Assembly (NCBI GenBank): GCA_026645735.1
Contig: JAPKMT010000013.1
Coordinates: 1 to 64,000, forward strand
Origin: Flexilinea sp.
GTDB lineage: Bacteria > Chloroflexota > Anaerolineae > Anaerolineales > Anaerolineaceae
Reading direction: 5' to 3'
DNA length: 64,000 nt
In this document: positions 1 to 64,000 of the stretch, one piece after another
Position numbering within the stretch: the stretch's first letter is position 1
How the letters are laid out: each line of letters opens with the position of its first letter
Position numbers and translations under genes: made by a program
The notes under the pieces: generated by a model
What the model saw: the letters and a program-made list of their open reading frames with translations, nothing else
Database searches by the model: none
Told to the model about the DNA's origin: nothing

Positions 1-13
1 ATTTACAACACAA

Positions 14-57
14 TAGGACATTTCTAAATTGCTGTGATTAGGACATTTCTAAATTGC
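14..57. repeat. 19-bp direct repeat, possible insertion-sequence end
   Basis: The 19-mer TAGGACATTTCTAAATTGC occurs at 14-32 and again at 39-57, spaced 25 bp start to start. Short tandem motifs of this kind are often found at the termini of integrase-type (IS3/IS481-like) insertion sequences. No transposase is visible, so the element body, if present, lies left of the window. This is an inference from the repeat alone. Confidence 0.35.
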
Positions 58-112
58 CTTGACAAAAAATGAGGTTTTTTCCCAGAAAACTCAACATACA
101 TGATTTGTTGTT

Positions 113-223
113 CGATTCAATCGGAAAAAAATTGCAGTGTTATGATTGCGCTAAGCGTAAAAACTACACAATAACTTTTTTTCCCGATCGATTCGAAAGG
201 TTGGTTCATATTTTGAATTACTG
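113..223. repeat. Degenerate copy of the dispersed palindromic element
   Basis: Imperfect version of the family seen in full at 45115-45237. The centre reads GATTGCGCTAAGCGTAAAAA with partly complementary flanks, and the right end resembles the outer arm (TTTTGAATTACTG). Mutations have broken the internal stem. It sits directly upstream of the promoter of the gene starting at 265. Confidence 0.5.
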
Positions 224-252
224 GTTTGAAATATGGAGAAGATTATTTGTTA

Positions 253-258
253 TATAAT
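253..258 (+). promoter_or_regulatory. -10 box placed for a leaderless transcript
   Basis: A perfect TATAAT ends only 6 nt before the ATG at 265, so transcription would start at or next to the start codon. No good -35 box was found at normal spacing. Confidence 0.4.
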
Positions 259-264
259 CTACTT

Positions 265-1278
265 ATGTACATCCAAAATCCCCAATTTCCACAGGCGCAA
301 TTAGTAATTTCCACAAGAACGCTGGACTTCGGCATCCTCACAAAGGACGAACCCAGTGAAGGACATGGAATTGCATCTCTGATCATCGCAAACGAAGGGG
401 AAAAAACATTAGTCGGAAGAATTGCATTGCAGGTCGGCTGGGTATCTGTTTCTCCTCCGGATTTCCGGATCGATCCAGGCGAATCCAGTGAACATGTCTT
501 TCGAATCCGCAACAATGCCGAATCATCCTGGACATCACACAAACTGGGATCTAATTTTGTTGCTTTGATCAACAGTAATGGCGGATCTGAGACGATTGGC
601 GGGTTTTATTATTCAGATCCATCACGCGACCATCCTAAAAAAAATCCTGTCAAATTGTGGACGTTTTTAACAATACCGGCTGCATTTCTCATCATCGCAG
701 TGCTGATCTATTTTTTATCGAATACAGCTGAAGCTTCAAAACTCCACACAAAACAAACCTCCATTGTTCAAATCCATACGCAAGCAGCACAAACCTACAT
801 GGCAGGCATTGCAGCAGTAGCAACCGAACCGCCCGTTTCTTCTACGATGGATAAAACATCAGCAGGTGAACTGCCATTCATCGAACAGACTGCACCGTCA
901 TCGTTGCAACAGCCCACATTCACACCCTGGCCGGCCGCGAACTTTCCGAACGTAGAAGAATTAATCCGTTCTTATTATTCAGCACTTCAAAATAAAGATT
1001 ATGAGAAAGCCTGGTGGATGCTGTCAGAAAAAATGCAGATTGCATGCTGCTATCAGGGAGGGACTTTACCCTTCGATTTTTTTACAGCCTATTGGAAAAC
1101 GGTCGATTATGTGGAAGTCGTTTACGCCTATCTGCAAGCATATGATGTCAATCCGGCAGAAGTTAATGTGAATCTGAAATACCATCATGCAGATGGAACT
1201 TCCGAGGAAGCCTATAATACGTTTTATATTATTGCGGATTCAATCCGCAATACGCTGCTGATCGATGAAATCAGGTAA
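265..1278 (+). CDS. Single-pass membrane protein with Ig-like and NTF2-like regions
   Basis: Not a named family. From the ATG at 265 the protein has 337 residues. Residues 1 to about 120 look like a beta-rich Ig/BACON-type domain. One strong hydrophobic segment lies near residues 127-146 and is preceded by Lys-rich sequence. A low-complexity Thr/Ser/Pro linker follows, then a C-terminal module of about 110 residues beginning VEELIRSYYSALQNKDYEKAWWML, which resembles NTF2-like (SnoaL/DUF4878) domains. The topology suggests a cytoplasmic Ig-like domain and an external NTF2-like domain. An in-frame ATG exists at 226, but TATAAT at 253-258 lies inside that extension, so the start at 265 is preferred. 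Function unknown. Confidence 0.7.
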   Translation: MYIQNPQFPQAQLVISTRTLDFGILTKDEPSEGHGIASLIIANEGEKTLVGRIALQVGWVSVSPPDFRIDPGESSEHVFRIRNNAESSWTSHKLGSNFVALINSNGGSETIGGFYYSDPSRDHPKKNPVKLWTFLTIPAAFLIIAVLIYFLSNTAEASKLHTKQTSIVQIHTQAAQTYMAGIAAVATEPPVSSTMDKTSAGELPFIEQTAPSSLQQPTFTPWPAANFPNVEELIRSYYSALQNKDYEKAWWMLSEKMQIACCYQGGTLPFDFFTAYWKTVDYVEVVYAYLQAYDVNPAEVNVNLKYHHADGTSEEAYNTFYIIADSIRNTLLIDEIR

Positions 1279-1388
1279 TCCGGTATACCATCCGGTATAA
1301 CCAATAGCACGTTATAATTTTGGAACCATCCAGGTCAGGCATGTAATCTGTTTGTTCCGACCTTATTTGAAAAGGAAAACTGGTTTTC

Positions 1389-1431
1389 ATCATGGAAAAA
1401 CCTTATTCCATGATATTACAATATCATGGAA
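1389..1431. promoter_or_regulatory. Perfect palindrome plus extra half-site upstream of the ACP gene
   Basis: TTCCATGATATT (1406-1417) and its exact reverse complement (1420-1431) are separated by 2 nt. A further copy of the half-site ATCATGGAA lies at 1389-1397. There is no T-tract after the palindrome, so an operator is more likely than a terminator. It lies about 90 bp upstream of the ACP start. The cognate regulator is unknown. Confidence 0.45.
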
Positions 1432-1518
1432 CAAAAACAAGCATGTTAAAATTATCTCAGTTGAACCAATTTATTAAGAAGCTGGACTTATCCATACATA
1501 TCTTTGGAGGGAATTAAA

Positions 1519-1746
1519 ATGGAAGTGAATTTTGAAGCTGTAAAAAAGGTCGTAATGGATGTATTAAAAATAGACGGAAACAATATCACTACGGAAACAC
1601 GGTTTATTGAAGATTTAAAAGCAGATTCTATGGATCAGTTTTTTCTGATTGACGGATTCAGCGAAGCTTTTAATGTAACGATTAACGATGAAGATGCGAA
1701 GAAGATAAAAACTGTGGGAGATGTGATCGATATTCTTTCAAAGTAA
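1519..1746 (+). CDS. acpP: Acyl carrier protein
   Basis: Small acidic helical protein of 75 residues that carries acyl groups on a 4'-phosphopantetheine arm, normally for fatty-acid synthesis. The DSM motif (KADSMDQ) gives Ser37 as the attachment site, and the length matches AcpP. The ATG at 1519 is chosen because a GGAGGG Shine-Dalgarno sits at 1506-1511; a TTG further upstream (1504) would overlap that site. It is a single-gene unit, with a palindrome upstream and a terminator directly after. It has no fab neighbours, so a housekeeping or a dedicated role are both possible. A second ACP gene lies at 26251-26508. Confidence 0.85.
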   Translation: MEVNFEAVKKVVMDVLKIDGNNITTETRFIEDLKADSMDQFFLIDGFSEAFNVTINDEDAKKIKTVGDVIDILSK

Positions 1747-1757
1747 AAATGTCATCA

Positions 1758-1795
1758 ACAGAACTGAAGCTGACGCTTCAGTTCTGTTTTTTTTT
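1758..1795 (+). terminator. Rho-independent terminator after the ACP gene
   Basis: A 13-bp perfect stem (ACAGAACTGAAGC and its complement) with a TGAC loop is followed by an uninterrupted run of T to 1795. Confidence 0.9.
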
Positions 1796-2660
1796 ATTTT
1801 TCCAATAATTTCATTAATTCCGGAATTTCTGTAACTACTTTTACGCCTGCTGAATCAAAGGCTTCGATCTTGGATTTTAAAGTCCCGATTCCTGCTTCTA
1901 TATAAGCACCAGCATGGCCCATCCGTTTTCCAGGTGGAGCGGATTTTCCAGCCAGAAAAGCAGCAACGGGTTTACTCATTTGATATGCAGCAAATCTGGC
2001 TGCCCGTTCTTCTTCCAATCCACCTACTTCTCCGATCAGAAGGAGTCGTTCGGTATAAGGATCCGTTTCAAACATCTCCATTGCTTCCACAAAAGAAGTG
2101 CCCTGAAGTATATCTCCTCCAATCCCGATACAGGTACTGACACCGATGCCTTGTTCCTTCATTGCTTCCATAATCATATAGCTCAGGGTCCCGGATCTCG
2201 AAATAATTCCGACTTTCCCGGCAATCACACAATCTTCAGGAGTAATACCAATTTTTACTTCGCCGGGATTGATAATTCCGGAACAATTGGGACCAACGAA
2301 CCGGACTTCTTTTGTCTTCATGTAATGATAGACTTTGGCAATATCCTGCACCGGAATTCCTTCCGTTATGCAAACAACGAGCTCCACACCCGAATCAGCA
2401 GCTTCCAGTAAAGCATCTGTTGCCTGTCGTGCCGGTACAAATATGATGGAAGCATTGGCCTCAGTGACTTCAACCGCTGCCTGCATCGTGTCAAAAACCG
2501 GAACTTTTTCATCAAGAACCCAGCTTCCACCATGGGAGGGGGAAACACCTGCAACTACCTGAGTTCCATAATTAATCATTTGACGGGCATGAAAATTTCC
2601 TTCACGACCGGTGATACCCTGTACAATGACGCGTGTTGATTTATTAATCAGGATGCTCAT
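1794..2660 (-). CDS. sucD: Succinyl-CoA ligase, alpha subunit
   Basis: Alpha subunit (288 aa) of succinyl-CoA synthetase, which interconverts succinyl-CoA and succinate with formation of ATP or GTP. The N-terminal CoA-binding Rossmann domain contains the VQGITGREG motif. The phosphohistidine lies in MGHAGAYIEAG, matching the E. coli active-site His context. Length is normal. The start is 3 bp after the sucC stop, so the pair is translationally coupled. The C-terminal coding end overlaps the T-tract of the opposing ACP terminator. Confidence 0.95.
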   Translation of the reverse strand: MSILINKSTRVIVQGITGREGNFHARQMINYGTQVVAGVSPSHGGSWVLDEKVPVFDTMQAAVEVTEANASIIFVPARQATDALLEAADSGVELVVCITEGIPVQDIAKVYHYMKTKEVRFVGPNCSGIINPGEVKIGITPEDCVIAGKVGIISRSGTLSYMIMEAMKEQGIGVSTCIGIGGDILQGTSFVEAMEMFETDPYTERLLLIGEVGGLEEERAARFAAYQMSKPVAAFLAGKSAPPGKRMGHAGAYIEAGIGTLKSKIEAFDSAGVKVVTEIPELMKLLEK

Positions 2661-2663
2661 CTT

Positions 2664-3800
2664 TCAATTGCCTCCGACGATCGTTGCAGCTTTTTTTACA
2701 GCATCAACCATAGACGGAGCGAACAGGATGTCCAGGTCCTTTAAAATTCGAATACCAGAATCTGCATGCGTCCCGCCCATGTGGACAATAATCGGAATCT
2801 CCGTTCCATATTTTTCGATCGCAGCCTGCAATCCATAAGCGATATCGTCACAACGCGTCATTCCGCCATAAATATTCACCAGGACTACTTTCACCTGAGG
2901 ATCATTCAGCAGAATATCCAAAGCCGCTATGACTTTATCGATATTAACCCCTGCTCCTAAATCCATGAAATTGGCAGGGTGACCACCGTTGTCCTGAATG
3001 CAATCCAGAGTCGCCATCGTCAGTCCCGCCCCGTTGACTAGACATCCGATGTTGCCATCCATTTTAATATAATCAAGCCCGTGTTTTCTGGCTTCGAATT
3101 CGCCATACGCTTCCACATCATAATCACGAAAATCTACAAGGTACTCCTGTCGAAAACGCGCATTTTCATCCAGAGTAATTTTTCCATCCAGAACCAGTAG
3201 CCTTTGATCCTTGGTAATCACCAGAGGATTGATGGCAACCATTCGTGCATCCATATCGCAGAACAGCTTCCACATTCCCAGGCAAATTTCAGTCAACCCG
3301 CGAAGGTACTTCTGTTGAAAATCAAGTCGATTCGCAAGCTGGCGAACCTGATATCGTTGAAGTCCAATTAATGGGTCAATATATATGCGATCCAGGTTAT
3401 CAAAAAGTGCATTTGCCGCTGTCTCGATGTAAATCGTACCCGATTCATACATCATCAGCAGCGGCATGCGTTTTTCCCGATCCAATGTAATTAATAGGAA
3501 ATACTCTTTTTCGATTGAAAGTGCTTCATCAATCAAAACGTTGCGAACAGATAAACCATGAATTTTTTTCGAAAGAATTTCAGAGGCAGCTTTTTCAGCT
3601 TCCTGTGGCGATTTTGCTAGGAGTATACCACCGGAGGTTCCGCGTCCTTCTGCTAAAACCTGCGCTTTAACGACAACCGGACATCCAATTTCCTCAGCGA
3701 TCTGTTTCGCTTCCCGGGCAATGGATGTAACATGACCTTCCGGTATGGGTATGCCATAATTTTTAAAAAATGCCTTCGCCTGGTACTCGTGGAGCTTCAT
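2664..3800 (-). CDS. sucC: Succinyl-CoA ligase, beta subunit
   Basis: Beta subunit (378 aa) with an ATP-grasp nucleotide-binding domain (N-terminus MKLHEYQAKAFFKNYGIPIP) and a C-terminal CoA-ligase domain containing GGHPANFMDLGAG and NIYGGMTRCDDIA. It pairs with SucD to give the heterodimer or heterotetramer. A GGAGG Shine-Dalgarno lies just before the ATG. It is followed at once by sucD and preceded at 21 bp by the SPFH gene, so all may share a transcript. The sequence does not clearly show ADP versus GDP preference. Confidence 0.95.
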   Translation of the reverse strand: MKLHEYQAKAFFKNYGIPIPEGHVTSIAREAKQIAEEIGCPVVVKAQVLAEGRGTSGGILLAKSPQEAEKAASEILSKKIHGLSVRNVLIDEALSIEKEYFLLITLDREKRMPLLMMYESGTIYIETAANALFDNLDRIYIDPLIGLQRYQVRQLANRLDFQQKYLRGLTEICLGMWKLFCDMDARMVAINPLVITKDQRLLVLDGKITLDENARFRQEYLVDFRDYDVEAYGEFEARKHGLDYIKMDGNIGCLVNGAGLTMATLDCIQDNGGHPANFMDLGAGVNIDKVIAALDILLNDPQVKVVLVNIYGGMTRCDDIAYGLQAAIEKYGTEIPIIVHMGGTHADSGIRILKDLDILFAPSMVDAVKKAATIVGGN

Positions 3801-3821
3801 GCGAATTGCCTCCGGTTCAAT

Positions 3822-4868
3822 TTATCCCTTCAAAAATTCATCGACAGAATCTTTACTGATTCGATAAGCTGAACCGATCTTTCGTGCTTTCAGATCGCCT
3901 GCCTGAATGGCAGCCATCACATCTTCTTCAGAAACTTTTAACAATTGAGCCACTTCGGATGGCGTCATGACATTATTTTCAACGGGCGCTGCTGCGGCAG
4001 GAACGGCAGCGGGTGTTTGCTGCTGCGCATTTGTACCGTAAGCCTGTGAAATAATATTGCCTAAACCTACACCGGCACCAATTCCTGCTGTCAATCCTGC
4101 GCCGCCATTCGGATTCTGTGCCGCATCTCTTAATGCGTCCGCTGCCTGCAATTGAGTATAGACATTCATATCCAGCATACCCATTGCTCGTAATTCTTCA
4201 GCAGATTTTTCGGATGGTTTCAAACTTGCGATATAGAAGGATTTCAATAATAAACCGATCGCAAGGAAATCATCTTGTGCTTTCGCTTTTACGGAAGCTC
4301 CCAATTCTTCTGTCAAGCCAATCAGCTGCAGGACATTTTGATTGGCAGTAGTTGTTCCCAGAATATCTTGGATCTTGGATAAAAGCATGGAGCGCAACCG
4401 GTTTTCAATCGATGACAGGGAATATGACTGTGAAGCACCCGCAATTTGTGTGACAAATTGTTGCGGATCACTTACCTGAAAACTGTAAGTACCAAAACCT
4501 TGCAGCAGACTGATTCCCAAGCCGACACCGGCATTCCTGACAATAATCGGTTGAGAGGTTCCCCATTTCACATCGGCAAATTCCTTCATACTGACATAGT
4601 ACACTTCTGCAGTGAAAGGACTCCGATTGTTAAAAGCTTTTCCCAACAAATCCGTCAGCAGCGGAAAGTTGGCTGTAGAAATCGTATGACGTCCGGGGCC
4701 CAATACGTCCAATGCTTTTCCATCACGAAAGAATATTGCTCGCTGTGACTCACGGACAATGACCTGCGAACCAAATCGAAGATCAGCAACACCTTCTTCC
4801 GGAAAATGATGAGCAATCTCATCCTGCATTTCATTTGGATATTCAACAACATCAAAAATTCTGGCCAT
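3822..4868 (-). CDS. SPFH-domain protein with C-terminal excisionase-type HTH
   Basis: The first ~250 residues form an SPFH/Band-7-like domain of the YdjI or virion-core-protein-like type (for example RESQRAIFFRDGKALDVLGPGRHTI), a class linked to membrane scaffolding and stress. A Gly/Ala/Gln-rich linker follows. The last ~50 residues match the helix-turn-helix/excisionase domain (MTPSEVAQLLKVSEEDVMAA, then AYRISKDSVDEFLKG). No membrane segment is evident. An SPFH domain joined to an HTH_17-like domain is an unusual combination; the HTH may serve as a protein-binding winged helix and not bind DNA. Probably co-transcribed with the upstream 4999-5529 gene and sucCD. Confidence 0.8.
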   Translation of the reverse strand: MARIFDVVEYPNEMQDEIAHHFPEEGVADLRFGSQVIVRESQRAIFFRDGKALDVLGPGRHTISTANFPLLTDLLGKAFNNRSPFTAEVYYVSMKEFADVKWGTSQPIIVRNAGVGLGISLLQGFGTYSFQVSDPQQFVTQIAGASQSYSLSSIENRLRSMLLSKIQDILGTTTANQNVLQLIGLTEELGASVKAKAQDDFLAIGLLLKSFYIASLKPSEKSAEELRAMGMLDMNVYTQLQAADALRDAAQNPNGGAGLTAGIGAGVGLGNIISQAYGTNAQQQTPAAVPAAAAPVENNVMTPSEVAQLLKVSEEDVMAAIQAGDLKARKIGSAYRISKDSVDEFLKG

Positions 4869-4998
4869 TCTTATTTCTCCTCATCTTGTTCATTCAAAGG
4901 CAGTTATTCAGTGATAAAAAAGAATCAGACACAAAAACAGACATTGAATAACGACCATCCATTACAATAACAAAAATTATAAAAAAAAATAATTCTAG

Positions 4999-5529
4999 TC
5001 AGGAATTCACTGTTCCTGTTATTACTTCTGAGCGGCGATTAAATGCTGTTACACATTCCTGAGCGATATTGACCAGATCGCGAATGGCAGTGTCGATATT
5101 CTCTTTTTTTCCGATATTGCTTTCGACAACATCCACAGCACTTTTAACCGAATCCTCGAGTTTAAAAAGGTAAAGATCATAATCATACAATTGCTGCAGT
5201 GCTGCATCATCAACTTTCACCGCATCCAGCAATCCTGCATAACCATAGGAAGCTGTTTTTACCCGATCGATAAACTGACGAATTTTTATCGCAGCGGATT
5301 CCAAATCGCCGACGAATATGAGATCTCCGCCTTTCAACAAATCACGCTGTAAACCAGCAATCCGATTCCATTGTTCTTCAAACCGTCTCGCAATGGCTTC
5401 ACGAACAAGTTTGTCTGTATCTCTTCTGGCTTCTTTCTCTTTATAGCCTCTGATGCCAGGAATTTTCTCCAACAATTTCTCGAATTTACTTTTTTCGGAT
5501 GAATTTACAAAATCATTCAGATTTTCCAT
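4999..5529 (-). CDS. Conserved helical protein next to the SPFH gene
   Basis: 176-residue, largely helical, charged protein without signal peptide or membrane span. The N-terminus (residues 1-30) is followed by a KEKEARRDTDKLVREAIARR helix and alternating hydrophobic/charged segments that suggest a coiled-coil bundle. I do not recognise a named family. The ATG at 5529 has GGAGGT directly upstream (5533-5538); a longer frame to 5571 would contain that Shine-Dalgarno. The adjacent SPFH gene downstream suggests a partner in a membrane-associated assembly (inference). Confidence 0.7.
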   Translation of the reverse strand: MENLNDFVNSSEKSKFEKLLEKIPGIRGYKEKEARRDTDKLVREAIARRFEEQWNRIAGLQRDLLKGGDLIFVGDLESAAIKIRQFIDRVKTASYGYAGLLDAVKVDDAALQQLYDYDLYLFKLEDSVKSAVDVVESNIGKKENIDTAIRDLVNIAQECVTAFNRRSEVITGTVNS

Positions 5530-5714
5530 AAGACCTCCAATTTGTCTTTGATGATCCAAATTTGGCTCCAATTATTGATCCTGCAAAAGCACGGAGACAA
5601 TTTGGCTGCCAATTTACTGTTGTCGATCACGGAAATCATTTTTCCCAAACAAAAAAACCGTGATATTCACATTGTAAAACAGATTGTTGCTCATATCAAT
5701 AAACAACGTCCCAA

Positions 5715-5834
5715 TCATTCGAAATATGAGCCAACTTTTCAAATCGATCGAGAAAACTTGTTGTTGTGTTGTTTTTGCGCGAAGCGCAAAAACAACACAA
5801 CAATATATACATCTTCGCATATTTCGAATTGCTG
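5715..5834. repeat. Dispersed palindromic element, full copy
   Basis: Outer arms CATTCGAAATATGAG and CATATTTCGAATTGCTG enclose a perfect 20-bp internal stem (5761-5780 with 5784-5803) around a GAA loop. Located upstream of the 4999-5529 gene. Confidence 0.85.
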
Positions 5835-5910
5835 ACAACGTCCTAAGAAGTAAACAATTCCCATTAAAATACCTTATATTTTCACACACGATTGAGTCAG
5901 CGAAATGTTC

Positions 5911-7188
5911 TTATTGGGTTGTATCCGTCATTTCTCCCAGATCTTCAGTCAGCTGATTCATTTCGGGCTTCGTTACATTAATTTTCACCCAAATAGTCTG
6001 ACCAAAATTTTTCCCTTCCGGTGTCTGCAGTTGCCAGCTGCTTTGATATTCACCAGCCTCAGAAGGCGCTGTCATGATCACCGGAAAATCATATACAGAG
6101 CCCGGAGGAACGGTCCCGGAAATCTGGTAATTCGTACGATCCAAATTATCCATATGATAAGGAACCAGACGATAATCCTTATTCCAGGTACAGCTTCCAA
6201 GATTGATAATACGCCATATCTTTGTAAAACTGGCACCGCTGTTGATCTTCGATCCGTCAGGAATCGTGACATCACCGGCAAATTGCATTGCATTGGTACA
6301 TGGCCTTTCGCTTTCTGCCGTCGGTGCTGAAGTTTCTTGCACAACATGGCGGATCTTTCGCCAATTATAAATTGGATAGACTCTTGAGAAGAAATCCGCT
6401 GCAATACGCTGTGCAGTACCATCCACCATCATGAAATTCAACTGGCGATTCACTTCAGGAATCAGGCTCGAATCATGATGAGAGGCGAATGCGAACTCCT
6501 CATTAATTTGACCTTCAAGGATTAACTGATACTTGCCACTGTTTTTATAGTAGCGATTGTACGTATTCAGATCCATGAGGACAAAACCCACTTCGTATTG
6601 ATCCAAAGCCTCCATCGCATCTGAAACAGTTAAATACTGAATCAGATTTCGATCCTTAGTACTTTCCATCGTCAATAAATTTGAAAGCAACCATTGTTCA
6701 AAATTGGTCCCGCCTTGAACTCCAATCGGTTTGCCAGACAAAAAGGAAAGCGTGATATCGGACGGTATTTCTGTTGATTTTAGCGTGACTATCCTGCCTG
6801 TGCCCATAAAATATACGCGAGAAAAATCTACAAGTTGCGAATTTTCAGTCGACTTCGACAATGCACCACCGATAAGATCCACTTGCCCAACTCTGGCTGA
6901 ATCAACCAGCCCTTCATAAGCCAGATCAATCACATGAAGAGACACACCGATTCGATTGGCGATCTCTTCAGCCAACTGAATATCCAGACCGGTAATGGTG
7001 CCATCTGATCCATAAAATGTGAATGGCACATAATCCGATGAGGTTCCAAGATATAATACACCCGTCGATTTCACGGTCGATAAATGGGAATCCAGCGCCG
7101 TAACCGGAGAAAAGAAGCTCAAAAAGATCAGCAGGAATACCCCTGCGATTGATTCTTTTTTTAAGGCAAACGTGATTATATGATTCAT
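5911..7188 (-). CDS. Secreted solute-binding protein fused to an NBR1-type Ig domain
   Basis: 425 residues. The signal peptide (hydrophobic residues ~14-30) is followed by a family-3 extracellular solute-binding domain (GVLYLGTSSDYVPFTFYGSD, GLDIQLAEEIANRIG), typical of amino-acid ABC receptors. After about residue 300 comes an Ig-like module with the spaced tryptophans of the NBR1 four-tryptophan domain (FTKIWRIINLGSCTWNKDYR, then SSWQLQTPEG and TIWVKINV). No ABC permease or ATPase gene is adjacent, so this may be a surface receptor and not a transporter subunit. The ATG at 7188 is preferred to a TTG at 7224, because a TATAAT (complement of 7224-7229) overlaps the latter. Confidence 0.85.
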   Translation of the reverse strand: MNHIITFALKKESIAGVFLLIFLSFFSPVTALDSHLSTVKSTGVLYLGTSSDYVPFTFYGSDGTITGLDIQLAEEIANRIGVSLHVIDLAYEGLVDSARVGQVDLIGGALSKSTENSQLVDFSRVYFMGTGRIVTLKSTEIPSDITLSFLSGKPIGVQGGTNFEQWLLSNLLTMESTKDRNLIQYLTVSDAMEALDQYEVGFVLMDLNTYNRYYKNSGKYQLILEGQINEEFAFASHHDSSLIPEVNRQLNFMMVDGTAQRIAADFFSRVYPIYNWRKIRHVVQETSAPTAESERPCTNAMQFAGDVTIPDGSKINSGASFTKIWRIINLGSCTWNKDYRLVPYHMDNLDRTNYQISGTVPPGSVYDFPVIMTAPSEAGEYQSSWQLQTPEGKNFGQTIWVKINVTKPEMNQLTEDLGEMTDTTQ

Positions 7189-7223
7189 CGTGGTTAATAT
7201 CAAAAATAAACAATAATAAGACA

Positions 7224-7229
7224 ATTATA
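7224..7229 (-). promoter_or_regulatory. -10 box for the solute-binding/NBR1 gene
   Basis: Perfect TATAAT on the minus strand, 35 bp before the ATG at 7188. No clear -35 was assigned. Confidence 0.4.
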
Positions 7230-7269
7230 GCATTTAACCTGCATCTCAATGTCGGTCGCAGTTTTTTCA

Positions 7270-7390
7270 CAGTAATTCGAATTTTGGAAAAATCTTTTGA
7301 GAAATAAGAGAAAAATTGTAGTTGTGTTGTTTTTGCGCAGAGCGCAAAACAACACAACTACAAATAAACCCTCTCATAATTCGAATCGCC
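7270..7390. repeat. Dispersed palindromic element, full copy
   Basis: Outer arms CAGTAATTCGAATTTTGG and AATTCGAATCGCC. The internal stem is a TTGTAGTTGTGTTGT type at 7315-7363 with an AGA loop. One A is missing from the right arm. Both arms carry the same G-to-A-type change (TAG on the left, CTA on the right), so pairing is kept. It lies between the divergent promoters of the NBR1-fusion gene and larC. Confidence 0.85.
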
Positions 7391-7552
7391 GGTTTTTTCA
7401 GAAATTCAAAACCAGTGGAGAATGATTCGTTGAAGTGCTACAATAATTTTCCCCGATTAATTTGAAAGGACTGTCTATAATCCGTATTGCAGCACAAAAA
7501 GAACTTCGTGTTACTGGTAGAATAAATTATTATCAAACAAAAAGGACTTTCG

Positions 7553-8725
7553 ATGAAAATTCTTTACTGTGATTGTTTTTCAGGCATCAGCGGGGACATG
7601 TTTCTCAGTTCGATGATTGATGCCGGTTATCCTGTCGATATGCTACAGGATATATTCAGTTCGCTGCAAATACCGGAATACAACCATGTGACATTTCAAA
7701 AAGTGATGAAAGGCGTCATTCAAGCCGGGCAAATTCACCTGGATTTTTCTTCCGAGAGCCATCATCATCGTCATTACGGCGATATTCACTCATTTCTTCA
7801 AAATAGTTCTCTTTCGCAATCCATAAAAGAGAAAGCGCTGCAAATTTTCCATAAAATTGCAGAGGCAGAATCTTCCGTTCATGGTGTCTCAATGGAGGAA
7901 GTTCATTTCCATGAAGTTGGAGCTGTGGATTCCATTTTGGATATTGTCGGTGCGGCAGCAGCGCTTGACTATTTTGGCATTGAAAAAATTTTTGCATCTC
8001 CGCTGCCGTTAGGTTCCGGAGAGATTCATACACAACATGGTGTTTTACCAAATCCCGCACCAGCCACAGCATGGTTAATGCGGGATATGAAAGCATCCGT
8101 AATACCGTCCAATATTCAAATCGAATTAGTCACTCCGACCGGTGCAGCGATATTGGCTGCTTTTGCATCTTTTCAAAAACCGGAAATGGCAATTTCCGCT
8201 ATGGGGATTGGTGCCGGACAAAAGGAATTGGATCATCCCAATATTTTGCGCGTTTTTATCGGCGAAACACAGGAACAAACTGAGAATTATGCGGAAATTG
8301 AAGCGAATCTGGATGATATGTCTCCTGAACTGCTTGGTTCAGTCATGAATCGATTATTTGAGGCAGGTGCTTTGGATGTCACATTCTCATCCATTCAGAT
8401 GAAAAAAAATCGTCCCGGTACAAAACTCTCTGTGATCGTAAAATCCAAAGACGAAAAAGATATCAGTAACCTTATCCTGATGAATACGACTACACTGGGT
8501 GTTCGAGTAACAAATGTTCACAGATACGAGGCAGAACGAGAGATTATCCAAGTCGATTCTGAATTTGGGAAAATTCGTGCAAAAAAGAAAATGATCGACG
8601 GACAAGTTATTTCTATTCATCCCGAGTATGAGGACTGCGAACGCATCTCAAGGGATTGCGATATGCCGATTCTTGAAGTCTATTACAGAATAATCGCATC
8701 ATTGAAGACGGATGATTCCCGGTAA
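7553..8725 (+). CDS. larC: Nickel-pincer cofactor synthesis protein LarC
   Basis: 390-residue member of the LarC/DUF111 family, a CTP-dependent enzyme that inserts nickel to complete the pincer cofactor of lactate racemase. N-terminal MKILYCDCFSGISGDM is the family signature, and a His-rich stretch (SHHHRHYGDIH) follows near residues 64-75. The gene is one uninterrupted frame; in some bacteria larC1 and larC2 are joined by programmed frameshift. Neither larA, larB nor larE is in the window, so the user enzyme must be elsewhere. A TATAAT lies at 7476-7481. Confidence 0.92.
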   Translation: MKILYCDCFSGISGDMFLSSMIDAGYPVDMLQDIFSSLQIPEYNHVTFQKVMKGVIQAGQIHLDFSSESHHHRHYGDIHSFLQNSSLSQSIKEKALQIFHKIAEAESSVHGVSMEEVHFHEVGAVDSILDIVGAAAALDYFGIEKIFASPLPLGSGEIHTQHGVLPNPAPATAWLMRDMKASVIPSNIQIELVTPTGAAILAAFASFQKPEMAISAMGIGAGQKELDHPNILRVFIGETQEQTENYAEIEANLDDMSPELLGSVMNRLFEAGALDVTFSSIQMKKNRPGTKLSVIVKSKDEKDISNLILMNTTTLGVRVTNVHRYEAEREIIQVDSEFGKIRAKKKMIDGQVISIHPEYEDCERISRDCDMPILEVYYRIIASLKTDDSR

Positions 8726-8881
8726 AGCAGGAAAAGCAATTAGGAAAATCTTAAATGATGATAAGTGATAGTCACGTACATCATTGGATTGATTAGCAAT
8801 TTGAATTCTAAACCTGTTTTGTAATACTGAGAGAAAACTGGCTGTAAAAAATAATTCGAATTGCAGAATTTTCGAAAAGAT

Positions 8882-8911
8882 TTGACAACTTTCGTAAAAA
8901 ACGAATACAAT
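8882..8911 (+). promoter_or_regulatory. Sigma-70-type promoter for the Flp-like pilin
   Basis: TTGACA at 8882-8887 and TACAAT at 8906-8911 with an 18-nt spacer, about 40 bp before the ATG at 8952. Confidence 0.7.
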
Positions 8912-8951
8912 AACTTAAAAATAAACAAATTATTCTTACGAGGAATCGATT

Positions 8952-9098
8952 ATGCCATTTTCACCATATGAACGGGGACAGGGAATTCTCGAATACGCAC
9001 TTATTCTGATTCTGGTAGGAGTGGTTATATTTGTTTTGCTCACTCTGTTAGGACCAGCCATCTCAAAATTCATCTCAGACTTAATAGCTCCTGTTTAG
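8952..9098 (+). CDS. Flp/Fap-type small pilin
   Basis: A 48-residue protein. After a short polar head it has RGQGILEYALILILVGVVIF, the prepilin-like Gly followed by a +5 Glu-Tyr and a long hydrophobic helix, as in Flp pilins of tad-type systems. A GAGGA Shine-Dalgarno and a clean promoter precede it. No tad assembly genes, prepilin peptidase or second pilin are nearby. It is followed at 17 bp by comF, so a DNA-uptake link is conceivable but unproven. Confidence 0.75.
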   Translation: MPFSPYERGQGILEYALILILVGVVIFVLLTLLGPAISKFISDLIAPV

Positions 9099-9115
9099 GA
9101 GAGACCAGGATCTGC

Positions 9116-9829
9116 ATGGAAAGCGGGCTCAGACTCAATCCACGACGATCAATTTGGAAAATCATTGACTGGTTTTACCCGCCAAATTGTATTGAATGTG
9201 GATGCGAAGGCTACGCCATCTGCCCGAAATGTCTCAATGAGTCTGTTCCGATCATCGATTCATTTTGCAGTATCTGTGGTAAACCGGTTGACGATCTTTG
9301 TGGTTGCTCTCTTTGTAAAAAAAATGTTTTCCGATTCACATCAGCAAGAGCCGCATTTCTTTATACTGGTGCAATTCGCACAGCCATTAAAAAATTAAAA
9401 TATGCCCAACATTTAGGATTATCAGAGTTGTTCGCTAACTACCTTCTTTCTGTATATTCAAGAGAAAGGTGGGAAGTCGATTTGGTCACTGCGGTTCCTT
9501 TGTACAAAAAGCGATTTGCAGCCCGAGGATTTAACCAATCCGAATGGATAGCAAAGCCACTTGCAAAAGCGATTGGAAAACCTTTTTCATCAGGTGCAAT
9601 CCAAAAAACAATTCATACAACTCCGCAGGTTGGTCTCAACCAGAATGAGCGAAAAAACAATCTGCGCAACGCATTCCAGGCTGAACCGGTCATCGTTCGG
9701 AATAAGAAAGTATTGATCGTCGACGATGTGATGACAACAGGATCAACCTTTAATGAATGTGCCTCTGCACTTCTGCAAGGCGGAGCGTCAGAGGTCTATT
9801 GTTTAAGCGTAGCGTCAACTACACTATAA
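9116..9829 (+). CDS. comF: ComF family phosphoribosyltransferase-like protein
   Basis: 237 residues. The N-terminal zinc-ribbon has paired cysteines (PPNCIECGCEGYAICPKC, then CSICGK and CGCSLC). The C-terminal type I phosphoribosyltransferase fold contains the PRPP loop VLIVDDVMTTGSTFNEC. In competent bacteria ComF works with ComFA in natural transformation, but ComF-like proteins are also present in non-competent species. No comFA is visible. It lies close behind the Flp-like pilin and just before hpf, all plus strand. Confidence 0.88.
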   Translation: MESGLRLNPRRSIWKIIDWFYPPNCIECGCEGYAICPKCLNESVPIIDSFCSICGKPVDDLCGCSLCKKNVFRFTSARAAFLYTGAIRTAIKKLKYAQHLGLSELFANYLLSVYSRERWEVDLVTAVPLYKKRFAARGFNQSEWIAKPLAKAIGKPFSSGAIQKTIHTTPQVGLNQNERKNNLRNAFQAEPVIVRNKKVLIVDDVMTTGSTFNECASALLQGGASEVYCLSVASTTL

Positions 9830-9872
9830 TTGAAAGCAGTTGACACAAAATATTCTTTTCAGGAGGAACTAT

Positions 9873-10445
9873 ATGGACACAAAAGCTGTAATTTTCGGAA
9901 AAAATATGGAAGTATCGGATCGTGTCAATGATTACGTTGTAAAAAAGATTAATAAAATTGAACGTTTTCTCTCAGACATCGATGATATCAGAATCGACCT
10001 TGCCTACCTGAAATCAGCCAGAAATGCCGCTGATCGCTACGTTGCCCAAATTACTATCCGTGGAAAAGGTTATATCCTGCGGACTGAAGAACGTGCAGAA
10101 GACATATTTGCTGCATTTGATATTTCTCTGGACAAAATGGTTCGCCAAATCGACCGCTTCAAAGGGAAGAGGCGGGAAGCTCGCGGAGATGGTACATCCG
10201 TTGCAGAAACGGTACCTGCAACCGAAGGCAGTGAAGCAGATGAAGATTCAGAAAAACGACCCATCATCGCTCGCCGTAAGAAATTCCAAATGGTTCCAAT
10301 GGACGAATTGGAAGCATTGGAACAAATGCAGTTGTTAGGACATGAAGAGTTCTTTGTCTTTTATAACGTGGCAACTTCATCCGTCAACGTTCTATACAAA
10401 AGGAATGATGGAACGTATGGTTTGATTGAATCCGAAATCGCATAA
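9873..10445 (+). CDS. hpf: Long-form ribosome hibernation promoting factor
   Basis: 190 residues. Residues 1 to ~100 are the S30AE/RaiA domain (VIFGKNMEVSDRVNDYVVKK). A variable acidic linker follows, then the C-terminal dimerisation domain (ARRKKFQMVPMDELEALEQM, HEEFFVFYNV) that marks the long form used to make 100S ribosome dimers. The ATG at 9873 has AGGAGGA at a proper distance; an upstream TTG is not needed. The gene is closed by a strong terminator. Confidence 0.93.
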   Translation: MDTKAVIFGKNMEVSDRVNDYVVKKINKIERFLSDIDDIRIDLAYLKSARNAADRYVAQITIRGKGYILRTEERAEDIFAAFDISLDKMVRQIDRFKGKRREARGDGTSVAETVPATEGSEADEDSEKRPIIARRKKFQMVPMDELEALEQMQLLGHEEFFVFYNVATSSVNVLYKRNDGTYGLIESEIA

Positions 10446-10466
10446 AATCGTACGGAAATATCCTGC

Positions 10467-10496
10467 GAAGCCCTCCCGAATGGGAGGGCTTCTTTT
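10467..10496 (+). terminator. Rho-independent terminator after hpf
   Basis: Perfect 11-bp GC-rich stem (GAAGCCCTCCC with its complement), GAAT loop, then TTTT. Confidence 0.9.
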
Positions 10497-10616
10497 ATTC
10501 GCTCAAAATCCATAAAAGGATTTTTCGGATTATTGAAAACATTTCAGGGTTGGAAAATCCAATATTTCGAAAAAAAAGACAACAATTCAAAGATTTGATC
10601 AGTCTTTCGAATAACC

Positions 10617-10655
10617 AGCAGGAATTCGAAATATGAAAAGAATTCATTGTTGTTC
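10617..10655. repeat. Left half of the dispersed palindromic element
   Basis: CAGCAGGAATTCGAAATATGAAAAGAATTC... matches the left arm of the copy at 40269-40390 and ends after TTGTTGTTCTG. The right half is missing. The remnant runs into the promoter of the next gene and may supply its -35 region. Confidence 0.6.
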
Positions 10656-10676
10656 TGTAATTTTTTGTGGTATAAA
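10647..10676 (+). promoter_or_regulatory. Extended -10 promoter, leaderless arrangement
   Basis: TTGTTG (10647-10652), 18-nt spacer, then TGG-TATAAA (10668-10676). The ATG follows 9 nt after the -10 box, so the mRNA would have almost no 5' leader. The -35 lies in the repeat remnant. Confidence 0.45.
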
Positions 10677-10685
10677 GCACTTGAC

Positions 10686-12560
10686 ATGACAATTTCAGCA
10701 TTGATGCTTTTTCTGACCATCATCGAAGGAGTCGCAGTTTTTTTACAGCTGTTAATGATCCCCTCCGAAACCGGAAACTCCGGCATATTTGGTTTTTCAA
10801 ACACCCGCCTGATGATTCTCAGCGTTATTCTTCTGGGTATTATGGTTTCAATAACAGCATTTGTTCTGTATGGACTACCCAGATTTAGGAATATCCGCTC
10901 CAGAATCAGGAATTGGATTCAACATGAAAAGCCGTTTTTTTTATTATTGTTTTCACTTTATACAATTTTTTTCTTCTCCGTCCAAATATTATTTCTCATT
11001 TATTCACCAGTTCGACCATGGGATTCTTCTAATCAGGCACTCGCGCTGCGGATCAGCGGACTGCTTATATGGGGAGTATTATCTGCATTACAAATTTTTC
11101 AATTCTTAAGGTTCAACACAGATCAAGAAATTTGGAATAAATTATTTAAATCTCTGCTGCCGCCAGCAATATTTCTGATACTCCCAAACATGATTTATGG
11201 ATTTCTTTGTTGGATTCTCGGACCCAATAGCTGGTTTTTCCGAATTGAACATTTTGAATGGTACTTTTTCCTGCCGCTGCAATGCTTTCTCATCTGGAAA
11301 ACCATGCAGCCAGTTCTAAGAAACCAGGATGCTTACCCCAAAATACAGACCATATTTATGTTCTTACAGATCACGTTGATTACATTTATCGTATACCGAA
11401 TGACAGGCCAATGGGTCGGTCGCTGGAACACACCGTCAAAATCTTATTGGCAGTTTTTAGCTGATGCTTTCTTCCGCGGAGAATTATTCCTGACAGATCC
11501 GGATACGACACATGATCTGACGTTCTATAACGGCCATTGGTTCGTTCCGAATCCCCCGCTGCCGGCAATTATCATGATGCCATTGATTAAGATTTTCGGA
11601 TTATGGACTTTTAACACCACGTTGTTTTCCTCCTGGATTGGAGCGATTAACACAGGACTTATGTACCTGATCCTCAAAAAGGCATCCCAAAAAGGTCTGA
11701 CTCCGAAAAATCCTTCGAGCATCCTATGGCTGACAGTCATTTTCGCTGTCGGTACGAATCATTGGTGGCTTTCAATTTTGGGACAGATGTGGTTTATCAG
11801 CCAGGTGTTAACCGTAACTTTCTGTGAATTAGCCGTTTTGTGCGTCCTGTCAGAAAAATTACCTTTTGTGACAGGGTCCATGCTTGGGCTTGCGATTCTG
11901 GCGCGTCCAAACGTTTTTACTTTATACCCATTTTTATTAGGAATTTTTTGCTTTATTCAGAATGAAAAACCAAAAATTTATTGGCGCCGGTTAATTCAAT
12001 GGGTAATTCGTTCTGTATTTCCGATTGTCATCGCAGGATTTCTTCTTTTGTACTACAACTTGCTGCGTTTCAATAGTTGGTTCGACTTTGGGTATGTCAC
12101 AATTCACGGAGCCAGCTGGATAATTTCCGCAGTGAAAGAATTTGGCATGTTCCATCCTCATTTTATTAAGACCAATGCGTCTGTTATGTTATTTCACATT
12201 CCGCAAATCAGGATCACCAGTAACGGTATCAACTTCAATCCCGGTATGATGGGTTACAGCATCTTTTTCATGACACCGCCATTGTTTTTCATTTTTCGAA
12301 GAATCCGCAAAAACTGGTGGAATCTCGGTGCCTGGATTTCAATCATCCTCTCGATAAGTCTGTTGTTAATGTATCACAATACTGGGGCCGAACAAGTCGG
12401 ATTTCGGTATGTCATGGACTTCATCTTGCCGCTGTTTTTTTTGATGGCGCAAGGGATTGGAAAAAAGATAACAATCGTCTTAATCATATTGACGATTACA
12501 GCCATTCTGATTAATGCCGGATCTATTTATTGGTGGTTCCTTGGAAGAGCTCTTCCATAA
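10686..12560 (+). CDS. Polytopic membrane protein, GT-C glycosyltransferase-like
   Basis: 624 residues with about 12-13 hydrophobic segments. The pattern DPDTTHDLTFYNGHWFVPNP followed by LPAIIMMPLIKIFG resembles the first extracytoplasmic loop of ArnT/PMT-type GT-C glycosyltransferases, which use polyprenyl-phosphate sugars. A second GT-C-like gene is at 20435-21829. There is no Shine-Dalgarno; the promoter geometry suggests leaderless translation from 10686. Acceptor and donor unknown. Confidence 0.65.
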   Translation: MTISALMLFLTIIEGVAVFLQLLMIPSETGNSGIFGFSNTRLMILSVILLGIMVSITAFVLYGLPRFRNIRSRIRNWIQHEKPFFLLLFSLYTIFFFSVQILFLIYSPVRPWDSSNQALALRISGLLIWGVLSALQIFQFLRFNTDQEIWNKLFKSLLPPAIFLILPNMIYGFLCWILGPNSWFFRIEHFEWYFFLPLQCFLIWKTMQPVLRNQDAYPKIQTIFMFLQITLITFIVYRMTGQWVGRWNTPSKSYWQFLADAFFRGELFLTDPDTTHDLTFYNGHWFVPNPPLPAIIMMPLIKIFGLWTFNTTLFSSWIGAINTGLMYLILKKASQKGLTPKNPSSILWLTVIFAVGTNHWWLSILGQMWFISQVLTVTFCELAVLCVLSEKLPFVTGSMLGLAILARPNVFTLYPFLLGIFCFIQNEKPKIYWRRLIQWVIRSVFPIVIAGFLLLYYNLLRFNSWFDFGYVTIHGASWIISAVKEFGMFHPHFIKTNASVMLFHIPQIRITSNGINFNPGMMGYSIFFMTPPLFFIFRRIRKNWWNLGAWISIILSISLLLMYHNTGAEQVGFRYVMDFILPLFFLMAQGIGKKITIVLIILTITAILINAGSIYWWFLGRALP

Positions 12561-12639
12561 CTTATAAAGCAACATTTTCAGTAGATTCAAATACGCAAAT
12601 GTCAGTATCATAATGAATTTGCCAATAGAAGGAAAAAGC

Positions 12640-14394
12640 ATGGAGAAAAATACACATTTATTGAATCCCTTTAAAATCTCTGTGGAGAATCTCAATCAAA
12701 TTTTGATTCAAAATCGGTTATTCGAATTAACAATTTGGTATCAGGGAATCCGTATCAATGGAAAAATAGTCAAATCATGGCTCCAAAAAGATGGCGCAGA
12801 CATCCTGGCTTTAGATCAATCTCCATTTCTTTGGGAACTTCATCAAACAATCTGTATTCGCACGGAAGAGGATATTTCCTTAGAAGATGATTTGAAAGTG
12901 GAGATTGAAACAGAAGAAACCGGCAGACTGATGATTCAAAATCGATCACCCCTTATAGATATTTCAAAATCCAGCCACGTTAAAAAGTTGACGGATCTTT
13001 GGAAAAGAAATTACAGTACTGATTTAATCGCTGATGCTGTGGATGTTTGTAGCCGCAAGCAAGCGTTACAGACCGGATATGCGTTTCAAATCGACAAATC
13101 AACTGATACCATTTCTCAATGGATGGATCTTGAATCCGGGAAAATATTTGAATGGGTGATTCCATTGATCAAAGGCCTTCATCCAAAGACATTGAGCTAT
13201 CGCAGGCATCTTTCCAATCAAGATCCATTGCAGAAAACAGCTTTTCAGAATTTTCTGTATATCTGTTGGGAGATCGAAGCAACACCACATGTCATCCTGC
13301 CACTTTCTCAAACTGAGTCTTTCAATCTGCCTGATGCAATTGCTGAAGTCATCGAAGCCATGCCCAATAAACCATGGTGGAATGCTCAAAGAATATGGGA
13401 AATAACTTGTTCAGGTCTCACATTGCAGCAATCAACAGAAAGAATCAATAAGCTGCGGGAAGCAGCGGAAATCATCAAAAGCAAAGATCCTGACGCGACG
13501 TTGATCTTGCCGGGTTCAGATTCCAGATTTTCCGATGGCAGGCAATGGAATGAAAAAATGCTGGAGTCATGTATTGAATGGATAGATCAAATCGGTATTT
13601 CGAGTATTTTCCCAGGACCTAAAGGTTGGATCGAAAACTACGCCAATGCAAGTTATGACCATGCTTGTGGTCTTCCGGCAGAATTTGATTCATTACTCAA
13701 ACGCATTTCAATACAACTGGAATCTTTGGATCTTCACAAAAAAGTGCGAATTGCCATCAGCCCATGGAGTTATTTCAAACAATTCGCATCGGACCAAGAT
13801 GCTTATCACAGCAATTTCACAAAACAGGATGCCTTCTATTATCAAAGTGTAAACAATATCATCCAGAAAAACGGTGAGCGATTAGGAGTCGTCGAATCAG
13901 GATTCCTTTTTGGCCCCATGGGCATGATCGAATCAAACCAGGGGAAATATTGGAAAACAGTACCCTATTTGCTTTTTAGCATAAATTGTTTGCACCAAAA
14001 TCTGATTCTCAATATAAAAACACTTCCCGGCAAAGGGATACCGGCTTTTCATTGGTCTGGAATTCCAGGTGCTGCGGAGGCGCAATCGATCCCCTATCTG
14101 GATTCACTTTTTTCCCGTTCGGAAAATGGAAAAAAAATGACCCTGATTATCTTGAACCGTCATCCGGAGAAAAGAGCTCTGGTACGAGTCAATTTTATGA
14201 ACTTTCCTGATATGCGGCCGATAGAAGCAAAAGTATTGCACGCAAAAAGTAAATTATCGGCCAACACTTTCGAAAATCCGGAAGCTGTTTTTTGCAAAGA
14301 AATCCCGATGCGGAATTACAAACCTATGGATCATGTCAATCTGGATATCGGTCCAATTGGCATTGCGATGATGACATTGACATCCAGGGCTTAG
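12640..14394 (+). CDS. GH51-like protein (divergent alpha-L-arabinofuranosidase family)
   Basis: 584 residues without signal peptide. The C-terminal ~90 residues read like the GH51 beta-sandwich: LIILNRHPEKRALVRVNF, then KLSANTFENPEAVFCKEIP, where the NTFENP motif is characteristic of GH51. The middle could be a TIM barrel (WIDQIGISSIFPGPKGW, KVRIAISPWSYF), but the classical catalytic NE and EY/EW glutamate motifs could not be placed, so hydrolase activity is doubtful. The ATG at 12640 has GAAGGAAA upstream and is preferred over 12613. It lies 80 bp behind the GT-C gene and may act with it on a glycan (inference). Confidence 0.55.
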   Translation: MEKNTHLLNPFKISVENLNQILIQNRLFELTIWYQGIRINGKIVKSWLQKDGADILALDQSPFLWELHQTICIRTEEDISLEDDLKVEIETEETGRLMIQNRSPLIDISKSSHVKKLTDLWKRNYSTDLIADAVDVCSRKQALQTGYAFQIDKSTDTISQWMDLESGKIFEWVIPLIKGLHPKTLSYRRHLSNQDPLQKTAFQNFLYICWEIEATPHVILPLSQTESFNLPDAIAEVIEAMPNKPWWNAQRIWEITCSGLTLQQSTERINKLREAAEIIKSKDPDATLILPGSDSRFSDGRQWNEKMLESCIEWIDQIGISSIFPGPKGWIENYANASYDHACGLPAEFDSLLKRISIQLESLDLHKKVRIAISPWSYFKQFASDQDAYHSNFTKQDAFYYQSVNNIIQKNGERLGVVESGFLFGPMGMIESNQGKYWKTVPYLLFSINCLHQNLILNIKTLPGKGIPAFHWSGIPGAAEAQSIPYLDSLFSRSENGKKMTLIILNRHPEKRALVRVNFMNFPDMRPIEAKVLHAKSKLSANTFENPEAVFCKEIPMRNYKPMDHVNLDIGPIGIAMMTLTSRA

Positions 14395-14470
14395 GAAAAT
14401 GATCCAATAGATCCATTAGCAGCCTGATTTTACATGACGATACGCATGTTCGTTTGTTTTCAGTTTTTTT

Positions 14471-14479
14471 TGTTATAAT
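14471..14479 (+). promoter_or_regulatory. Extended -10 promoter for efp
   Basis: TGT-TATAAT, an extended -10 box, about 70 bp before the efp start. Confidence 0.55.
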
Positions 14480-14550
14480 AGCTACGTTTAAAGAAAAATT
14501 TCGGCATAATTCCGATTTAAAACAGATTTTTAAGGAAATGAGAGTTATTT

Positions 14551-15108
14551 ATGATCGATGTAAACGAATTAAGAAAAGGTGTTACCTTCGAATTAGACGG
14601 CAACCTGTTAAAAGTATTAGACTATGAACACAATAAATCAGGTCGCGGTAATGCCAGTATCCGGATCAAAGCCAGAAATCTTCGGACCGGTGCAACATTT
14701 GAACGTACTTTTAATTCCGGTAACCGTGTTCAGGATGTCCGCCTGGATTTCCAGAATGTGCAATTTTTGTATGGTGATGGGGATTTCTTCTATTTTATGA
14801 ACACAGAGACTTACGAGCAGCCTGCGGTACACGCTGGAATAATGAGAGAATCAGCACCTTTCCTGAAAGAAGGAACCGAAGTCAAATTGACTTTTTACCA
14901 AAATGAAATTATCGATGTGGAATTGCCAATCAGTGTTGATCTGAAAGTCATCCAGGCTGATATTGCAGTCCGTGGAGACACTGCGACTGGTGTAACCAAA
15001 CAGGTAACAGTCGAAACCGGCGCAAAAGTGATGGTTCCTAATTTTGTTTCAGAGGGTGACGTTATACGCGTCAATACGAGTAACGGCGAGTATCTGACGA
15101 GAGTCTGA
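14551..15108 (+). CDS. efp: Translation elongation factor P
   Basis: 185 residues with the three beta-barrel domains of EF-P, which rescues ribosomes stalled at polyproline. The domain I loop reads HNKSGRGNASIRIK, placing Arg at the tip residue that is Lys in E. coli and Bacillus EF-P. Arg at this place is rhamnosylated by EarP in some proteobacteria; no EarP gene is in the window. Domain III motif GDTATGVTKQVTVETGAKVMVP is normal. Followed by its own terminator. Confidence 0.96.
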   Translation: MIDVNELRKGVTFELDGNLLKVLDYEHNKSGRGNASIRIKARNLRTGATFERTFNSGNRVQDVRLDFQNVQFLYGDGDFFYFMNTETYEQPAVHAGIMRESAPFLKEGTEVKLTFYQNEIIDVELPISVDLKVIQADIAVRGDTATGVTKQVTVETGAKVMVPNFVSEGDVIRVNTSNGEYLTRV

Positions 15109-15130
15109 GGTTTAAACGTATCCTGCTTAT

Positions 15131-15168
15131 AAAAAAACAGCGTAAGAAATTTTCCGCTGTTTTTTTTT
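15131..15168 (+). terminator. Terminator after efp
   Basis: The stem AAAAAAACAGCG / CGCTGTTTTTTT encloses about 12 nt and ends in a long T-tract. Confidence 0.8.
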
Positions 15169-15267
15169 ATAAACAGGCAAGACAGCAGTGAGTTCCATCT
15201 TCATAACAAAGAGGAATAAAAGAAATTTATTAATAATCCTGCAATGCATATGATCAAATGAATCCAT

Positions 15268-15276
15268 TGGTATAAT
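15268..15276 (+). promoter_or_regulatory. Extended -10 promoter for ftsH
   Basis: TGG-TATAAT at 15268-15276, 27 nt before the GTG start, with GGAGGG between. Confidence 0.5.
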
Positions 15277-15302
15277 TCATTTAATTACGGAGGGATTATT
15301 AC

Positions 15303-17174
15303 GTGAAACAACGAGGACAAACAAATTTTGTTTATTTACTCTTATTAGTGGGTATTATTTCTCTGCTATTATACTCATTCACAGGAGACAGAGCTTCCAG
15401 CGAAAATATTTCCATCAATCAATTGGCGGATCAAATCAAGGAAGGAACCGTTGCAAAAATTGAATCAGACGGTACCAGCGTATTAATCCTTTTTAAAGAC
15501 CGCAGAACAGCCAAATCTGTCATTGAAGGAAATGCATCCATTCTGGAACAATTGTCGCTTTTAGGAGTCACTCCTGAAAATCTTTCTTCCAGCAATATCG
15601 AATTAACGATCAAAGAAGAATCCAGTTGGTTAGGCATTTTTTCGATATTGAGCTATTTGCTTCCTGTCATTTTTCTGGTCGGAGCGATGTATTTCATTTT
15701 CCGACAAACCCAGGGTACCAACAATTCAGCGCTAAGCTTCGGAAAATCAAGAGCAAAAATGTTTGAAGGAGACCACCCGACCGTTACATTTGCGGATGTC
15801 GCAGGTGTTGATGAATCCAAAGAAGAATTACAAGAGGTTGTGGAATTTCTGAAAGAACCGAAGAAATTTACAAGCCTGGGGGCGAGAATTCCCAAAGGTG
15901 TCTTATTAGTCGGCTCTCCTGGAACTGGAAAAACATTGCTGGCAAAAGCCGTTTCTGGCGAGGCAGGGGTACCATTCTTTTCGATCAGCGGTTCAGAATT
16001 TGTGGAAATGTTTGTGGGTGTCGGTGCCAGCCGGGTACGAGACCTCTTTGAACAGGCTAAGAAAAACAGCCCGTGTATTATCTTCATCGATGAAATCGAT
16101 GCCGTAGGAAGGCAGCGAGGTGCCGGTTTAGGTGGGAGCCATGATGAAAGAGAACAAACATTAAATCAGATGCTGGTTGAGATGGATGGCTTTGATACCG
16201 ATACTAACATCATCATTATTGCGGCTACAAACCGACCTGATATTTTAGATCCCGCATTGCTGCGCCCAGGCCGATTTGACCGGCAGGTAGTTCTGGATCG
16301 GCCGGATGTCGGTGGTCGTGAAGCAATTTTGAAAGTTCACTCAAAAGGCAAACCGTTGGATCCGGATGTCGATCTGACAACGCTGGCAAGGGCAACCTCA
16401 GGTTTTGTCGGAGCTGATTTGGAAAACCTGATGAACGAAGCAGCCATTTTAGCGGCTCGGAAGAACAAGACCAGTATTGGCAAAGCCGAGATGGAAGAGG
16501 CGGTTGAAAAAGTGATCGCCGGTCCTCAAAAGAAGAGCAGAATTCTTTCAGACAAAGAGAAATTGATCATTGCCTATCATGAAGCCGGGCACGCCATGAT
16601 TATGAACGTTATCCCTGAATGCGATCCGGTCCATAAAGTGACCATTATTGGCAGAGGATCCGCCGGTGGATATACAATGCATCTGCCAACAGAAGACCGC
16701 GTTCTGTTATCAAAAAATCAGATTCTGGCAGAAATGATCAGTCTATTGGGCGGACGTGCAGCAGAAGAACTGATGTTCGATGATATTACATCTGGCGCTT
16801 CGAATGATATCGAACGTGTCACTGGTCTGGCGCGCAGTATGGTTACTCGTCTCGGCATGAGTAAAGCGATGGGTACGATCGTTTACGGCAAGAAAGAAGA
16901 AATGATCTTCCTGGGACGTGAAATTTCCGAACAACGTGATTACTCAGAACTGGTTGCCGAGAAAATTGATACTGAGGTAAGAAGAATCGTGGACGAAGCC
17001 TATGAGAAAGCGAAATCAATTCTCAATGAATATCGTGAAAAACTTGATCTGATTGCGCAGAAATTAATCGAAGTGGAAACACTAACCAAAGATGAATTCG
17101 AAGCATTATTCCCACCTCCAAATGGGAAAAAATCTTCCACACCCAATTACCTGGCGGAAGCTGCCAATAATTGA
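15303..17174 (+). CDS. ftsH: ATP-dependent zinc metalloprotease FtsH
   Basis: 623 residues, membrane-anchored AAA+ protease that degrades misfolded membrane and regulatory proteins. Two membrane segments (about residues 9-26 and 110-133) flank a small external domain. Walker A is GSPGTGKT (204-211), Walker [12 protein letters not shown], the second region of homology ends in RPGRFDRQ, and the zinc site HEAGH is at 426-430. The GTG start has GGAGGG 8 nt upstream. Monocistronic between two terminators. Confidence 0.97.
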
Positions 17175-17185
17175 TAAAAGGTATC

Positions 17186-17225
17186 AAAAACCGCCTGCTA
17201 TATTTTGTCAGGCGGTTTTTTATTT
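17186..17225 (+). terminator. Terminator after ftsH
   Basis: Perfect 11-bp stem AAAACCGCCTG / CAGGCGGTTTT with an 11-nt loop, then a T-rich tail. Confidence 0.88.
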
Positions 17226-17517
17226 TCTTGTGACAGAAGATTGCTTCGCTCCTATGGTGCTCTCAACGAGAAACTTGGCACTAGTGTGTATACGGACAAA
17301 AATATCTTGGATGAAATCGGTTTTTTTTCCTTGTTTCATATTGCTGATTACTGATCAATAATTCACAATTTTCGTAATAATTGTCTGCCTAATGTATAAT
17401 TCCGAACCATATAGAGATAAAAAATATATCGGAGCAAATCTTTCCAAATACACTGGCAAAGCGCTGCTCCTGCGAATTATTTATGTTAAAACCGACAGAA
17501 TGGCTGGATTGGATTGA
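17226..17517. other. Gene-free stretch between ftsH terminator and the M28 gene
   Basis: About 290 bp with no convincing ORF, repeat copy or hairpin. A TATAAT-like box (GTATAATTC, near 17391-17397) about 120 bp before the M28 start could be its promoter. Confidence 0.4.
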
Positions 17518-18426
17518 ATGAAAAGAAATTATTATCGAAAAACAAGATGGATCTTTCTTGGTTCACTTTTGGTTATTATTACTGTAGTAGCTTTTTTCCC
17601 TCAGGTAACCAATGCACTATTTAACGGAAAAAATGCATATTCCTATCTTGAGAAACAATTATCATTTGGACCCAGAACTCCCGGCAGCAAAGGTCACGAT
17701 GATTTCGTTGCATGGGCATCTGAAGAATTATCAACAATGGGATGGGATGTAAGGTTTCAGAAAGGGACTTACCAGGATCATCCGCTAACAAACATTATCG
17801 CTTCCCGCAATGACAGTGAAGAGGATCTTCCCTGGATCCTGTTGGGCGCGCACTATGATACCCGTTTGTTTGCCGATTCAGATGCAGATCCTGCTAACCG
17901 CTCCCAGCCTGTGTTAGGCGCTAACGATGGGGCATCCGGTGTTTCAGTATTATTAGAACTGGCTTCAGCACTCCCAAAAGATTTAAATAAAAAGGTATGG
18001 ATTGTCCTCTTCGATGCAGAAGATCAGGGAAGAATTCCGGGGTGGGATCATTGGTGTATCGGTTCAACATTGTTAGCACAGTATTTTGAAAAGGAAGTCA
18101 AGAAACCCGATGCTGTTGTTATCGTAGATATGATCGGAGATCAAGATCTGCAACTATACCGTGAAAGTAATTCTACCCCATCCTTAATGGATGAAATTTG
18201 GAATGTGGCTGAAGAAGAAGGTTACGGTGGTATTTTTAAAAACGAAGAAAAATACAGCATCCAGGATGATCATATCCCATTCATCAATATCGGTATTCCT
18301 GCTGTGGATTTAATCGATTTTCAATTTGATGCCTGGCATACGATCTCTGACGATATCCGTAACGTTTCTGAAAAGAGTCTGGCAATTGTAGGAAGTGTTC
18401 TATATACATGGATCACAACCCATTAG
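17518..18426 (+). CDS. M28 family peptidase / glutaminyl-cyclase-like protein
   Basis: 302 residues with an N-terminal signal-anchor (about residues 10-28), so the enzyme faces outside. The zinc-site pattern GAHYDTR, LGANDGASGVSVLLELA and LFDAEDQGR matches M28 aminopeptidases and, by the order and the following WDHWCIGS, the glutaminyl-peptide cyclotransferase subgroup. The later motif VDMIGDQDLQLYRE also fits that subgroup. It could be either a cyclase forming pyroglutamate or an aminopeptidase. No strong Shine-Dalgarno at the chosen ATG. Confidence 0.8.
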   Translation: MKRNYYRKTRWIFLGSLLVIITVVAFFPQVTNALFNGKNAYSYLEKQLSFGPRTPGSKGHDDFVAWASEELSTMGWDVRFQKGTYQDHPLTNIIASRNDSEEDLPWILLGAHYDTRLFADSDADPANRSQPVLGANDGASGVSVLLELASALPKDLNKKVWIVLFDAEDQGRIPGWDHWCIGSTLLAQYFEKEVKKPDAVVIVDMIGDQDLQLYRESNSTPSLMDEIWNVAEEEGYGGIFKNEEKYSIQDDHIPFINIGIPAVDLIDFQFDAWHTISDDIRNVSEKSLAIVGSVLYTWITTH

Positions 18427-18490
18427 AAATGTATCCGAACCGACAGTTGCTAAATAATTCCGGGGAAATGCGAAAGAAAGAAAACATAGA

Positions 18491-20203
18491 ATGTCAATGA
18501 AATATTCTGAAAAACAAAAGCGGATCTTTGATTCCGTAAGAAACTCTTTGACAGATTTATTGTCAGCCGCATCTCAGACAAACATTCCGGTTGATCAGAT
18601 ATATCCCCTGAAAGAAACGCTGAAAGCGCTTGAAGACAAATTTCTCATCGTGGTAGTCGGTGAATTCAACGCAGGAAAATCGTCCTTTGTCAACGTACTG
18701 CTTGATACAGAATTGCTGGAAGAAGGAGTTACACCAACAACTGCCAACATTCAGCTTATCCGATATGGAGAAGATACCCACGTTTCATTGATTGAAGATT
18801 GGGGTGTTTCCATACAACTGCCTTCTCCACTGCTGGAGTCAATCAGTTTTGTGGATACGCCAGGAACTAATACAATCATCACAGAACATGAAATCCTGAC
18901 AAAATGGTTTCTCCCCAAAGCAGATTTGGTCATTTTTCTTTCATCAGCAGACCGTCCCTACTCAGAAAGTGAAAACAAATTTCTGCTGAATATCAAAGAA
19001 TGGGGCAAGAAAATCATCATCGTACTAAACAAAATTGATTTGATGCAGACACATCAGGAAACTGAAAGAGTAATCAGTTTTGTAAAAGAAAATGCAGACA
19101 GACAGTTGAAAAGTGATGTAGCCGTATTTGCGCTCAGCTCGAAAATGGCAAAACAAGCCCGAAAAGAATCATCGGAAGAATTGTGGGTTCAAAGCGGTTT
19201 CTACCTTCTGGAAAAATACATACAGGAAAAATTAGATGAAACAGCCCGATTCCAACTAAAAATGGAATCTTCTTTGAACATCGGAGAACGTCTGGCAGAC
19301 CAGTGTTCCGATCTCTTGTCTAATGAGCTTAAGTTCTATCAGGAAGATCAGGAACTGGCCAGTTCAATCCAGAATCAGGTTCAGATTTATCAGAAAGATA
19401 TGCAAAAGGAAATTGATCGTTCAATGAAGGAAATTGATTCGATTTTTTCCGAAATTAAAAAACAGGGAAGCGATTATTTTGAGAATTTGTTTCGAGTGAA
19501 AAATCTTCCCAACATCATGAAGAAAGAAAAAAATCAAATTGCTTTTCAAGAACAGGTTCTCAAAAATCTGCCGACAGAAATTGAACGGAAAACAACCGAA
19601 ATGGTTGAGATGATTTATTTGCAGCAGCAGCAAATGACACAATCGTTTCGAAAACAAATTGAGATGCGCAAAACACAATTCACGGGTACAGAAATTTCCT
19701 CAAGAGATCAGATCGAAAGATCATCACTGCTCCAGAAAATGCAGGCTTCAATCGATGAAATGCTGGAAAAGATGGAACATGACATGGCAGCCAATATTGG
19801 CATGAAACACATTCAAACTGCAGTTACTACAGCATTAGCCATCGAAGTTTCAGCGATTGGAATTGGGGCTGCATTAACGCTGATTGCCACGACTGTGGCA
19901 GCCGATATTTTAAGTATTGTTGCTGCATTCTGGATCGGAATTGCCGGTTTTTTGGTTTTACCATACTATCGAAAGAAATCACAAAAAGAATTTGAAAATC
20001 AGATTACTGATATAAAACTACGCCTGACAGATTCTCTATCAAGAGAATTTACCTCGGAGATCAACTCACAGGCGGATCATCTGGACAAAGCGATAGAACC
20101 ATTCCAGCGATTCGTTCAAAGTGCCATTCAGCGTGTACAGGGGCAAATGCAGCAGATGACTGCCATCCTGAAACAGATATCCGAAATAAAAACAGATTTA
20201 TAG
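18491..20203 (+). CDS. Dynamin-like GTPase
   Basis: 570 residues. GTPase motifs: G1 GEFNAGKSS (57-65), G3 DTPGT (122-126), G4 NKID (180-183). A long coiled-coil stalk follows (about 260-430). A pair of adjacent hydrophobic helices near 445-490 probably forms a membrane hairpin, and a short helical tail closes the protein. This is the layout of bacterial dynamin-like proteins, which remodel or protect membranes. Usual partners come as adjacent pairs; here it stands alone, so homo-oligomer action is likely. Confidence 0.88.
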   Translation: MSMKYSEKQKRIFDSVRNSLTDLLSAASQTNIPVDQIYPLKETLKALEDKFLIVVVGEFNAGKSSFVNVLLDTELLEEGVTPTTANIQLIRYGEDTHVSLIEDWGVSIQLPSPLLESISFVDTPGTNTIITEHEILTKWFLPKADLVIFLSSADRPYSESENKFLLNIKEWGKKIIIVLNKIDLMQTHQETERVISFVKENADRQLKSDVAVFALSSKMAKQARKESSEELWVQSGFYLLEKYIQEKLDETARFQLKMESSLNIGERLADQCSDLLSNELKFYQEDQELASSIQNQVQIYQKDMQKEIDRSMKEIDSIFSEIKKQGSDYFENLFRVKNLPNIMKKEKNQIAFQEQVLKNLPTEIERKTTEMVEMIYLQQQQMTQSFRKQIEMRKTQFTGTEISSRDQIERSSLLQKMQASIDEMLEKMEHDMAANIGMKHIQTAVTTALAIEVSAIGIGAALTLIATTVAADILSIVAAFWIGIAGFLVLPYYRKKSQKEFENQITDIKLRLTDSLSREFTSEINSQADHLDKAIEPFQRFVQSAIQRVQGQMQQMTAILKQISEIKTDL

Positions 20204-20265
20204 GATTTGATGCTTCTGACTTTTGATGAAACGGAAGCGATCGGTCAATATGTCAATACCAGTCT

Positions 20266-20398
20266 CAGTAATTCGAAATTTGGAAAAGCCTGATGAGAAA
20301 AAAGAAAAAACTTGTTGTTGTGTTGTTTTTACGCAAAGCGCAAAAACAACACAACAACAAATAATTCTCCCCATATTTCGAATAGCTGTGCCAGTCTG
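20266..20398. repeat. Dispersed palindromic element, full copy between convergent genes
   Basis: Outer arms CAGTAATTCGAAATTTGG and CCATATTTCGAATAGCTG; the internal stem of ~23 bp lies at 20312-20360 with an AAA loop. This is the only full copy that is not upstream of a gene: it separates the ends of the dynamin gene and the GT-C gene. Confidence 0.88.
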
Positions 20399-20434
20399 GA
20401 ATCGACTGCATCGGCTGATTTTTGATTAATGATA

Positions 20435-21829
20435 TTACGATGCAGCGGACTTATCCAAGAATCCATTATTTTTCCTTTTCGGTACGAAAAAAAGTCCGAT
20501 ATAAATCGCTTGCAGCATAGAAACTGATAACCGAAAGCGTGAATAAGTTCCAAATCCATTGGGACCGGCATGAATAACCAAAAAATAAATCATCACGCAA
20601 AGCAATGATAAATTCAATTGCCAGGGCAAACCCAAATTAAAAGACCGTTGTATTCCCAAAAATGTGAACAACAGAATTACAAACAGCCATACCAGGTTCA
20701 ATATGGTCAGGAAACTGTACGGGACTTTCAGAAAATTCAAAACCCTTTCGAATAAACTGGAAGAGGTTAAAAAATTGGATTTCAAATTCGCAATATAAGC
20801 CCGGAACGGCGGATGGATTTGCGCAATGTCAAAAAGCCCGGGATACAATAATATATAACCGACACCTTTCAGGTTCAGGAACAGATAAACAGGAACATTC
20901 GCTGTGATTATTTCTGCAGCTATCATCCGTTGAGCTTCCTGTAAAGACATCGTTTGTGTCAATTTTCCAATTTCCGGGTTGTTTTTGAGTTTTTCCTGTT
21001 CCTGGTAAAACGAAGTTCCATTTTTTTCTGCAAGTATTCCAGCAGCATGATAAGCAAATAAGTTTTCTTCTTGAATCGCTGAAAAACCTGAATATCCGGT
21101 TGCCTTTTCATTCCGCATCTGCCACAAGAATTCAGGTAAAAGTCCTATCAGCAGCAGGAGAATAGCATAAATTACACCTTTTCCCCTCATTTTTTGCAGG
21201 GAAAAATACAATAGAACGACAACTGCAAGAAGTATCGGCAGATACAATCCGGCAGGGCGTATAAAAGTACCTGTGGAAAAAAAGAATGCTGCAAAGGAAA
21301 GATGTGTAATTTTTTCCTTTAGAAAAAAAAGAATCAGAAAAAAGACTGACAATAAGAGAATAGATTGGGAGAGAGAATCAGAAAGAATGAAAAAACAAAA
21401 ATAAATATCATGCAGGTTAAGCGCAGCAACCAGACTTCCCAAACAGGCTGCCTTTAAATTACCGCTGAGTATCCAGATAGCTTTATAAAGAACAACCACA
21501 GAAAAGATATTTATCAACAATTGGATGATAATCGCTGCCCAAATCCAGTTTGTCTTAAATATAATTTTACAAAAAGACAGAAACATGGGATATCCGGGAG
21601 TTCTGTAAATATCCGGCTGCATTTGTTGATTGAGGTATTTTCCCTGATTCAGGATCGAATCAGCAGGTGCGACATAGGTTAATGAATCAGGGTAATGATT
21701 CAGAGAAAAATTATCGGAAAAACCTGCATGAAGAAAAGCAACAAAAAACAGAAAACGGATTAGAATTGACAACAGTACCAAAAAAATCAGAAAACGAAAA
21801 TTTCGTTTCGGGCAATAAATATTTTTCAT
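20435..21829 (-). CDS. Polytopic GT-C (PMT_2-like) glycosyltransferase
   Basis: 464 residues with about 10-11 hydrophobic helices. The first external loop contains HYPDSLTYVAPADSILNQGK and RTPGYPMFLSF, the acidic and RxPGYP-type pattern of family 39-like membrane glycosyltransferases using lipid-linked sugars. No sugar-lipid biosynthesis gene is adjacent. It is transcribed divergently from dnaG. Confidence 0.75.
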   Translation of the reverse strand: MKNIYCPKRNFRFLIFLVLLSILIRFLFFVAFLHAGFSDNFSLNHYPDSLTYVAPADSILNQGKYLNQQMQPDIYRTPGYPMFLSFCKIIFKTNWIWAAIIIQLLINIFSVVVLYKAIWILSGNLKAACLGSLVAALNLHDIYFCFFILSDSLSQSILLLSVFFLILFFLKEKITHLSFAAFFFSTGTFIRPAGLYLPILLAVVVLLYFSLQKMRGKGVIYAILLLLIGLLPEFLWQMRNEKATGYSGFSAIQEENLFAYHAAGILAEKNGTSFYQEQEKLKNNPEIGKLTQTMSLQEAQRMIAAEIITANVPVYLFLNLKGVGYILLYPGLFDIAQIHPPFRAYIANLKSNFLTSSSLFERVLNFLKVPYSFLTILNLVWLFVILLFTFLGIQRSFNLGLPWQLNLSLLCVMIYFLVIHAGPNGFGTYSRFRLSVSMLQAIYIGLFFVPKRKNNGFLDKSAAS

Positions 21830-21926
21830 TCAGAAAACTCATAGAAATGTTGCTGCAGGTTCATTCAGCAAACCTTCTCAGGTAATTTAAGGATAAAATA
21901 CTTCAAGAAAGGATTATATCCTGATT

Positions 21927-21999
21927 CAGCAATTCGAAATATGAAAAGAATTCTATGTTGTTCTTTATTCGAAAAGCCAATCCATATTTCGAATTACTG
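21927..21999. repeat. Short form of the dispersed element
   Basis: 73-bp version with outer arms CAGCAATTCGAAATATG and CCATATTTCGAATTACTG but lacking the central hairpin; only TTCTATGTTGTTC of the left inner arm is kept. Confidence 0.75.
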
Positions 22000-22158
22000 A
22001 TCCTGATTGCCAGTTATTCCCAGAAATGAAAATGCCTGAGCACTACGAAATCAGAAGCGATAATTTCTGCATTTCGATTCTGCATCGATAAAAAAGGTAG
22101 TTCGAAACTGGCGGCGCTGCGCAAGCGGTTTTATTCATGTCAGTAAAGTTTTTGTTAC

Positions 22159-22164
22159 TATAAT
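22159..22164 (+). promoter_or_regulatory. -10 box upstream of dnaG
   Basis: Perfect TATAAT about 60 bp before the dnaG start; no clear -35 box. Confidence 0.4.
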
Positions 22165-22224
22165 AAATCATTGAATTCAAAAATCGTTTTCAAACCATTA
22201 TGAAGAGACAACAGGTATCCACAA

Positions 22225-24204
22225 TTGACCGCTATTGATGAAATCAAAAACAGTGTCGACATCATCGATATTGTTTCGGAAACCGTAAAACTGAGAAGAA
22301 CCGGTAAGAACTTTATCGGATTCTGCCCATTTCACAGCAACACTCACACTCCGGCTTTTGTCGTTTTTCCAGATTCAGGAACATGGAGATGTTTTGGTCA
22401 ATGTGCTGAGGGTGGTGATATCTTTAGCTATTTAATGAAACGAGACAATCTGGACTTTCAGCAGGCATTGCAGTATTTAGCCAGACGCGCTGGAATTCAG
22501 CTTGAATCAACAGCGCCTGAAGATAAAGCAAAAAAAGAATCACAAAAACACTTGAATCAGCTAATGGAAGATGCTGTTTCGTTCTTTCAGAACAACCTGC
22601 AGCACCATCCGGCTGGAAAACCTGCGGCTGATTATCTGAGGGGACGTGGATTATCCGCCGAAACCATCGAATCTTTTCGGTTAGGCTACGCATTGGAATC
22701 CTGGGACAGCATGCTGCAGAATATGTTGTCAAAAGGATATAACCGGGAGGATCTAATTCAGGTCGGATTAGTCAGCGAACAGCGCGACGATAAAGGGGAT
22801 GTCATCCAGGGTGGCCGGATCTACGATCGATTTCGAAACAGAATCATGATTCCGATCTGTGATTCACAAGGTAATCCAACCGGTTTCGGCGCCCGCATTC
22901 TGAATCCCAATGATTCTCCAAAATTTTTGAATTCTCCACAAACGGTTCTGTTTGACAAAGGGAAGACACTGTTTGGTTTGGATCGGGCAAAAAGATCGAT
23001 TCGAGAAAAGAATCAGGCAGTGATTGTAGAAGGTTATCTGGATGTAATTCTCCTCCATCAGGCTGGTTTTACCAATACAATATCACCAATGGGGACTGCA
23101 CTTGGCGAATTTCAGGTCAAACAAATTGCTCGCCAATCGCGCCAGATAATCCTGGCATTGGATGCCGATGCAGCCGGCGATCAGGCAACCCTCAAAGGGA
23201 TAGAATTGATGCGTACTTCATTAAAAGGGAATGAAGAAGATTTCATTTCTGAAAGCAAAGATTTAATTCGGCATGAAAACAAACTCAATACCGATATCCG
23301 CATCACACGTCTCCCGACAGGAATGGATCCGGACGAAATTGTGTTACGAAATCCTGATGAGTGGAATCAAATTCTCAATGAAGCCAAACCAATTGTCATC
23401 TATATGATGGAATCCCTGGGAGAAGGGAGAAATCTAAATGATGCCAAAGTCAAAAGCGACATAGCGGACCAGATTCTGCCGTTGATTTTCGAAGTCCCGG
23501 ATGCGATTGAAAGGGAGACATACCGCCAGCAGCTTGCCCGGTTTTTGAAGATTGATGAGAATCTTCTGAGATATTCCCGTAAAAACTATGGAAAAAACAA
23601 AATCGAAAAGGCAAGAGCAGTTTTCCCTGATAAACCAAATCTTGGAACAAAATCTGAATTGATTTTTGATCCAAAAGCCGGTTTTTACAATAAAGAAATT
23701 ACAATTATGCAATACCTGTATCACTTTTATGATTCTCCTGGTTCTTTTGCCAAGATAGACCGAATTTTTCGCGAATACCGTTTGAAACCACTCCAAAAAG
23801 AAGATTTTGAACAGACTGATTTGCGTGAGATTGTTTCCTGCTATTTCTATGGCATCAATCAGGATGAAGAGTTGAGTACTCAAAAATATATTCGGGATCA
23901 TATTCCGGAAACCGTGAGAGATACATTTGCTGCCATTGAACATCCAAATTTTCGTGGCGGAGTTAATCTCGCAGAATTAGATAAAGACATTGCGCGTTCC
24001 ATCGCATTTTTACGAAATGAAAAGTGTGTGTTCAATATCATTGAAGTCCAAACGATATGCAAGGACAGCGACAAATCAGAAAAAGAGTTATCTGAATACC
24101 AGATGATTTTGGACCAGTTAAAAAGAGAGCGAAGTTGTTTGGAGAGATTATTGGAAAGCCTGAATCCAAAATATAGTCAGGGGGGGTATGGCGAAAAAGA
24201 ATAA
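22225..24204 (+). CDS. dnaG: DNA primase
   Basis: 659 residues. The N-terminal CHC2 zinc finger ([13 protein letters not shown], then [14 protein letters not shown]), the RNA-polymerase-like catalytic core with TOPRIM motif ([28 protein letters not shown]) and a C-terminal DnaB-binding-type region are all present. It makes RNA primers for replication. The reading frame starts with TTG at 22225, since no ATG precedes the zinc finger. Its end overlaps the rpoD start by 17 bp, so dnaG-rpoD form the classical macromolecular-synthesis pair without rpsU. Confidence 0.95.
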
Positions 24205-25735
24205 CAAAGAAAATGCGGATTATGATGATGATTTTTTGACCGATGAGAAATTAATTTCACAGAATTTTGAATCTGAAGATAACCTGCCTTTTGATTTTTC
24301 CGAAAAAGACGAAGAAGAAATCCTGTCCGGATTTGCTGATGAGGAATCCAGCGAAGGGGAAGCCAGTTATGAAGATCCGGTTCGTCTGTATCTTAAGGAA
24401 ATCGGATTGATTGACTTGTTGGACACTGATAGTGAATTCCGATTGGCGACCTGCATTGAAGCGGATCGCTGCCTGGACAAGCATGAAAATTCGCTGAAAA
24501 ACGCACTGGAAGGTATTTTCTTTCAAAAGCTATATGAGTGCATCTGTAAAGATTTGACAAAAAGTTGGAAGGAATTTCGAAAACAAATTAAAGAGTATGG
24601 ACCAAAAGCGAAAGAACCGGATTTTCCAATGCTGATTAAAGAAGCCCAACAATTATGCAGAACCTGGAAAATCGATGCGCCATCCTATTTACGGTCTTAC
24701 CTGGACAATGGAGTCTGGGGGCAGGATCAGAAATGGGGTTCCGTAGTAACGCCTTTATATGCAGTTTTTTTAAACTTTTATCTGCTGCCCGAAGTGATGC
24801 AGGATTCTTTAGATGAAATCGTGAAAGATAAAAAGAATAAACTGCCGTCAACAAAAGAATTGATCGCTTTAATCCCATGTGAAATTGACCTTGCAGCTCA
24901 GGTTAATAAAGTCCAGATTCAGGCTGAAGTCGCCAACCAGGTGCTCGTCCGGGCAAATTTACGTCTGGTAGTGAGCATTGCAAAACACTATATGGGAAGG
25001 GGTATTTCGTTTTTAGATCTTATTCAAGAAGGTAATATCGGCCTTTTAAGAGCTGTCAACAAATTTGACCCGCGCCGTGGTTTCAAATTCAGCACTTATT
25101 CAACCTGGTGGATCCGTCAGGCAATCAGTCGTTACATTGCTGAACAGGCGAGGTTGATTCGGATTCCAGCGCATATGTTTGATTCCGTGTCAAAACTATT
25201 GAAAATCCAGCGAAATATGGTGCAAAAATTAGGCAGAAACCCGCTGCTGGAAGAATTGGCGATGGAAGCGCAATTCATCGAAGAGAAGGATGTACAAGAG
25301 CTAGCGAAGCTCCAGGAAGATAATCTGCCGCGGGATCCTGACCTGCAAAAAAGAGTCTCTGCAGCGGTCAATAAAGTCCAGAAATTGTTACAGTCCGCAG
25401 AAGAACCTATTTCGTTGGAGCATCCGGTAGGCGATGAAGAAAGCGGACAATTAGGCGATTTTATTGAAGACGAAGATGCTCTTGGACCCATGGATGCAGC
25501 TTCACGCGAATTATTAAGGGATCAGGTCCAGAAAACACTGGATATTCTCACAGAGAGAGAACGCCAGGTTCTCGAATTACGATTCGGATTAACGGATGGA
25601 GAGGAAAGGACATTGGAAGAAGTCAGCAAAATGTTTGACATTACCCGGGAAAGGGTACGACAGATTGAAGCAAAAGCCCTGCGAAAATTACGTCATCCGA
25701 TGCGCAGCAGACTTCTTCGGGAATATTTTTCATAA
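24188..25735 (+). CDS. rpoD: RNA polymerase primary sigma factor
   Basis: 515-residue group 1 sigma-70. After an acidic N-terminus comes region 1.2 ([18 protein letters not shown]), then regions 2.1-2.4 ([35 protein letters not shown]) and regions 4.1-4.2 ([31 protein letters not shown]). It directs RNA polymerase to the TTGACA/TATAAT promoters seen in the window. The ATG lies inside dnaG with an AGGGGGG Shine-Dalgarno. Confidence 0.96.
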
Positions 25736-26239
25736 ATGGATGATTACTATCATAATTTTCATAAAATTATCGGCAGTTTTCCGGTTGTGGAGTTTTCCGC
25801 CTTACTCTGTTTGACAGATCCTCAAGGAAATCTGTTGCTGATTCGGGATGAAAGAGAAACATATTGGAAACTCCCGGGTGGAGAGATTTTGCCTGGTGAA
25901 AGTTTGATTGATTGTCTGCGACGCACAGTTTTTGATAAAACGGGCATTTACCTGGAAAGTGCCGTTCTATTAAAACTTTTTACCGGAAAAAATTTGAGTT
26001 TTATATCGGATGAGAATGCAAATATCTCCCCCGTTGTAGCAATGTTTCTTCCCAAAAAAGTGCGCGGCACTTTGAAAAGGAACCTGGAACGGGAAATGCG
26101 TTTTTTTGCAACCTGGAATATCCCGGAGGGAAAAATTTATCCACCTATGAAAGCCTCTGTTCAATTCTTCATTGAAAACTTTCCTGGTGGAATTCCTTTG
26201 AAACCTTTTGATTTCGATGGCTTTTCGGAAGAAACCTGA
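25736..26239 (+). CDS. Nudix-fold protein with degenerate Nudix box
   Basis: 167 residues starting on the base after the rpoD stop, so it is probably translated by re-initiation. The fold is visible (LLIRDERETYWKLPGGEILPGE), but the Nudix box, normally G-x5-E-x7-REUxEExGU, reads G-x5-E-x7-RTVFDKTGI. The metal-binding glutamates are replaced by Thr64, Asp67 and Lys68. Catalysis of nucleoside-diphosphate hydrolysis is therefore doubtful; a regulatory or binding role is possible. It converges on the ACP gene with 11 bp between stops. Confidence 0.75.
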   Translation: MDDYYHNFHKIIGSFPVVEFSALLCLTDPQGNLLLIRDERETYWKLPGGEILPGESLIDCLRRTVFDKTGIYLESAVLLKLFTGKNLSFISDENANISPVVAMFLPKKVRGTLKRNLEREMRFFATWNIPEGKIYPPMKASVQFFIENFPGGIPLKPFDFDGFSEET

Positions 26240-26250
26240 TTGATTTTGAC

Positions 26251-26508
26251 CTAATGAATTCCAGATTCCTGCTTCTCAATAATAAACATAGCCAGTTCTT
26301 CGATTGTGTCGAAAGAATCAGAATTCAGTTCATAGTCATCAATATGAACACCGAAAATTTCTTCCACCATCAGCGCTAAATCAACCAGATTGAAAGAATC
26401 GATTAATCCGCTGGAGATCAATGGTTCATCAAACTGCAGCTCTCTTTTTGGCTGCTGAATGATTTCATTTTTTATCTTTTCGGTGAGGATTTCAATAGTT
26501 TGGTTCAT
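26251..26508 (-). CDS. Acyl carrier protein of the DltX/MBOAT operon
   Basis: 85 residues, acidic and helical, with the carrier motif SSGLIDSFNLVDL giving Ser38 for 4'-phosphopantetheine. In D-alanylation systems the analogous protein is DltC, which hands the acyl group to DltB. The last gene of a tight minus-strand operon; it begins 9 bp after the preceding stop with a GGAAA Shine-Dalgarno. Which acyl group it carries and which ligase loads it are not shown by the window; no dltA-like adenylating enzyme is present. Confidence 0.85.
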   Translation of the reverse strand: MNQTIEILTEKIKNEIIQQPKRELQFDEPLISSGLIDSFNLVDLALMVEEIFGVHIDDYELNSDSFDTIEELAMFIIEKQESGIH

Positions 26509-26517
26509 TGTTTCCTT

Positions 26518-27387
26518 TCAGTTTTCTGAAATATCTTTTATCGTTTGCAGTACTTTATCGAGCAATTGCATTGCAGTCAGATTCCGATAAGTCCATGCAT
26601 ATTGAAAAGACTCCGGATCTGAAAAATCTTCTTTATAAAATGTCAAATGAATTCCATCTTCAACCAATCCATGATTGGGAAGATCTTGGATTGCTGCCCA
26701 AAAATTCCAAAGCGGAATATCGTATTCAGCTGCCAGATCCGCAATATCCTGATTGATAGAATAATTCTTTTCGACATTATCAGCTTTTGTCATCAGGATC
26801 GGAAGTCTGCTTTGTGAAATTGTCAGATTGATGATTTCACGGAGATTCTCTTTAAATGAGGGTTGGTTGTATCCATCATTTGTTCCGAGAGAAATTAATA
26901 CAAAAGCCGGATTATTGATCCGATATTCACAGATAATCGGGACTTCTCCGGCTTCACAAATCGAATAATCCGTCCAGTAGTTTGATAATACGGACGCAGC
27001 AGAAAAACCAGGTTTTGCAGCCAGGCTGCGCCGTCCAAAAGATCCCCGGAAAAAATCAATAACCGGTTGTAATTGATCAACATACGTGCCGAGGTTAAAG
27101 TACCGTTGATCCAGATCATAGTTGCTAAGATACCAGTCTGTACTGGTATCACAGTCGCCGACCTTGGAAAAAGCCTTTGGATTGTTCCCTCTCTTCAGCC
27201 CATTGGATAAAATTTCCCTGGCTGTCTCAGAAAAATCAGGGATGATCGGAAGGTTTTGCCAGGTCATGCCATAATCAGACGGTGCCTGGTCTTCAGCCGT
27301 CTGAAAAAAAGAAAAACCTGATAAAAGGAAACCTATTAATAAAAGAATGATGGAATTGCGTGAATGATGAGGTTTGGGTTTTTTCAT
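26518..27387 (-). CDS. SGNH-fold protein with Cys in the nucleophile position
   Basis: 289 residues from the ATG at 27387, with an N-terminal membrane anchor (about 12-29). SGNH blocks are visible: SKVGDCDTS (block I, Cys79 where GDS has Ser), LISLGTNDG (block III GxND) and VEDGIHLT (block V DxxH). The GDC codon is TGT, so this is a real Cys. It is paralogous to 30790-31896. It sits between the DltD-like SGNH gene and the ACP gene, 10 bp after the former. It may be a second acyltransferase or a catalytically altered accessory. Confidence 0.75.
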   Translation of the reverse strand: MKKPKPHHSRNSIILLLIGFLLSGFSFFQTAEDQAPSDYGMTWQNLPIIPDFSETAREILSNGLKRGNNPKAFSKVGDCDTSTDWYLSNYDLDQRYFNLGTYVDQLQPVIDFFRGSFGRRSLAAKPGFSAASVLSNYWTDYSICEAGEVPIICEYRINNPAFVLISLGTNDGYNQPSFKENLREIINLTISQSRLPILMTKADNVEKNYSINQDIADLAAEYDIPLWNFWAAIQDLPNHGLVEDGIHLTFYKEDFSDPESFQYAWTYRNLTAMQLLDKVLQTIKDISEN

Positions 27388-27397
27388 GACTAGTAAA

Positions 27398-28501
27398 TCA
27401 ATTAAGGATGCTTTCCATCGCATCTGACAATAACTTTTGTATTTTTTCTGCACCCGTTGCGTCATAATGAATGGCGCTGTTTGAAAAATCAGAGGGTGGT
27501 AAAACATCCCACACATCAAGGACAGGCCATTGATTTGATTTACAGGTTTTTAATAAAGTCTCACGCCATACGTCATATGCCTGCCGCGGGTAGTAGAAAT
27601 TATAGCGGATTTCTGAATTTTTTCCATGACTCATTAATATTGGTTCATTCATGATTAAAATCGGAATTGGTCCTGCCAGCCGATGTGCTGCAGATAAAAT
27701 GTCCCATTCCATCATTTCATCCGGATATGGACCTTCAATCCCATGAAACATAGCGTCTGGATCGAGGTCCGTCATTGGTTTTGGATACTCCGAGGGATAA
27801 TTCTGATCGATTCCTGTCCCAGCCCACATAAATCCATACAACTGCAGACGGATCAGATCCGCCAGGTCACGCCGCTGTCCTAACAACGTCATCGCATAAC
27901 GATCCGGAGTGATTGATGCCGGCAGCCAGGCAGCATGTAAATCAGTTTTCTGAGCAATGGAAAGAAATTCCGACAGATTATTCTCTACCAGCGCTGTTGA
28001 CAATTGTTTGTCAAATGGGAATGATTCCATCGTCATCGACCAGACAATGAGATCCGGCTGATATTGGATCGCGCGATTAAGAATTAACAAATCTTTGGAT
28101 AATGCCAATGTCGGATATGCCAGATTATACGTTTGGATTTTCATTTTTTTGCCGTGGATCATCATTTCCTGTCGGTCCAAGCGTCCGGGAAGTGTCTCTT
28201 CCGGTTTCAATAAAGTTCCCCATAAAGAGGAATCTCCGATAAAAAGAACCCGAAAATCCTCATCCTGTTTTTCTGCACGATGTAGTTTGTGAGAGGCAAA
28301 CATCGCATCCAGATTGTTCAGACTGAAGTTATATGCGATTCGCGGATTTTCTCCAAAAGGCAATCTTTCTCTTCCAGGAAAAATCCAGTTATAAAAGCTG
28401 ATTTTCCCAAGCCATTGGACCGGTTGGGTCAGTGAATAAAGAACCAGTAGAACGAAAAGTATGAGCAGAGATTTACAGATGATGCGGAAAATTTTATTCA
28501 T
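27398..28501 (-). CDS. DltD-like SGNH acyltransferase
   Basis: 367 residues. One N-terminal membrane helix (about 5-25) puts the SGNH domain outside. Block I is LFIGDSSLWGTLL with an intact Ser, and the C-terminal His lies in SAIHYDATGAEKI. With an MBOAT partner such proteins (DltD, AlgX/AlgJ-type) place the acyl group on the surface polymer. The ATG at 28501 is used because a longer frame would overlap the MBOAT gene end; the gap to that stop is 8 bp. Confidence 0.8.
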   Translation of the reverse strand: MNKIFRIICKSLLILFVLLVLYSLTQPVQWLGKISFYNWIFPGRERLPFGENPRIAYNFSLNNLDAMFASHKLHRAEKQDEDFRVLFIGDSSLWGTLLKPEETLPGRLDRQEMMIHGKKMKIQTYNLAYPTLALSKDLLILNRAIQYQPDLIVWSMTMESFPFDKQLSTALVENNLSEFLSIAQKTDLHAAWLPASITPDRYAMTLLGQRRDLADLIRLQLYGFMWAGTGIDQNYPSEYPKPMTDLDPDAMFHGIEGPYPDEMMEWDILSAAHRLAGPIPILIMNEPILMSHGKNSEIRYNFYYPRQAYDVWRETLLKTCKSNQWPVLDVWDVLPPSDFSNSAIHYDATGAEKIQKLLSDAMESILN

Positions 28502-28509
28502 AATGGCCT

Positions 28510-29928
28510 TTAGAATAACCGGCTGAAGAATTGAAGTGCATCGCCGGTTTTCGGAATGACAAACCAAATCCAGCCTGTCATGACAAATAAAATCGTGATT
28601 GCTGTTGAAAAAAAAGTATAAACATGATAAAGAAATCGGTTATGTCCCTGAAGATTTATGATCCAATTTTTCGTTGCCTGGTAATAATGCTGATGTAAAA
28701 ACAAACCGGCGCCATGCCAGGCTCCCCAAATGAGAAAATTCAAAGTCACCCCATGCCAGAGGCCAATCAAAAGCATTGTTATCATCTGCGTTACCAGAAT
28801 AATGAGCCATTGTGGTTTGGGATGCGTTTTATCCGATCGCAGTTTGCGTGTTATTGGATTAAAAACATAGGAACGGATCCATTGTGTCAGTGTCATATGC
28901 CAATTGTTCCAAAATTTGGCAATATCCGGCTTCAGATAAGGATGCTGAAAATTTTCAGGAAGATGTATTCCAATCAATCGTCCCAATCCGATAGCGATAT
29001 CGGAATATCCTGAAAAATCGAAATAAATCTGCAGTCCGTAAAAAAACAAAGCGCTCCATGCCCAAATTGGTTGAATCCATAAATGTGAATTTTGAGCGGA
29101 CAATGAGACAATCGACAAGGAATCTGCAAGAATGAATTTTTTAAATAATCCTGATGCAATCCGTTCTAAAGCGGCAATAAAATCTTCAGACAATTCACTC
29201 GGAACAGCATGAAGATCTTTATAAAACCGATCATAACGATCAATAGGTCCCGCTGAAAGAGCAGGTGGAAAACACACATAAATCATAAAATCGCCGAGCA
29301 GCATTGAAAACTTCCGGCCATTTCTTGTATCAATCAATATAGAAAGAATGCGAAATACAAGGTACGATACTCCCAGCCAGCGAATATCAGAAACTGCAGC
29401 ATTTTCGGGAGATTGACCGGAAATCATCCGAAGGAACCGGCTGGTTCCCAATGTAAGAGACGGAGTTTTTAATAAAATCAATATGAAAATCAGGAAAACC
29501 ATTCCGGAAGTCAGCATGATTTTCTGGTCAGAAATATGCAGAAATCTTGTAAGGGATAACAAAAAAAGGAACAGCAAGAGAACAACCAAAAAAGGCTGCA
29601 GCTGCGGTGGTCTGGTTTTCGTGAAAAGACTGGGAATATCTAACAATCTTGTCAATTCCACACAAACAACAGCGGCAAGAATGATCAGGAAATCATGTAA
29701 ATCTTTTTTTTGTGTACTTCGGGAACAAAGATGCCAGCAAAGAATGGTCAGGCCTATTGAAAGAAAAGGAAACCAGAAATCGAAATTGCGAATCGGGACT
29801 ATCGGCTGTAGTTTGAAAACAAAAATTACGGTCAGGATCAGAAGCAAATTGCGTTGTAGGTTTCTTCCTGGCAAGTTTCTCAAAAGGATCAGGCAAGCAG
29901 ATAAGATCAGGATATCGGGGAGCAGCAT
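28510..29928 (-). CDS. DltB-like MBOAT O-acyltransferase
   Basis: 472 residues with about 11-12 membrane helices. The C-terminal half has the MBOAT signature: FWNNWHMTLTQWIRSYVF, then LIGLWHGVTLNFLIWGAWHG with the catalytic-type His. DltB moves acyl groups from a cytoplasmic carrier protein through the membrane to an external acceptor. The ATG directly follows the stop codon of the 38-residue DltX-like gene (TAA-ATG), so the two are strictly coupled. Confidence 0.9.
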   Translation of the reverse strand: MLLPDILILSACLILLRNLPGRNLQRNLLLILTVIFVFKLQPIVPIRNFDFWFPFLSIGLTILCWHLCSRSTQKKDLHDFLIILAAVVCVELTRLLDIPSLFTKTRPPQLQPFLVVLLLFLFLLSLTRFLHISDQKIMLTSGMVFLIFILILLKTPSLTLGTSRFLRMISGQSPENAAVSDIRWLGVSYLVFRILSILIDTRNGRKFSMLLGDFMIYVCFPPALSAGPIDRYDRFYKDLHAVPSELSEDFIAALERIASGLFKKFILADSLSIVSLSAQNSHLWIQPIWAWSALFFYGLQIYFDFSGYSDIAIGLGRLIGIHLPENFQHPYLKPDIAKFWNNWHMTLTQWIRSYVFNPITRKLRSDKTHPKPQWLIILVTQMITMLLIGLWHGVTLNFLIWGAWHGAGLFLHQHYYQATKNWIINLQGHNRFLYHVYTFFSTAITILFVMTGWIWFVIPKTGDALQFFSRLF

Positions 29929-30045
29929 TTAGAACCCCTGATAAATCCATAGCGGTGTCTCATCTACCGTGAAGATGATCAATCCAATGATCAGCAACGC
30001 CAGTAACAAAGCGACCAGGTTTTCATATGAAAAAAAGGATTTCAT
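29929..30045 (-). CDS. DltX-like membrane microprotein
   Basis: A 38-residue ORF: short polar N-terminus, one hydrophobic helix (about residues 10-25), then the C-terminal tail TPLWIYQGF. Firmicute DltX is also a single-span protein of ~50 residues located next to dltB and ending in a PFIYNEF-type motif; the spacing Pro-x-x-x-Tyr-x-x-Phe ending at the C-terminus is equivalent (Tyr35, Phe38). Work on DltX points to the C-terminal Tyr as the acyl relay. The gene fills the gap exactly between the lipoprotein (8 bp upstream) and the MBOAT gene (0 bp). No good Shine-Dalgarno, so coupled translation is likely. Confidence 0.8.
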   Translation of the reverse strand: MKSFFSYENLVALLLALLIIGLIIFTVDETPLWIYQGF

Positions 30046-30053
30046 CCGACTTA

Positions 30054-30443
30054 TCAATACCCGCAAAGACGCCATTCGCCCTGTTCTTTGACAACCGTAT
30101 GAATTTTTCCTTCCAACGGAAAATCGATGACCTCGTTACCATATGATGCTGCAATTTTGCCGGTACAAACCACAGAAGCAGTCTCACCGCTGTTTTCTTT
30201 GACTGAACAGGAGACATCGGAAAGTTCAGTTTTAACTCCCATAAATGCATCAATTTCACGCAAGGCGGTTTTCTCCCATGCAGCACAAGCAATCGTACCA
30301 ACTTGATCGCGTTCCTGTTTGACAATTGCTTGATAAAACGACTCAACAACTTTGGATGCATCTGAATCTTTTGATGATCCGGTACAGGCGCTGCAGACAA
30401 AGATTACGAAACAGAAAAGTAAACCTATTCGACGTTGTTTCAT
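30054..30443 (-). CDS. Small lipoprotein heading the acylation operon
   Basis: 129 residues. Signal peptide with lipobox VCSAC, then an NTF2-like or DUF4878-type domain (ASKVVESFYQAIVKQERDQV to EGKIHTVVKEQGEWRLCGY). Several cysteines in the mature part may form disulfides. The ATG at 30443 has GGAG at 30452-30455. The gene is the first of the operon; a role in holding substrate or partner outside the membrane is only inferred from position. Confidence 0.75.
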   Translation of the reverse strand: MKQRRIGLLFCFVIFVCSACTGSSKDSDASKVVESFYQAIVKQERDQVGTIACAAWEKTALREIDAFMGVKTELSDVSCSVKENSGETASVVCTGKIAASYGNEVIDFPLEGKIHTVVKEQGEWRLCGY

Positions 30444-30461
30444 TTTTTTTACTCCAGCATA

Positions 30462-30491
30462 ATTATAAATGTCAATCCGCTTTCTATTCAA
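30462..30491 (-). promoter_or_regulatory. Promoter of the DltX/MBOAT operon
   Basis: Minus-strand TTGAAT (complement of 30486-30491), 18-nt spacer, TATAAT (complement of 30462-30467). The start codon follows about 19 nt after the -10 box. A dispersed element begins 9 bp upstream of the -35. Confidence 0.6.
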
Positions 30492-30499
30492 TAAGAAAC

Positions 30500-30622
30500 C
30501 AGCAATTCGAAATATGGATATTCTTTTCAAATAAAGAGAGAAAGTATGTTGTTGTGTTGTTTTTGCGCGAGGCGCAAAAACAACACAACAACAAGTAATT
30601 CTTTCTATATTTGGATTTACTG
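30500..30622. repeat. Dispersed palindromic element, full copy
   Basis: Left outer arm CAGCAATTCGAAATATGG, right end ATATTTGGATTTACTG. Perfect 22-bp internal stem at 30547-30568 / 30572-30593 with a GAG loop. Located directly upstream of the acylation operon promoter. Confidence 0.88.
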
Positions 30623-30789
30623 AAAAGAAACCTAAAATACGAAATATTGATTTGTCTTTCGAATCATCGTTAACAGGCAGTCAAAAATATTTTATCCGCT
30701 CTGTCCTGTAAAAGGAAAATGATGCCTCCCAGTATTTCAAAAGCCAACAAAAAAGATTTCGCAGGATCTTAAAAAAAAGGTGAAAACGG

Positions 30790-31896
30790 TCAGAATAAAC
30801 CCAAACTGGTACCCGCAGTGTGCAGCGTTTTTAAAGCCCAATAACTGCGGATTTTCCATGCGTCCATAGAAAGATAGATATTCTCGCGCTGCGGATCCAG
30901 GCCTCCATTCTCCAATTTTTGAGCTTCAGCCCAAAAATTGAAAAACGGAATTCCATATTTCTTTGCAATTGTTGCCGTAATCTCGTTAATTTCATGACCT
31001 CCTTCCACATCATCGGCTTTCGAGGATAATATGGGCAGAGTCCCGTTTTCAATGATGGTATACACCAGTTCATCCAGATAATCATAATAAATACTGGTAT
31101 CCCAATCAGTATTCCAATTCGTGCCCAGATTTACAAAAATAATGGAAGGATTATTGACACGTAATTCGCAATGAATCATACTCTCATATGGATCGCAAAA
31201 GGCAGGATCTGCCCATGTTGATGTCAATACGGATGCCACACTCATCCCGTTGTTTACTGCCAAACTCTCTGCACCAAATGCCTTTGAATAAAATTGAATA
31301 GCATCTTCCAGATAACGTTCCTCATCAGGTAATTCATAATACCCGGTAATCTGATCATAATTTCCCAAGAAAACATTCGAATAGGACTGGCAATCGCCTA
31401 CCTTGGAAAAATAATCCGGATTGGTTCCCATATGGTTGACACCATACCAGAAAATTTCAGCGGCTGTCTTCGAAAGTTGAGGAACGACTGGCCAACTGCG
31501 CCAATCTGCAGCAGATGGATTTGGATCGATAATTTGCGGAGTATATTTTTGCTTGTTTTCTGGTGAAACAGTTGGCTGTAAAAATTCTTCCGGAACAATG
31601 CGATTCTCCAGGGCTGTTTCAGTAAAACGAATTTCAGGTTCGATAGGGACTTCCGGAGTTACCTGAGCTGCAGACACGGAAACTGTTGGAGTTATCGGAA
31701 CTGATGTTTGCGTAAACTGGACTGCCAGCGGTAAGGTGGAAATCATGGGATTGGATTCAGTTTGCCGGGAAGCGATAAAGGCTGAAATTTCATCCTCAAT
31801 TCGTTTCTCCTCCCTAAATACTGAATTGCAGGATGAAACGAAAAATACTATAAAAAGAATTATGAAATAAATAATCTCTTTCTTCAAAATACGCAT
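30790..31896 (-). CDS. SGNH-like lipoprotein with Cys in block I
   Basis: 368 residues from the ATG at 31896. The signal peptide ends in the lipobox FFVSSC (Cys23), followed by a ~100-residue Pro/Thr-rich linker. The SGNH-like domain is a clear paralog of 26518-27387: FSKVGDCQSYS (Cys in block I) and VNLGTNWNTD (block III with Trp for Asp), while block V lacks the expected His (RENIYLS). Catalysis is thus less likely here than in the paralog. It lies upstream of the acylation operon on the same strand, separated by a dispersed element. Confidence 0.72.
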   Translation of the reverse strand: MRILKKEIIYFIILFIVFFVSSCNSVFREEKRIEDEISAFIASRQTESNPMISTLPLAVQFTQTSVPITPTVSVSAAQVTPEVPIEPEIRFTETALENRIVPEEFLQPTVSPENKQKYTPQIIDPNPSAADWRSWPVVPQLSKTAAEIFWYGVNHMGTNPDYFSKVGDCQSYSNVFLGNYDQITGYYELPDEERYLEDAIQFYSKAFGAESLAVNNGMSVASVLTSTWADPAFCDPYESMIHCELRVNNPSIIFVNLGTNWNTDWDTSIYYDYLDELVYTIIENGTLPILSSKADDVEGGHEINEITATIAKKYGIPFFNFWAEAQKLENGGLDPQRENIYLSMDAWKIRSYWALKTLHTAGTSLGLF

Positions 31897-32069
31897 TTTT
31901 TTCTCATCAAAATGAACCAGACAGAACCTTTTGTACGTAGATATTAATGCAAGAATCATGCCATATTCTGGCTATACGCTTTTTTCCCGCTAATCAAAAA
32001 ACTTGAAAAGTCAAAGTGTAATTGTTTATGTAATTTATTCACATTCCAGGGTTTCAGTCTGAGTTCATG

Positions 32070-33032
32070 TCAATCAGGATGATTGAACATTTCAGAGAAA
32101 TATTTATTAATCGAATCCAGTCCGAGGTTCAGATCGCTTTTTAAGGGAACGATGAGATTTAATGCAGAAGGAATAACTTGAATGGTTAATGGCGTTTCAC
32201 CAATTAACTCACCATCGGCTTGTGCCGGGAGTCTGCGTTTACTTTGAATGGTGATTTTGTTGTACACATTGAAGTGGCATACTACTTCGCTTTCCTGTTT
32301 TTTCCCGCTGATTGCATTCTTCAGAATTTGAAATAAACTCGAAAAATTGGATGGACGTGTTACAAACACAGAAACCATGCCATCGTTGGGATTAAACTCA
32401 TTTTCTTCGATCCAGGAGTGGAGTCCAAAGCCCAGATTGGCAATGAAAACGTCAGCACCGCGAATTTGTTTCTGGTCGTCATCAATGGTCAAATAGAAAT
32501 CTGTGGCTAAAATATCACGCAATGATCGGCCAACATTCTTCAGGTATGCAAAAAAACCAAAACGGCGTTTTTCTTCCCGTGTAGTAAATTGCATCAGTCG
32601 GCTGTTAAAACCGACGCCGGCATTCAACATGCGATACCTGCCATTCACCAGCATCAGATCCACTGGAATGACTTGGCTGTTCTGTTTCAGCATGTTCAAA
32701 CATCGCTGGACATCGGTTGGAATGTAAAAATTGCGTGCAAATAAATTACCGGAACCAGTGGGAATGATTAATAAGGGGCAATTTACCTCTCTCAAAGCTG
32801 TGACAACTTCTGAAACAGTACCATCTCCGCCAGCAGCGGCAAAAACCTGAAATCCTTCTGATGTTGCTTTTTTGACTATAGGAGAGAAATTTTCGCCAAT
32901 TGAAGTCTGATGAATGGAAATATTCCATCCATTCGTATTTCCCCAATCCAATATTTTTTGTTCCAAAATATCCGCTTTTGTTAAACCGGCTTTTGGATTC
33001 AACAATACAAACAGGTTTTTTTCTGAAAACAT
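32070..33032 (-). CDS. Diacylglycerol kinase family lipid kinase
   Basis: 320 residues of the YegS/DgkB/LCB5 type. N-terminal catalytic domain with LNPKAG and the nucleotide loop AAAGGDGTVSEVV, then IPTGSGNLFARN; the C-terminal beta domain ends LPAQADGELIGETPLTIQV, typical of the family. It phosphorylates diacylglycerol or a related lipid at the inner membrane face. The ATG at 33032 is chosen because AGGGG lies just upstream; a GTG two codons earlier is the alternative. Confidence 0.88.
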   Translation of the reverse strand: MFSEKNLFVLLNPKAGLTKADILEQKILDWGNTNGWNISIHQTSIGENFSPIVKKATSEGFQVFAAAGGDGTVSEVVTALREVNCPLLIIPTGSGNLFARNFYIPTDVQRCLNMLKQNSQVIPVDLMLVNGRYRMLNAGVGFNSRLMQFTTREEKRRFGFFAYLKNVGRSLRDILATDFYLTIDDDQKQIRGADVFIANLGFGLHSWIEENEFNPNDGMVSVFVTRPSNFSSLFQILKNAISGKKQESEVVCHFNVYNKITIQSKRRLPAQADGELIGETPLTIQVIPSALNLIVPLKSDLNLGLDSINKYFSEMFNHPD

Positions 33033-33087
33033 ACCCACCCCTGTATTTATCTACTTTTATTATACGTAATAATCATGAATTTTTCTC

Positions 33088-33142
33088 CAGCGATTCGAAA
33101 TATGATTTGATTCAAAAAACAAGCCCGTACCTCGAATTGCAG
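33088..33142. repeat. Short form of the dispersed element
   Basis: CAGCGATTCGAAATATG at the left and CTCGAATTGCAG at the right with ~25 bp between. No internal hairpin. Upstream of the lipid-kinase gene. Confidence 0.55.
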
Positions 33143-33334
33143 GTTTTTCTCAATTAGAATCACCCCTTTTTTTCTAAATACAGCGATATATTATTTTCTG
33201 GAAAATGTCAATCGACTTTTCAAATAGATATAGTCCGTCTCCGATCAGTCAATACAAAATAGATGAATCTTTCCAAACTCGTCATCAAGCTCAAGTTTTT
33301 ATAACCGAAACATAAGTCAGCCTGACCGGTGCGT

Positions 33335-33340
33335 TATAAT
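33335..33340 (+). promoter_or_regulatory. -10 box placed for a leaderless rnd transcript
   Basis: Perfect TATAAT ending 7 nt before the ATG of the RNase D gene and no Shine-Dalgarno, which implies initiation at the start codon. Confidence 0.5.
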
Positions 33341-33347
33341 ACGGGCC

Positions 33348-34484
33348 ATGGATATCGTCATAAAATCGCAAAAAATCAGACTGTTGGATTCCCCTGAGTT
33401 ACTAACCGATGCAAGGAATTGGCTTCAAGACAAATCAGTAATTGCGGTAGATACTGAATCGGACAGTTTATTCGTGTACTATGAGAAAGTGTGTCTCCTT
33501 CAAATCACCGATGGATCGAGAAATTTTATTGCGGATCCATTGGTTTTAGGAAATCTCAGCCAATTAAATTCGTTATTTGAATCAAAATTGATTCAAAAAG
33601 TGTTTCATGCTGCCGAATACGACATTATGTGTTTGAAAAGAGATTACGGCTTTTCATTCAACAACGTTTTTGATACCATGATTGCCGCAAGGATTCTTGG
33701 CAGAAAAGAAATTGGACTGGGATCACTCATCGAACAGGAATTTGGTATCCATCTGGAAAAGAAATTTCAAAAATCGAATTGGGGACTTCGGCCATTGCCG
33801 GAAGACATGCTGTTATATGCGACACTTGACACAAATTTTCTGATTGATTTACGCGACCATTTAGGAAAAGAATTGATCGATCGGAACTTGATGGCGTTGG
33901 CACAGGAGGATTTCAATCGCGTATGTAAATCGCCACCGGCTGCATCAGAGCCAGCTTCTATTCAATGGTGGCGCATTGCCGGAAACAATAGGGATTTGAC
34001 CTTTCAACAAGCAGCCGCGCTGCAAAATCTGTGCGTTCTGCGGGAACAAATTGCTAAAAAAGTCGATCTGCCACTTTTCAAAGTGATTCAGAATGATGTT
34101 CTTTTAGAACTGGCAATGCAGCAGCCAGAAACTGAATCGGATCTATCCGAGATTAAAGGTATGACCAAAAATTTTATCAGAAAATATGGAAAAACAATAT
34201 TAGCAGCCATCGCATCGAGCAAAAGCGCCCGATCCTTGCCCAGACCTGTTAATCTTCCAAAGCCATCTATGGAGGTTCTAAACAGAAAAGACATGTTGAA
34301 AAGCTGGCGAAAAGAAATGGGATTGAAGTACGACGTTCCTTCTGATGTCATTTTACCGAAAGATATTCTAGAAGATATCGCATCAGCCAACCCCAAAAAC
34401 AAAGAAGAGCTGAAAGCAATAATGGTCGAAATACCCTGGAGATTTCATCGGTTTTCTGACCAGATCCTTTCCGTAATCCAATAA
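33348..34484 (+). CDS. rnd: Ribonuclease D
   Basis: 378 residues. The DEDD 3'-5' exonuclease domain shows VDTESDS (Asp35, Glu37), VFDTMIAARILG and YATLDTNFL, the metal-binding acidic residues of the family. A first HRDC domain lies near residues 205-290, and the C-terminal region (VLNRKDMLKSWRKEMG to the end) looks like a second one. It trims tRNA and other structured RNAs. Start at 33348 fits the family N-terminus. Confidence 0.92.
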   Translation: MDIVIKSQKIRLLDSPELLTDARNWLQDKSVIAVDTESDSLFVYYEKVCLLQITDGSRNFIADPLVLGNLSQLNSLFESKLIQKVFHAAEYDIMCLKRDYGFSFNNVFDTMIAARILGRKEIGLGSLIEQEFGIHLEKKFQKSNWGLRPLPEDMLLYATLDTNFLIDLRDHLGKELIDRNLMALAQEDFNRVCKSPPAASEPASIQWWRIAGNNRDLTFQQAAALQNLCVLREQIAKKVDLPLFKVIQNDVLLELAMQQPETESDLSEIKGMTKNFIRKYGKTILAAIASSKSARSLPRPVNLPKPSMEVLNRKDMLKSWRKEMGLKYDVPSDVILPKDILEDIASANPKNKEELKAIMVEIPWRFHRFSDQILSVIQ

Positions 34485-34541
34485 CTGCTGCCCTTATTTT
34501 TATGGTTCGAAATCAAAACCTTTTTACTCCAGTTAAATAAA

Positions 34542-34590
34542 CAGTGATTCTGAATATGGGGAAATTTTCTCCCCATATTTCGAATCGCTG
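34542..34590. repeat. Outer-arms-only form of the dispersed element
   Basis: 49 bp: CAGTGATTCTGAATATGGGG, then GAAATTTTC, then CCCCATATTTCGAATCGCTG. Only the terminal inverted arms are left, forming an almost perfect palindrome. It shows that the element has two nested palindromic parts. Confidence 0.8.
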
Positions 34591-34761
34591 GCAATAGCCC
34601 GATAATGAGACATTTTTTCCAGTATATAATAAGATTAAAATACAGCGAGCAACTGTTTTGGACTAAAGAATTTTTCTATGCCTTTGGCATGGGAAACAAA
34701 GTCAAAAATAACTGCATGACAGGATCTGAATCCGCTTCAAACCCGGGAAAGGAGAAGAACG

Positions 34762-35418
34762 ATGATAATTTTAATTCCAATAATCGTGGTTCTGGTTATC
34801 GCGTTTATCGTATGGTGGGTAACGATGAAGAATAAACCCAAAGGAGAACAGGAAAACACACATCTGGCTGAAAGAGCAGCGGAAATTCTTACTTCACTCC
34901 CCAAAAAGTATCAGACTGTTTACACTGAACCAAAATCAACCCCAAAAGATTCATCCCAATCAACTGCATCCGATAACTTGCCGCATTCCGATCAGGAAAT
35001 TGAATCAAACAGGACGGCTCCGCAGGAAGATGAGCTACCGTATGATATGAAAGAGAAAAACACAATTGAAGATGATATTACGGCAAAAGGAATTGCAAGG
35101 GAATACATGGGCGGCGAATCTGCAGAAAAAGTAATTGACGAAGCAGAACCCCATCATCAAGTAATCCGACATCTCCAAAGCGAAAGTAACGAATCGGGAC
35201 CGAAGAAAAAATTTCATGAAGGCGCTGCGAAAACACCCAATATCGAAGAGAAAATCACAAATGAAATGTTTACAGAGAGCATGACGGAAGGAGATATTGA
35301 ACCAGATGATCAGGGTAGAATCTATATTGGCGGTGAATCGGCAGAAAGAACCATCGAGGATCCTTCAGAATCCCAAGACGATCACGATGCGGATTCTTCC
35401 AAATCCGCTGATACATAG
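34762..35418 (+). CDS. Membrane-anchored acidic protein with internal repeat
   Basis: 218 residues, unrecognised. One N-terminal membrane helix (about 2-20), then a highly acidic, Ser/Glu-rich and probably disordered tail. A short motif occurs twice: REYMGGESAEKVIDEA and IYIGGESAERTIEDPS. An AGGAGAAG Shine-Dalgarno precedes the ATG. No functional neighbour gives a clue. Confidence 0.7.
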   Translation: MIILIPIIVVLVIAFIVWWVTMKNKPKGEQENTHLAERAAEILTSLPKKYQTVYTEPKSTPKDSSQSTASDNLPHSDQEIESNRTAPQEDELPYDMKEKNTIEDDITAKGIAREYMGGESAEKVIDEAEPHHQVIRHLQSESNESGPKKKFHEGAAKTPNIEEKITNEMFTESMTEGDIEPDDQGRIYIGGESAERTIEDPSESQDDHDADSSKSADT

Positions 35419-35615
35419 ATTTCTTTAGAATCCGCGAGTTTTTTCCGATTATCACAATTTGCATCAGAAATTTAAAATTTTGGCAGAAATATTGGTTGTT
35501 GTTTTTTAATTACTGATAATTTTCAGAAAGACAGTCAAATTTCGGATTGTAAGACACAGCAATTCCTATGAAAATAGAATTCAATTTTCATTATCGGATG
35601 TGTAATTTCTTTCAT

Positions 35616-35738
35616 CTGCTGTTCGAAATATGGAAATGCTTTTCGAATAGTAAAAGAAAATTTGAAGTAGTGTTGTTTTTGCGCTTCGCGCAAAAACAAC
35701 ACTACTTCAAATAATTCGCCCCATATTTCGAATTGCTG
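35616..35738. repeat. Dispersed palindromic element, full copy
   Basis: Outer arms CTGTTCGAAATATGG and CCATATTTCGAATTGCTG. Perfect 24-bp internal stem (35661-35684 / 35688-35711) with a TTC loop. The outermost part of the stem is TTTGAAGTAGTG, unlike other copies, yet is fully matched on the opposite arm. It ends 17 bp before the valS promoter. Confidence 0.9.
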
Positions 35739-35755
35739 TGTAAGTCATAGATCAG

Positions 35756-35784
35756 TTGACGTTTGGATGAGTATTCTGTATAAT
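35756..35784 (+). promoter_or_regulatory. valS promoter
   Basis: TTGACG (35756-35761), 17-nt spacer, TATAAT (35779-35784): near-consensus sigma-70 promoter that drives the T-box leader. Confidence 0.85.
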
Positions 35785-35837
35785 ACCTGTCTAATTTAAG
35801 AATAAAATCTGTCAGAAATAGTAATCAAAAACACCAT

Positions 35838-36069
35838 TCACAGAGACGGGTAAACAGTGAGAAGTCCCGAAACCGGATTTTTTGAAGAAGTCCTCTGACG
35901 TATGATGATCGAAGAAACCGCTTTGCAATGCGGGATTAGACCGATCCGGTGAAGCCCGTTATCGAACTGATGGAAACGAAGAGCACACTGAGGGGAACGC
36001 ATTCAGTGTGAATTGAGGTGGTACCGCGGAAGAAAGCAGCTTTCGTCCTCTTGGGCGAGAGCTTTTTTT
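35838..36069 (+). promoter_or_regulatory. T-box riboswitch controlling valS
   Basis: The leader contains the T-box core AGGTGGTACCGCGG (36016-36029), a preceding stem CACACTGA / TCAGTGTG, the CCCGTTATC segment often found after Stem I, and a terminator stem (36039-36048 with 36053-36062) followed by seven T. Uncharged tRNA-Val would be expected to stabilise the antiterminator and allow valS transcription. The Val specifier codon could not be fixed by eye; GTT in CCCGTTATC and GTC at 35890-35892 are candidates. Confidence 0.88.
36039..36069 (+). terminator. Conditional terminator of the valS T-box
   Basis: 10-bp stem (two G-T wobble pairs) GCTTTCGTCC / GGGCGAGAGC, TCTT loop, then a T-run. The 5' arm overlaps the region expected to pair with the T-box core in the antiterminator. 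Confidence 0.85.
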
Positions 36070-36128
36070 ATTTCCAATGCTCAAAAAATAATCAGACCCG
36101 ATGGAAGAATTAAGAACCTGGAGAAAAA

Positions 36129-38837
36129 ATGAGCCATAAAGAATTTCCAAAAACATATGATTTCGCTGCAACAGAGGAATCACTTTATCAATGGTGGTGG
36201 GACAAAGGGTATTTCAAGCCATCCAATGATCCTGAAAAAGCGGATTTTGATCCTGATCACAAACCATATGTGATCTCCATCCCGCCACCAAATGTAACCG
36301 GCGAATTACACCTTGGACATGCCATGTTTGTATCCATGGAAGATTTAATGATCCGCTACCATCGGATGAAAGGTATCCCGACACTCTGGGTTCCAGGGAC
36401 GGATCATGCCGGCATCGCTACACAAATGGTGGTAGAACGATCATTAAATGCGGCTGGGATCAAACGGGAAGACTTAGGTCGGGAAAAATTTATTGAGAAA
36501 ACCTGGGAATGGAAAAAACAGTATCATGACCGCATTGTGACGCAAATCCGCCGCCTGGGCGCATCGTGCGACTGGGATCGGGAGCGATTCACGTTAGATG
36601 ATGGCCTTTCGAAAGCAGTCCGTGAAGTCTTTGTAAAGCTTTACGAAGACGGATTAATGTACCGTGGGCCAAGGATTGTCAACTGGTCCCCAAAATTGCA
36701 GACTGCAGTCTCCGATCTGGAAGTAGAGTATTCGGAAGAATCCGGTTTTCTTTATTATTTCAAATATATGCTGGCTGATGGAAGCGGAGAATACTTATCC
36801 GTCGCTACTACGCGTCCCGAAACAATTTTGGGGGATACTGCTGTGGCAGTCCATCCGGAAGACGAACGCTACAAAAAATATGTAGGGAAAATGGTTGTTG
36901 TCCCGATTATTGGCAGAATCATACCCGTTATTACAGATGAGTATGTGGATCGTGAATTTGGTACCGGCGCTGTAAAAATCACGCCTGCTCACGATCCAAA
37001 TGACTATAAAATCGGTTTGACGCACAATTTACCAAACATCAACATTCTGACCAAAAACGCCAAAATAAATGAAGCTGGAGCTCCATATACGGGGATGGAT
37101 CGTTTTGAATGCCGTAAAAAACTCTGGGCAGACATGAAAGATGCGGGTTTGGTGATAAAAGAAGATCCCTATCAAATGAACGTTCCCCGTTCACAACGAA
37201 GCGGTGAAATCATTGAACCGATGATTTCCACACAATGGTTTGCTCGCATGAAACCGCTGGCAGATATGGCACTCGATGCTGTCAAGGATGGCAGAATATC
37301 GATTATCCCTGAACATTTCACGAAAGTCTATTACAACTGGCTGGAGAACATTCAAGACTGGTGTGTCAGCCGCCAATTGTGGTGGGGACATCGCATTCCA
37401 GTCTGGTATTGCCAGGAATGCGGTGAAATGATGGTCTCTCGTACCGATATCGAGGTCTGCACAAAATGCGGAAGCAAGAACGTTGAACAGGATCCGGACG
37501 TCTTGGATACCTGGTTTTCCTCATGGCTCTGGCCGTTCTCCACATTAGGCTGGCCGGAGAAAACTGCGGATTATGACTACTTCTACCCGACTACGATGAT
37601 GGAGACAGGATATGATATTCTGTTCTTCTGGGTTGCCCGAATGATCATGAGCGGTATGTATTTCACCGGCAAGATCCCATTCAGTCAGATTTATCTGCAC
37701 GGTTTGGTCCGCGATGAACATGGCAAGAAGATGAGCAAGACCAAAGGTAATGTGGTGGATCCGTTAACCGTTATGGATGAATTAGGAACGGATGCGCTTC
37801 GATTCACGCTGCTGGTGGGATCCACGGCTGGAAATGATACCAACTTAAGTGTCAAAAAAGTCGAAGCCAACCGCAATTTTGCAAATAAACTCTGGAATGC
37901 TGCACGATTCGTCCTTGGCTGCATAGAAAAGGCTCCTACAGAACCTCTCAGCGCAGAGCCGATTCAGCCAACATTGGCTGATACCTGGATCTGGGCACGG
38001 CTGCAGATTCTGATTGCCGATGTCGAACGTCTGTTTGAAAGCCATCAATATGGTGAAGCCGGTCGTCAAATTTATGATTATATCTGGAGTGAATTTGCTG
38101 ACTGGTATTTGGAAATTGCCAAAAACCAGACTGCGCAAGGTGGAAATGTTGCTTTCAACACCTCCCGCATTCTCGTGCGCGTTTTAGACACCTGTTTGAG
38201 GCTGCTGCATCCTTTCACGCCATTTGTGACAGAAACAATCTGGCAGAAGTTAAAAGAAACCGCTTCGGATCTGTCGGACACTTTTGCGCCGACCGGAGGA
38301 TGGGAAGAAGCACTGATCATTGCCCGCTGGCCTGTGGCTGAAGAGAAACAGCCTGGGGATGATCAAGCCATCACAGATATGTTACAGCTTCAGGATGTAA
38401 TTCGGGCGATCCGCAATATTCGGACAGAAAAGAATGTAAAGCCGGGGAAACAGATTCCGGCCATCATCGCGGCTGCAGAGAAATCAATCCTCTTCAAGAA
38501 ATACATCAACATTCTCTCTTCCCTGGCACATTTGGATCCCGAGAAGCTTCTGATTGTCGATCAGCTTGAAAGAATTCCGGAAGGTGTGGTTGCAACGGCT
38601 ACATCCGGTTGTGGAATTTATCTGGAAATTGCAGATACTATTGATAAAACAGCAGAGCTGGCACGGTTGGAAAGCGAGTTAAAAGAAACACAAGGCCAAA
38701 TCGAACGCCTGGAAAAACTGCTCAATTCACCATTTGCAGAAAAAGCCCCAGCTCAAGTTGTGGCGAATGAGCGTGAAAAACTGGTTAAGTACAGAAACAC
38801 TGCCGATAATTTAAAAAATCAGATCACAGGAATGTAA
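36129..38837 (+). CDS. valS: Valyl-tRNA synthetase
   Basis: 902-residue class I synthetase that charges tRNA-Val. HIGH-type motif in PPPNVTGELHLGHAM (61-64), KMSKS-type motif KMSKTKGN (534-538), the editing (CP1) domain with TTRPETILGDTAVAVHP and a C-terminal coiled coil (ELKETQGQIERLEKLL) typical of ValRS, which supports Val over Ile or Leu specificity. A zinc ribbon (WYCQECGEMM, CTKCGS) is present. GGAG precedes the ATG. Expression is under the T-box upstream. Confidence 0.97.
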   Translation: MSHKEFPKTYDFAATEESLYQWWWDKGYFKPSNDPEKADFDPDHKPYVISIPPPNVTGELHLGHAMFVSMEDLMIRYHRMKGIPTLWVPGTDHAGIATQMVVERSLNAAGIKREDLGREKFIEKTWEWKKQYHDRIVTQIRRLGASCDWDRERFTLDDGLSKAVREVFVKLYEDGLMYRGPRIVNWSPKLQTAVSDLEVEYSEESGFLYYFKYMLADGSGEYLSVATTRPETILGDTAVAVHPEDERYKKYVGKMVVVPIIGRIIPVITDEYVDREFGTGAVKITPAHDPNDYKIGLTHNLPNINILTKNAKINEAGAPYTGMDRFECRKKLWADMKDAGLVIKEDPYQMNVPRSQRSGEIIEPMISTQWFARMKPLADMALDAVKDGRISIIPEHFTKVYYNWLENIQDWCVSRQLWWGHRIPVWYCQECGEMMVSRTDIEVCTKCGSKNVEQDPDVLDTWFSSWLWPFSTLGWPEKTADYDYFYPTTMMETGYDILFFWVARMIMSGMYFTGKIPFSQIYLHGLVRDEHGKKMSKTKGNVVDPLTVMDELGTDALRFTLLVGSTAGNDTNLSVKKVEANRNFANKLWNAARFVLGCIEKAPTEPLSAEPIQPTLADTWIWARLQILIADVERLFESHQYGEAGRQIYDYIWSEFADWYLEIAKNQTAQGGNVAFNTSRILVRVLDTCLRLLHPFTPFVTETIWQKLKETASDLSDTFAPTGGWEEALIIARWPVAEEKQPGDDQAITDMLQLQDVIRAIRNIRTEKNVKPGKQIPAIIAAAEKSILFKKYINILSSLAHLDPEKLLIVDQLERIPEGVVATATSGCGIYLEIADTIDKTAELARLESELKETQGQIERLEKLLNSPFAEKAPAQVVANEREKLVKYRNTADNLKNQITGM

Positions 38838-38840
38838 CCC

Positions 38841-38968
38841 CCCCTCATAATCCTGCCTTCTCCCTTCCAGGGAGAAGGGCAGGATGAGGGTCTCCCGCCA
38901 TCACACACCATTTCCTCTCCTGCAGCCCTGCACTCCCCCCTCACCGAACCTCTCCCCTTCTGGGAGAG
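38841..38968. repeat. GC-rich double hairpin repeat
   Basis: A long imperfect hairpin at 38841-38889 (CCCTCATAATCCTGCC... with ...GGCAGGATGAGGG, apex TTCTCCCT/AGGGAGAA) is followed by C-rich sequence and a second hairpin CTCTCCCC / TGGGAGAG at 38950-38968. Base composition differs sharply from the surroundings. It resembles REP-like GAGGG/CCCTC repeats found in many genomes and may help end or protect the convergent valS and reductase mRNAs. Confidence 0.6.
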
Positions 38969-38974
38969 AGACAT

Positions 38975-40135
38975 CTACTTCATTTGTTCTGTCAAATTTT
39001 GCAGATGATCCGGAATTTGAATGTGCTGTGGACATTTTGTGAGACAAACCCCACATTGCACACAATTCTCAGATCTTTCACTCGGAGGCAGAAATTCATA
39101 ACTTCCTTTGCTTAATGCAACATCACCAAACATCGCTAATTCATTGATGATATTCAGGTTGGAGGGAATATTTACTCCTGCAGGACATGGAAGGCAATAC
39201 TCACATCCGGTGCAGGGAACTACAGTCCGCTTCCAATAAGCTTCTCGAGCTTCAGAATAAAGGGAACACTCAAATTCCGACAGATTCCCGGCTAATGCCA
39301 AATCTGCTGAACGAACATTTTCCTTTACCTGATCCAATGTACTCATACCGCTCAGAACAACAGAGACAGCGGGATCATCCCAGAGAAAAGAAAGACCCCG
39401 TTGTGCCATCGACCAGTCATATTGAGATTTCTTCCATATGTTTCTTACCTCTTCGGTAGGAGTAACTGCCAGTTTTCCACCCCGCAGCGGTTCCATAATC
39501 ACCATACCAAGATCCTTTGCAGCTGCATAATGCAAACCTTCCGTACCGGCTTGAACATGAACATCCAGGTAGTTATATTGGATCTGTGCGAACTCCCAAT
39601 CAAAAGAATCCACAATTTCTTTGAAAACTGGCAACTCGTCATGGAAAGAAAAACCCAAATGGCGTACTTTTCCGGATTCTTTTGCTTTGCGTAAAAATTC
39701 GAGCATGCCCATTTGAAGCATACGATCCCAGGTTGGTTTTGTCAGGCTGTGAGCCAGATAAAAATCAATCCGATCCGTTTGGAGAGATGCCAGAGATTCA
39801 TGAAGCGTTTTCTCAAATTCATCTGCGGATTGAATCACAAAAGTTGGTAATTTCGTCGCATAAAATATTTTTTCGCGTTTAGCACCACGGAAGCAATTTC
39901 CCAGGACATCCTCGCTGAAACCTTTGTGAACACCCTGATGCATCGGTCGGTGATATACATAAGCAGTATCAAAATAAGTCACCCCGTGATCATATGCATA
40001 TTGGAGCATCTCCTCTGCTTTTACGATATCAATATTTTCGGATTTTTCGTTCAGAATTGGAAGGCGCATACAACCGAAACCCAATGTAGAAACGGTCTCC
40101 TTTGTTTTTCCAAATTTTCGATATTGCATAATCAT
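38975..40135 (-). CDS. Aldo/keto reductase with C-terminal iron-sulfur domain
   Basis: 386 residues. Aldo/keto reductase barrel at residues ~1-280 (KTKETVSTLGFGCMRLP, the catalytic Tyr in YFDTAYVYH, the Lys in ATKLPTF, His in YLAHS). The C-terminal part has two Cys clusters, CTGCEYCLPCPAGVNIP and CVQCGVCLTKCPQHIQIP, that fit 4Fe-4S ferredoxin-like binding. Such fusions are common in anaerobes; the substrate is unknown. Minus strand, convergent with valS. Confidence 0.9.
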   Translation of the reverse strand: MIMQYRKFGKTKETVSTLGFGCMRLPILNEKSENIDIVKAEEMLQYAYDHGVTYFDTAYVYHRPMHQGVHKGFSEDVLGNCFRGAKREKIFYATKLPTFVIQSADEFEKTLHESLASLQTDRIDFYLAHSLTKPTWDRMLQMGMLEFLRKAKESGKVRHLGFSFHDELPVFKEIVDSFDWEFAQIQYNYLDVHVQAGTEGLHYAAAKDLGMVIMEPLRGGKLAVTPTEEVRNIWKKSQYDWSMAQRGLSFLWDDPAVSVVLSGMSTLDQVKENVRSADLALAGNLSEFECSLYSEAREAYWKRTVVPCTGCEYCLPCPAGVNIPSNLNIINELAMFGDVALSKGSYEFLPPSERSENCVQCGVCLTKCPQHIQIPDHLQNLTEQMK

Positions 40136-40268
40136 CTCTTTTCTAAGGACTTCTCCTTAACCAGACAGCATGCTGCAGAACAAACATACTTTTTAAAAAT
40201 ATTCTTCCAATAGGAATCAATAATATTAATGATGATTCTATTGTAAATCAAGAAGCACGCAGAGGAAT

Positions 40269-40390
40269 CAGTAATTCGAAATATGAAAAGAATTCATTGT
40301 TGTTCTTATGGTTTTGCGCTTCGCACAAAACCATAAGAACAACAGATTTATCTTTTTATTCGAAAAGTCAACCTAAACTTCGAATTGCTG
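40269..40390. repeat. Dispersed palindromic element, full copy (second stem type)
   Basis: Outer arms CAGTAATTCGAAATATG and CTTCGAATTGCTG. Internal stem TGTTGTTCTTATGGTTTTGC... at 40298-40344 with a TTC loop, one mismatch near the loop (GCGC against GCAC). The inner arm differs from the TTGTTGTGTTG type but both arms agree. Confidence 0.88.
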
Positions 40391-40405
40391 CAGAGGAATC
40401 CGTTT

Positions 40406-40470
40406 CAGTAATTCGAAATTTGGAATAACCTTTTGAGAAAAAAGAGGAAACATAGAGTTGTGTTTTTTTT
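40406..40470. repeat. Left half of the dispersed element
   Basis: CAGTAATTCGAAATTTGG followed by a GAGAAAAAAGAGGAAA segment and GAGTTGTGTTTTTTTTG, matching the left half of the 45115-45237 copy. It lies head to tail after the full copy at 40269-40390. Confidence 0.65.
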
Positions 40471-40526
40471 GTCTTTTTTTCAAGCATGATTTTTTTATCT
40501 ATCTGTTAAGGAATGATAATATGAAT

Positions 40527-40573
40527 ATGCGAATCATTATTTTCTTTGACATGTTGAAAATAATGATTCGCAT
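40527..40573. repeat. 18-bp perfect inverted repeat downstream of the isomerase gene
   Basis: ATGCGAATCATTATTTTC (40527-40544) pairs perfectly with 40556-40573 around an 11-nt loop. It is 32 bp after the stop of the minus-strand gene at 40605-42035. There is no T-tract, so it may stabilise the mRNA 3' end or act as a weak terminator. Confidence 0.6.
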
Positions 40574-40604
40574 TGCTTTTCGTGAAAATTTTTAGGGTTG
40601 AAAA

Positions 40605-42035
40605 TTAACGAAGGAAAGCCTGAATTTCTTCCGCCGAAGGTTCAACAGGATCTGGAATTAAACCGGGGATATATTTGCATGCCTCATATAGTACCGGCGC
40701 TGTCTTAGCATGAACGCCGGCGCAATGATGGATATAGGGGCCGGTTACAATTTTATGTTCAATCTTCGGCCAATCCTTAAACTCAATCCAGCCGTATGTG
40801 CCAGAAGTCGCTGGGCCATCCACAGTTTTCCCTTCCATCATAAGCAACTGATATTGATCATTTGAACAATCAAAACGGCAGAGTGTCACCTCTCCGTCAG
40901 CAATCCGGAAGTTACCGACTGTAGGCCGTCCTTCATCAAAGTTATTTCCGATCTCCGGTTTATGCTCCTTCGAAGCCGTAGAACCCGGGAATACACCGCA
41001 ATGCCAGAACAGTTCCGCGTTGTCATTGGTTGGATGGCGAATTGTCAAATCTGCCAAAAACGATGATTTCGTCCATCGAGTGGATGCCTGAGACAAGATA
41101 GAAGATATAGCGCCATGGATATCCACTTCGCAAGCTACTGGTAATTTCTCATCGGTGAGTTCTCCGAAAGTAAAACAGGATGCAATCCCTCCAATCTGGC
41201 GCATCGCTCCCCAGCAACTTGAAGCTGCCGCATCCAGCTCATTTTCGTCCGCCCAACTGCGAATAGCCCGATTCAGCGCTGCAGTCCTGAGCAAAAAGTC
41301 ATCATCGACGGATGTTGAAAAATTATTCTTGTATTTTTGAACCATTTCCTGGAGTTCAGCCTTATGATTCCTGTAAAAATCATCAAAGATATTTTGCAAT
41401 TCGATCATGGTGATCGGAACCACTTCCACGCCGAATCTTTCCAAGAGCTGAATTTCATTGCATTTGACAGACCAGAAGGTTTCCGGACGCACTCCAATCT
41501 GACCGATCCGCATATGCTGAAAACTCTTTACAACCTGCGCTGCTGCCAAAAAGTTATTCAAGGTTCGCGCAAACACCGGATCTTCCAGCGTGCAATTGGT
41601 CATATACGTAAATGGTACGCCAAACTGCCGAAGCACTTTTCCTGCAGCGAAAAGGCCACATTGTGTGTCTGTGCAGCGGTTTCCTTCTGTATCCGGAGCG
41701 TCATCTCTCGGTCCCCAAAGCAGTAATGGCTTCCCCAGCAGTTTACCGATTTTTGCGATAGCATCTTCCGTACCGAAGTTCACAAAAGGACAGAAAATCG
41801 CATCCACTCCCTTAGATTTGAAATGATCAACCACTTTCTGAGCATCCAAACCTTTTCGAATGAGTCCCTCTTCATTCAGAAAATCGATATTGACAAACTC
41901 GATTTTCATGTCCTTCAATTTTTTTTCAACCGCTCGTTTACGATTCATAGCGACTTCAATACTGCAAAAGAACTCTCCCGATACATCTCTTCTTGTTGGC
42001 ACAAGGCCTAAAACTATTTTGTGTTTGTGACTCAT
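40605..42035 (-). CDS. L-fucose/L-arabinose isomerase-like protein
   Basis: 476 residues of the fucose-isomerase-like family (ketose-aldose isomerases with Mn). N-terminal domain with VGLVPTRRDVS-like start, central WGPRDDAPDTEG, TDTQCGLFAAGKVLR, and a C-terminal domain with EVDIHGAISSIL and WHCGVFPGS. Likely interconverts an aldose and a ketose in this island; the exact sugar is not readable. Minus strand, downstream of the ROK gene by ~107 bp. Confidence 0.8.
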   Translation of the reverse strand: MSHKHKIVLGLVPTRRDVSGEFFCSIEVAMNRKRAVEKKLKDMKIEFVNIDFLNEEGLIRKGLDAQKVVDHFKSKGVDAIFCPFVNFGTEDAIAKIGKLLGKPLLLWGPRDDAPDTEGNRCTDTQCGLFAAGKVLRQFGVPFTYMTNCTLEDPVFARTLNNFLAAAQVVKSFQHMRIGQIGVRPETFWSVKCNEIQLLERFGVEVVPITMIELQNIFDDFYRNHKAELQEMVQKYKNNFSTSVDDDFLLRTAALNRAIRSWADENELDAAASSCWGAMRQIGGIASCFTFGELTDEKLPVACEVDIHGAISSILSQASTRWTKSSFLADLTIRHPTNDNAELFWHCGVFPGSTASKEHKPEIGNNFDEGRPTVGNFRIADGEVTLCRFDCSNDQYQLLMMEGKTVDGPATSGTYGWIEFKDWPKIEHKIVTGPYIHHCAGVHAKTAPVLYEACKYIPGLIPDPVEPSAEEIQAFLR

Positions 42036-42142
42036 GAATAATCTGCCTTTCTGTTTAGCTGTATCATTTTTTTATAGAAATTACGACAACAGTAGTTTTC
42101 GAAACGACAAATCCCATTTTCTGAAAACGTGAAGTTAGAAAA

Positions 42143-43375
42143 TCAATCTGCCTGATCATTTTCATCTCTATGACCTGTTTTCTGTTCAAGAAAATCGCTG
42201 AGAATTTCATCCAATGCATAGAAAGAGGCACCCAAAGCCACAGCGGATCCCTTCAATGAAGAGAAAATAATCTTCGTCGCATTTCCCGGATATACATTCT
42301 CGGAAAAAACTTTATATAATTTTTCCTGATACAATTCGCGATCATCTGCAAGTTCTCCGTAAAAGATAATCACATCCGGATCTAAAACAGATGACAATGA
42401 GGCAAGAGAAATACCCAGATAGAAAGCGGCATCATCAAATAACTTTTGACACAACTGATCTCCCAGTCTGGCATATTTTTTGATGGAATCATATTTGATC
42501 CGGAAAGAATCCGCTACGTTCATCATGGTAGGCTCACCACTATTTACAGCATCAATAAAACGATTGGTTATACCGACTTTGGAGGCATATGCCTCCAGAC
42601 AACCTCGTTTTCCACAGCTGCAAAGAGCACCATTCGGAACAGCCACAGAATGCCCCAGTTCCCCACTGCGATGATTTGCGCCGGCATAAATTTGAGCATT
42701 GATCATCAGAGACATGCCAACGCCGTAATTTGTATTCAGCGCAATAACCGTTCGGTAGTGGTCTTCAATAGAGTTGCCAAAGTATTTCTCCGCAATTAAC
42801 ACACAATCCAGATCATGAAAGATATACGTGGGAATATGGAATTTTTTTTCCACAATTTCTTTCAGTCGGATGTTACGCCAGGTCGGGGCAAAGGTCAGAT
42901 ATAGCGCTATTCCTTTTTCACTGTCAATATTTCCTTGCGTTGCGATGCTGATGGCAATCACATTTTTGTTTTCAAGATACTCCTGGATAGTTGTCCCCAG
43001 TCGCTCTAAAAGGATATGAATCATTTGGCTGCTATCCGGAACACCAGCGATATGTGAACGAATGATGTTGCCTTTCAGATCAACCACAACGATGCGGATA
43101 TCCCGAAAATTAAGATCGACACCAATCATATAATAATCTTCGCCGTTGATACCCACCAGAGATGGTGTTTTCCCCACATTGCTGACCGGATTGGGATTTT
43201 GAACAATGATTTTCGCCTGTTCCAATAAAGCTGTAAATTTGGAAACGGTCCCCCAACTTAATTTGGAATACTCCTGGATATGCTTGCGTTCAAGAGGCCC
43301 ATAACGTTGAATGATCCGAAAAACAGCCTGCAGATTGTTATTCTTTATTGTGGACTTCAGAATGGAGCCTGCCAT
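42143..43375 (-). CDS. ROK family transcriptional repressor
   Basis: 410 residues. N-terminal winged helix-turn-helix (LQAVFRIIQRYGPLERKHIQ, LSWGTVSKFTALLEQ) joined to a ROK sugar-binding domain (GVDLNFRDIRIVVVDLKGN; zinc-type motif GELGHSVAVPNGALCSCGKRGCLEAYAS). Sugar-responsive repressor of the NagC/XylR type. The ATG at 43375 has GAGAGG upstream; a longer frame to 43405 would cover an operator half-site. It probably controls the neighbouring ABC and isomerase genes. Confidence 0.9.
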   Translation of the reverse strand: MAGSILKSTIKNNNLQAVFRIIQRYGPLERKHIQEYSKLSWGTVSKFTALLEQAKIIVQNPNPVSNVGKTPSLVGINGEDYYMIGVDLNFRDIRIVVVDLKGNIIRSHIAGVPDSSQMIHILLERLGTTIQEYLENKNVIAISIATQGNIDSEKGIALYLTFAPTWRNIRLKEIVEKKFHIPTYIFHDLDCVLIAEKYFGNSIEDHYRTVIALNTNYGVGMSLMINAQIYAGANHRSGELGHSVAVPNGALCSCGKRGCLEAYASKVGITNRFIDAVNSGEPTMMNVADSFRIKYDSIKKYARLGDQLCQKLFDDAAFYLGISLASLSSVLDPDVIIFYGELADDRELYQEKLYKVFSENVYPGNATKIIFSSLKGSAVALGASFYALDEILSDFLEQKTGHRDENDQAD

Positions 43376-43404
43376 CTTACCTCTCAGTGATCTTTGAACG
43401 CCCA

Positions 43405-43441
43405 TGATATAAAATTATTATATTACACATTGATATAAATA
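43405..43441. promoter_or_regulatory. Candidate ROK operator upstream of the repressor gene
   Basis: TGATATAAA occurs twice, at 43405-43413 and 43431-43439. ATTGATATAAATA (43429-43441) is the exact reverse complement of 50135-50147 in the divergent promoter region of the sugar genes. Confidence 0.5.
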
Positions 43442-43453
43442 AGCTATAGGTCG

Positions 43454-43576
43454 CAGTAATTCGAAATGTTGAAAGAATTGTATGTTGTTCTAATGGTTTT
43501 GCGCAAAGTGCAAAACCATTAGAACAACAAATTTTATTTCCCTATTTAATAAGCCAATCCATATTTCGAATTGCTG
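43454..43576. repeat. Dispersed palindromic element, full copy (second stem type)
   Basis: Left end CAGTAATTCGAAATG, right end CCATATTTCGAATTGCTG. Internal stem TGTTGTTCTAATGG... at 43483-43529 with an AAA loop; the change to CTAATGG (TTATGG in other copies) is mirrored as CCATTAG. Lies 13 bp upstream of the ROK operator. Confidence 0.88.
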
Positions 43577-43760
43577 TATAAGTCGCCAATTTCTGGATTT
43601 TCGTAGCGCTAACAGTCTATGTGCCTGACATGAAAATATCATTTATAAAAAAATACAGTTTTGGAAAGCAGCCTTAAACAGGTCTGTTTGTCGACCAGGA
43701 ATACTTGAATTATTACGTTATTTCAATTTCATACTGATCCTGTAAAATTCATCAATTTGC

Positions 43761-43781
43761 TTATATCAACATATGACATAA
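43761..43781. promoter_or_regulatory. Imperfect inverted repeat of operator type
   Basis: TTATATCA (43761-43768), 5-nt spacer, TGACATAA (43774-43781): same half-site as the candidate ROK operator, 7 of 8 symmetric. No gene starts close by on either strand, so it may be a remote or auxiliary site. The rest of 43577-43881 holds no ORF that I can support. Confidence 0.35.
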
Positions 43782-43881
43782 ATACTTAACATGGCATTCT
43801 CCAATGGATCAGCCTTCCAGATTTTTAAAGCCAGAAAGTCCGAGAGCACTATGAGCATCAACGAAAACGGAATTAGCGAAA

Positions 43882-43911
43882 GATGGTATTTCCTGAGTAA
43901 GAAATACCATC
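43882..43911. terminator. Hairpin downstream of the epimerase gene
   Basis: Perfect 11-bp stem GATGGTATTTC / GAAATACCATC with an 8-nt loop, 39 bp after the stop of the minus-strand gene at 43950-44939. The T-run is short, so termination strength is uncertain. Confidence 0.45.
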
Positions 43912-43949
43912 ATGAGAATCCAGGTTTCAACCAGAATTGTCTGAAATTA

Positions 43950-44939
43950 TTATTTTTTTAAAGCTGCGTCAAATTCAATACCAGAAGCAGGAAAATTAAT
44001 TTTTCGGGCAAATTTTGCTGCTTCCTCAAGTCCAAACAGCCGATCCATCCCATTATCTTCCCACTCGATAGAAAGCGGGCCATCGTAACCAGATTCATTC
44101 AGAATGCGGATTATCTCTTCAAAATTCACGTGGCCATGCCCTAATGAACGAAAATTCCAGGCACGCCGGGTGCTTCCGAATGGCAGATGCGAACCGAGTA
44201 TTCCAGTTCTTCCATCATAAATAACTGCCGCATCCTTCAAATGAACATGGAACACATGGCTGGAAAAATCCTGCAGAAAAACCGCCGGATTGACTCCCTG
44301 CCAAATCAGATGACTTGGGTCAAAATTCAAGCCAAATGCAGGATGGTTGTTTAATGTTTTAAAAAGTCTTTGTGTTGTATAGTAATCAAAGGCAATTTCA
44401 GTCGGATGGACTTCGAATGCAAATTGAATTTCATTCCTTTGGAACTCATCTAAAATCGGAAGCCATAACCGGGCAATTTCCTGAAAACCTTCTTCAACCA
44501 TTTTTTCGGTTGTTTGCGGAAAAGAATAGAAAAATTTCCAAATCGGTGATCCAAGGAATCCGGTTACTATCTTCAGCCCATAATTTTTGCAGGCAGCCGG
44601 GACTTTCATCATCATATCAACAGCCCAGGCACGGATTTCTTCCGGTTTTCCGGCATATTTTTCCGGAGCGAAGTTGTCCAGTCGTGGATCATACAGGTCT
44701 CCTACACATTGACCAATCAAAGCGGCACACACTGCCCACATATTGAGATGGTATTTTTCAAGCAATTCCCGAAGATCGTTACAATAGGTTTTACTGACGG
44801 CTGCTTTTTCCACATCGAACATGTTTTCATGGCACATCAGTTCCAAACCATCAAGCCCTACACCATTGACGATTTTACAAAGTTCCTCCAGGGGTAAATC
44901 TCCCCACTGACCTGCAGCTAACGTAATTGGTCTTGTCAT
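43950..44939 (-). CDS. Sugar phosphate isomerase/epimerase (AP-endonuclease-2-type TIM barrel)
   Basis: 329 residues, xylose-isomerase-like TIM barrel. Metal-site residues are in FAFEVHPTEIAFD, LNFDPSHLIWQG, HVFHVHLKDAAV and LSIEWEDNG. Families with this fold act as hydroxypyruvate isomerases, tagatose/allulose epimerases or inosose dehydratases, so the precise reaction cannot be told. An AGGAAG Shine-Dalgarno lies 6 nt before the ATG. It follows the ABC transporter genes after ~320 bp. Confidence 0.82.
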   Translation of the reverse strand: MTRPITLAAGQWGDLPLEELCKIVNGVGLDGLELMCHENMFDVEKAAVSKTYCNDLRELLEKYHLNMWAVCAALIGQCVGDLYDPRLDNFAPEKYAGKPEEIRAWAVDMMMKVPAACKNYGLKIVTGFLGSPIWKFFYSFPQTTEKMVEEGFQEIARLWLPILDEFQRNEIQFAFEVHPTEIAFDYYTTQRLFKTLNNHPAFGLNFDPSHLIWQGVNPAVFLQDFSSHVFHVHLKDAAVIYDGRTGILGSHLPFGSTRRAWNFRSLGHGHVNFEEIIRILNESGYDGPLSIEWEDNGMDRLFGLEEAAKFARKINFPASGIEFDAALKK

Positions 44940-45114
44940 ATCAATCTTCCTGTATTTTATAGTTTTTCTCAGAAAATCGGATGTTGAAAAAAAATCAGCA
45001 CCTTAATAATTACACAATTTTAAGAGAAAAAAAACAACCTGATATTCTGCGCTTAAAATGTGGAAACAGATTTGATCAATTTTACTCTGTTATCTCAGAT
45101 TTTAACCGAGGAAA

Positions 45115-45237
45115 CAATAATACGAAATTTGTAAAAGCCTTTTGAGAAAAAAGAGAAAACTTGTTGTTGTGTTGTTTTTGCGCAGAGCGCAAAAACAACA
45201 CAACAACAAGTAATTCTCCCCATATTTCGAATCGCTG
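45115..45237. repeat. Dispersed palindromic element, full copy with 24-bp stem
   Basis: Best-preserved internal stem: CTTGTTGTTGTGTTGTTTTT... at 45160-45183 pairs perfectly with 45187-45210 around an AGA loop. Outer arms CAATAATACGAAATTTG and CCATATTTCGAATCGCTG. It lies in the 321-bp gap between the permease and epimerase genes. Confidence 0.92.
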
Positions 45238-45260
45238 CCGAGAAAAGCGAAACTTCACGG

Positions 45261-46220
45261 TCATTGCCGAACTGCCGGTTTACGGTTGTATGCAATGAGA
45301 AGAATAATCAGCATGACTCCCATGATCACATTACGCATTGCAACTGACGTATTAATAGAGGAAAGGAATTGACTGAGTACTGTTAGCAGCAATGCGCCAA
45401 ATACTGTACCCAGATAATTCGCCTTTCCACCTGAAAGCATGGTTCCACCGATGACTACTGCCGAAATAGATTGCATGGTATAGCTGTTAAAGGTTGAAAC
45501 CTGCATTTGGCGAAAATAACCAGCCCCGACCAATCCGCCAATACCCGCCATCATTCCGCCCAATCCATATGCAAGTGTACGGACATGTTTTGCCCGTATT
45601 CCTGAAAGATTGGCAGCCTCAAAATTTGTACCGATCAGATTCAGCCGATGCCCAAATTTTGTATATTTGAGAAAGAGGACCACAACCAAAAAGAATAAAA
45701 ATGCCCAAATGAAAATTCCGGGTATCACGCCAAAGAACCTGGTTGTTAAACTGGAGGATAATTCTTTCGATACGGTACCACGCGGTGCTCCGTTGGAAAT
45801 AACAATCTGTAGTTTTGTCAACACGGTGGACATACATAGCGTCATGATGAGTGCAGGTATCCCGATATACGTGACACCGAGCCCGTTCAGAATTCCAAAT
45901 ATGAATCCAAAAGCCATACAAACCAGGATCGCAGGAATCAATTTTTCATTGTTCCCTTTCATTAATTCGACGGTGATGCACGCTGTGGTCGACATCATTG
46001 CACCGGCAGAAAGATCAATGCCATCTCCGGAGGTAATGACGATCATCTGGCCTGCACATACAAAAATCAGCATGGAAGCAGTCGAGAATATTGTCGCAAT
46101 TGAGTTAAGACTGAGCGCAGTTGGCCGAAAAATAACCATCGTGATATACAGCAAAATGGATAACATAAGAGCCATCAGAGCCGTATTGTTAAAAAATGAC
46201 TTGACTTTTCGGGAAATCAT
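45261..46220 (-). CDS. Ribose-type ABC transporter permease (second)
   Basis: 319 residues, about 9-10 membrane helices, BPD_transp_2 family as in RbsC. Typical segments: GDGIDLSAGAMMS near the start and SVVIGGTMLSGGKANYLGTVFGA-like sequence in the C-terminal half. Its ATG overlaps the previous permease stop by 4 bp. With the first permease it would form a heterodimeric channel for a monosaccharide. Confidence 0.92.
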   Translation of the reverse strand: MISRKVKSFFNNTALMALMLSILLYITMVIFRPTALSLNSIATIFSTASMLIFVCAGQMIVITSGDGIDLSAGAMMSTTACITVELMKGNNEKLIPAILVCMAFGFIFGILNGLGVTYIGIPALIMTLCMSTVLTKLQIVISNGAPRGTVSKELSSSLTTRFFGVIPGIFIWAFLFFLVVVLFLKYTKFGHRLNLIGTNFEAANLSGIRAKHVRTLAYGLGGMMAGIGGLVGAGYFRQMQVSTFNSYTMQSISAVVIGGTMLSGGKANYLGTVFGALLLTVLSQFLSSINTSVAMRNVIMGVMLIILLIAYNRKPAVRQ

Positions 46221-47260
46221 CGTTGTTCATCCTCCTTATGGATCCGGACTACCCGTTTTACAAGTTTTCTTGTCCGATTACTGACCAGTACAGAAAGCGT
46301 GATCCCAAGCAAAATGATAATCTGAGCAACAAAATCCTGATAATAAGTTGAAACTGAAAATCCGGGTACAAATTTCGGAATAAACTTGATAAACATATAC
46401 GTCGTTGTGTTGGTTACAAGTCCAAAAAACAGAGCTCCCAAAGCTCCACAAATCATGGTTCCCCAACCTCCGGAAATCAGCGTACCACCGAGAAGCGCTG
46501 CAGCAATGGATTGCAGTGTCTTGGCATCACCGGTCAATGGATTGGATGAAGCCAACATGAGTGTCCAGGCAATACCACCAATTCCAACAAAAACACCGCT
46601 GATGGTATAAGCCCGAATCGTTGTCCGGGTTGTTGAGACACCTGTCAGGTAGGTATTTTTTTCATCGCCTCCCAGTGCGTAGATTTCTTTCACGGCACTA
46701 AATTTTCGAATAACCAGCCAGATTAGAACCAGAGCGAGGACCAGAAATAATGAATTTGGAATTCCATAAACATGGCCTTTATAGATCTTCCATAGTTCTT
46801 TTGCCACCTTTCCCTGCGGACGATCGCTGATTAAAAGGCAAGATCCGGATACAATATAGGACATTCCATAAGTAGCCAACATAGGAGGAATTCGAAAATA
46901 TCCCACCAGAACACCATTGGTAAAACCGACCAATACTGCGAGGCAATATCCTATGGCATAAGCTGCCCAAACCGGCATCCAGGAGACTCTCGTTGGCATC
47001 ATCACTGCAAATACATTCACCAGTGTCATGGTGATGCCTGTCGAAATATCAATATTGCCGGATATCAATACAATACATTGAGCCATGGTGAGGATGATCA
47101 GCGGTGTATTGGTTGATAAAAGTGTCTGCAGCGAAGATGTCTTGAAAAAGCTTGAACCCTGCGTAATAATGTTAAGAATGATCACTGCAGTTAACAGGAT
47201 GATACCCATATACTCAGGTTGTCGTTTTAATTTTTCAAACCAAGTCGTTTTTTCCATCAT
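46217..47260 (-). CDS. Ribose-type ABC transporter permease (first)
   Basis: 347 residues, about 9-10 helices, RbsC-like. The motif VLISGNIDISTGITMTLVNV and SIAAALLGGTLISGGWGTM match the family. It overlaps both neighbours by 4 bp, showing a single operon with the ATPase and second permease. Confidence 0.92.
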   Translation of the reverse strand: MMEKTTWFEKLKRQPEYMGIILLTAVIILNIITQGSSFFKTSSLQTLLSTNTPLIILTMAQCIVLISGNIDISTGITMTLVNVFAVMMPTRVSWMPVWAAYAIGYCLAVLVGFTNGVLVGYFRIPPMLATYGMSYIVSGSCLLISDRPQGKVAKELWKIYKGHVYGIPNSLFLVLALVLIWLVIRKFSAVKEIYALGGDEKNTYLTGVSTTRTTIRAYTISGVFVGIGGIAWTLMLASSNPLTGDAKTLQSIAAALLGGTLISGGWGTMICGALGALFFGLVTNTTTYMFIKFIPKFVPGFSVSTYYQDFVAQIIILLGITLSVLVSNRTRKLVKRVVRIHKEDEQR

Positions 47261-48759
47261 TTTACGGAGTCCTTTGCTGTCATACCCATCATGGCGGAAA
47301 CTAACTTTTCCTCAGTGCAATCTGTACCACAGAGCATGCAATGGATGCCTCCTTCATAAAACACATAGATCCGATTGGCAATTTCCAACAATTCATCATT
47401 ATCCGATGAAACGATCAAAACCGTCATGCCCTGATCAGCGGCTTTGCGAAGGAAATTATGCAGTTCCCGTCGGGAAGAAACATCGACGCCTTTGGTTGGA
47501 TCATCCAATAATAATATCTCAGGCGATACAAGAATCCAGCGCCCAAATACAACTTTCTGCTGATTTCCACCAGACAGCGATGTAATTGGATCGTTGATAT
47601 TGCCGATTTTTATTTCATAATCTTTGACAATTTGATTGGTCTGTCGAATAATCATCCGGTTCGATATTCCGGAAAAATTTCGTCCCATTGACATTTTTGC
47701 GCTAAAAATATTTTCACCAATCGTCCGCAAACTGAATATGGATTCCCGATTTCGGTTTCCGGATATAAATCCGATTCCATCTTTTACTGCGTTCGCTGAA
47801 CTTTTGTAATCCACTTTTTTACCTGCAAGCGTGATTAATCCGCTGTCCCGAGGAATTGCTCCATAAATCGAGCGCAGGAATTGGGACTGGCCCTGCCCTT
47901 CCAGACCGCCAAGCCCGATAATTTCACCCCGATTAACCCGCAGGCTTACATTCTTGACAGATTCTCCGATCGACAGGTTTTCGACCACAAGAACTGCATC
48001 CTCCATGGACCGCTTTTCATCAGAAGGATTTTCTGCGATTTCGGGCATTTTCCCCGTCATATGATACACAATTTTATTGATATCTGTTTTTTTCAAGTCA
48101 ACATCTGCAACGGATTCACCATTCCGCAAAATGACTGCCCGTGAAGCAATATTAAATATTTCACTAAGCCGATGCGTTACCATGACGATGGAAATGCCAT
48201 TTTCAGATAACACCCGCAAGTTGGAAAAAAGGTTTTCCACTTCATTGTGATGTAATGCGGCAGTAACTTCATCCAGAAGCAGAATATCCGGATCCCATGA
48301 AATTGCTTTTACAATCTCTATTAAACTGAGTGTCGAGGAAGGCAGATCTTTGGGAAAATCATCCAAGTTACATGCAACGCCATATTTCTCCAACAGACTG
48401 CAGACGAAGCTGCGGTTTTTTCGTTCGTCCACTTGTCCAAATCTTCCTTTATGGAAATGACCCAGCATGACATTTTCATAAACCGTCATTCTGGGAATCA
48501 AACTCAATTCCTGATATGCAACTGCAATTTTACGAGCTCGTGATTCAGCGCTGCTTCGGATTTCGACCGGTTTTTGATCGACCGTAATGGTCCCGGCATC
48601 TTTTTTTACGGTACCGCCTAATATTTTGACTAAAGTTGATTTTCCTGAACCGTTAGCACCAAGCAATGCAACGATTTCACCTTTCTCCAAGGTTAATGAG
48701 GCTTGATTCAGTGCAATCACTGCACCAAACGATTTTTTGATATTGATTAATTCGAGCAA
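47257..48759 (-). CDS. Ribose-type ABC transporter ATPase (two nucleotide-binding domains)
   Basis: 500 residues, duplicated ABC domains like RbsA/XylG. Domain 1: Walker A LLGANGSGKSTLV, signature region LPSSTLSLIEI (degenerate relative to LSGGQ), Walker B DILLLDEVTAAL. Domain 2: NRGEIIGLGGLEGQGQSQFL in the Walker A place, signature SLSGGNQQKVVFG, Walker B EILLLDDPTKGVD. Such asymmetry is normal in this family. Energises uptake through the two permeases. Confidence 0.95.
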   Translation of the reverse strand: MLELINIKKSFGAVIALNQASLTLEKGEIVALLGANGSGKSTLVKILGGTVKKDAGTITVDQKPVEIRSSAESRARKIAVAYQELSLIPRMTVYENVMLGHFHKGRFGQVDERKNRSFVCSLLEKYGVACNLDDFPKDLPSSTLSLIEIVKAISWDPDILLLDEVTAALHHNEVENLFSNLRVLSENGISIVMVTHRLSEIFNIASRAVILRNGESVADVDLKKTDINKIVYHMTGKMPEIAENPSDEKRSMEDAVLVVENLSIGESVKNVSLRVNRGEIIGLGGLEGQGQSQFLRSIYGAIPRDSGLITLAGKKVDYKSSANAVKDGIGFISGNRNRESIFSLRTIGENIFSAKMSMGRNFSGISNRMIIRQTNQIVKDYEIKIGNINDPITSLSGGNQQKVVFGRWILVSPEILLLDDPTKGVDVSSRRELHNFLRKAADQGMTVLIVSSDNDELLEIANRIYVFYEGGIHCMLCGTDCTEEKLVSAMMGMTAKDSVK

Positions 48760-48792
48760 AAGTTTCTTCCCTCCTGCTTCTTTTGGAATTTC

Positions 48793-48834
48793 ATAAAGCC
48801 TACAGGCCGCATTTTTCAGGCTCGTAGGCTTTAT
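48793..48834. promoter_or_regulatory. Intergenic stem-loop between binding protein and ATPase genes
   Basis: ATAAAGCCTAC (48793-48803) pairs with GTAGGCTTTAT (48824-48834). No T-tract on the minus strand. Such stem-loops behind binding-protein genes usually protect the upstream mRNA and lower downstream expression (inference). Confidence 0.6.
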
Positions 48835-48881
48835 TTCTGCTACAGACTACCGATAATCCGGTCTAAAGTGTGCAAAACAAT

Positions 48882-49946
48882 TTATTTGAATGCTGCATCA
48901 GCTGTCTCTTCGGTCAAATATGCTGATACCTGATCCGTATCGGCCATATTAGCCGTATCCTCAATCGCCTTTGAGAGTGTGTCCGGAGTAACGATGTAGG
49001 TCGGTGGGTAATAATAGACTTGATTCCCATCAGTACCTTCCTTCAAGACACCATCTGCAAATTCCCAGCCGGCGGCCATACGAACAGCAAGTTTTAAAGC
49101 GCTGGCACCAATACCTGGAGGATTTTCGATAATATAGAAATCAATGACTTTCTTTTCAGCATTGATCCGATTCAGCATCCGCAAATATCCAACTTCCTCG
49201 TCTGAAGTCATGAATTTCGGATATGGAGCTCCGGCTTCTTCGATGGCTTCCAAAATACCGACACATGCTTCTTCTGTCAGGATTGCATCATATTTAATTC
49301 CGGATGCAAGCACTTCTGCCATGAGTTTCTTCGATTCGGTTTGACTCCAATTATGAGCACCTTCATACACCACTTTGATATCCGGATAATCGGCAAGACA
49401 TTCTTGCCAGACATCACCACGGATTCCTGCACCGGTTGCGCCCATTTGTCCATGGAACATCAGGATATCGCCCTTTCCGCCAATTCCTTCACACAATGCT
49501 TTGCAGCTGTTGCCAGCCCAGATCGTTTGATCTGTCTGCACTCCGATGGAACCAGCCCAAGGGTAAAGATTATCTACCGGTACAACCAATATTCCGGCTT
49601 CCTCTGCCTGTTCGAAACAGGAATCCAGTCCGGACGATCCGCCTGCATTGATCAGGATGATGTCATATCCCTCATTGATCGCGGTTTCAAACATAGCAAC
49701 TTCCTGAGCAGAGTCCATATTGGGACAATATTCGTCATATTGTGCAATAATTCCCAATTTTTTGTATTCTTCTGCTACTTCGCGAAGTTGAGCATCATAA
49801 ACTGATCGCCAGCCATGGGCATTTGTCCAGTTGATGGAAGCCACTTTCAAACCTTGTGTTTTTAATTCCGCTCTTTCAGCTGATGCCGCAGAAACGAAGG
49901 TAAATAACAGAACAAGGGTTAACAACAGAAACAAAATTTTCTTCAT
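48882..49946 (-). CDS. Sugar-binding protein of the ribose-type ABC transporter
   Basis: 354 residues, signal peptide (residues 1-22, cut after SAASA) and Peripla_BP_4/RbsB-like fold: KVASINWTNAHGWRSVYDAQ, EGYDIILINAGGSSGLDSC, VPVDNLYPWAGSIGVQTDQ. No lipobox Cys is seen, so it may be held at the surface another way or be released. Strong GGAGGG Shine-Dalgarno. First gene of the transporter operon and divergent from the dehydrogenase gene at 50300. Confidence 0.92.
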   Translation of the reverse strand: MKKILFLLLTLVLLFTFVSAASAERAELKTQGLKVASINWTNAHGWRSVYDAQLREVAEEYKKLGIIAQYDEYCPNMDSAQEVAMFETAINEGYDIILINAGGSSGLDSCFEQAEEAGILVVPVDNLYPWAGSIGVQTDQTIWAGNSCKALCEGIGGKGDILMFHGQMGATGAGIRGDVWQECLADYPDIKVVYEGAHNWSQTESKKLMAEVLASGIKYDAILTEEACVGILEAIEEAGAPYPKFMTSDEEVGYLRMLNRINAEKKVIDFYIIENPPGIGASALKLAVRMAAGWEFADGVLKEGTDGNQVYYYPPTYIVTPDTLSKAIEDTANMADTDQVSAYLTEETADAAFK

Positions 49947-50024
49947 TTATCTCCCTCCATTTATCAATTACAAAAAAAAGAAGCTGACACTCCTTAGACC
50001 GATAATTATGATATCGATGTGACT

Positions 50025-50093
50025 ATTTGAAATATGTGTAGAATTTTTTGTTGTTAATGATTCGATTCAACATCTACATTTTGAATGGCTGAC
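50025..50093. repeat. Degenerate short copy of the dispersed element
   Basis: TATTTGAAATATGTG at the left, TTTTTTGTTGTTAATG inside and ACATTTTGAATGGCTG at the right. Internal hairpin lost. It lies in the divergent promoter region of the sugar-binding protein gene. Confidence 0.5.
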
Positions 50094-50129
50094 ACCGATG
50101 ACAGTTCTTTTTGCTGCAAAATCGTTGTA

Positions 50130-50147
50130 TGATATATTTATATCAAT
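50130..50147. promoter_or_regulatory. Palindromic candidate ROK operator
   Basis: TGATATA-TT-TATATCA (50130-50145) is a perfect 7+7 palindrome in the divergent region between 49946 and 50300. TATTTATATCAAT (50135-50147) recurs exactly, inverted, in front of the ROK gene. Confidence 0.55.
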
Positions 50148-50299
50148 GAGTGATGATATTTCAGAGTATACCGCATGTCGAGATAAAAAATCAAGTGTCT
50201 CTAAAGAGAAACTTGTCATATCAAAAAGTAATAAAAATAACTTTCTCTGTCAGAATTTCAATTAGATACTTCTTTTAACAACAGAAGGAGAAGAGGAAA

Positions 50300-51406
50300 A
50301 TGTCATTAAAAAAAATTGGTGTCATAGGAACCGGTTTCATCGGACTTGCACACATAGATGCATTACGCCGAACGAAGAATGTTGAAATTACTGCATTGTG
50401 TGATACTGAAAATGTCAAAGAAAAAGCTGAGCTTTATCATATTCCACAGGCATTTTCAGATTATCAAGCCATGATGGATCAACTATCGTTGGATGCTGTT
50501 CACATCTGCACCCCCAATCATACGCATTATCCCATCGCAATGTATGCAATTGACCATGGAATTCATGTGATTTGTGAAAAACCGTTTACCGCACGCCTGG
50601 ATGAAGCGGAAGAATTGGCTGCAGCCGCAAAAAAAGCCGGCGTATCTGCGGCGGTCAACCTGCATAACCGTTTTTATCCGATGACGAACGAAATGAAACG
50701 TCAGATTGAGCAGGGGAAAACAGGAGATGTTGTTGCGGTAACCGGTGGGTACGTTCAAGACTGGCTGCTTTTTGACACGGACTTCAATTGGAGACTCTTA
50801 AGTAAAAATGCCGGATTGACCCGGATAGTGGGAGATATCGGCTCGCATTGGATCGACCTCGCCCAATTTGTTACAGGGTTGAAAATCACAGAAGTGATGG
50901 CGGAATTTCATTGTGTTTATCCGGAGAGAATTTTTACCAATAAAGATGGCAGCCAAAAAAGCATTGCTGTCGATACTGAGGATATGGCAGCTATTCTTTT
51001 CCGCTTTGAAAATGGCGCACTGGGAAATTGTTTTGTATCATCCATGCAGGCTGGACGAAAAAACAAGACGTATTTGACGGTTGCCGGGAAAATTAGTGCT
51101 CTGACCTGGGACAGTGAAGATTCCAATAATCTGGAAATCGGTTTTCGGGAACAACCAAACAGGATCATTACAAAAGATCCCAATCTCCTCTCACCGCATG
51201 CAGCTTCACTTTCCGGGTACCCCGGAGGTCATGTAGAAGGTTTTCCGGATGCTTTTAAAAATCATTTTCAGCATTTTTATGAAACGATTGATCATCCGGA
51301 TATGATCCCTGAATATGCAAGTTTTTCAGACGGTCTGCAGGAAATGCATGTAATTGAAGCAATTTTTGAGAGCAGTAAGACGCGAAAATGGGTAAAAGTC
51401 AACTGA
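50300..51406 (+). CDS. Gfo/Idh/MocA family oxidoreductase
   Basis: 368 residues. N-terminal Rossmann fold with GVIGTGFIGLAHIDALRR, the conserved EKP motif in HVICEKPFTARLDEAEE, and the C-terminal alpha/beta domain with GDIGSHWIDLAQFVTG carrying the usual His. NAD(P)-dependent oxidation or reduction of a sugar, inositol or glycoside. Clear GGAGAAGAGG Shine-Dalgarno. Followed after 10 bp by the URO-D-like gene. Confidence 0.92.
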   Translation: MSLKKIGVIGTGFIGLAHIDALRRTKNVEITALCDTENVKEKAELYHIPQAFSDYQAMMDQLSLDAVHICTPNHTHYPIAMYAIDHGIHVICEKPFTARLDEAEELAAAAKKAGVSAAVNLHNRFYPMTNEMKRQIEQGKTGDVVAVTGGYVQDWLLFDTDFNWRLLSKNAGLTRIVGDIGSHWIDLAQFVTGLKITEVMAEFHCVYPERIFTNKDGSQKSIAVDTEDMAAILFRFENGALGNCFVSSMQAGRKNKTYLTVAGKISALTWDSEDSNNLEIGFREQPNRIITKDPNLLSPHAASLSGYPGGHVEGFPDAFKNHFQHFYETIDHPDMIPEYASFSDGLQEMHVIEAIFESSKTRKWVKVN

Positions 51407-51416
51407 AGGGAAAAAA

Positions 51417-52826
51417 ATGTTCAAATCCGCAGGAATTAAAAAAAAATACGAGGACAGATTTAGACGTTATATCACAGCAATGAATGGCGGGACGCCCGAT
51501 CGTATCCCGATTCGGTTTCTCTACCAGGAAGCAGCTGCACGATATGCCGGATTGACCAATCAACAGGTAGCCTGTGATTACCAATTGGCCTTTGAGTGTA
51601 CGCGTAAAATGGCAGAAGAGATGGGCAATGATGCAGTGATGCTGAATGCGATCTGGAGCAATTACGGCCTCGCCAAGTCTGCAAGCTGGAAATACCTTTA
51701 TTGTCCTGGTGTTGACGTGGACATTAAAAGTGTCAACCAATTTGGCGAACCGGCTGACAAGAAAAACCTGTTCATGCTTGAGAACGAATACGATGAATTT
51801 TCTGAGGATCCAACTGCTTTTCTTTTCACAAAATGGTTCCCACGTGCAACGACAAGGCTGGTAAACATCGGTGAACCGGTCACAATGGATCACAATGTTG
51901 CGCTGATATCAGGTGCACTTGCATACGCAAATTATATGAATGCTTTTGGTCCGGCAGCCGAAAAACTCAAGTATGAGTCAGGTGTGGTAAGTGCCAACTC
52001 CGGAATGATTAAAGCGCCGTTGGATATCCTGGCAGATAAATTCCGTGGTTATATTGATACAGCAATTGATACCATTGAACGGCCTGAAGATGTGCTCAAG
52101 GCATGTGAGGCATTAATTCCGCATATTATTGCCAATGCGTTAGGTTCGGCAGATCCGGATAAAAAAGTACCCATTACCATCTGGGCGCACCGCGGTTGTA
52201 TACCGTTCTTTACCAGAAAGACTTTTGATACAATTTTCTGGCCAACGCTCAAACCGGTGTTCGAGGAGATCATCTCCAAAGGATATCAAATCTTATTTTA
52301 TGGTGAAGGTAATTGGGAAGCGCATTACGAAACATTGAAAGAATTGCCAACCGGAAGTCTGATTTACCACCTGGATAAAGGCGACCCGCTAACCTGCGCG
52401 AAAGCTTTCAAAGGAAAATTTGCCATCAGCGGCGGCGTCCGATATGAAATTCTGGCTCGTGGAAACGAAAATGATGTCCGCAACCACCTGAAAGAGCTTT
52501 TTGCAGTGATGAAGCCCGAAGGTGGCTATATCCTGGATGCATCCGCATTAATGCTGAACGACATCAATCCGCAGAACGTAAAGACAGCCATCGAGTACAC
52601 AATGGAGAATGGTGTATATTCGCAAGGCGGAAACAGTCTAATTCGAGAATACAGCCGGCCGCAGCAAATTAATCCGGGCAAAAGAATCCCTAATACGGTC
52701 CGTCCATGGGAAATTGAAAGCGCATCCTATCGCTGTTTGTCCGGAGATGTGAATTTCGTTCGCGAAAAATGGGAAGCCAATGACGCAGCGGCCTACAATT
52801 ATCTCTGGACTACTGTCTTATGGTAG
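51417..52826 (+). CDS. Uroporphyrinogen-decarboxylase-fold protein
   Basis: 469 residues related to the URO-D/MtaA superfamily (MNGGTPDRIPIRFLYQE near the N-terminus; PTGSLIYHLDKGDPL and KFAISGGVRYEIL later). It is longer than HemE, and the sugar-gene context argues against haem synthesis; the superfamily includes cobamide methyltransferases and sugar-pathway proteins. Co-transcribed with the dehydrogenase gene, so it probably processes the same compound. Function unknown. Confidence 0.75.
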   Translation: MFKSAGIKKKYEDRFRRYITAMNGGTPDRIPIRFLYQEAAARYAGLTNQQVACDYQLAFECTRKMAEEMGNDAVMLNAIWSNYGLAKSASWKYLYCPGVDVDIKSVNQFGEPADKKNLFMLENEYDEFSEDPTAFLFTKWFPRATTRLVNIGEPVTMDHNVALISGALAYANYMNAFGPAAEKLKYESGVVSANSGMIKAPLDILADKFRGYIDTAIDTIERPEDVLKACEALIPHIIANALGSADPDKKVPITIWAHRGCIPFFTRKTFDTIFWPTLKPVFEEIISKGYQILFYGEGNWEAHYETLKELPTGSLIYHLDKGDPLTCAKAFKGKFAISGGVRYEILARGNENDVRNHLKELFAVMKPEGGYILDASALMLNDINPQNVKTAIEYTMENGVYSQGGNSLIREYSRPQQINPGKRIPNTVRPWEIESASYRCLSGDVNFVREKWEANDAAAYNYLWTTVLW

Positions 52827-52845
52827 GAAAACAGATCCAGGTTGG

Positions 52846-52883
52846 AAAAAAGTGTCAGTTTTTTCCTGACAAAAAACTGACAC
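52846..52883 (-). terminator. Terminator for dhaKL
   Basis: Perfect 13-bp inverted repeat (52852-52864 / 52871-52883) followed on the minus strand by six T (complement of 52846-52851). It also stands at the end of the convergent plus-strand operon. Confidence 0.75.
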
Positions 52884-52936
52884 AAAATGGCATTAGGATG
52901 TAGAAATCTTGAATAAGGCTGCACAATACAAAAGCG

Positions 52937-53593
52937 TCATGCCACCGGTTTGTCTGGAAGGTGTTTTTCAGCAAATTCCCGAAAAGACCGGAATATTATC
53001 CAAACGGAAGTAGCTCCCGGATCCTGATGTCCGACAGCACGTTCCATCAGATAGATGGCTCTGCCATGCTTTGCCTGATATTCTTTGGTCTTCTCAGCAC
53101 CTTCTTTGGCAGCAGACTCGGCACTTCGAAAAAGATCCAGAAATGATGGCTCATCCTGCATTTTCATCGCCATGACAGCCGGTTCCAGTGCATCGACCAT
53201 GGTTTTATCCCCAAGTTCCGCTTTGCCGGTTTCTTTGATGATATTCAGGCTTTTTTGCATCAACGCGACAAAATCTTCGGTTTTCAGAACTGCTTTGGGT
53301 TCAGTGTTTTTTGCCCCTGCTGCAAAGAAATGTCCAAACATAACACCGGAAGCACCGCCCATGGACATTAACAATGCCCTGCCTGTTGTAGCAAAGACCT
53401 CATAGACATTCTCGCTCGGATTCATGACAGAAATTTTTTCTTTTACCTTCAAAAAACCTTTCTCCATCCCGATCCCATGATCTCCATCCCCGATGGCGCT
53501 GTCCAATTCAGTCAGAAGTGGCTTACACTCGATGATCTGATCTGCCAGATATAGAATCATTTCCTTCAGCGTTTTTACCGAGAGCGGTTCCAC
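52937..53593 (-). CDS. dhaL: Dihydroxyacetone-kinase-like ADP-binding subunit
   Basis: 218 residues from GTG 53593, which follows the dhaK stop by 4 bp and has AAGGAAG upstream. DhaL fold with the Mg-nucleotide loop ELDSAIGDGDHGIGMEKGF and the glycine-rich segment SMGGASGVMFG. With DhaK it phosphorylates dihydroxyacetone or a related ketose. DhaM, the PTS partner of E. coli, is not in the window; an ATP-using kinase or a tetrulose kinase is possible. Confidence 0.88.
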   Translation of the reverse strand: MEPLSVKTLKEMILYLADQIIECKPLLTELDSAIGDGDHGIGMEKGFLKVKEKISVMNPSENVYEVFATTGRALLMSMGGASGVMFGHFFAAGAKNTEPKAVLKTEDFVALMQKSLNIIKETGKAELGDKTMVDALEPAVMAMKMQDEPSFLDLFRSAESAAKEGAEKTKEYQAKHGRAIYLMERAVGHQDPGATSVWIIFRSFREFAEKHLPDKPVA

Positions 53594-53597
53594 GATT

Positions 53598-54599
53598 TTA
53601 TCTTCCTTCCTTCGCATAATAAGGAGTGAAACAAGGCTGATCATAATACATTTTCAATTCAGTATCCAACTTCATGATCGAAACTGAAAAACCACCCATT
53701 TCCTGGCAGGTACAAAGGCTTTTTAATTCAGCATCATGGACAATCACACCATCCCGATCCAGCAACTCTCGAATTTTCCGATAAATAATACTCAACTCAA
53801 GAATGGTGGTGGACCCCAATCCATTAATTAAAACGCATACTTCATTTCCGAATTCGACGGGCATATCCTTCAGCAAATTAACATATAGTGTTTCAGCTAA
53901 CACATCCGCAGGCTCCATCGTTGTACGCTTGATGCCTGGTTCGCCATGTAATCCCATGCCATATTCAATTTCATTTTCTCCCAGTTCGAAAGTGGGTTTA
54001 TTCAGACCGGGAATCGAACCTGGCGATGTGGCCACTCCAATGGATCGCGTATGGTTTCTGGCTTTTTCAGTTACTGTCTTGATTTCATCCAGGGTTAACC
54101 CGGCATCACAGGCAGCGCCTGCAATCTTGATGACAAAAACATCACCGGCAATCCCTCTGCGGTCTTCTGTTCTTTCCGGAGGAGCAGAGGCACAATCATC
54201 CCAGACACGAACATGCGCAGTTAGGATTCCTTCGTCTGCCAATATCTCCTCAGCAGCATCAAAGTTCAGGTTGTCTCCTGCGTAGTTGCCATAGACAAAC
54301 AGAATTCCTTTGCCTTCATCAACCGCTTTTGCAGTCTCACAGATAGTCCCGGGATCTGGTGATGCAAAAATATTGCCGCACGCTGCTGCATCAGCCATTC
54401 CTTTTCCGACAAAACCGCCAAACAGCGGTTCGTGTCCACTTCCGCCACCAACGACGAGCGAAACTTTATTTTTCCGTCGATTTCGATAAATAATGCCGTT
54501 TACTTCGGGATGTTTTTCGTAATAACGCTCATAGGCGCTGACAAAACCCGTCATTAATTCCTGAACAACTTGATCTGCTGCATTAATTATTTTTTTCAT
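53598..54599 (-). CDS. dhaK: Dihydroxyacetone-kinase-like substrate-binding subunit
   Basis: 333 residues. Signature GGGSGHEPLFGGFVGKGMAD near residue 52, and the substrate-binding His in YGMGLHGEPGIKR that forms a hemiaminal with the ketose. The remaining kinase motifs are present and the length is normal. Relatives of DhaK act on erythrulose and other short ketoses, which could fit this sugar island. First gene of dhaKL. Confidence 0.92.
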   Translation of the reverse strand: MKKIINAADQVVQELMTGFVSAYERYYEKHPEVNGIIYRNRRKNKVSLVVGGGSGHEPLFGGFVGKGMADAAACGNIFASPDPGTICETAKAVDEGKGILFVYGNYAGDNLNFDAAEEILADEGILTAHVRVWDDCASAPPERTEDRRGIAGDVFVIKIAGAACDAGLTLDEIKTVTEKARNHTRSIGVATSPGSIPGLNKPTFELGENEIEYGMGLHGEPGIKRTTMEPADVLAETLYVNLLKDMPVEFGNEVCVLINGLGSTTILELSIIYRKIRELLDRDGVIVHDAELKSLCTCQEMGGFSVSIMKLDTELKMYYDQPCFTPYYAKEGR

Positions 54600-54724
54600 T
54601 TTTATCTTTTCCTTTGAAGAATTTTTTGCATCGATTCAAAAGTTGCAAACCAATAAAAAATTGGACTGCAAGGCAAAACGCGCTTGAATCATATAAATGG
54701 ACTATTCAAAAGCTGATTTTCAGG

Positions 54725-54928
54725 TTATTTTTCTGACTTCTGATCGGAGTCCTGTTCTTTTTCAGGTTTTTCTTCTTGATCGTCTTTCTTTTCACCGGAA
54801 AGACCTTCTTTAAATGCGGTGATACTGCTCCCCAATTCTTTTGAAATCTTCGCAATACGACCGGGGCCGAATAATAATAAGACAATCACCAAAACAATCA
54901 AAATTTCAGCTACACCTGGTCTCCACAT
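54725..54928 (-). CDS. tatA: Twin-arginine translocase subunit TatA
   Basis: 67 residues: N-terminal membrane helix (EILIVLVIVLLLFGP), the FGPGRI hinge, amphipathic helix (LGSSITAFKEGLSG) and charged tail. Forms the pore ring for folded Tat substrates. TatC is not in the window, so the gene stands alone here. Confidence 0.92.
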   Translation of the reverse strand: MWRPGVAEILIVLVIVLLLFGPGRIAKISKELGSSITAFKEGLSGEKKDDQEEKPEKEQDSDQKSEK

Positions 54929-54969
54929 AGTCTGTCATCCTCGATTCATGTTACTCTGATGTAATATGT

Positions 54970-55086
54970 CAGCAATTCGATTGATCGGCTTGCTTTTCGA
55001 ATCCATTGATAAAATATTTTGAATTGTTTTTCTGCTTCAAGCAAAACAACAACAATGAATTATTCTCCCCATATATCGAATCGTTG
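54970..55086. repeat. Dispersed element, copy with shortened internal hairpin
   Basis: CAGCAATTCGATTG at the left and CCATATATCGAATCGTTG at the right. The inner stem is eroded (AATTGTTTTTCTGCTTCAAG and GCAAAACAACAAC). It lies upstream of tatA. Confidence 0.7.
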
Positions 55087-55163
55087 ACAAAATGCTGCAA
55101 ATTATCAAATGATAATTGCTTATTAAGTATACAATAACTCGATCAGCACTTCGAAAATCAAAC

Positions 55164-55286
55164 CAGCAATTCGAAATTTGGATTGGCTTTTCGAATATAG
55201 AAAGAAAATTTGTTATTCTTATGGTTTTGCGCTAAGCGCAAAACCATAAGAATAACAATGAATTCTTTTTACATTTCGAATTACTG
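55164..55286. repeat. Dispersed palindromic element, full copy (third stem type)
   Basis: Outer arms CAGCAATTCGAAATTTGG and ACATTTCGAATTACTG. Perfect 23-bp internal stem at 55210-55232 / 55236-55258 with TAA loop. Its TTGTTATTCTTATGG arm is matched by CCATAAGAATAACAA. Confidence 0.9.
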
Positions 55287-55299
55287 AAATGGAACAACA

Positions 55300-55345
55300 T
55301 TTCGAATCGATCGAAAAATCTTGTTGTTGTGATGATTTTAAGCAT
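55300..55345. repeat. Half copy of the dispersed element
   Basis: CATTTCGAATCGATCGAAAA then CTTGTTGTTGTGATGATTTT, matching the left half of the 5715-5834 copy. Third element unit within 380 bp. Confidence 0.55.
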
Positions 55346-55427
55346 GATAAGCCGAAAATTGAATATAATCGGCTATTTTATGCTTTTAGTATAAATATTG
55401 ATCATCCAGGATGGGCGGCTCGGTGTT

Positions 55428-56273
55428 TTATAGTTTATATTCTGAAAAAATGATTTCGGGTTTATCCGCGTCATTTGCATTGATTGTCTCTTCATTGGTT
55501 ACAAAGTATAGTAAAGCATCAATTACCGCAGCTTCATACAGATGAGAGTAATTCTTGGATGAATAAACAGTTCGCACGCCTACATCTGACAGGAGTAAAT
55601 AATCCGCGAGGCTGCTTACAGGAGAATACTTGTAGGATGTAATTGCAATTTGTTTCAATGATTTCTCTTTTGCTAATTCCATCGCCTGAACAACCTGTTT
55701 AGAACACCCTGATTGACTGATGGCAATTACAATATCGTTTTTGTCCGCCAAATTGACATGATTCATGAAATATTCAGGCACGATGCCATAGGAACACTTG
55801 ATCCCCAGCCTGCCTAAGCGAAACCCCATGTATTGAGCAAATGGACTTGTGTTTCCAACTGCAACGATATGAGCCTGGTTGCATTTCTTAATCAAATTGG
55901 CACAATTAATGATAGTGTTCTGATCAATGTTTTGCCCGATTCGCATCATATCGGCAGCGATCATTTTGAACAAGTTATCGACAGTATCCGCCTCGCCAGT
56001 TTTTGATTCAATAAAACGGCTCTGTTTTCGTCCCAGATCTCTGGAAAGATTGATTCGCAGCTGATAGTACCCCTGGTAACCGATATGTTTACAAAACCGA
56101 ATTACAGTTGCATCGCTGACGCCGCTGTAATTAGCCAGTTCAGAGACATTGGCATTCACTGCCAACTCCGGAGACGCCAAAATAAAATCAGCAATCTTCT
56201 TTTCAGATGAAAATATTTGATCGTAATTGTCTTTGATGGTTTCAATAACTGATTTGGATTGTATGATACCCAT
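55428..56273 (-). CDS. MurR/RpiR family transcriptional regulator
   Basis: 281 residues. N-terminal RpiR helix-turn-helix (SEKKIADFILASPELAVNAN, YSGVSDATVIRFCKHIGYQG) and C-terminal SIS sugar-isomerase-like ligand domain (HIVAVGNTSPFAQYMGFRLG, IVIAISQSGCSKQVVQAM). Senses a sugar phosphate. The ATG at 56273 has GGAG at a good distance; an upstream in-frame start would remove that site. Likely regulator of the adjacent aldolase/ABC/FSA genes. Confidence 0.92.
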   Translation of the reverse strand: MGIIQSKSVIETIKDNYDQIFSSEKKIADFILASPELAVNANVSELANYSGVSDATVIRFCKHIGYQGYYQLRINLSRDLGRKQSRFIESKTGEADTVDNLFKMIAADMMRIGQNIDQNTIINCANLIKKCNQAHIVAVGNTSPFAQYMGFRLGRLGIKCSYGIVPEYFMNHVNLADKNDIVIAISQSGCSKQVVQAMELAKEKSLKQIAITSYKYSPVSSLADYLLLSDVGVRTVYSSKNYSHLYEAAVIDALLYFVTNEETINANDADKPEIIFSEYKL

Positions 56274-56632
56274 GTTATTTTCTCCGAAATAAAAAAGAAT
56301 CAAAACCGTTCCACAGACCTGTTTGTATCAATTTGTTTTTCGAAATACTTACATCAAAACTATTCTCTACTGTTTGAATCTCAAATGGCATCCCCATATT
56401 TCTTTCGAGTTTATTGCATCTCAGAATGAAATTGTACACCATGATTTTCTCAATTCATATCCTAAACTTCTCGAGGAAAACTGCTTTGCTGATGCTCCTC
56501 AATTTTCCAGATAAATTATTTTCTTAGCCGCAAAAGGAATACATGATCAACACTTTTTTGAGTCGCATTTATAGTGGGCAGGAAATTTTTCTGATTTTTT
56601 TCAACCTCTCTCCTGCCCATTTTGTCATCATT
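56274..56632. other. Gene-free stretch before the aldolase gene end
   Basis: Holds a 9-bp inverted repeat TGGGCAGGA / TCCTGCCCA (56575-56583 and 56611-56619) with a long loop just after the aldolase gene, possibly its transcript end, and the promoter region of the RpiR gene. No supported ORF. Confidence 0.4.
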
Positions 56633-57496
56633 CTATTTATACAAAAGGGCTTTCCCTACTGCATTAAATAATTCCATCTTATGAAACGCGGTTTCTTTCA
56701 GAGCATTTATACACGATGGTTCGATAACGTTGGGTTCTCTCAAACTGCTGTCCTTCAGCACTTCACGCATTCTCTCAAAATATGCTACCTTTATATCACT
56801 GGAAATATTGATTTTGTTGATACCAAGTTTGACAGATTCAGCAATCTCATCATCCCGATTATTGGAGCCGCCATGTAAAACCAATGGAACAGTGACTTTT
56901 GATTTGATGATTTTTAATAAATCCAGCTTCAGTTCCGGTTTCATCCCTTTTGGATATATGCCATGAGATGTTCCGATGGCAACCGCCAGAGAGTCAACCC
57001 CGGCTGCTTCAACAAATTGAACTGCATCATCCGGATTTGTATAAATAATCTGTTCAGCACCGGCTTCAGCCTGTGCATCGGTTGAACCAATTGTGCCCAG
57101 TTCACCTTCGACCGAGACATTCACGGCATGAGCAATTTCAACAATTTTTCTGCATACTTCAATATTTTTCTCAAATGAAAAATGCGAAGCATCCATCATC
57201 ACAGAAGTAAAACCACTTTGAATTGCCAATACAATCTGCTCAAATTTTGATCCGTGATCCAGATGAATGCACACAGGAATCGATGTTTTATTTGCTTTTT
57301 CAATTACAGCTTTAACCACTTCGACTCCGATAAAACTTAGTTCATCCGGATGAATTGCAACAATCAACGGAGATTGTTTTTCTTCAGACGCCTCAAAAAT
57401 TCCATTCAGCATGGAATAATCACTGATATTGAATGCCGGCACTGCAAAATAATTTTTATTTGCGACTGCCAGTAAATTTTTCATATTCATTAACAT
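56633..57496 (-). CDS. Class II (zinc) fructose-bisphosphate/tagatose aldolase
   Basis: 287 residues, class II aldolase barrel. Metal and catalytic motifs: VCIHLDHGSKFEQ (two metal His and the catalytic Asp), GTSHGIY and VPLVLHGGSN. It cleaves a ketose bisphosphate to DHAP plus an aldehyde. GatY/KbaY and Fba cannot be told apart by eye. Position between the ABC permease and the RpiR gene suggests a peripheral sugar and not central glycolysis. Confidence 0.9.
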   Translation of the reverse strand: MLMNMKNLLAVANKNYFAVPAFNISDYSMLNGIFEASEEKQSPLIVAIHPDELSFIGVEVVKAVIEKANKTSIPVCIHLDHGSKFEQIVLAIQSGFTSVMMDASHFSFEKNIEVCRKIVEIAHAVNVSVEGELGTIGSTDAQAEAGAEQIIYTNPDDAVQFVEAAGVDSLAVAIGTSHGIYPKGMKPELKLDLLKIIKSKVTVPLVLHGGSNNRDDEIAESVKLGINKINISSDIKVAYFERMREVLKDSSLREPNVIEPSCINALKETAFHKMELFNAVGKALLYK

Positions 57497-57536
57497 ATTT
57501 CTATTTTTCCTTTTCTTGTAGGTCGATAAATTTTAA

Positions 57537-58376
57537 TCAGCTTTTTACAGATCCTGCGGTCATTCCCTCGATGAAATAACGCTGGAAGAACAGGAACAAT
57601 AAAAGAACTGGCAAACAGCCTAAAATACTCATTGCCATCATTTCATTCCATTCATAAGAATGCTGACCCATTAACTGTTGAATTCCAATTGGAACAGTTC
57701 GCATCTCAATGGTTTTTGTCAGCGTCAGTGCGAAAAGGTATTCATTCCAGGCTTGCATGAAGGTGTACATGCCTACGGATATCATTCCGGGAATCGAAAT
57801 TGGTAACAGGACCTTCCATAAAGCCAGTAAGCGGCTCCCACCATCAATCATCACCGCTTCGTCTAATTCCCTGGGCAGCGTATTGAAATACCCCGTCATC
57901 ATGATGATCGCATATGGCAAAGTAAATACCATATACGTAAAGATCAGTGCCCAATAGGTGTTATAAAGTTTCAAGGCTACGATCAGGCCAAAATATGGTA
58001 TCAGCAATGTAATGGGAGGAACTGCCTGTACGCTGATAATCAGCATATTTAATGTTTTCTTCAGTTTAAATTCAAACCGGCTGAAGCTGTAAGCAGATAA
58101 AACAGAAACCACCAGTGTAAAGACTGTCACAACTGAAGAGACAAAATAGCTGTTCAGGAAAAAGCGAATTTTTTCCGAGTTGGTGAGAATGGAACGATAT
58201 GCATTCAACGAGAAAGTATCCGAGATGAATGTCGGAGGGTAAGCAAAGATCTCCGTATTTGGCTTGAATGAACAAAGGAACATCCATACTACCGGGAATC
58301 CTGCATAAATACCGCCAATCAGTAATAAAATGAAGACAAAAAGCTTTCCAATATTTCTGCCGGTTTTCTTGGTCAT
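57537..58376 (-). CDS. Sugar ABC transporter permease, MalG-like
   Basis: 279 residues, about six membrane helices. The EAA loop near the C-terminal half reads ELDEAVMIDGGSRLLALWKV. Start at ATG 58376 lies 4 bp after the previous stop; a longer frame would overlap the upstream permease. Pairs with 58381-59280 in a family-1 (CUT1) importer. Confidence 0.92.
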   Translation of the reverse strand: MTKKTGRNIGKLFVFILLLIGGIYAGFPVVWMFLCSFKPNTEIFAYPPTFISDTFSLNAYRSILTNSEKIRFFLNSYFVSSVVTVFTLVVSVLSAYSFSRFEFKLKKTLNMLIISVQAVPPITLLIPYFGLIVALKLYNTYWALIFTYMVFTLPYAIIMMTGYFNTLPRELDEAVMIDGGSRLLALWKVLLPISIPGMISVGMYTFMQAWNEYLFALTLTKTIEMRTVPIGIQQLMGQHSYEWNEMMAMSILGCLPVLLLFLFFQRYFIEGMTAGSVKS

Positions 58377-58380
58377 GGAA

Positions 58381-59280
58381 TTAATCTCTCGCTTTCTGTT
58401 TTCGAACATAAACAAACGCTAAAAGCATCGAGAAAACCAGGATGATCACTGCGCTCGACGAAGCTTGAGAAAATTCGTACTTACTGAAAGCTAATTTATA
58501 GGTATAGGTACTTAACATTTCCGTCGCACGTATCGGACCACCACCTGTCGTCATCCAGATTAATGAAAACTGCTGCATAGTCCAAATACAATCCAACATT
58601 GCCATACTGACGATAATGGGTTTCAACTGTGGGATTGTAATATAGAGAAATTTTTGCACGGAATTCGCCCCATCCACTTCGGCCGCTTCATATAAATCCA
58701 CTGATATTCCCTGTAATCCTGCCAGCAAACTTACCATATAAAACGGATAGCCGGACCAGATATTAATAAAAGTCACCGCATACAACGCGGTATCTCTGGA
58801 TCCAAGCCACTCGACTTTTGAATTAATAGTTCCAAATAATGTCAGAAAGTAATTCACAATACCGTTCGGGTTTAACATCAATCGCCATAAAATGGCAATA
58901 ATCGCTGCAGTGAAAACCCAGGGCAAGACAAAAATGACCCGAAAAATCGACCTGGTCGTACGATGCAGCAGCTTCGAATTCAGCAGCATGGAAAACGTCA
59001 GACCAATAATCATATGAAATACGACACTCGAGATTGTAAAAAAGGCTGTATTATAAATCGTTTGATGGAAATTTTTGTCTGTAAAAATTTCCGTATAATT
59101 CTTAATTCCGATATAAACCGGATGTTTATTCATGATGACATTGTCGTAAAAGGAATAACCGATCACGATTACAATCGGAACAAGCATCAGAACTATCATT
59201 AATACCAGCGTGGGGGATAGGTAGAGATACGGCGTCAGTCTTTTCCCCAGTGAACCTGGTTTGCTGTTCAGCGTCATCAC
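58381..59280 (-). CDS. Sugar ABC transporter permease, MalF-like
   Basis: 299 residues, about six helices; EAA loop DLYEAAEVDGANSVQKFLYI. CUT1-type partner of the MalG-like protein. No ATPase gene is in this cluster, so a shared MsmX/UgpC-type ATPase elsewhere is expected. Confidence 0.92.
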   Translation of the reverse strand: MMTLNSKPGSLGKRLTPYLYLSPTLVLMIVLMLVPIVIVIGYSFYDNVIMNKHPVYIGIKNYTEIFTDKNFHQTIYNTAFFTISSVVFHMIIGLTFSMLLNSKLLHRTTRSIFRVIFVLPWVFTAAIIAILWRLMLNPNGIVNYFLTLFGTINSKVEWLGSRDTALYAVTFINIWSGYPFYMVSLLAGLQGISVDLYEAAEVDGANSVQKFLYITIPQLKPIIVSMAMLDCIWTMQQFSLIWMTTGGGPIRATEMLSTYTYKLAFSKYEFSQASSSAVIILVFSMLLAFVYVRKQKARD

Positions 59281-59358
59281 GATTTTCCCTTTCCCTTTTC
59301 AAATAATATGATCACACGAAATTAATATCGTGTGATCATATTTATTATCATACCGAGA

Positions 59359-60609
59359 TTAGAATTCCTTCTCCCAGGCTGCCTGTGCGTTGGCAAGCAT
59401 TTCATCAACTGTCTGGTCACCATCCAGCATAAGCTGGAATTCTTCGTCAAATGACCGCATCAGATCCTCAGCAACCGGTAATCCGACAAATTCATTGGCC
59501 GGATGGCCTGCCTGATAGACTTCAAATGCATCGCCGAATAACGGATCACTCTTTGAAAGATCAGGAGCTGCATTGGCATTGCCCGGAAATGCATTCGCAA
59601 TAGTGGCTAATTTCGAATTGATTTCCTGGCTCATTAAGAAGTCAACCAGTTTCCAGGCTTCTGCTTTATGCTCACAATTTTCAGCAATACCGATACCCCA
59701 GGATGCGTAGGTAATTCCCCGCTCTCCAGTATAACTGTCTTCAGCCGGAGCTGCTGCAACACTGAAATTTAATTCCGGATTACGTTCGCGGATCAGATTA
59801 ATATGAGCCAGTGTATCAAACATCATACCAACGCGTCCATTGGTGAACTCTTCGACCTTGTCCTGTTCCTTCATATTGAAGGATCCTGGAGCAATCAAGC
59901 CCGCATCATACAGGCTCTTTACATACTCAACAGCGCTTTTTACATCCGCATTGAGAAGGTCCGGTTTTCCATCTTTCATCATGCTTTTCCCGGATGCCCA
60001 TGCCCACGGCATTACATCGTTCTGAATACCATTGGGAGTTTCCAGAGAAATCGGCAGAATCCAGCCGGAAATATTTTTTTCAGTATTGGTGATTGCTTTG
60101 GCAGCCTCAAAAAATTCGGTCCGTGTGGAAGGAATTTTATCAATGCCTGCGGCACTTAAGAGATCGTTGTTGACAAACAATAAAGAAGCAAAATTGACGA
60201 TCGGGATCATGAAAGTCGATCCGTTCAGTTGGATCTGAGACGCTAATTGCGTATCATCATATCCGGCTTCTTTCATCAGTGCAGACAAATCGGTGATCGC
60301 GCCTTGTTTAACGAAATCATTCACCCAGGCACCATCCAGACCTACGACATCCGACATCGTCCCAGTTGCAGCACCGGCGACAATTTGTTCTTTTGTTGAA
60401 GAATAGGGGCCGCTCAAGAGTTCAACTTTAATTCCAGGATTCTGTTCCTCAAATTGATCGATCAGCTGCCGGAAGGCTCCCTCAGGAAGTTCCGGTTCCC
60501 ACCATTGGGAGAACTCAAGTGTGACAGGGTCTTCAGCAAAAACCGGCACCGTTAAGAAAGATGCCAACAATACAATTGACAATAGAACACTTAACAAATT
60601 CTTTTTCAT
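59359..60609 (-). CDS. Sugar-binding protein, family 1 (CUT1)
   Basis: 416 residues with signal peptide (about 1-25, cut after PVFA). Family-1 solute-binding fold: TLEFSQWWEPELPEGAFRQL, FEEQNPGIKVELLSGPYSS, and late FLMSQEINSKLATIANAFPG. No lipobox Cys. Delivers an oligosaccharide or polyol to the permeases encoded just downstream. A strong promoter lies directly upstream. Confidence 0.92.
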   Translation of the reverse strand: MKKNLLSVLLSIVLLASFLTVPVFAEDPVTLEFSQWWEPELPEGAFRQLIDQFEEQNPGIKVELLSGPYSSTKEQIVAGAATGTMSDVVGLDGAWVNDFVKQGAITDLSALMKEAGYDDTQLASQIQLNGSTFMIPIVNFASLLFVNNDLLSAAGIDKIPSTRTEFFEAAKAITNTEKNISGWILPISLETPNGIQNDVMPWAWASGKSMMKDGKPDLLNADVKSAVEYVKSLYDAGLIAPGSFNMKEQDKVEEFTNGRVGMMFDTLAHINLIRERNPELNFSVAAAPAEDSYTGERGITYASWGIGIAENCEHKAEAWKLVDFLMSQEINSKLATIANAFPGNANAAPDLSKSDPLFGDAFEVYQAGHPANEFVGLPVAEDLMRSFDEEFQLMLDGDQTVDEMLANAQAAWEKEF

Positions 60610-60645
60610 ACTTTTCCTCTCTCTGAAAAAATTAGTTGTGAAAAA

Positions 60646-60674
60646 ATTCTATCACGGTGAAAAAATGATGTCAA
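60646..60674 (-). promoter_or_regulatory. Promoter of the CUT1 transporter operon
   Basis: Minus-strand TTGACA (complement of 60669-60674), 17-nt spacer, TAGAAT (complement of 60646-60651). The core spacing and the GTGATAG motif match the promoter at 61475-61503. Confidence 0.75.
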
Positions 60675-60706
60675 TATCATCAAGAAATAAAATTTTTTAT
60701 CATTTA

Positions 60707-61366
60707 CTAAAAATAGCATTGGTGCTGATTCCAATCCTTTAGGAATCGATCCACATAAAAATTAGTCAATGGTGCAGCTCTTCCGCACACGTCCATCATT
60801 TGCTGATAGGTAATGGTTGCGATTTGAGCGCCACTCAAAGCGACTTCGGCCAACTCCTGCGGTTTTTCGATGGATGCTGCCAATACTTCTGCAGTTATGT
60901 CGGCTGATCTCAGGATTTCGACAATTTCTCTGAGCGTCTGAATTCCGCTGAAACCAACTTGCTCATTTTGGCCGGTATACGGAGCAACATAAGAAGCACC
61001 GGCCAGGGCGCATAACAACGCCTCAGCAGACGTCAAGATTGCAGTTGCACAAGTCTTAATACCGTTTTTCCTCAACACTGCAATCGCTTTCAAGCCTTCA
61101 TTGGTTGCCGGAATTTTCACCACCATGTGTTCTCCGGCGGTGTTGATTTTTCTACCCTGCTCAACCATTCCCTGATAATCGCATGTTGTCACCTGAGCGA
61201 AAATCGGGTAATCGGGCAATAATGAACTGATACTTCGCAAAGTTTTCATCGCATCAGCACCTTGTTGAGAAAGGATCGTGGGATTTGTGGTAACACCGCT
61301 CAATAATCCCATTGCCTCCATTTCTTTTAATTCATCCAGATTTGCAGTATCACCAAACAATTTCAT
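60707..61366 (-). CDS. Fructose-6-phosphate aldolase / transaldolase-like enzyme
   Basis: 219 residues, the short FSA/TalC type. N-terminal MKLFGDTANLDELKE, GVTTNPTILSQQG and the Schiff-base Lys in MVVKIPATNEGLKA. Catalyses a reversible aldol cleavage or transaldolase step with a dihydroxyacetone unit. It has its own promoter and sits upstream of the ABC genes on the same strand. Confidence 0.92.
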   Translation of the reverse strand: MKLFGDTANLDELKEMEAMGLLSGVTTNPTILSQQGADAMKTLRSISSLLPDYPIFAQVTTCDYQGMVEQGRKINTAGEHMVVKIPATNEGLKAIAVLRKNGIKTCATAILTSAEALLCALAGASYVAPYTGQNEQVGFSGIQTLREIVEILRSADITAEVLAASIEKPQELAEVALSGAQIATITYQQMMDVCGRAAPLTNFYVDRFLKDWNQHQCYF

Positions 61367-61463
61367 AATTTTTTCTCCTCAACAGTTTATTCATCCATAA
61401 ACAGATATACATTTGAAATGGTATTTTGGAGATACGATTTCAAATCGATTTTATCAGGATGAA

Positions 61464-61522
61464 TTTATGAAATAAATCTATCACGAATCGATTTTCATGT
61501 CAAAAATTTTCATGAAATAAAT
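61464..61522. promoter_or_regulatory. Repeated TTTCATGAAA-type motif, RpiR operator candidate
   Basis: ATGAAATAAAT occurs at 61467-61477 and 61512-61522; TTTCATGAAA at 61508-61517 is a perfect palindrome and TTTTCATG is repeated at 61492-61499. The motifs overlap the fsa promoter. RpiR is the natural candidate regulator but this is inference. Confidence 0.4.
61475..61503 (-). promoter_or_regulatory. Promoter of the FSA/transaldolase gene
   Basis: Minus-strand TTGACA (complement of 61498-61503), 17-nt spacer, TAGATT (complement of 61475-61480), about 110 bp before the ATG at 61366. Confidence 0.65.
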
Positions 61523-61716
61523 ATTTTTTACCTTTTTTCAGCCAAAAATCACTCACGAAAAACACTTGAAAAAAATGTAATAAATGTCACATTCTTATGA
61601 TGATGATAATCAGGGTTTTTACCGAATTCTGTCAATTGTTTGTTTCCTCAAATAACTCTAAACTAACATTACGCTTTTATGGAAAAAATTTTGGTCAAAA
61701 AGGAGATCAACTTTTA

Positions 61717-63003
61717 ATGAGTAAAGATATCAATCCATTTGAATTAGCACAGAAACAGTTTGACCGGGTTGCAGATATGCTGGATTTAGATGAAGAAGTA
61801 CGTGCATTTCTGCGCTGGCCGAAGAAAGAATTTCATGTTCGTATTCCTGTAAGAATGGACAATGGAGAATTAAAAATCTTTGATGGTTATCGCGTTCAGC
61901 ATAATGATGCTTTAGGTCCGCATAAAGGCGGATTGCGTTTTTACCAGAATGAAACTTTTGATACTGTTCGTGCTCTTTCACTTTGGATGACATGGAAATG
62001 CGCTGTCGCCAATGTTCCGTTAGGCGGCGGCAAAGGCGGTGTCGTTGTGGATCCGACCGCTCTGAGTGATCGAGAAAAAGAACGATTACTTCGTGGCTAT
62101 GCCCGGCTCCTCTGGAAAGATTTTGGGCCGCGTACCGATGTACCTGCTCCGGATATGGGATCCAATGCGCAGATGATGTGCTGGTTCATGGATGAATATT
62201 CTCAGCTTTCCGGCCAATATACACCGGGCGTTGTTACCGGCAAACCCGTTGGCGCTGGCGGTTCTTTAGGCCGTACGCAGGCAACCGGTTTCGGTGTTGT
62301 TGTGTGCATACGGGAAGCGATGAAAAAACTGGGAATTGATTCCAAAGGCACCACAGCTGCAATCCAGGGCTTTGGTAATGTTGCCCAATACACAGCTACC
62401 AACTATATTGAAAAACTGAAAGGTATCGTCAAATGCGTCTCTTGCTGGGATCGGGTTGATAAAACCAGTTACACATTCTACAAAGCAGACGGTATTGATC
62501 CGCATTTTCTGATGAGCATTACTGATCAATACGGTATGATTGACAAGAAACAGGCTTCTGAAAATGGTTATGAAATTCTCTCCGGCGATGCATGGCGCAG
62601 TCTGGATGTTGACGTCCTGATTCCTGCCGCATTGGAAGGTCAGATCACGCTGGAAAATGTAGAAACCATCAGCAAACAGGTCAAGATAATCGCTGAAGCC
62701 GCCAATGGACCAACTACTACAGAAGCAGACGAAGTAATTAAGAAAAGAAAGATTTTCCTGATTCCTGATTTTCTCTGCAACTGCGGCGGCGTAACCTGCT
62801 CCTACTTTGAAAGTGTGCAGAATGATGCCAACTTCTATTGGAGCGAAGATGAAGTTCTCGGAAAATTGGACGACAAAATGTCTGTGGCGTTTAATTCTGT
62901 GTTTGGTATGGCGAAAGAACGCAACGTCTTCATGCGCGATGCGGCCTACATGGTAGCCATACAACGAGTGGTCACTGCGATGAAACTACGCGGCTGGGTA
63001 TAA
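61717..63003 (+). CDS. gdhA: Glutamate dehydrogenase
   Basis: 428 residues from ATG 61717, which follows AAAGGAG; the longer frame from 61597 would add 40 residues not seen in the family. Signature PHKGGLRFYQ, PLGGGKGGVVVDP (substrate Lys) and the NAD(P)-binding fold AAIQGFGNVAQYTA. Interconverts 2-oxoglutarate plus ammonia and glutamate, linking carbon and nitrogen metabolism. Convergent with the carbamate kinase gene. Confidence 0.96.
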   Translation: MSKDINPFELAQKQFDRVADMLDLDEEVRAFLRWPKKEFHVRIPVRMDNGELKIFDGYRVQHNDALGPHKGGLRFYQNETFDTVRALSLWMTWKCAVANVPLGGGKGGVVVDPTALSDREKERLLRGYARLLWKDFGPRTDVPAPDMGSNAQMMCWFMDEYSQLSGQYTPGVVTGKPVGAGGSLGRTQATGFGVVVCIREAMKKLGIDSKGTTAAIQGFGNVAQYTATNYIEKLKGIVKCVSCWDRVDKTSYTFYKADGIDPHFLMSITDQYGMIDKKQASENGYEILSGDAWRSLDVDVLIPAALEGQITLENVETISKQVKIIAEAANGPTTTEADEVIKKRKIFLIPDFLCNCGGVTCSYFESVQNDANFYWSEDEVLGKLDDKMSVAFNSVFGMAKERNVFMRDAAYMVAIQRVVTAMKLRGWV

Positions 63004-63043
63004 TAACAATAACTATTTGGGAAACCATTCTCCAAGAAAGTAC

Positions 63044-63074
63044 AAAAAAGCGCTCCATTTTGAAGCGCTTTTTT
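63044..63074. terminator. Bidirectional terminator between gdhA and carbamate kinase
   Basis: Perfect stem AAAAAAGCGCT / AGCGCTTTTTT with a 9-nt loop; T-rich tail on both strands. Confidence 0.9.
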
Positions 63075-63183
63075 GTTACAGCTTTTCCTTTTTTTTATAG
63101 CGAATAATAATATCGTTTTGGTAAATTTTGATGCATGTCCTGGTTTTTTGAACCAGAACACACATCCTTCAACTTTTAATCCA

Positions 63184-64000
63184 CTACGCAGTAATCAAAG
63201 TACCGGTTTCACCTCTCAGGGCTCGTCCGATGTTCTCAGGGTTCGTAATCAATGCTTGTTTGCCGCCGGCTTCCAGGAACCAGATGCAAGCCTGAATTTT
63301 CGGTGCCATCGATCCGCTCTTGAAGTGTTTCCCTTCCGACAGGTATGCCTTCGCTTCAGCCAGCGTCATCCGATCCAGCCATTTCTCTTCCGCTGTCCCA
63401 AAATTGATCGCTACTTTCTCCACTGCCGTCGAGATCAGCAATAAATCCGCTTTGATTTCTCGAGCCAGCAGGCTGTTCCCGAAGTCTTTATCAATCACCG
63501 CTGCGATTCCTTCCAGATCTCCATTGTCATCCCGAATCACCGGTATTCCGCCTCCGCCTATCGATATCGTCACCACACCCGCTTCAATCAATGACTGGAT
63601 CGCTTCCAACTCGACGATCTCTTTCGGTAACGGGGACGCAACCACTCGTCTCCACCCACGCCCGGAATCTTCTACCACCGTCCAACCTTCTGCTTCCGCT
63701 TTCGCTTTCGCTTCACTTTCTCCCATGAATCCGCCGATCGGCTTGGTCGGTTTCTTGAATGCCGGGTCGTCTTTGTCCACGATCGTCTGCTCTAATACGC
63801 AGGCCACGGATTTCCCGATATTCCGCCGTTTTAACTCATTCTGTAAGTTTTGCGCCAGCATGTATCCGATCTGTCCCTGACTCTGCGCTCCACATACATC
63901 CAATGACGCCATCGCCAGATCTACTTCCTTCTCGGCCAGTTCCGCCTTCTGCAGTATGAACCCTACCTGCGGTCCATTCCCATGCCCGACCACTACTTCC
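63184..64000 (-). CDS. arcC: Carbamate kinase, N-terminus beyond window
   Basis: C-terminal ~272 residues visible; the frame stays open to the window edge, before the GHGNGPQVG motif. Also seen: VSIGGGGIPVIRDD, DKDFGNSLLAREIKADLLL and HFKSGSMAPKIQACIWFLEA, typical of carbamate kinases, which make ATP from carbamoyl phosphate in arginine or citrulline breakdown. The coding sequence is richer in GC than its neighbours and uses GCC/CTG/CGC-type codons more, suggesting either transfer or strong expression. Confidence 0.93.
   Translation of the reverse strand, partial: EVVVGHGNGPQVGFILQKAELAEKEVDLAMASLDVCGAQSQGQIGYMLAQNLQNELKRRNIGKSVACVLEQTIVDKDDPAFKKPTKPIGGFMGESEAKAKAEAEGWTVVEDSGRGWRRVVASPLPKEIVELEAIQSLIEAGVVTISIGGGGIPVIRDDNGDLEGIAAVIDKDFGNSLLAREIKADLLLISTAVEKVAINFGTAEEKWLDRMTLAEAKAYLSEGKHFKSGSMAPKIQACIWFLEAGGKQALITNPENIGRALRGETGTLITA

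Follow-up and report, generated by a model that had tools for sequence, protein, structure and literature searches.

A conserved microprotein ending in WIYQGF is probably a separate acyl-shuttle subunit of a Dlt-like pathway in Anaerolineae

A small gene in Flexilinea sp. is real and conserved, and its product is most probably a separate acyl-shuttle subunit of a Dlt-like acyl export pathway that does not use D-alanine. The gene (30045..29929, minus strand) lies in the 64,000-nucleotide stretch of contig JAPKMT010000013.1 that was analysed as a whole (the window). It comprises 38 codons and a TAA stop codon, and its translation, MKSFFSYENLVALLLALLIIGLIIFTVDETPLWIYQGF (38 aa), is predicted to span the membrane once and has the C-terminal sequence TPLWIYQGF. 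The microprotein very likely works like DltX, but the tests that were run put it outside the DltX family. The original prediction had described a 38-codon ORF with this tail, and its coordinates were correct; the reading strand is the minus strand. The position given for the ORF, between a lipoprotein stop codon and the ATG of an MBOAT gene, also agreed with our reading: 8 bases separate the lipoprotein stop (30056-30054) from the microprotein ATG at 30045, and the TAA (29931-29929) directly abuts the MBOAT ATG at 29928. If translation began instead at a second in-frame ATG, at 30075, the microprotein would have 48 aa and overlap the end of the lipoprotein.

The WIYQGF hexapeptide is encoded at 29932..29949 (minus strand), and the codon of Tyr35, the proposed acyl carrier, is located at 29941-29943. 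This role is suggested by likeness to the motif of DltX and PatA; PMC12148441 defines the acyl-shuttle motif as FXYXXF and describes acetyl-Tyr in PatA. According to PMC5541007, DltX is a protein of about 50 aa whose extracytoplasmic part holds one invariant Tyr, and it is encoded by a small ORF that annotation often omits. An alignment of 24 microproteins (33-48 aa) showed one hydrophobic stretch in each row and a more positive charge on the N-terminal flank than on the C-terminal flank in all 24, and the small single-span protein is accordingly predicted to have N-in/C-out topology. P31, W33, Y35, Q36, G37, and F38 are invariant in this alignment. Neither an Rfam scan over 25500-32200 nor a PDB sequence search with the microprotein alone gave a match, and PDB searches with the microprotein profile or the profile of the SGNH protein C1 (described below) gave no meaningful match.

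The ORF was followed in three overlapping sets of loci. When the genomes of 41 relatives were searched with the window MBOAT, a microprotein ORF ending in P-x-W-[IV]-Y-Q-G-F was found at the MBOAT start in 24/24 evaluable loci (L035-L055, L058, L059, and the window); L056 and L057 end before the upstream region. In a scan of species genomes with an MBOAT alignment, the best 80 of 361 loci, which belong to Chloroflexota by record title, were kept (hereafter the named loci), and 77 of these 80 have the microprotein upstream of the MBOAT. The 77 tails read WIYQGF (74), WIYLGF (2), and WIYQAF (1). One of the three misses, L106, has its ORF interrupted by a run of N, and in the other two, L096 and L139, the lipoprotein and MBOAT genes are adjacent with no microprotein between them. 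The third set was fetched with the DltB model TIGR04091, without use of the motif, and consists of 20 loci, namely one true DltB (L218) and 19 loci of this MBOAT subfamily, including the window. The microprotein is located upstream in 16 of the 19. Two of the exceptions, G406 (L234) and G531 (L223), carry it on the same contig about 2 kb and 1.4 kb upstream of the MBOAT, and in G182 (L237), where only 293 bases precede the MBOAT, it lies on another contig. The microproteins of L220 and L221 end in FIYQGF, the strict form of FXYXXF. Thus, the conservation of the ORF and of Pro-x-x-x-Tyr-x-x-Phe, on which the original prediction depended, was borne out in all three sets (24/24, 77 of the best 80 of 361, and 16/19), and every miss is accounted for. 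The window MBOAT shares 79% identity with its counterpart in Flexilinea flocculi TC1 (L063); the genus Flexilinea belongs to the Anaerolineaceae (Chloroflexota; Anaerolineae; Anaerolineales).

The window operon is ordered as lipoprotein C3, microprotein, MBOAT, SGNH protein C1, SGNH-type protein C2, and acyl carrier protein (ACP). The lipoprotein and the MBOAT had been recognized earlier and were confirmed, while the second SGNH-type protein and the ACP at the end of the operon had been missed. The DltB-like MBOAT (28510..29928, minus strand; 472 aa) has no acyl-shuttle motif at its own C-terminus, and its nearest solved structures are those of DltB. His344 (codon 28897-28899) and His392 (28753-28755) align with positions 289 and 336 of DltB and are invariant in 20/20 MBOAT rows. 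PMC11035591 places His289 and His336 in the active site of DltB and gives the C-terminal motif of DltX as predicted to bind there. C1 (27398..28501, minus strand) is an SGNH-fold protein with an N-terminal helix. G89, D90, and S91 of its block I (GDS, within GDSS) and His345 are invariant in 71 rows, and we propose that it is the DltD/PatB-like final transferase. C2 (26518..27387, minus strand) has a TesA-like core in which GDC replaces GDS; G78, D79, and C80 are invariant in 20/20 rows (alignment A4), there are further invariant Cys, and the protein is perhaps a Cys-nucleophile or disulfide-locked SGNH variant. A second copy of C2 is located just upstream of the operon (30790-31959, minus strand). 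The ACP (26251..26508, minus strand; 85 aa) has a GLIDS site with Ser38 (codon 26395-26397) and scores 24.6 bits against PF00550 (cut-off 20.8). It is proposed to be the acyl donor to the MBOAT, as an analogue of DltC. C3 (30054..30443, minus strand), the first gene of the operon, encodes a conserved predicted lipoprotein that matched no family in Pfam; five Cys are invariant in 18 rows, the first of them at the presumed lipobox, and C3 is possibly an acceptor or accessory protein. A pattern scan located a 20-bp hairpin (30547..30593) between the operon and the upstream SGNH-type gene, which is a probable transcription boundary, and a promoter-like site (30491-30462, minus strand) preceding C3, of a kind no commoner here than in shuffled sequences.

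These components suggest a pathway of four steps. The acyl carrier protein would hold the acyl group on its phosphopantetheine, and in many relatives it would be loaded by an adjacently encoded AMP ligase that resembles fatty acyl-AMP ligases. On the cytoplasmic side, the carrier would hand the acyl group to the MBOAT, which, by means of His344 and His392, would transfer it to Tyr35 in the extracytoplasmic WIYQGF. The acyl-Tyr tail would then reach C1 and acylate Ser91, and C1, perhaps together with C2 and C3, would pass the group to an extracellular acceptor. Here we infer the topology, the acyl-Tyr chemistry, the role of the carrier as donor, and the identities of the acyl group and the acceptor. 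A more specific version for Anaerolineae, in which the ACP carries a carboxylic or fatty acyl group other than D-Ala and acetyl, and this group is exported through the DltB-like MBOAT, the detached Tyr microprotein, and a divergent SGNH transferase to a surface acceptor, possibly the lipoprotein of the operon, may hold and is put forward tentatively.

The gene content was compared across 56 microprotein loci (22 from the MBOAT search and 34 from the pattern and trans loci described below), 50 of which have at least 1.2 kb of upstream and 5 kb of downstream sequence. In these 50, a set partly picked by the microprotein pattern and scanned for ACP, ligase, and prfB with profiles from two, three, and one sequence, respectively, the 8 kb downstream of the microprotein contained the MBOAT in 47, C1 in 40, ACP in 35, C2 in 28, and an AMP ligase in 25, while the upstream gene was C3 in 34, prfB in 10, and neither in 6. 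C3 and all five downstream genes occur together in 13 of the 50. Of four ligases of relatives that were scanned, three had fatty acyl-AMP ligase as their top model and the fourth had long-chain-fatty-acid-CoA ligase, with every score short of its cut-off; DltA did not appear among the 25 best models listed. The ligase type therefore points to an acid other than D-Ala, in what is otherwise, with a carrier and an AMP ligase, the Dlt layout. Two results were counted against the acyl-shuttle reading. The ACP was not found within 8 kb downstream in 15/50 loci, and no AMP ligase was found in the window operon or in any of six genomes of the window's genus (E 1e-20), in a search whose positives were the source of the query (G371) and G190.

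The genes could also be a plain dlt operon that serves D-alanylation of a teichoic-acid-like polymer, with the microprotein as its DltX. We regard this as improbable, even though the MBOAT resembles DltB more than any other solved structure, the motif is common to the microprotein and DltX, an ACP is present, and one Anaerolineales genome (G067) does contain a true dlt operon. The curated cut-offs were failed throughout: the window MBOAT scored 217.8 against DltB TIGR04091 (cut-off 375), the carrier 24.4 against DltC TIGR01688 (cut-off 52.35), and the best DltA candidate in the window genome, from an assembly 92% complete, 47.5 bits (cut-off 559.85). The DltD models PF04914 and TIGR04092 gave no match to the window C1 (both E<=1), and DltD was not found in Pfam (E<=0.5) among 18 C1 members. 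One of these 18 proteins weakly matched DltX (E 0.051), which was taken as chance. The DltX model PF12459 matched 0/24 microproteins at E<=5, whereas the DltX of G067, used as a control, scored 31.4 (cut-off 25). Moreover, the ligases of relatives resemble fatty acyl-AMP or fatty-acid-CoA ligases as described above, and an MBOAT tree sets the clade apart from DltB. A plain dlt operon was therefore rejected on the cut-offs and the tree.

G067, which belongs to the same order, holds both systems, a further point against a plain dlt operon. Its dlt operon (L178, 7337-11421) encodes DltD, DltX, DltA, and DltB, each over cut-off, and its DltD passes both PF04914 and TIGR04092; it holds the WIYQGF microprotein and its MBOAT as well. 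Among 120 genomes of the class, DltX (Pfam) and DltB (curated) were each over cut-off in this genome only. Its true DltX ends in KFIYQGF, a hexapeptide identical to that of the L220 and L221 microproteins. The earlier description of the microprotein as DltX-like holds for the motif, the predicted single span, and the MBOAT neighbour; PF12459 does not recognize it as a DltX. In common with DltX, the microprotein has a single span of predicted N-in/C-out topology, a C-terminal end of the form aromatic-I-Y-x-x-F, and an adjacent MBOAT of the DltB type; unlike DltX, it mostly has Trp in place of the first Phe of FXYXXF, and its partner genes are not Dlt genes by curated models. A profile comparison aligned the microprotein with four DltX over the last 14 columns (P 1.2e-5) and with the C-termini of ten MBOATs with a fused motif over 28 columns (P 1.1e-6), and four reversed or unrelated controls gave P values of 0.017-0.13; DltX against an unrelated helix reached P 6.6e-4, so P values from such short profiles are not strong alone.

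Fused motifs were found in the same genomes. The window genome encodes three further MBOATs (L001, L002, and L003, on contigs C20, C11, and C9) with fused FIYGKF, FIYTKF, and FIYSGF, respectively. In contrast to these, a fused C-terminal shuttle motif occurs in 0/79 readable MBOATs of the named loci (best 80 of 361), the remaining one, L128, running into N. An MBOAT tree of 40 rows resolved three groups, namely the fused-motif MBOATs (11 rows, 100/99), DltB (5 rows, 100/100), and this subfamily (24 rows, 98/92), and leaves undecided which two of them are closest. The fused-motif group consists of MBOATs of the same genomes, with row L029 ending in SIYGKY, and the true Anaerolineales DltB falls in the DltB group. 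Row L238 had been assigned to the fused type by a loosely written expression, although the annotation in its record is DltB. This protein, encoded at 2265-3673 on a Ligilactobacillus murinus plasmid beside a bactofencin A family gene, is a DltB homologue whose tail, LDYVKF, loosely resembles the fused shuttle motif.

PatA/PatB-type systems and the Flexilinea operon both pair an MBOAT with an SGNH protein, and their hexapeptides match. However, the helix and motif are fused to the MBOAT in the PatA type and are encoded by a separate gene in the Chloroflexota system, and the ACP in the operon suggests acyl-ACP rather than acyl-CoA as the donor, unlike in PatA/PatB-type systems. The relay peptide comes in two forms, one fused to the MBOAT as a tail and one encoded by a gene of its own. 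According to PMC12148441, MBOAT-SGNH pathways other than Dlt lack a DltX-like microprotein. The present system looks like a counter-example to that statement, recurrent in one class, and suggests that there is a second pathway, distinct from Dlt, in which a separate microprotein carries the acyl group. For the acyl-Tyr relay, it would provide a second natural test case, in which the carrier differs and the acyl group probably does too. The original account of the Dlt shuttle reportedly appeared in Nature Microbiology in 2023.

Structure models were made for C1 and for the microprotein with its MBOAT. The C1 model (71 rows) has a pLDDT of 94, and its top PDB matches are SGNH/GDSL esterases; the DltD structures 3bma and 7dxm are among the fold matches with a TM-score of about 0.4. 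C1 is like DltD in its N-terminal helix and SGNH fold and unlike it in the lack of a DltD profile match and in reading S-x-x-H where D-x-x-H is usual. The absence of a DltD match for C1 in Pfam and NCBIfam, its weak resemblance to DltD by fold, and its S-x-x-H were also counted against the acyl-shuttle reading. A read-through model of the microprotein and MBOAT, built from 47 rows with L114 first, reached a pLDDT of 88.9, and its best PDB matches are DltB. The microprotein helix is confident in this model, and residues 35-40, the hexapeptide, have a pLDDT below 50. The model therefore speaks neither for nor against the fit to the MBOAT channel that the original prediction had named as a test, and the unplaced tail was listed among the points against the shuttle reading. 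The microprotein could instead be a structural or assembly subunit that joins the MBOAT and the SGNH protein and carries no acyl group; in favour of this reading, the tail was left unplaced in the model, and DltX itself is also described, in PMC12148441, as binding both. This appears quite unlikely, because the last eight residues, rather than the helix, are the most strongly conserved part, and because the tail fits a motif that, according to PMC12148441, is acetylated on its Tyr in PatA.

The reality of the gene was examined by chance and selection tests. The window contains 1328 ORFs that are 28 codons or longer, and one of them, the microprotein itself, ends in [FW].Y..F. In the named loci (best 80 of 361), 80 of 11180 ORFs have this ending, comprising the 77 microproteins and 3 others, and antisense control ORFs gave 0/702. 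Mean pairwise differences among 78 copies (the 77 from the named loci, best 80 of 361, and the window) at codon positions 1/2/3 were 0.36/0.17/0.59 over the last 27 codons and 0.000/0.013/0.417 over the hexapeptide. The changes in the hexapeptide are almost all at third positions, indicating that selection acts on the protein. The Pro at -8 and W, I, Y, and F of the hexapeptide are unchanged across the 78 copies; W/F, Y, and the last F are partly conditioned by how the copies were found, and P, I, Q, and G are not.

Two draft assemblies show the microprotein apart from its MBOAT. G434 and G435, the genomes of L096 and L139, each encode one high-scoring MBOAT of the subfamily with no adjacent microprotein (608.7 and 624.2 bits), their second MBOATs scoring below 200 bits. 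Each contains one WIYQGF pattern on a contig other than that of the MBOAT. There (L179 in G434 and L180 in G435), prfB lies upstream of the microprotein, with C1 genes, an ACP, and a ligase downstream; no MBOAT was found in either stretch, and L179 has three copies of C1. This natural split indicates that the peptide is no cis-acting part of the MBOAT gene. Readings of the ORF as a leader, as a translation-coupling element of the MBOAT, or as a product of chance, to which the tight fit between two genes and the stop abutting the MBOAT start would point, are highly improbable and were rejected, because amino acids rather than nucleotides are conserved by the codon-position pattern, the gene may slightly overlap the MBOAT or lie as far as about 2 kb from it, it has a separate locus in G434 and G435, and, of some 11,100 further ORFs in the named loci (best 80 of 361), only 3 end in the motif.

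The spread of the system was estimated with a 21-base pattern for WIYQGF followed by a stop in 400 genomes drawn from the phylum Chloroflexota. The pattern occurs in 34 of them, 33 being among the 55 genomes of the same class and 1 among the 345 outside it, and the reversed pattern occurs in none of the 400. The sole match outside the class (G333) has no MBOAT, C1, C2, or C3 match in 19 kb and was taken as chance. In the separate draw of 120 class genomes, 29 had a match to the DltB model, and 20 hold this MBOAT subfamily (the 19 fetched loci and G067). Therefore, the system is recurrent in the class and far from universal.

Literature searches on DltX, MBOAT-SGNH shuttles, Chloroflexi DltB, and the Anaerolineae envelope gave no account of this system among the matches listed, and little literature on such envelope chemistry was found for Chloroflexota. 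The original prediction held that such tiny genes are easily missed by gene callers, which is not always the case, as one deposited record includes the gene. The record is that of the 212-kb plasmid of Leptolinea sp. HRD-7 (L242), which carries the gene set with no C1 gene annotated beside the MBOAT, and in which the microprotein (4784-4927) is annotated as a hypothetical protein.
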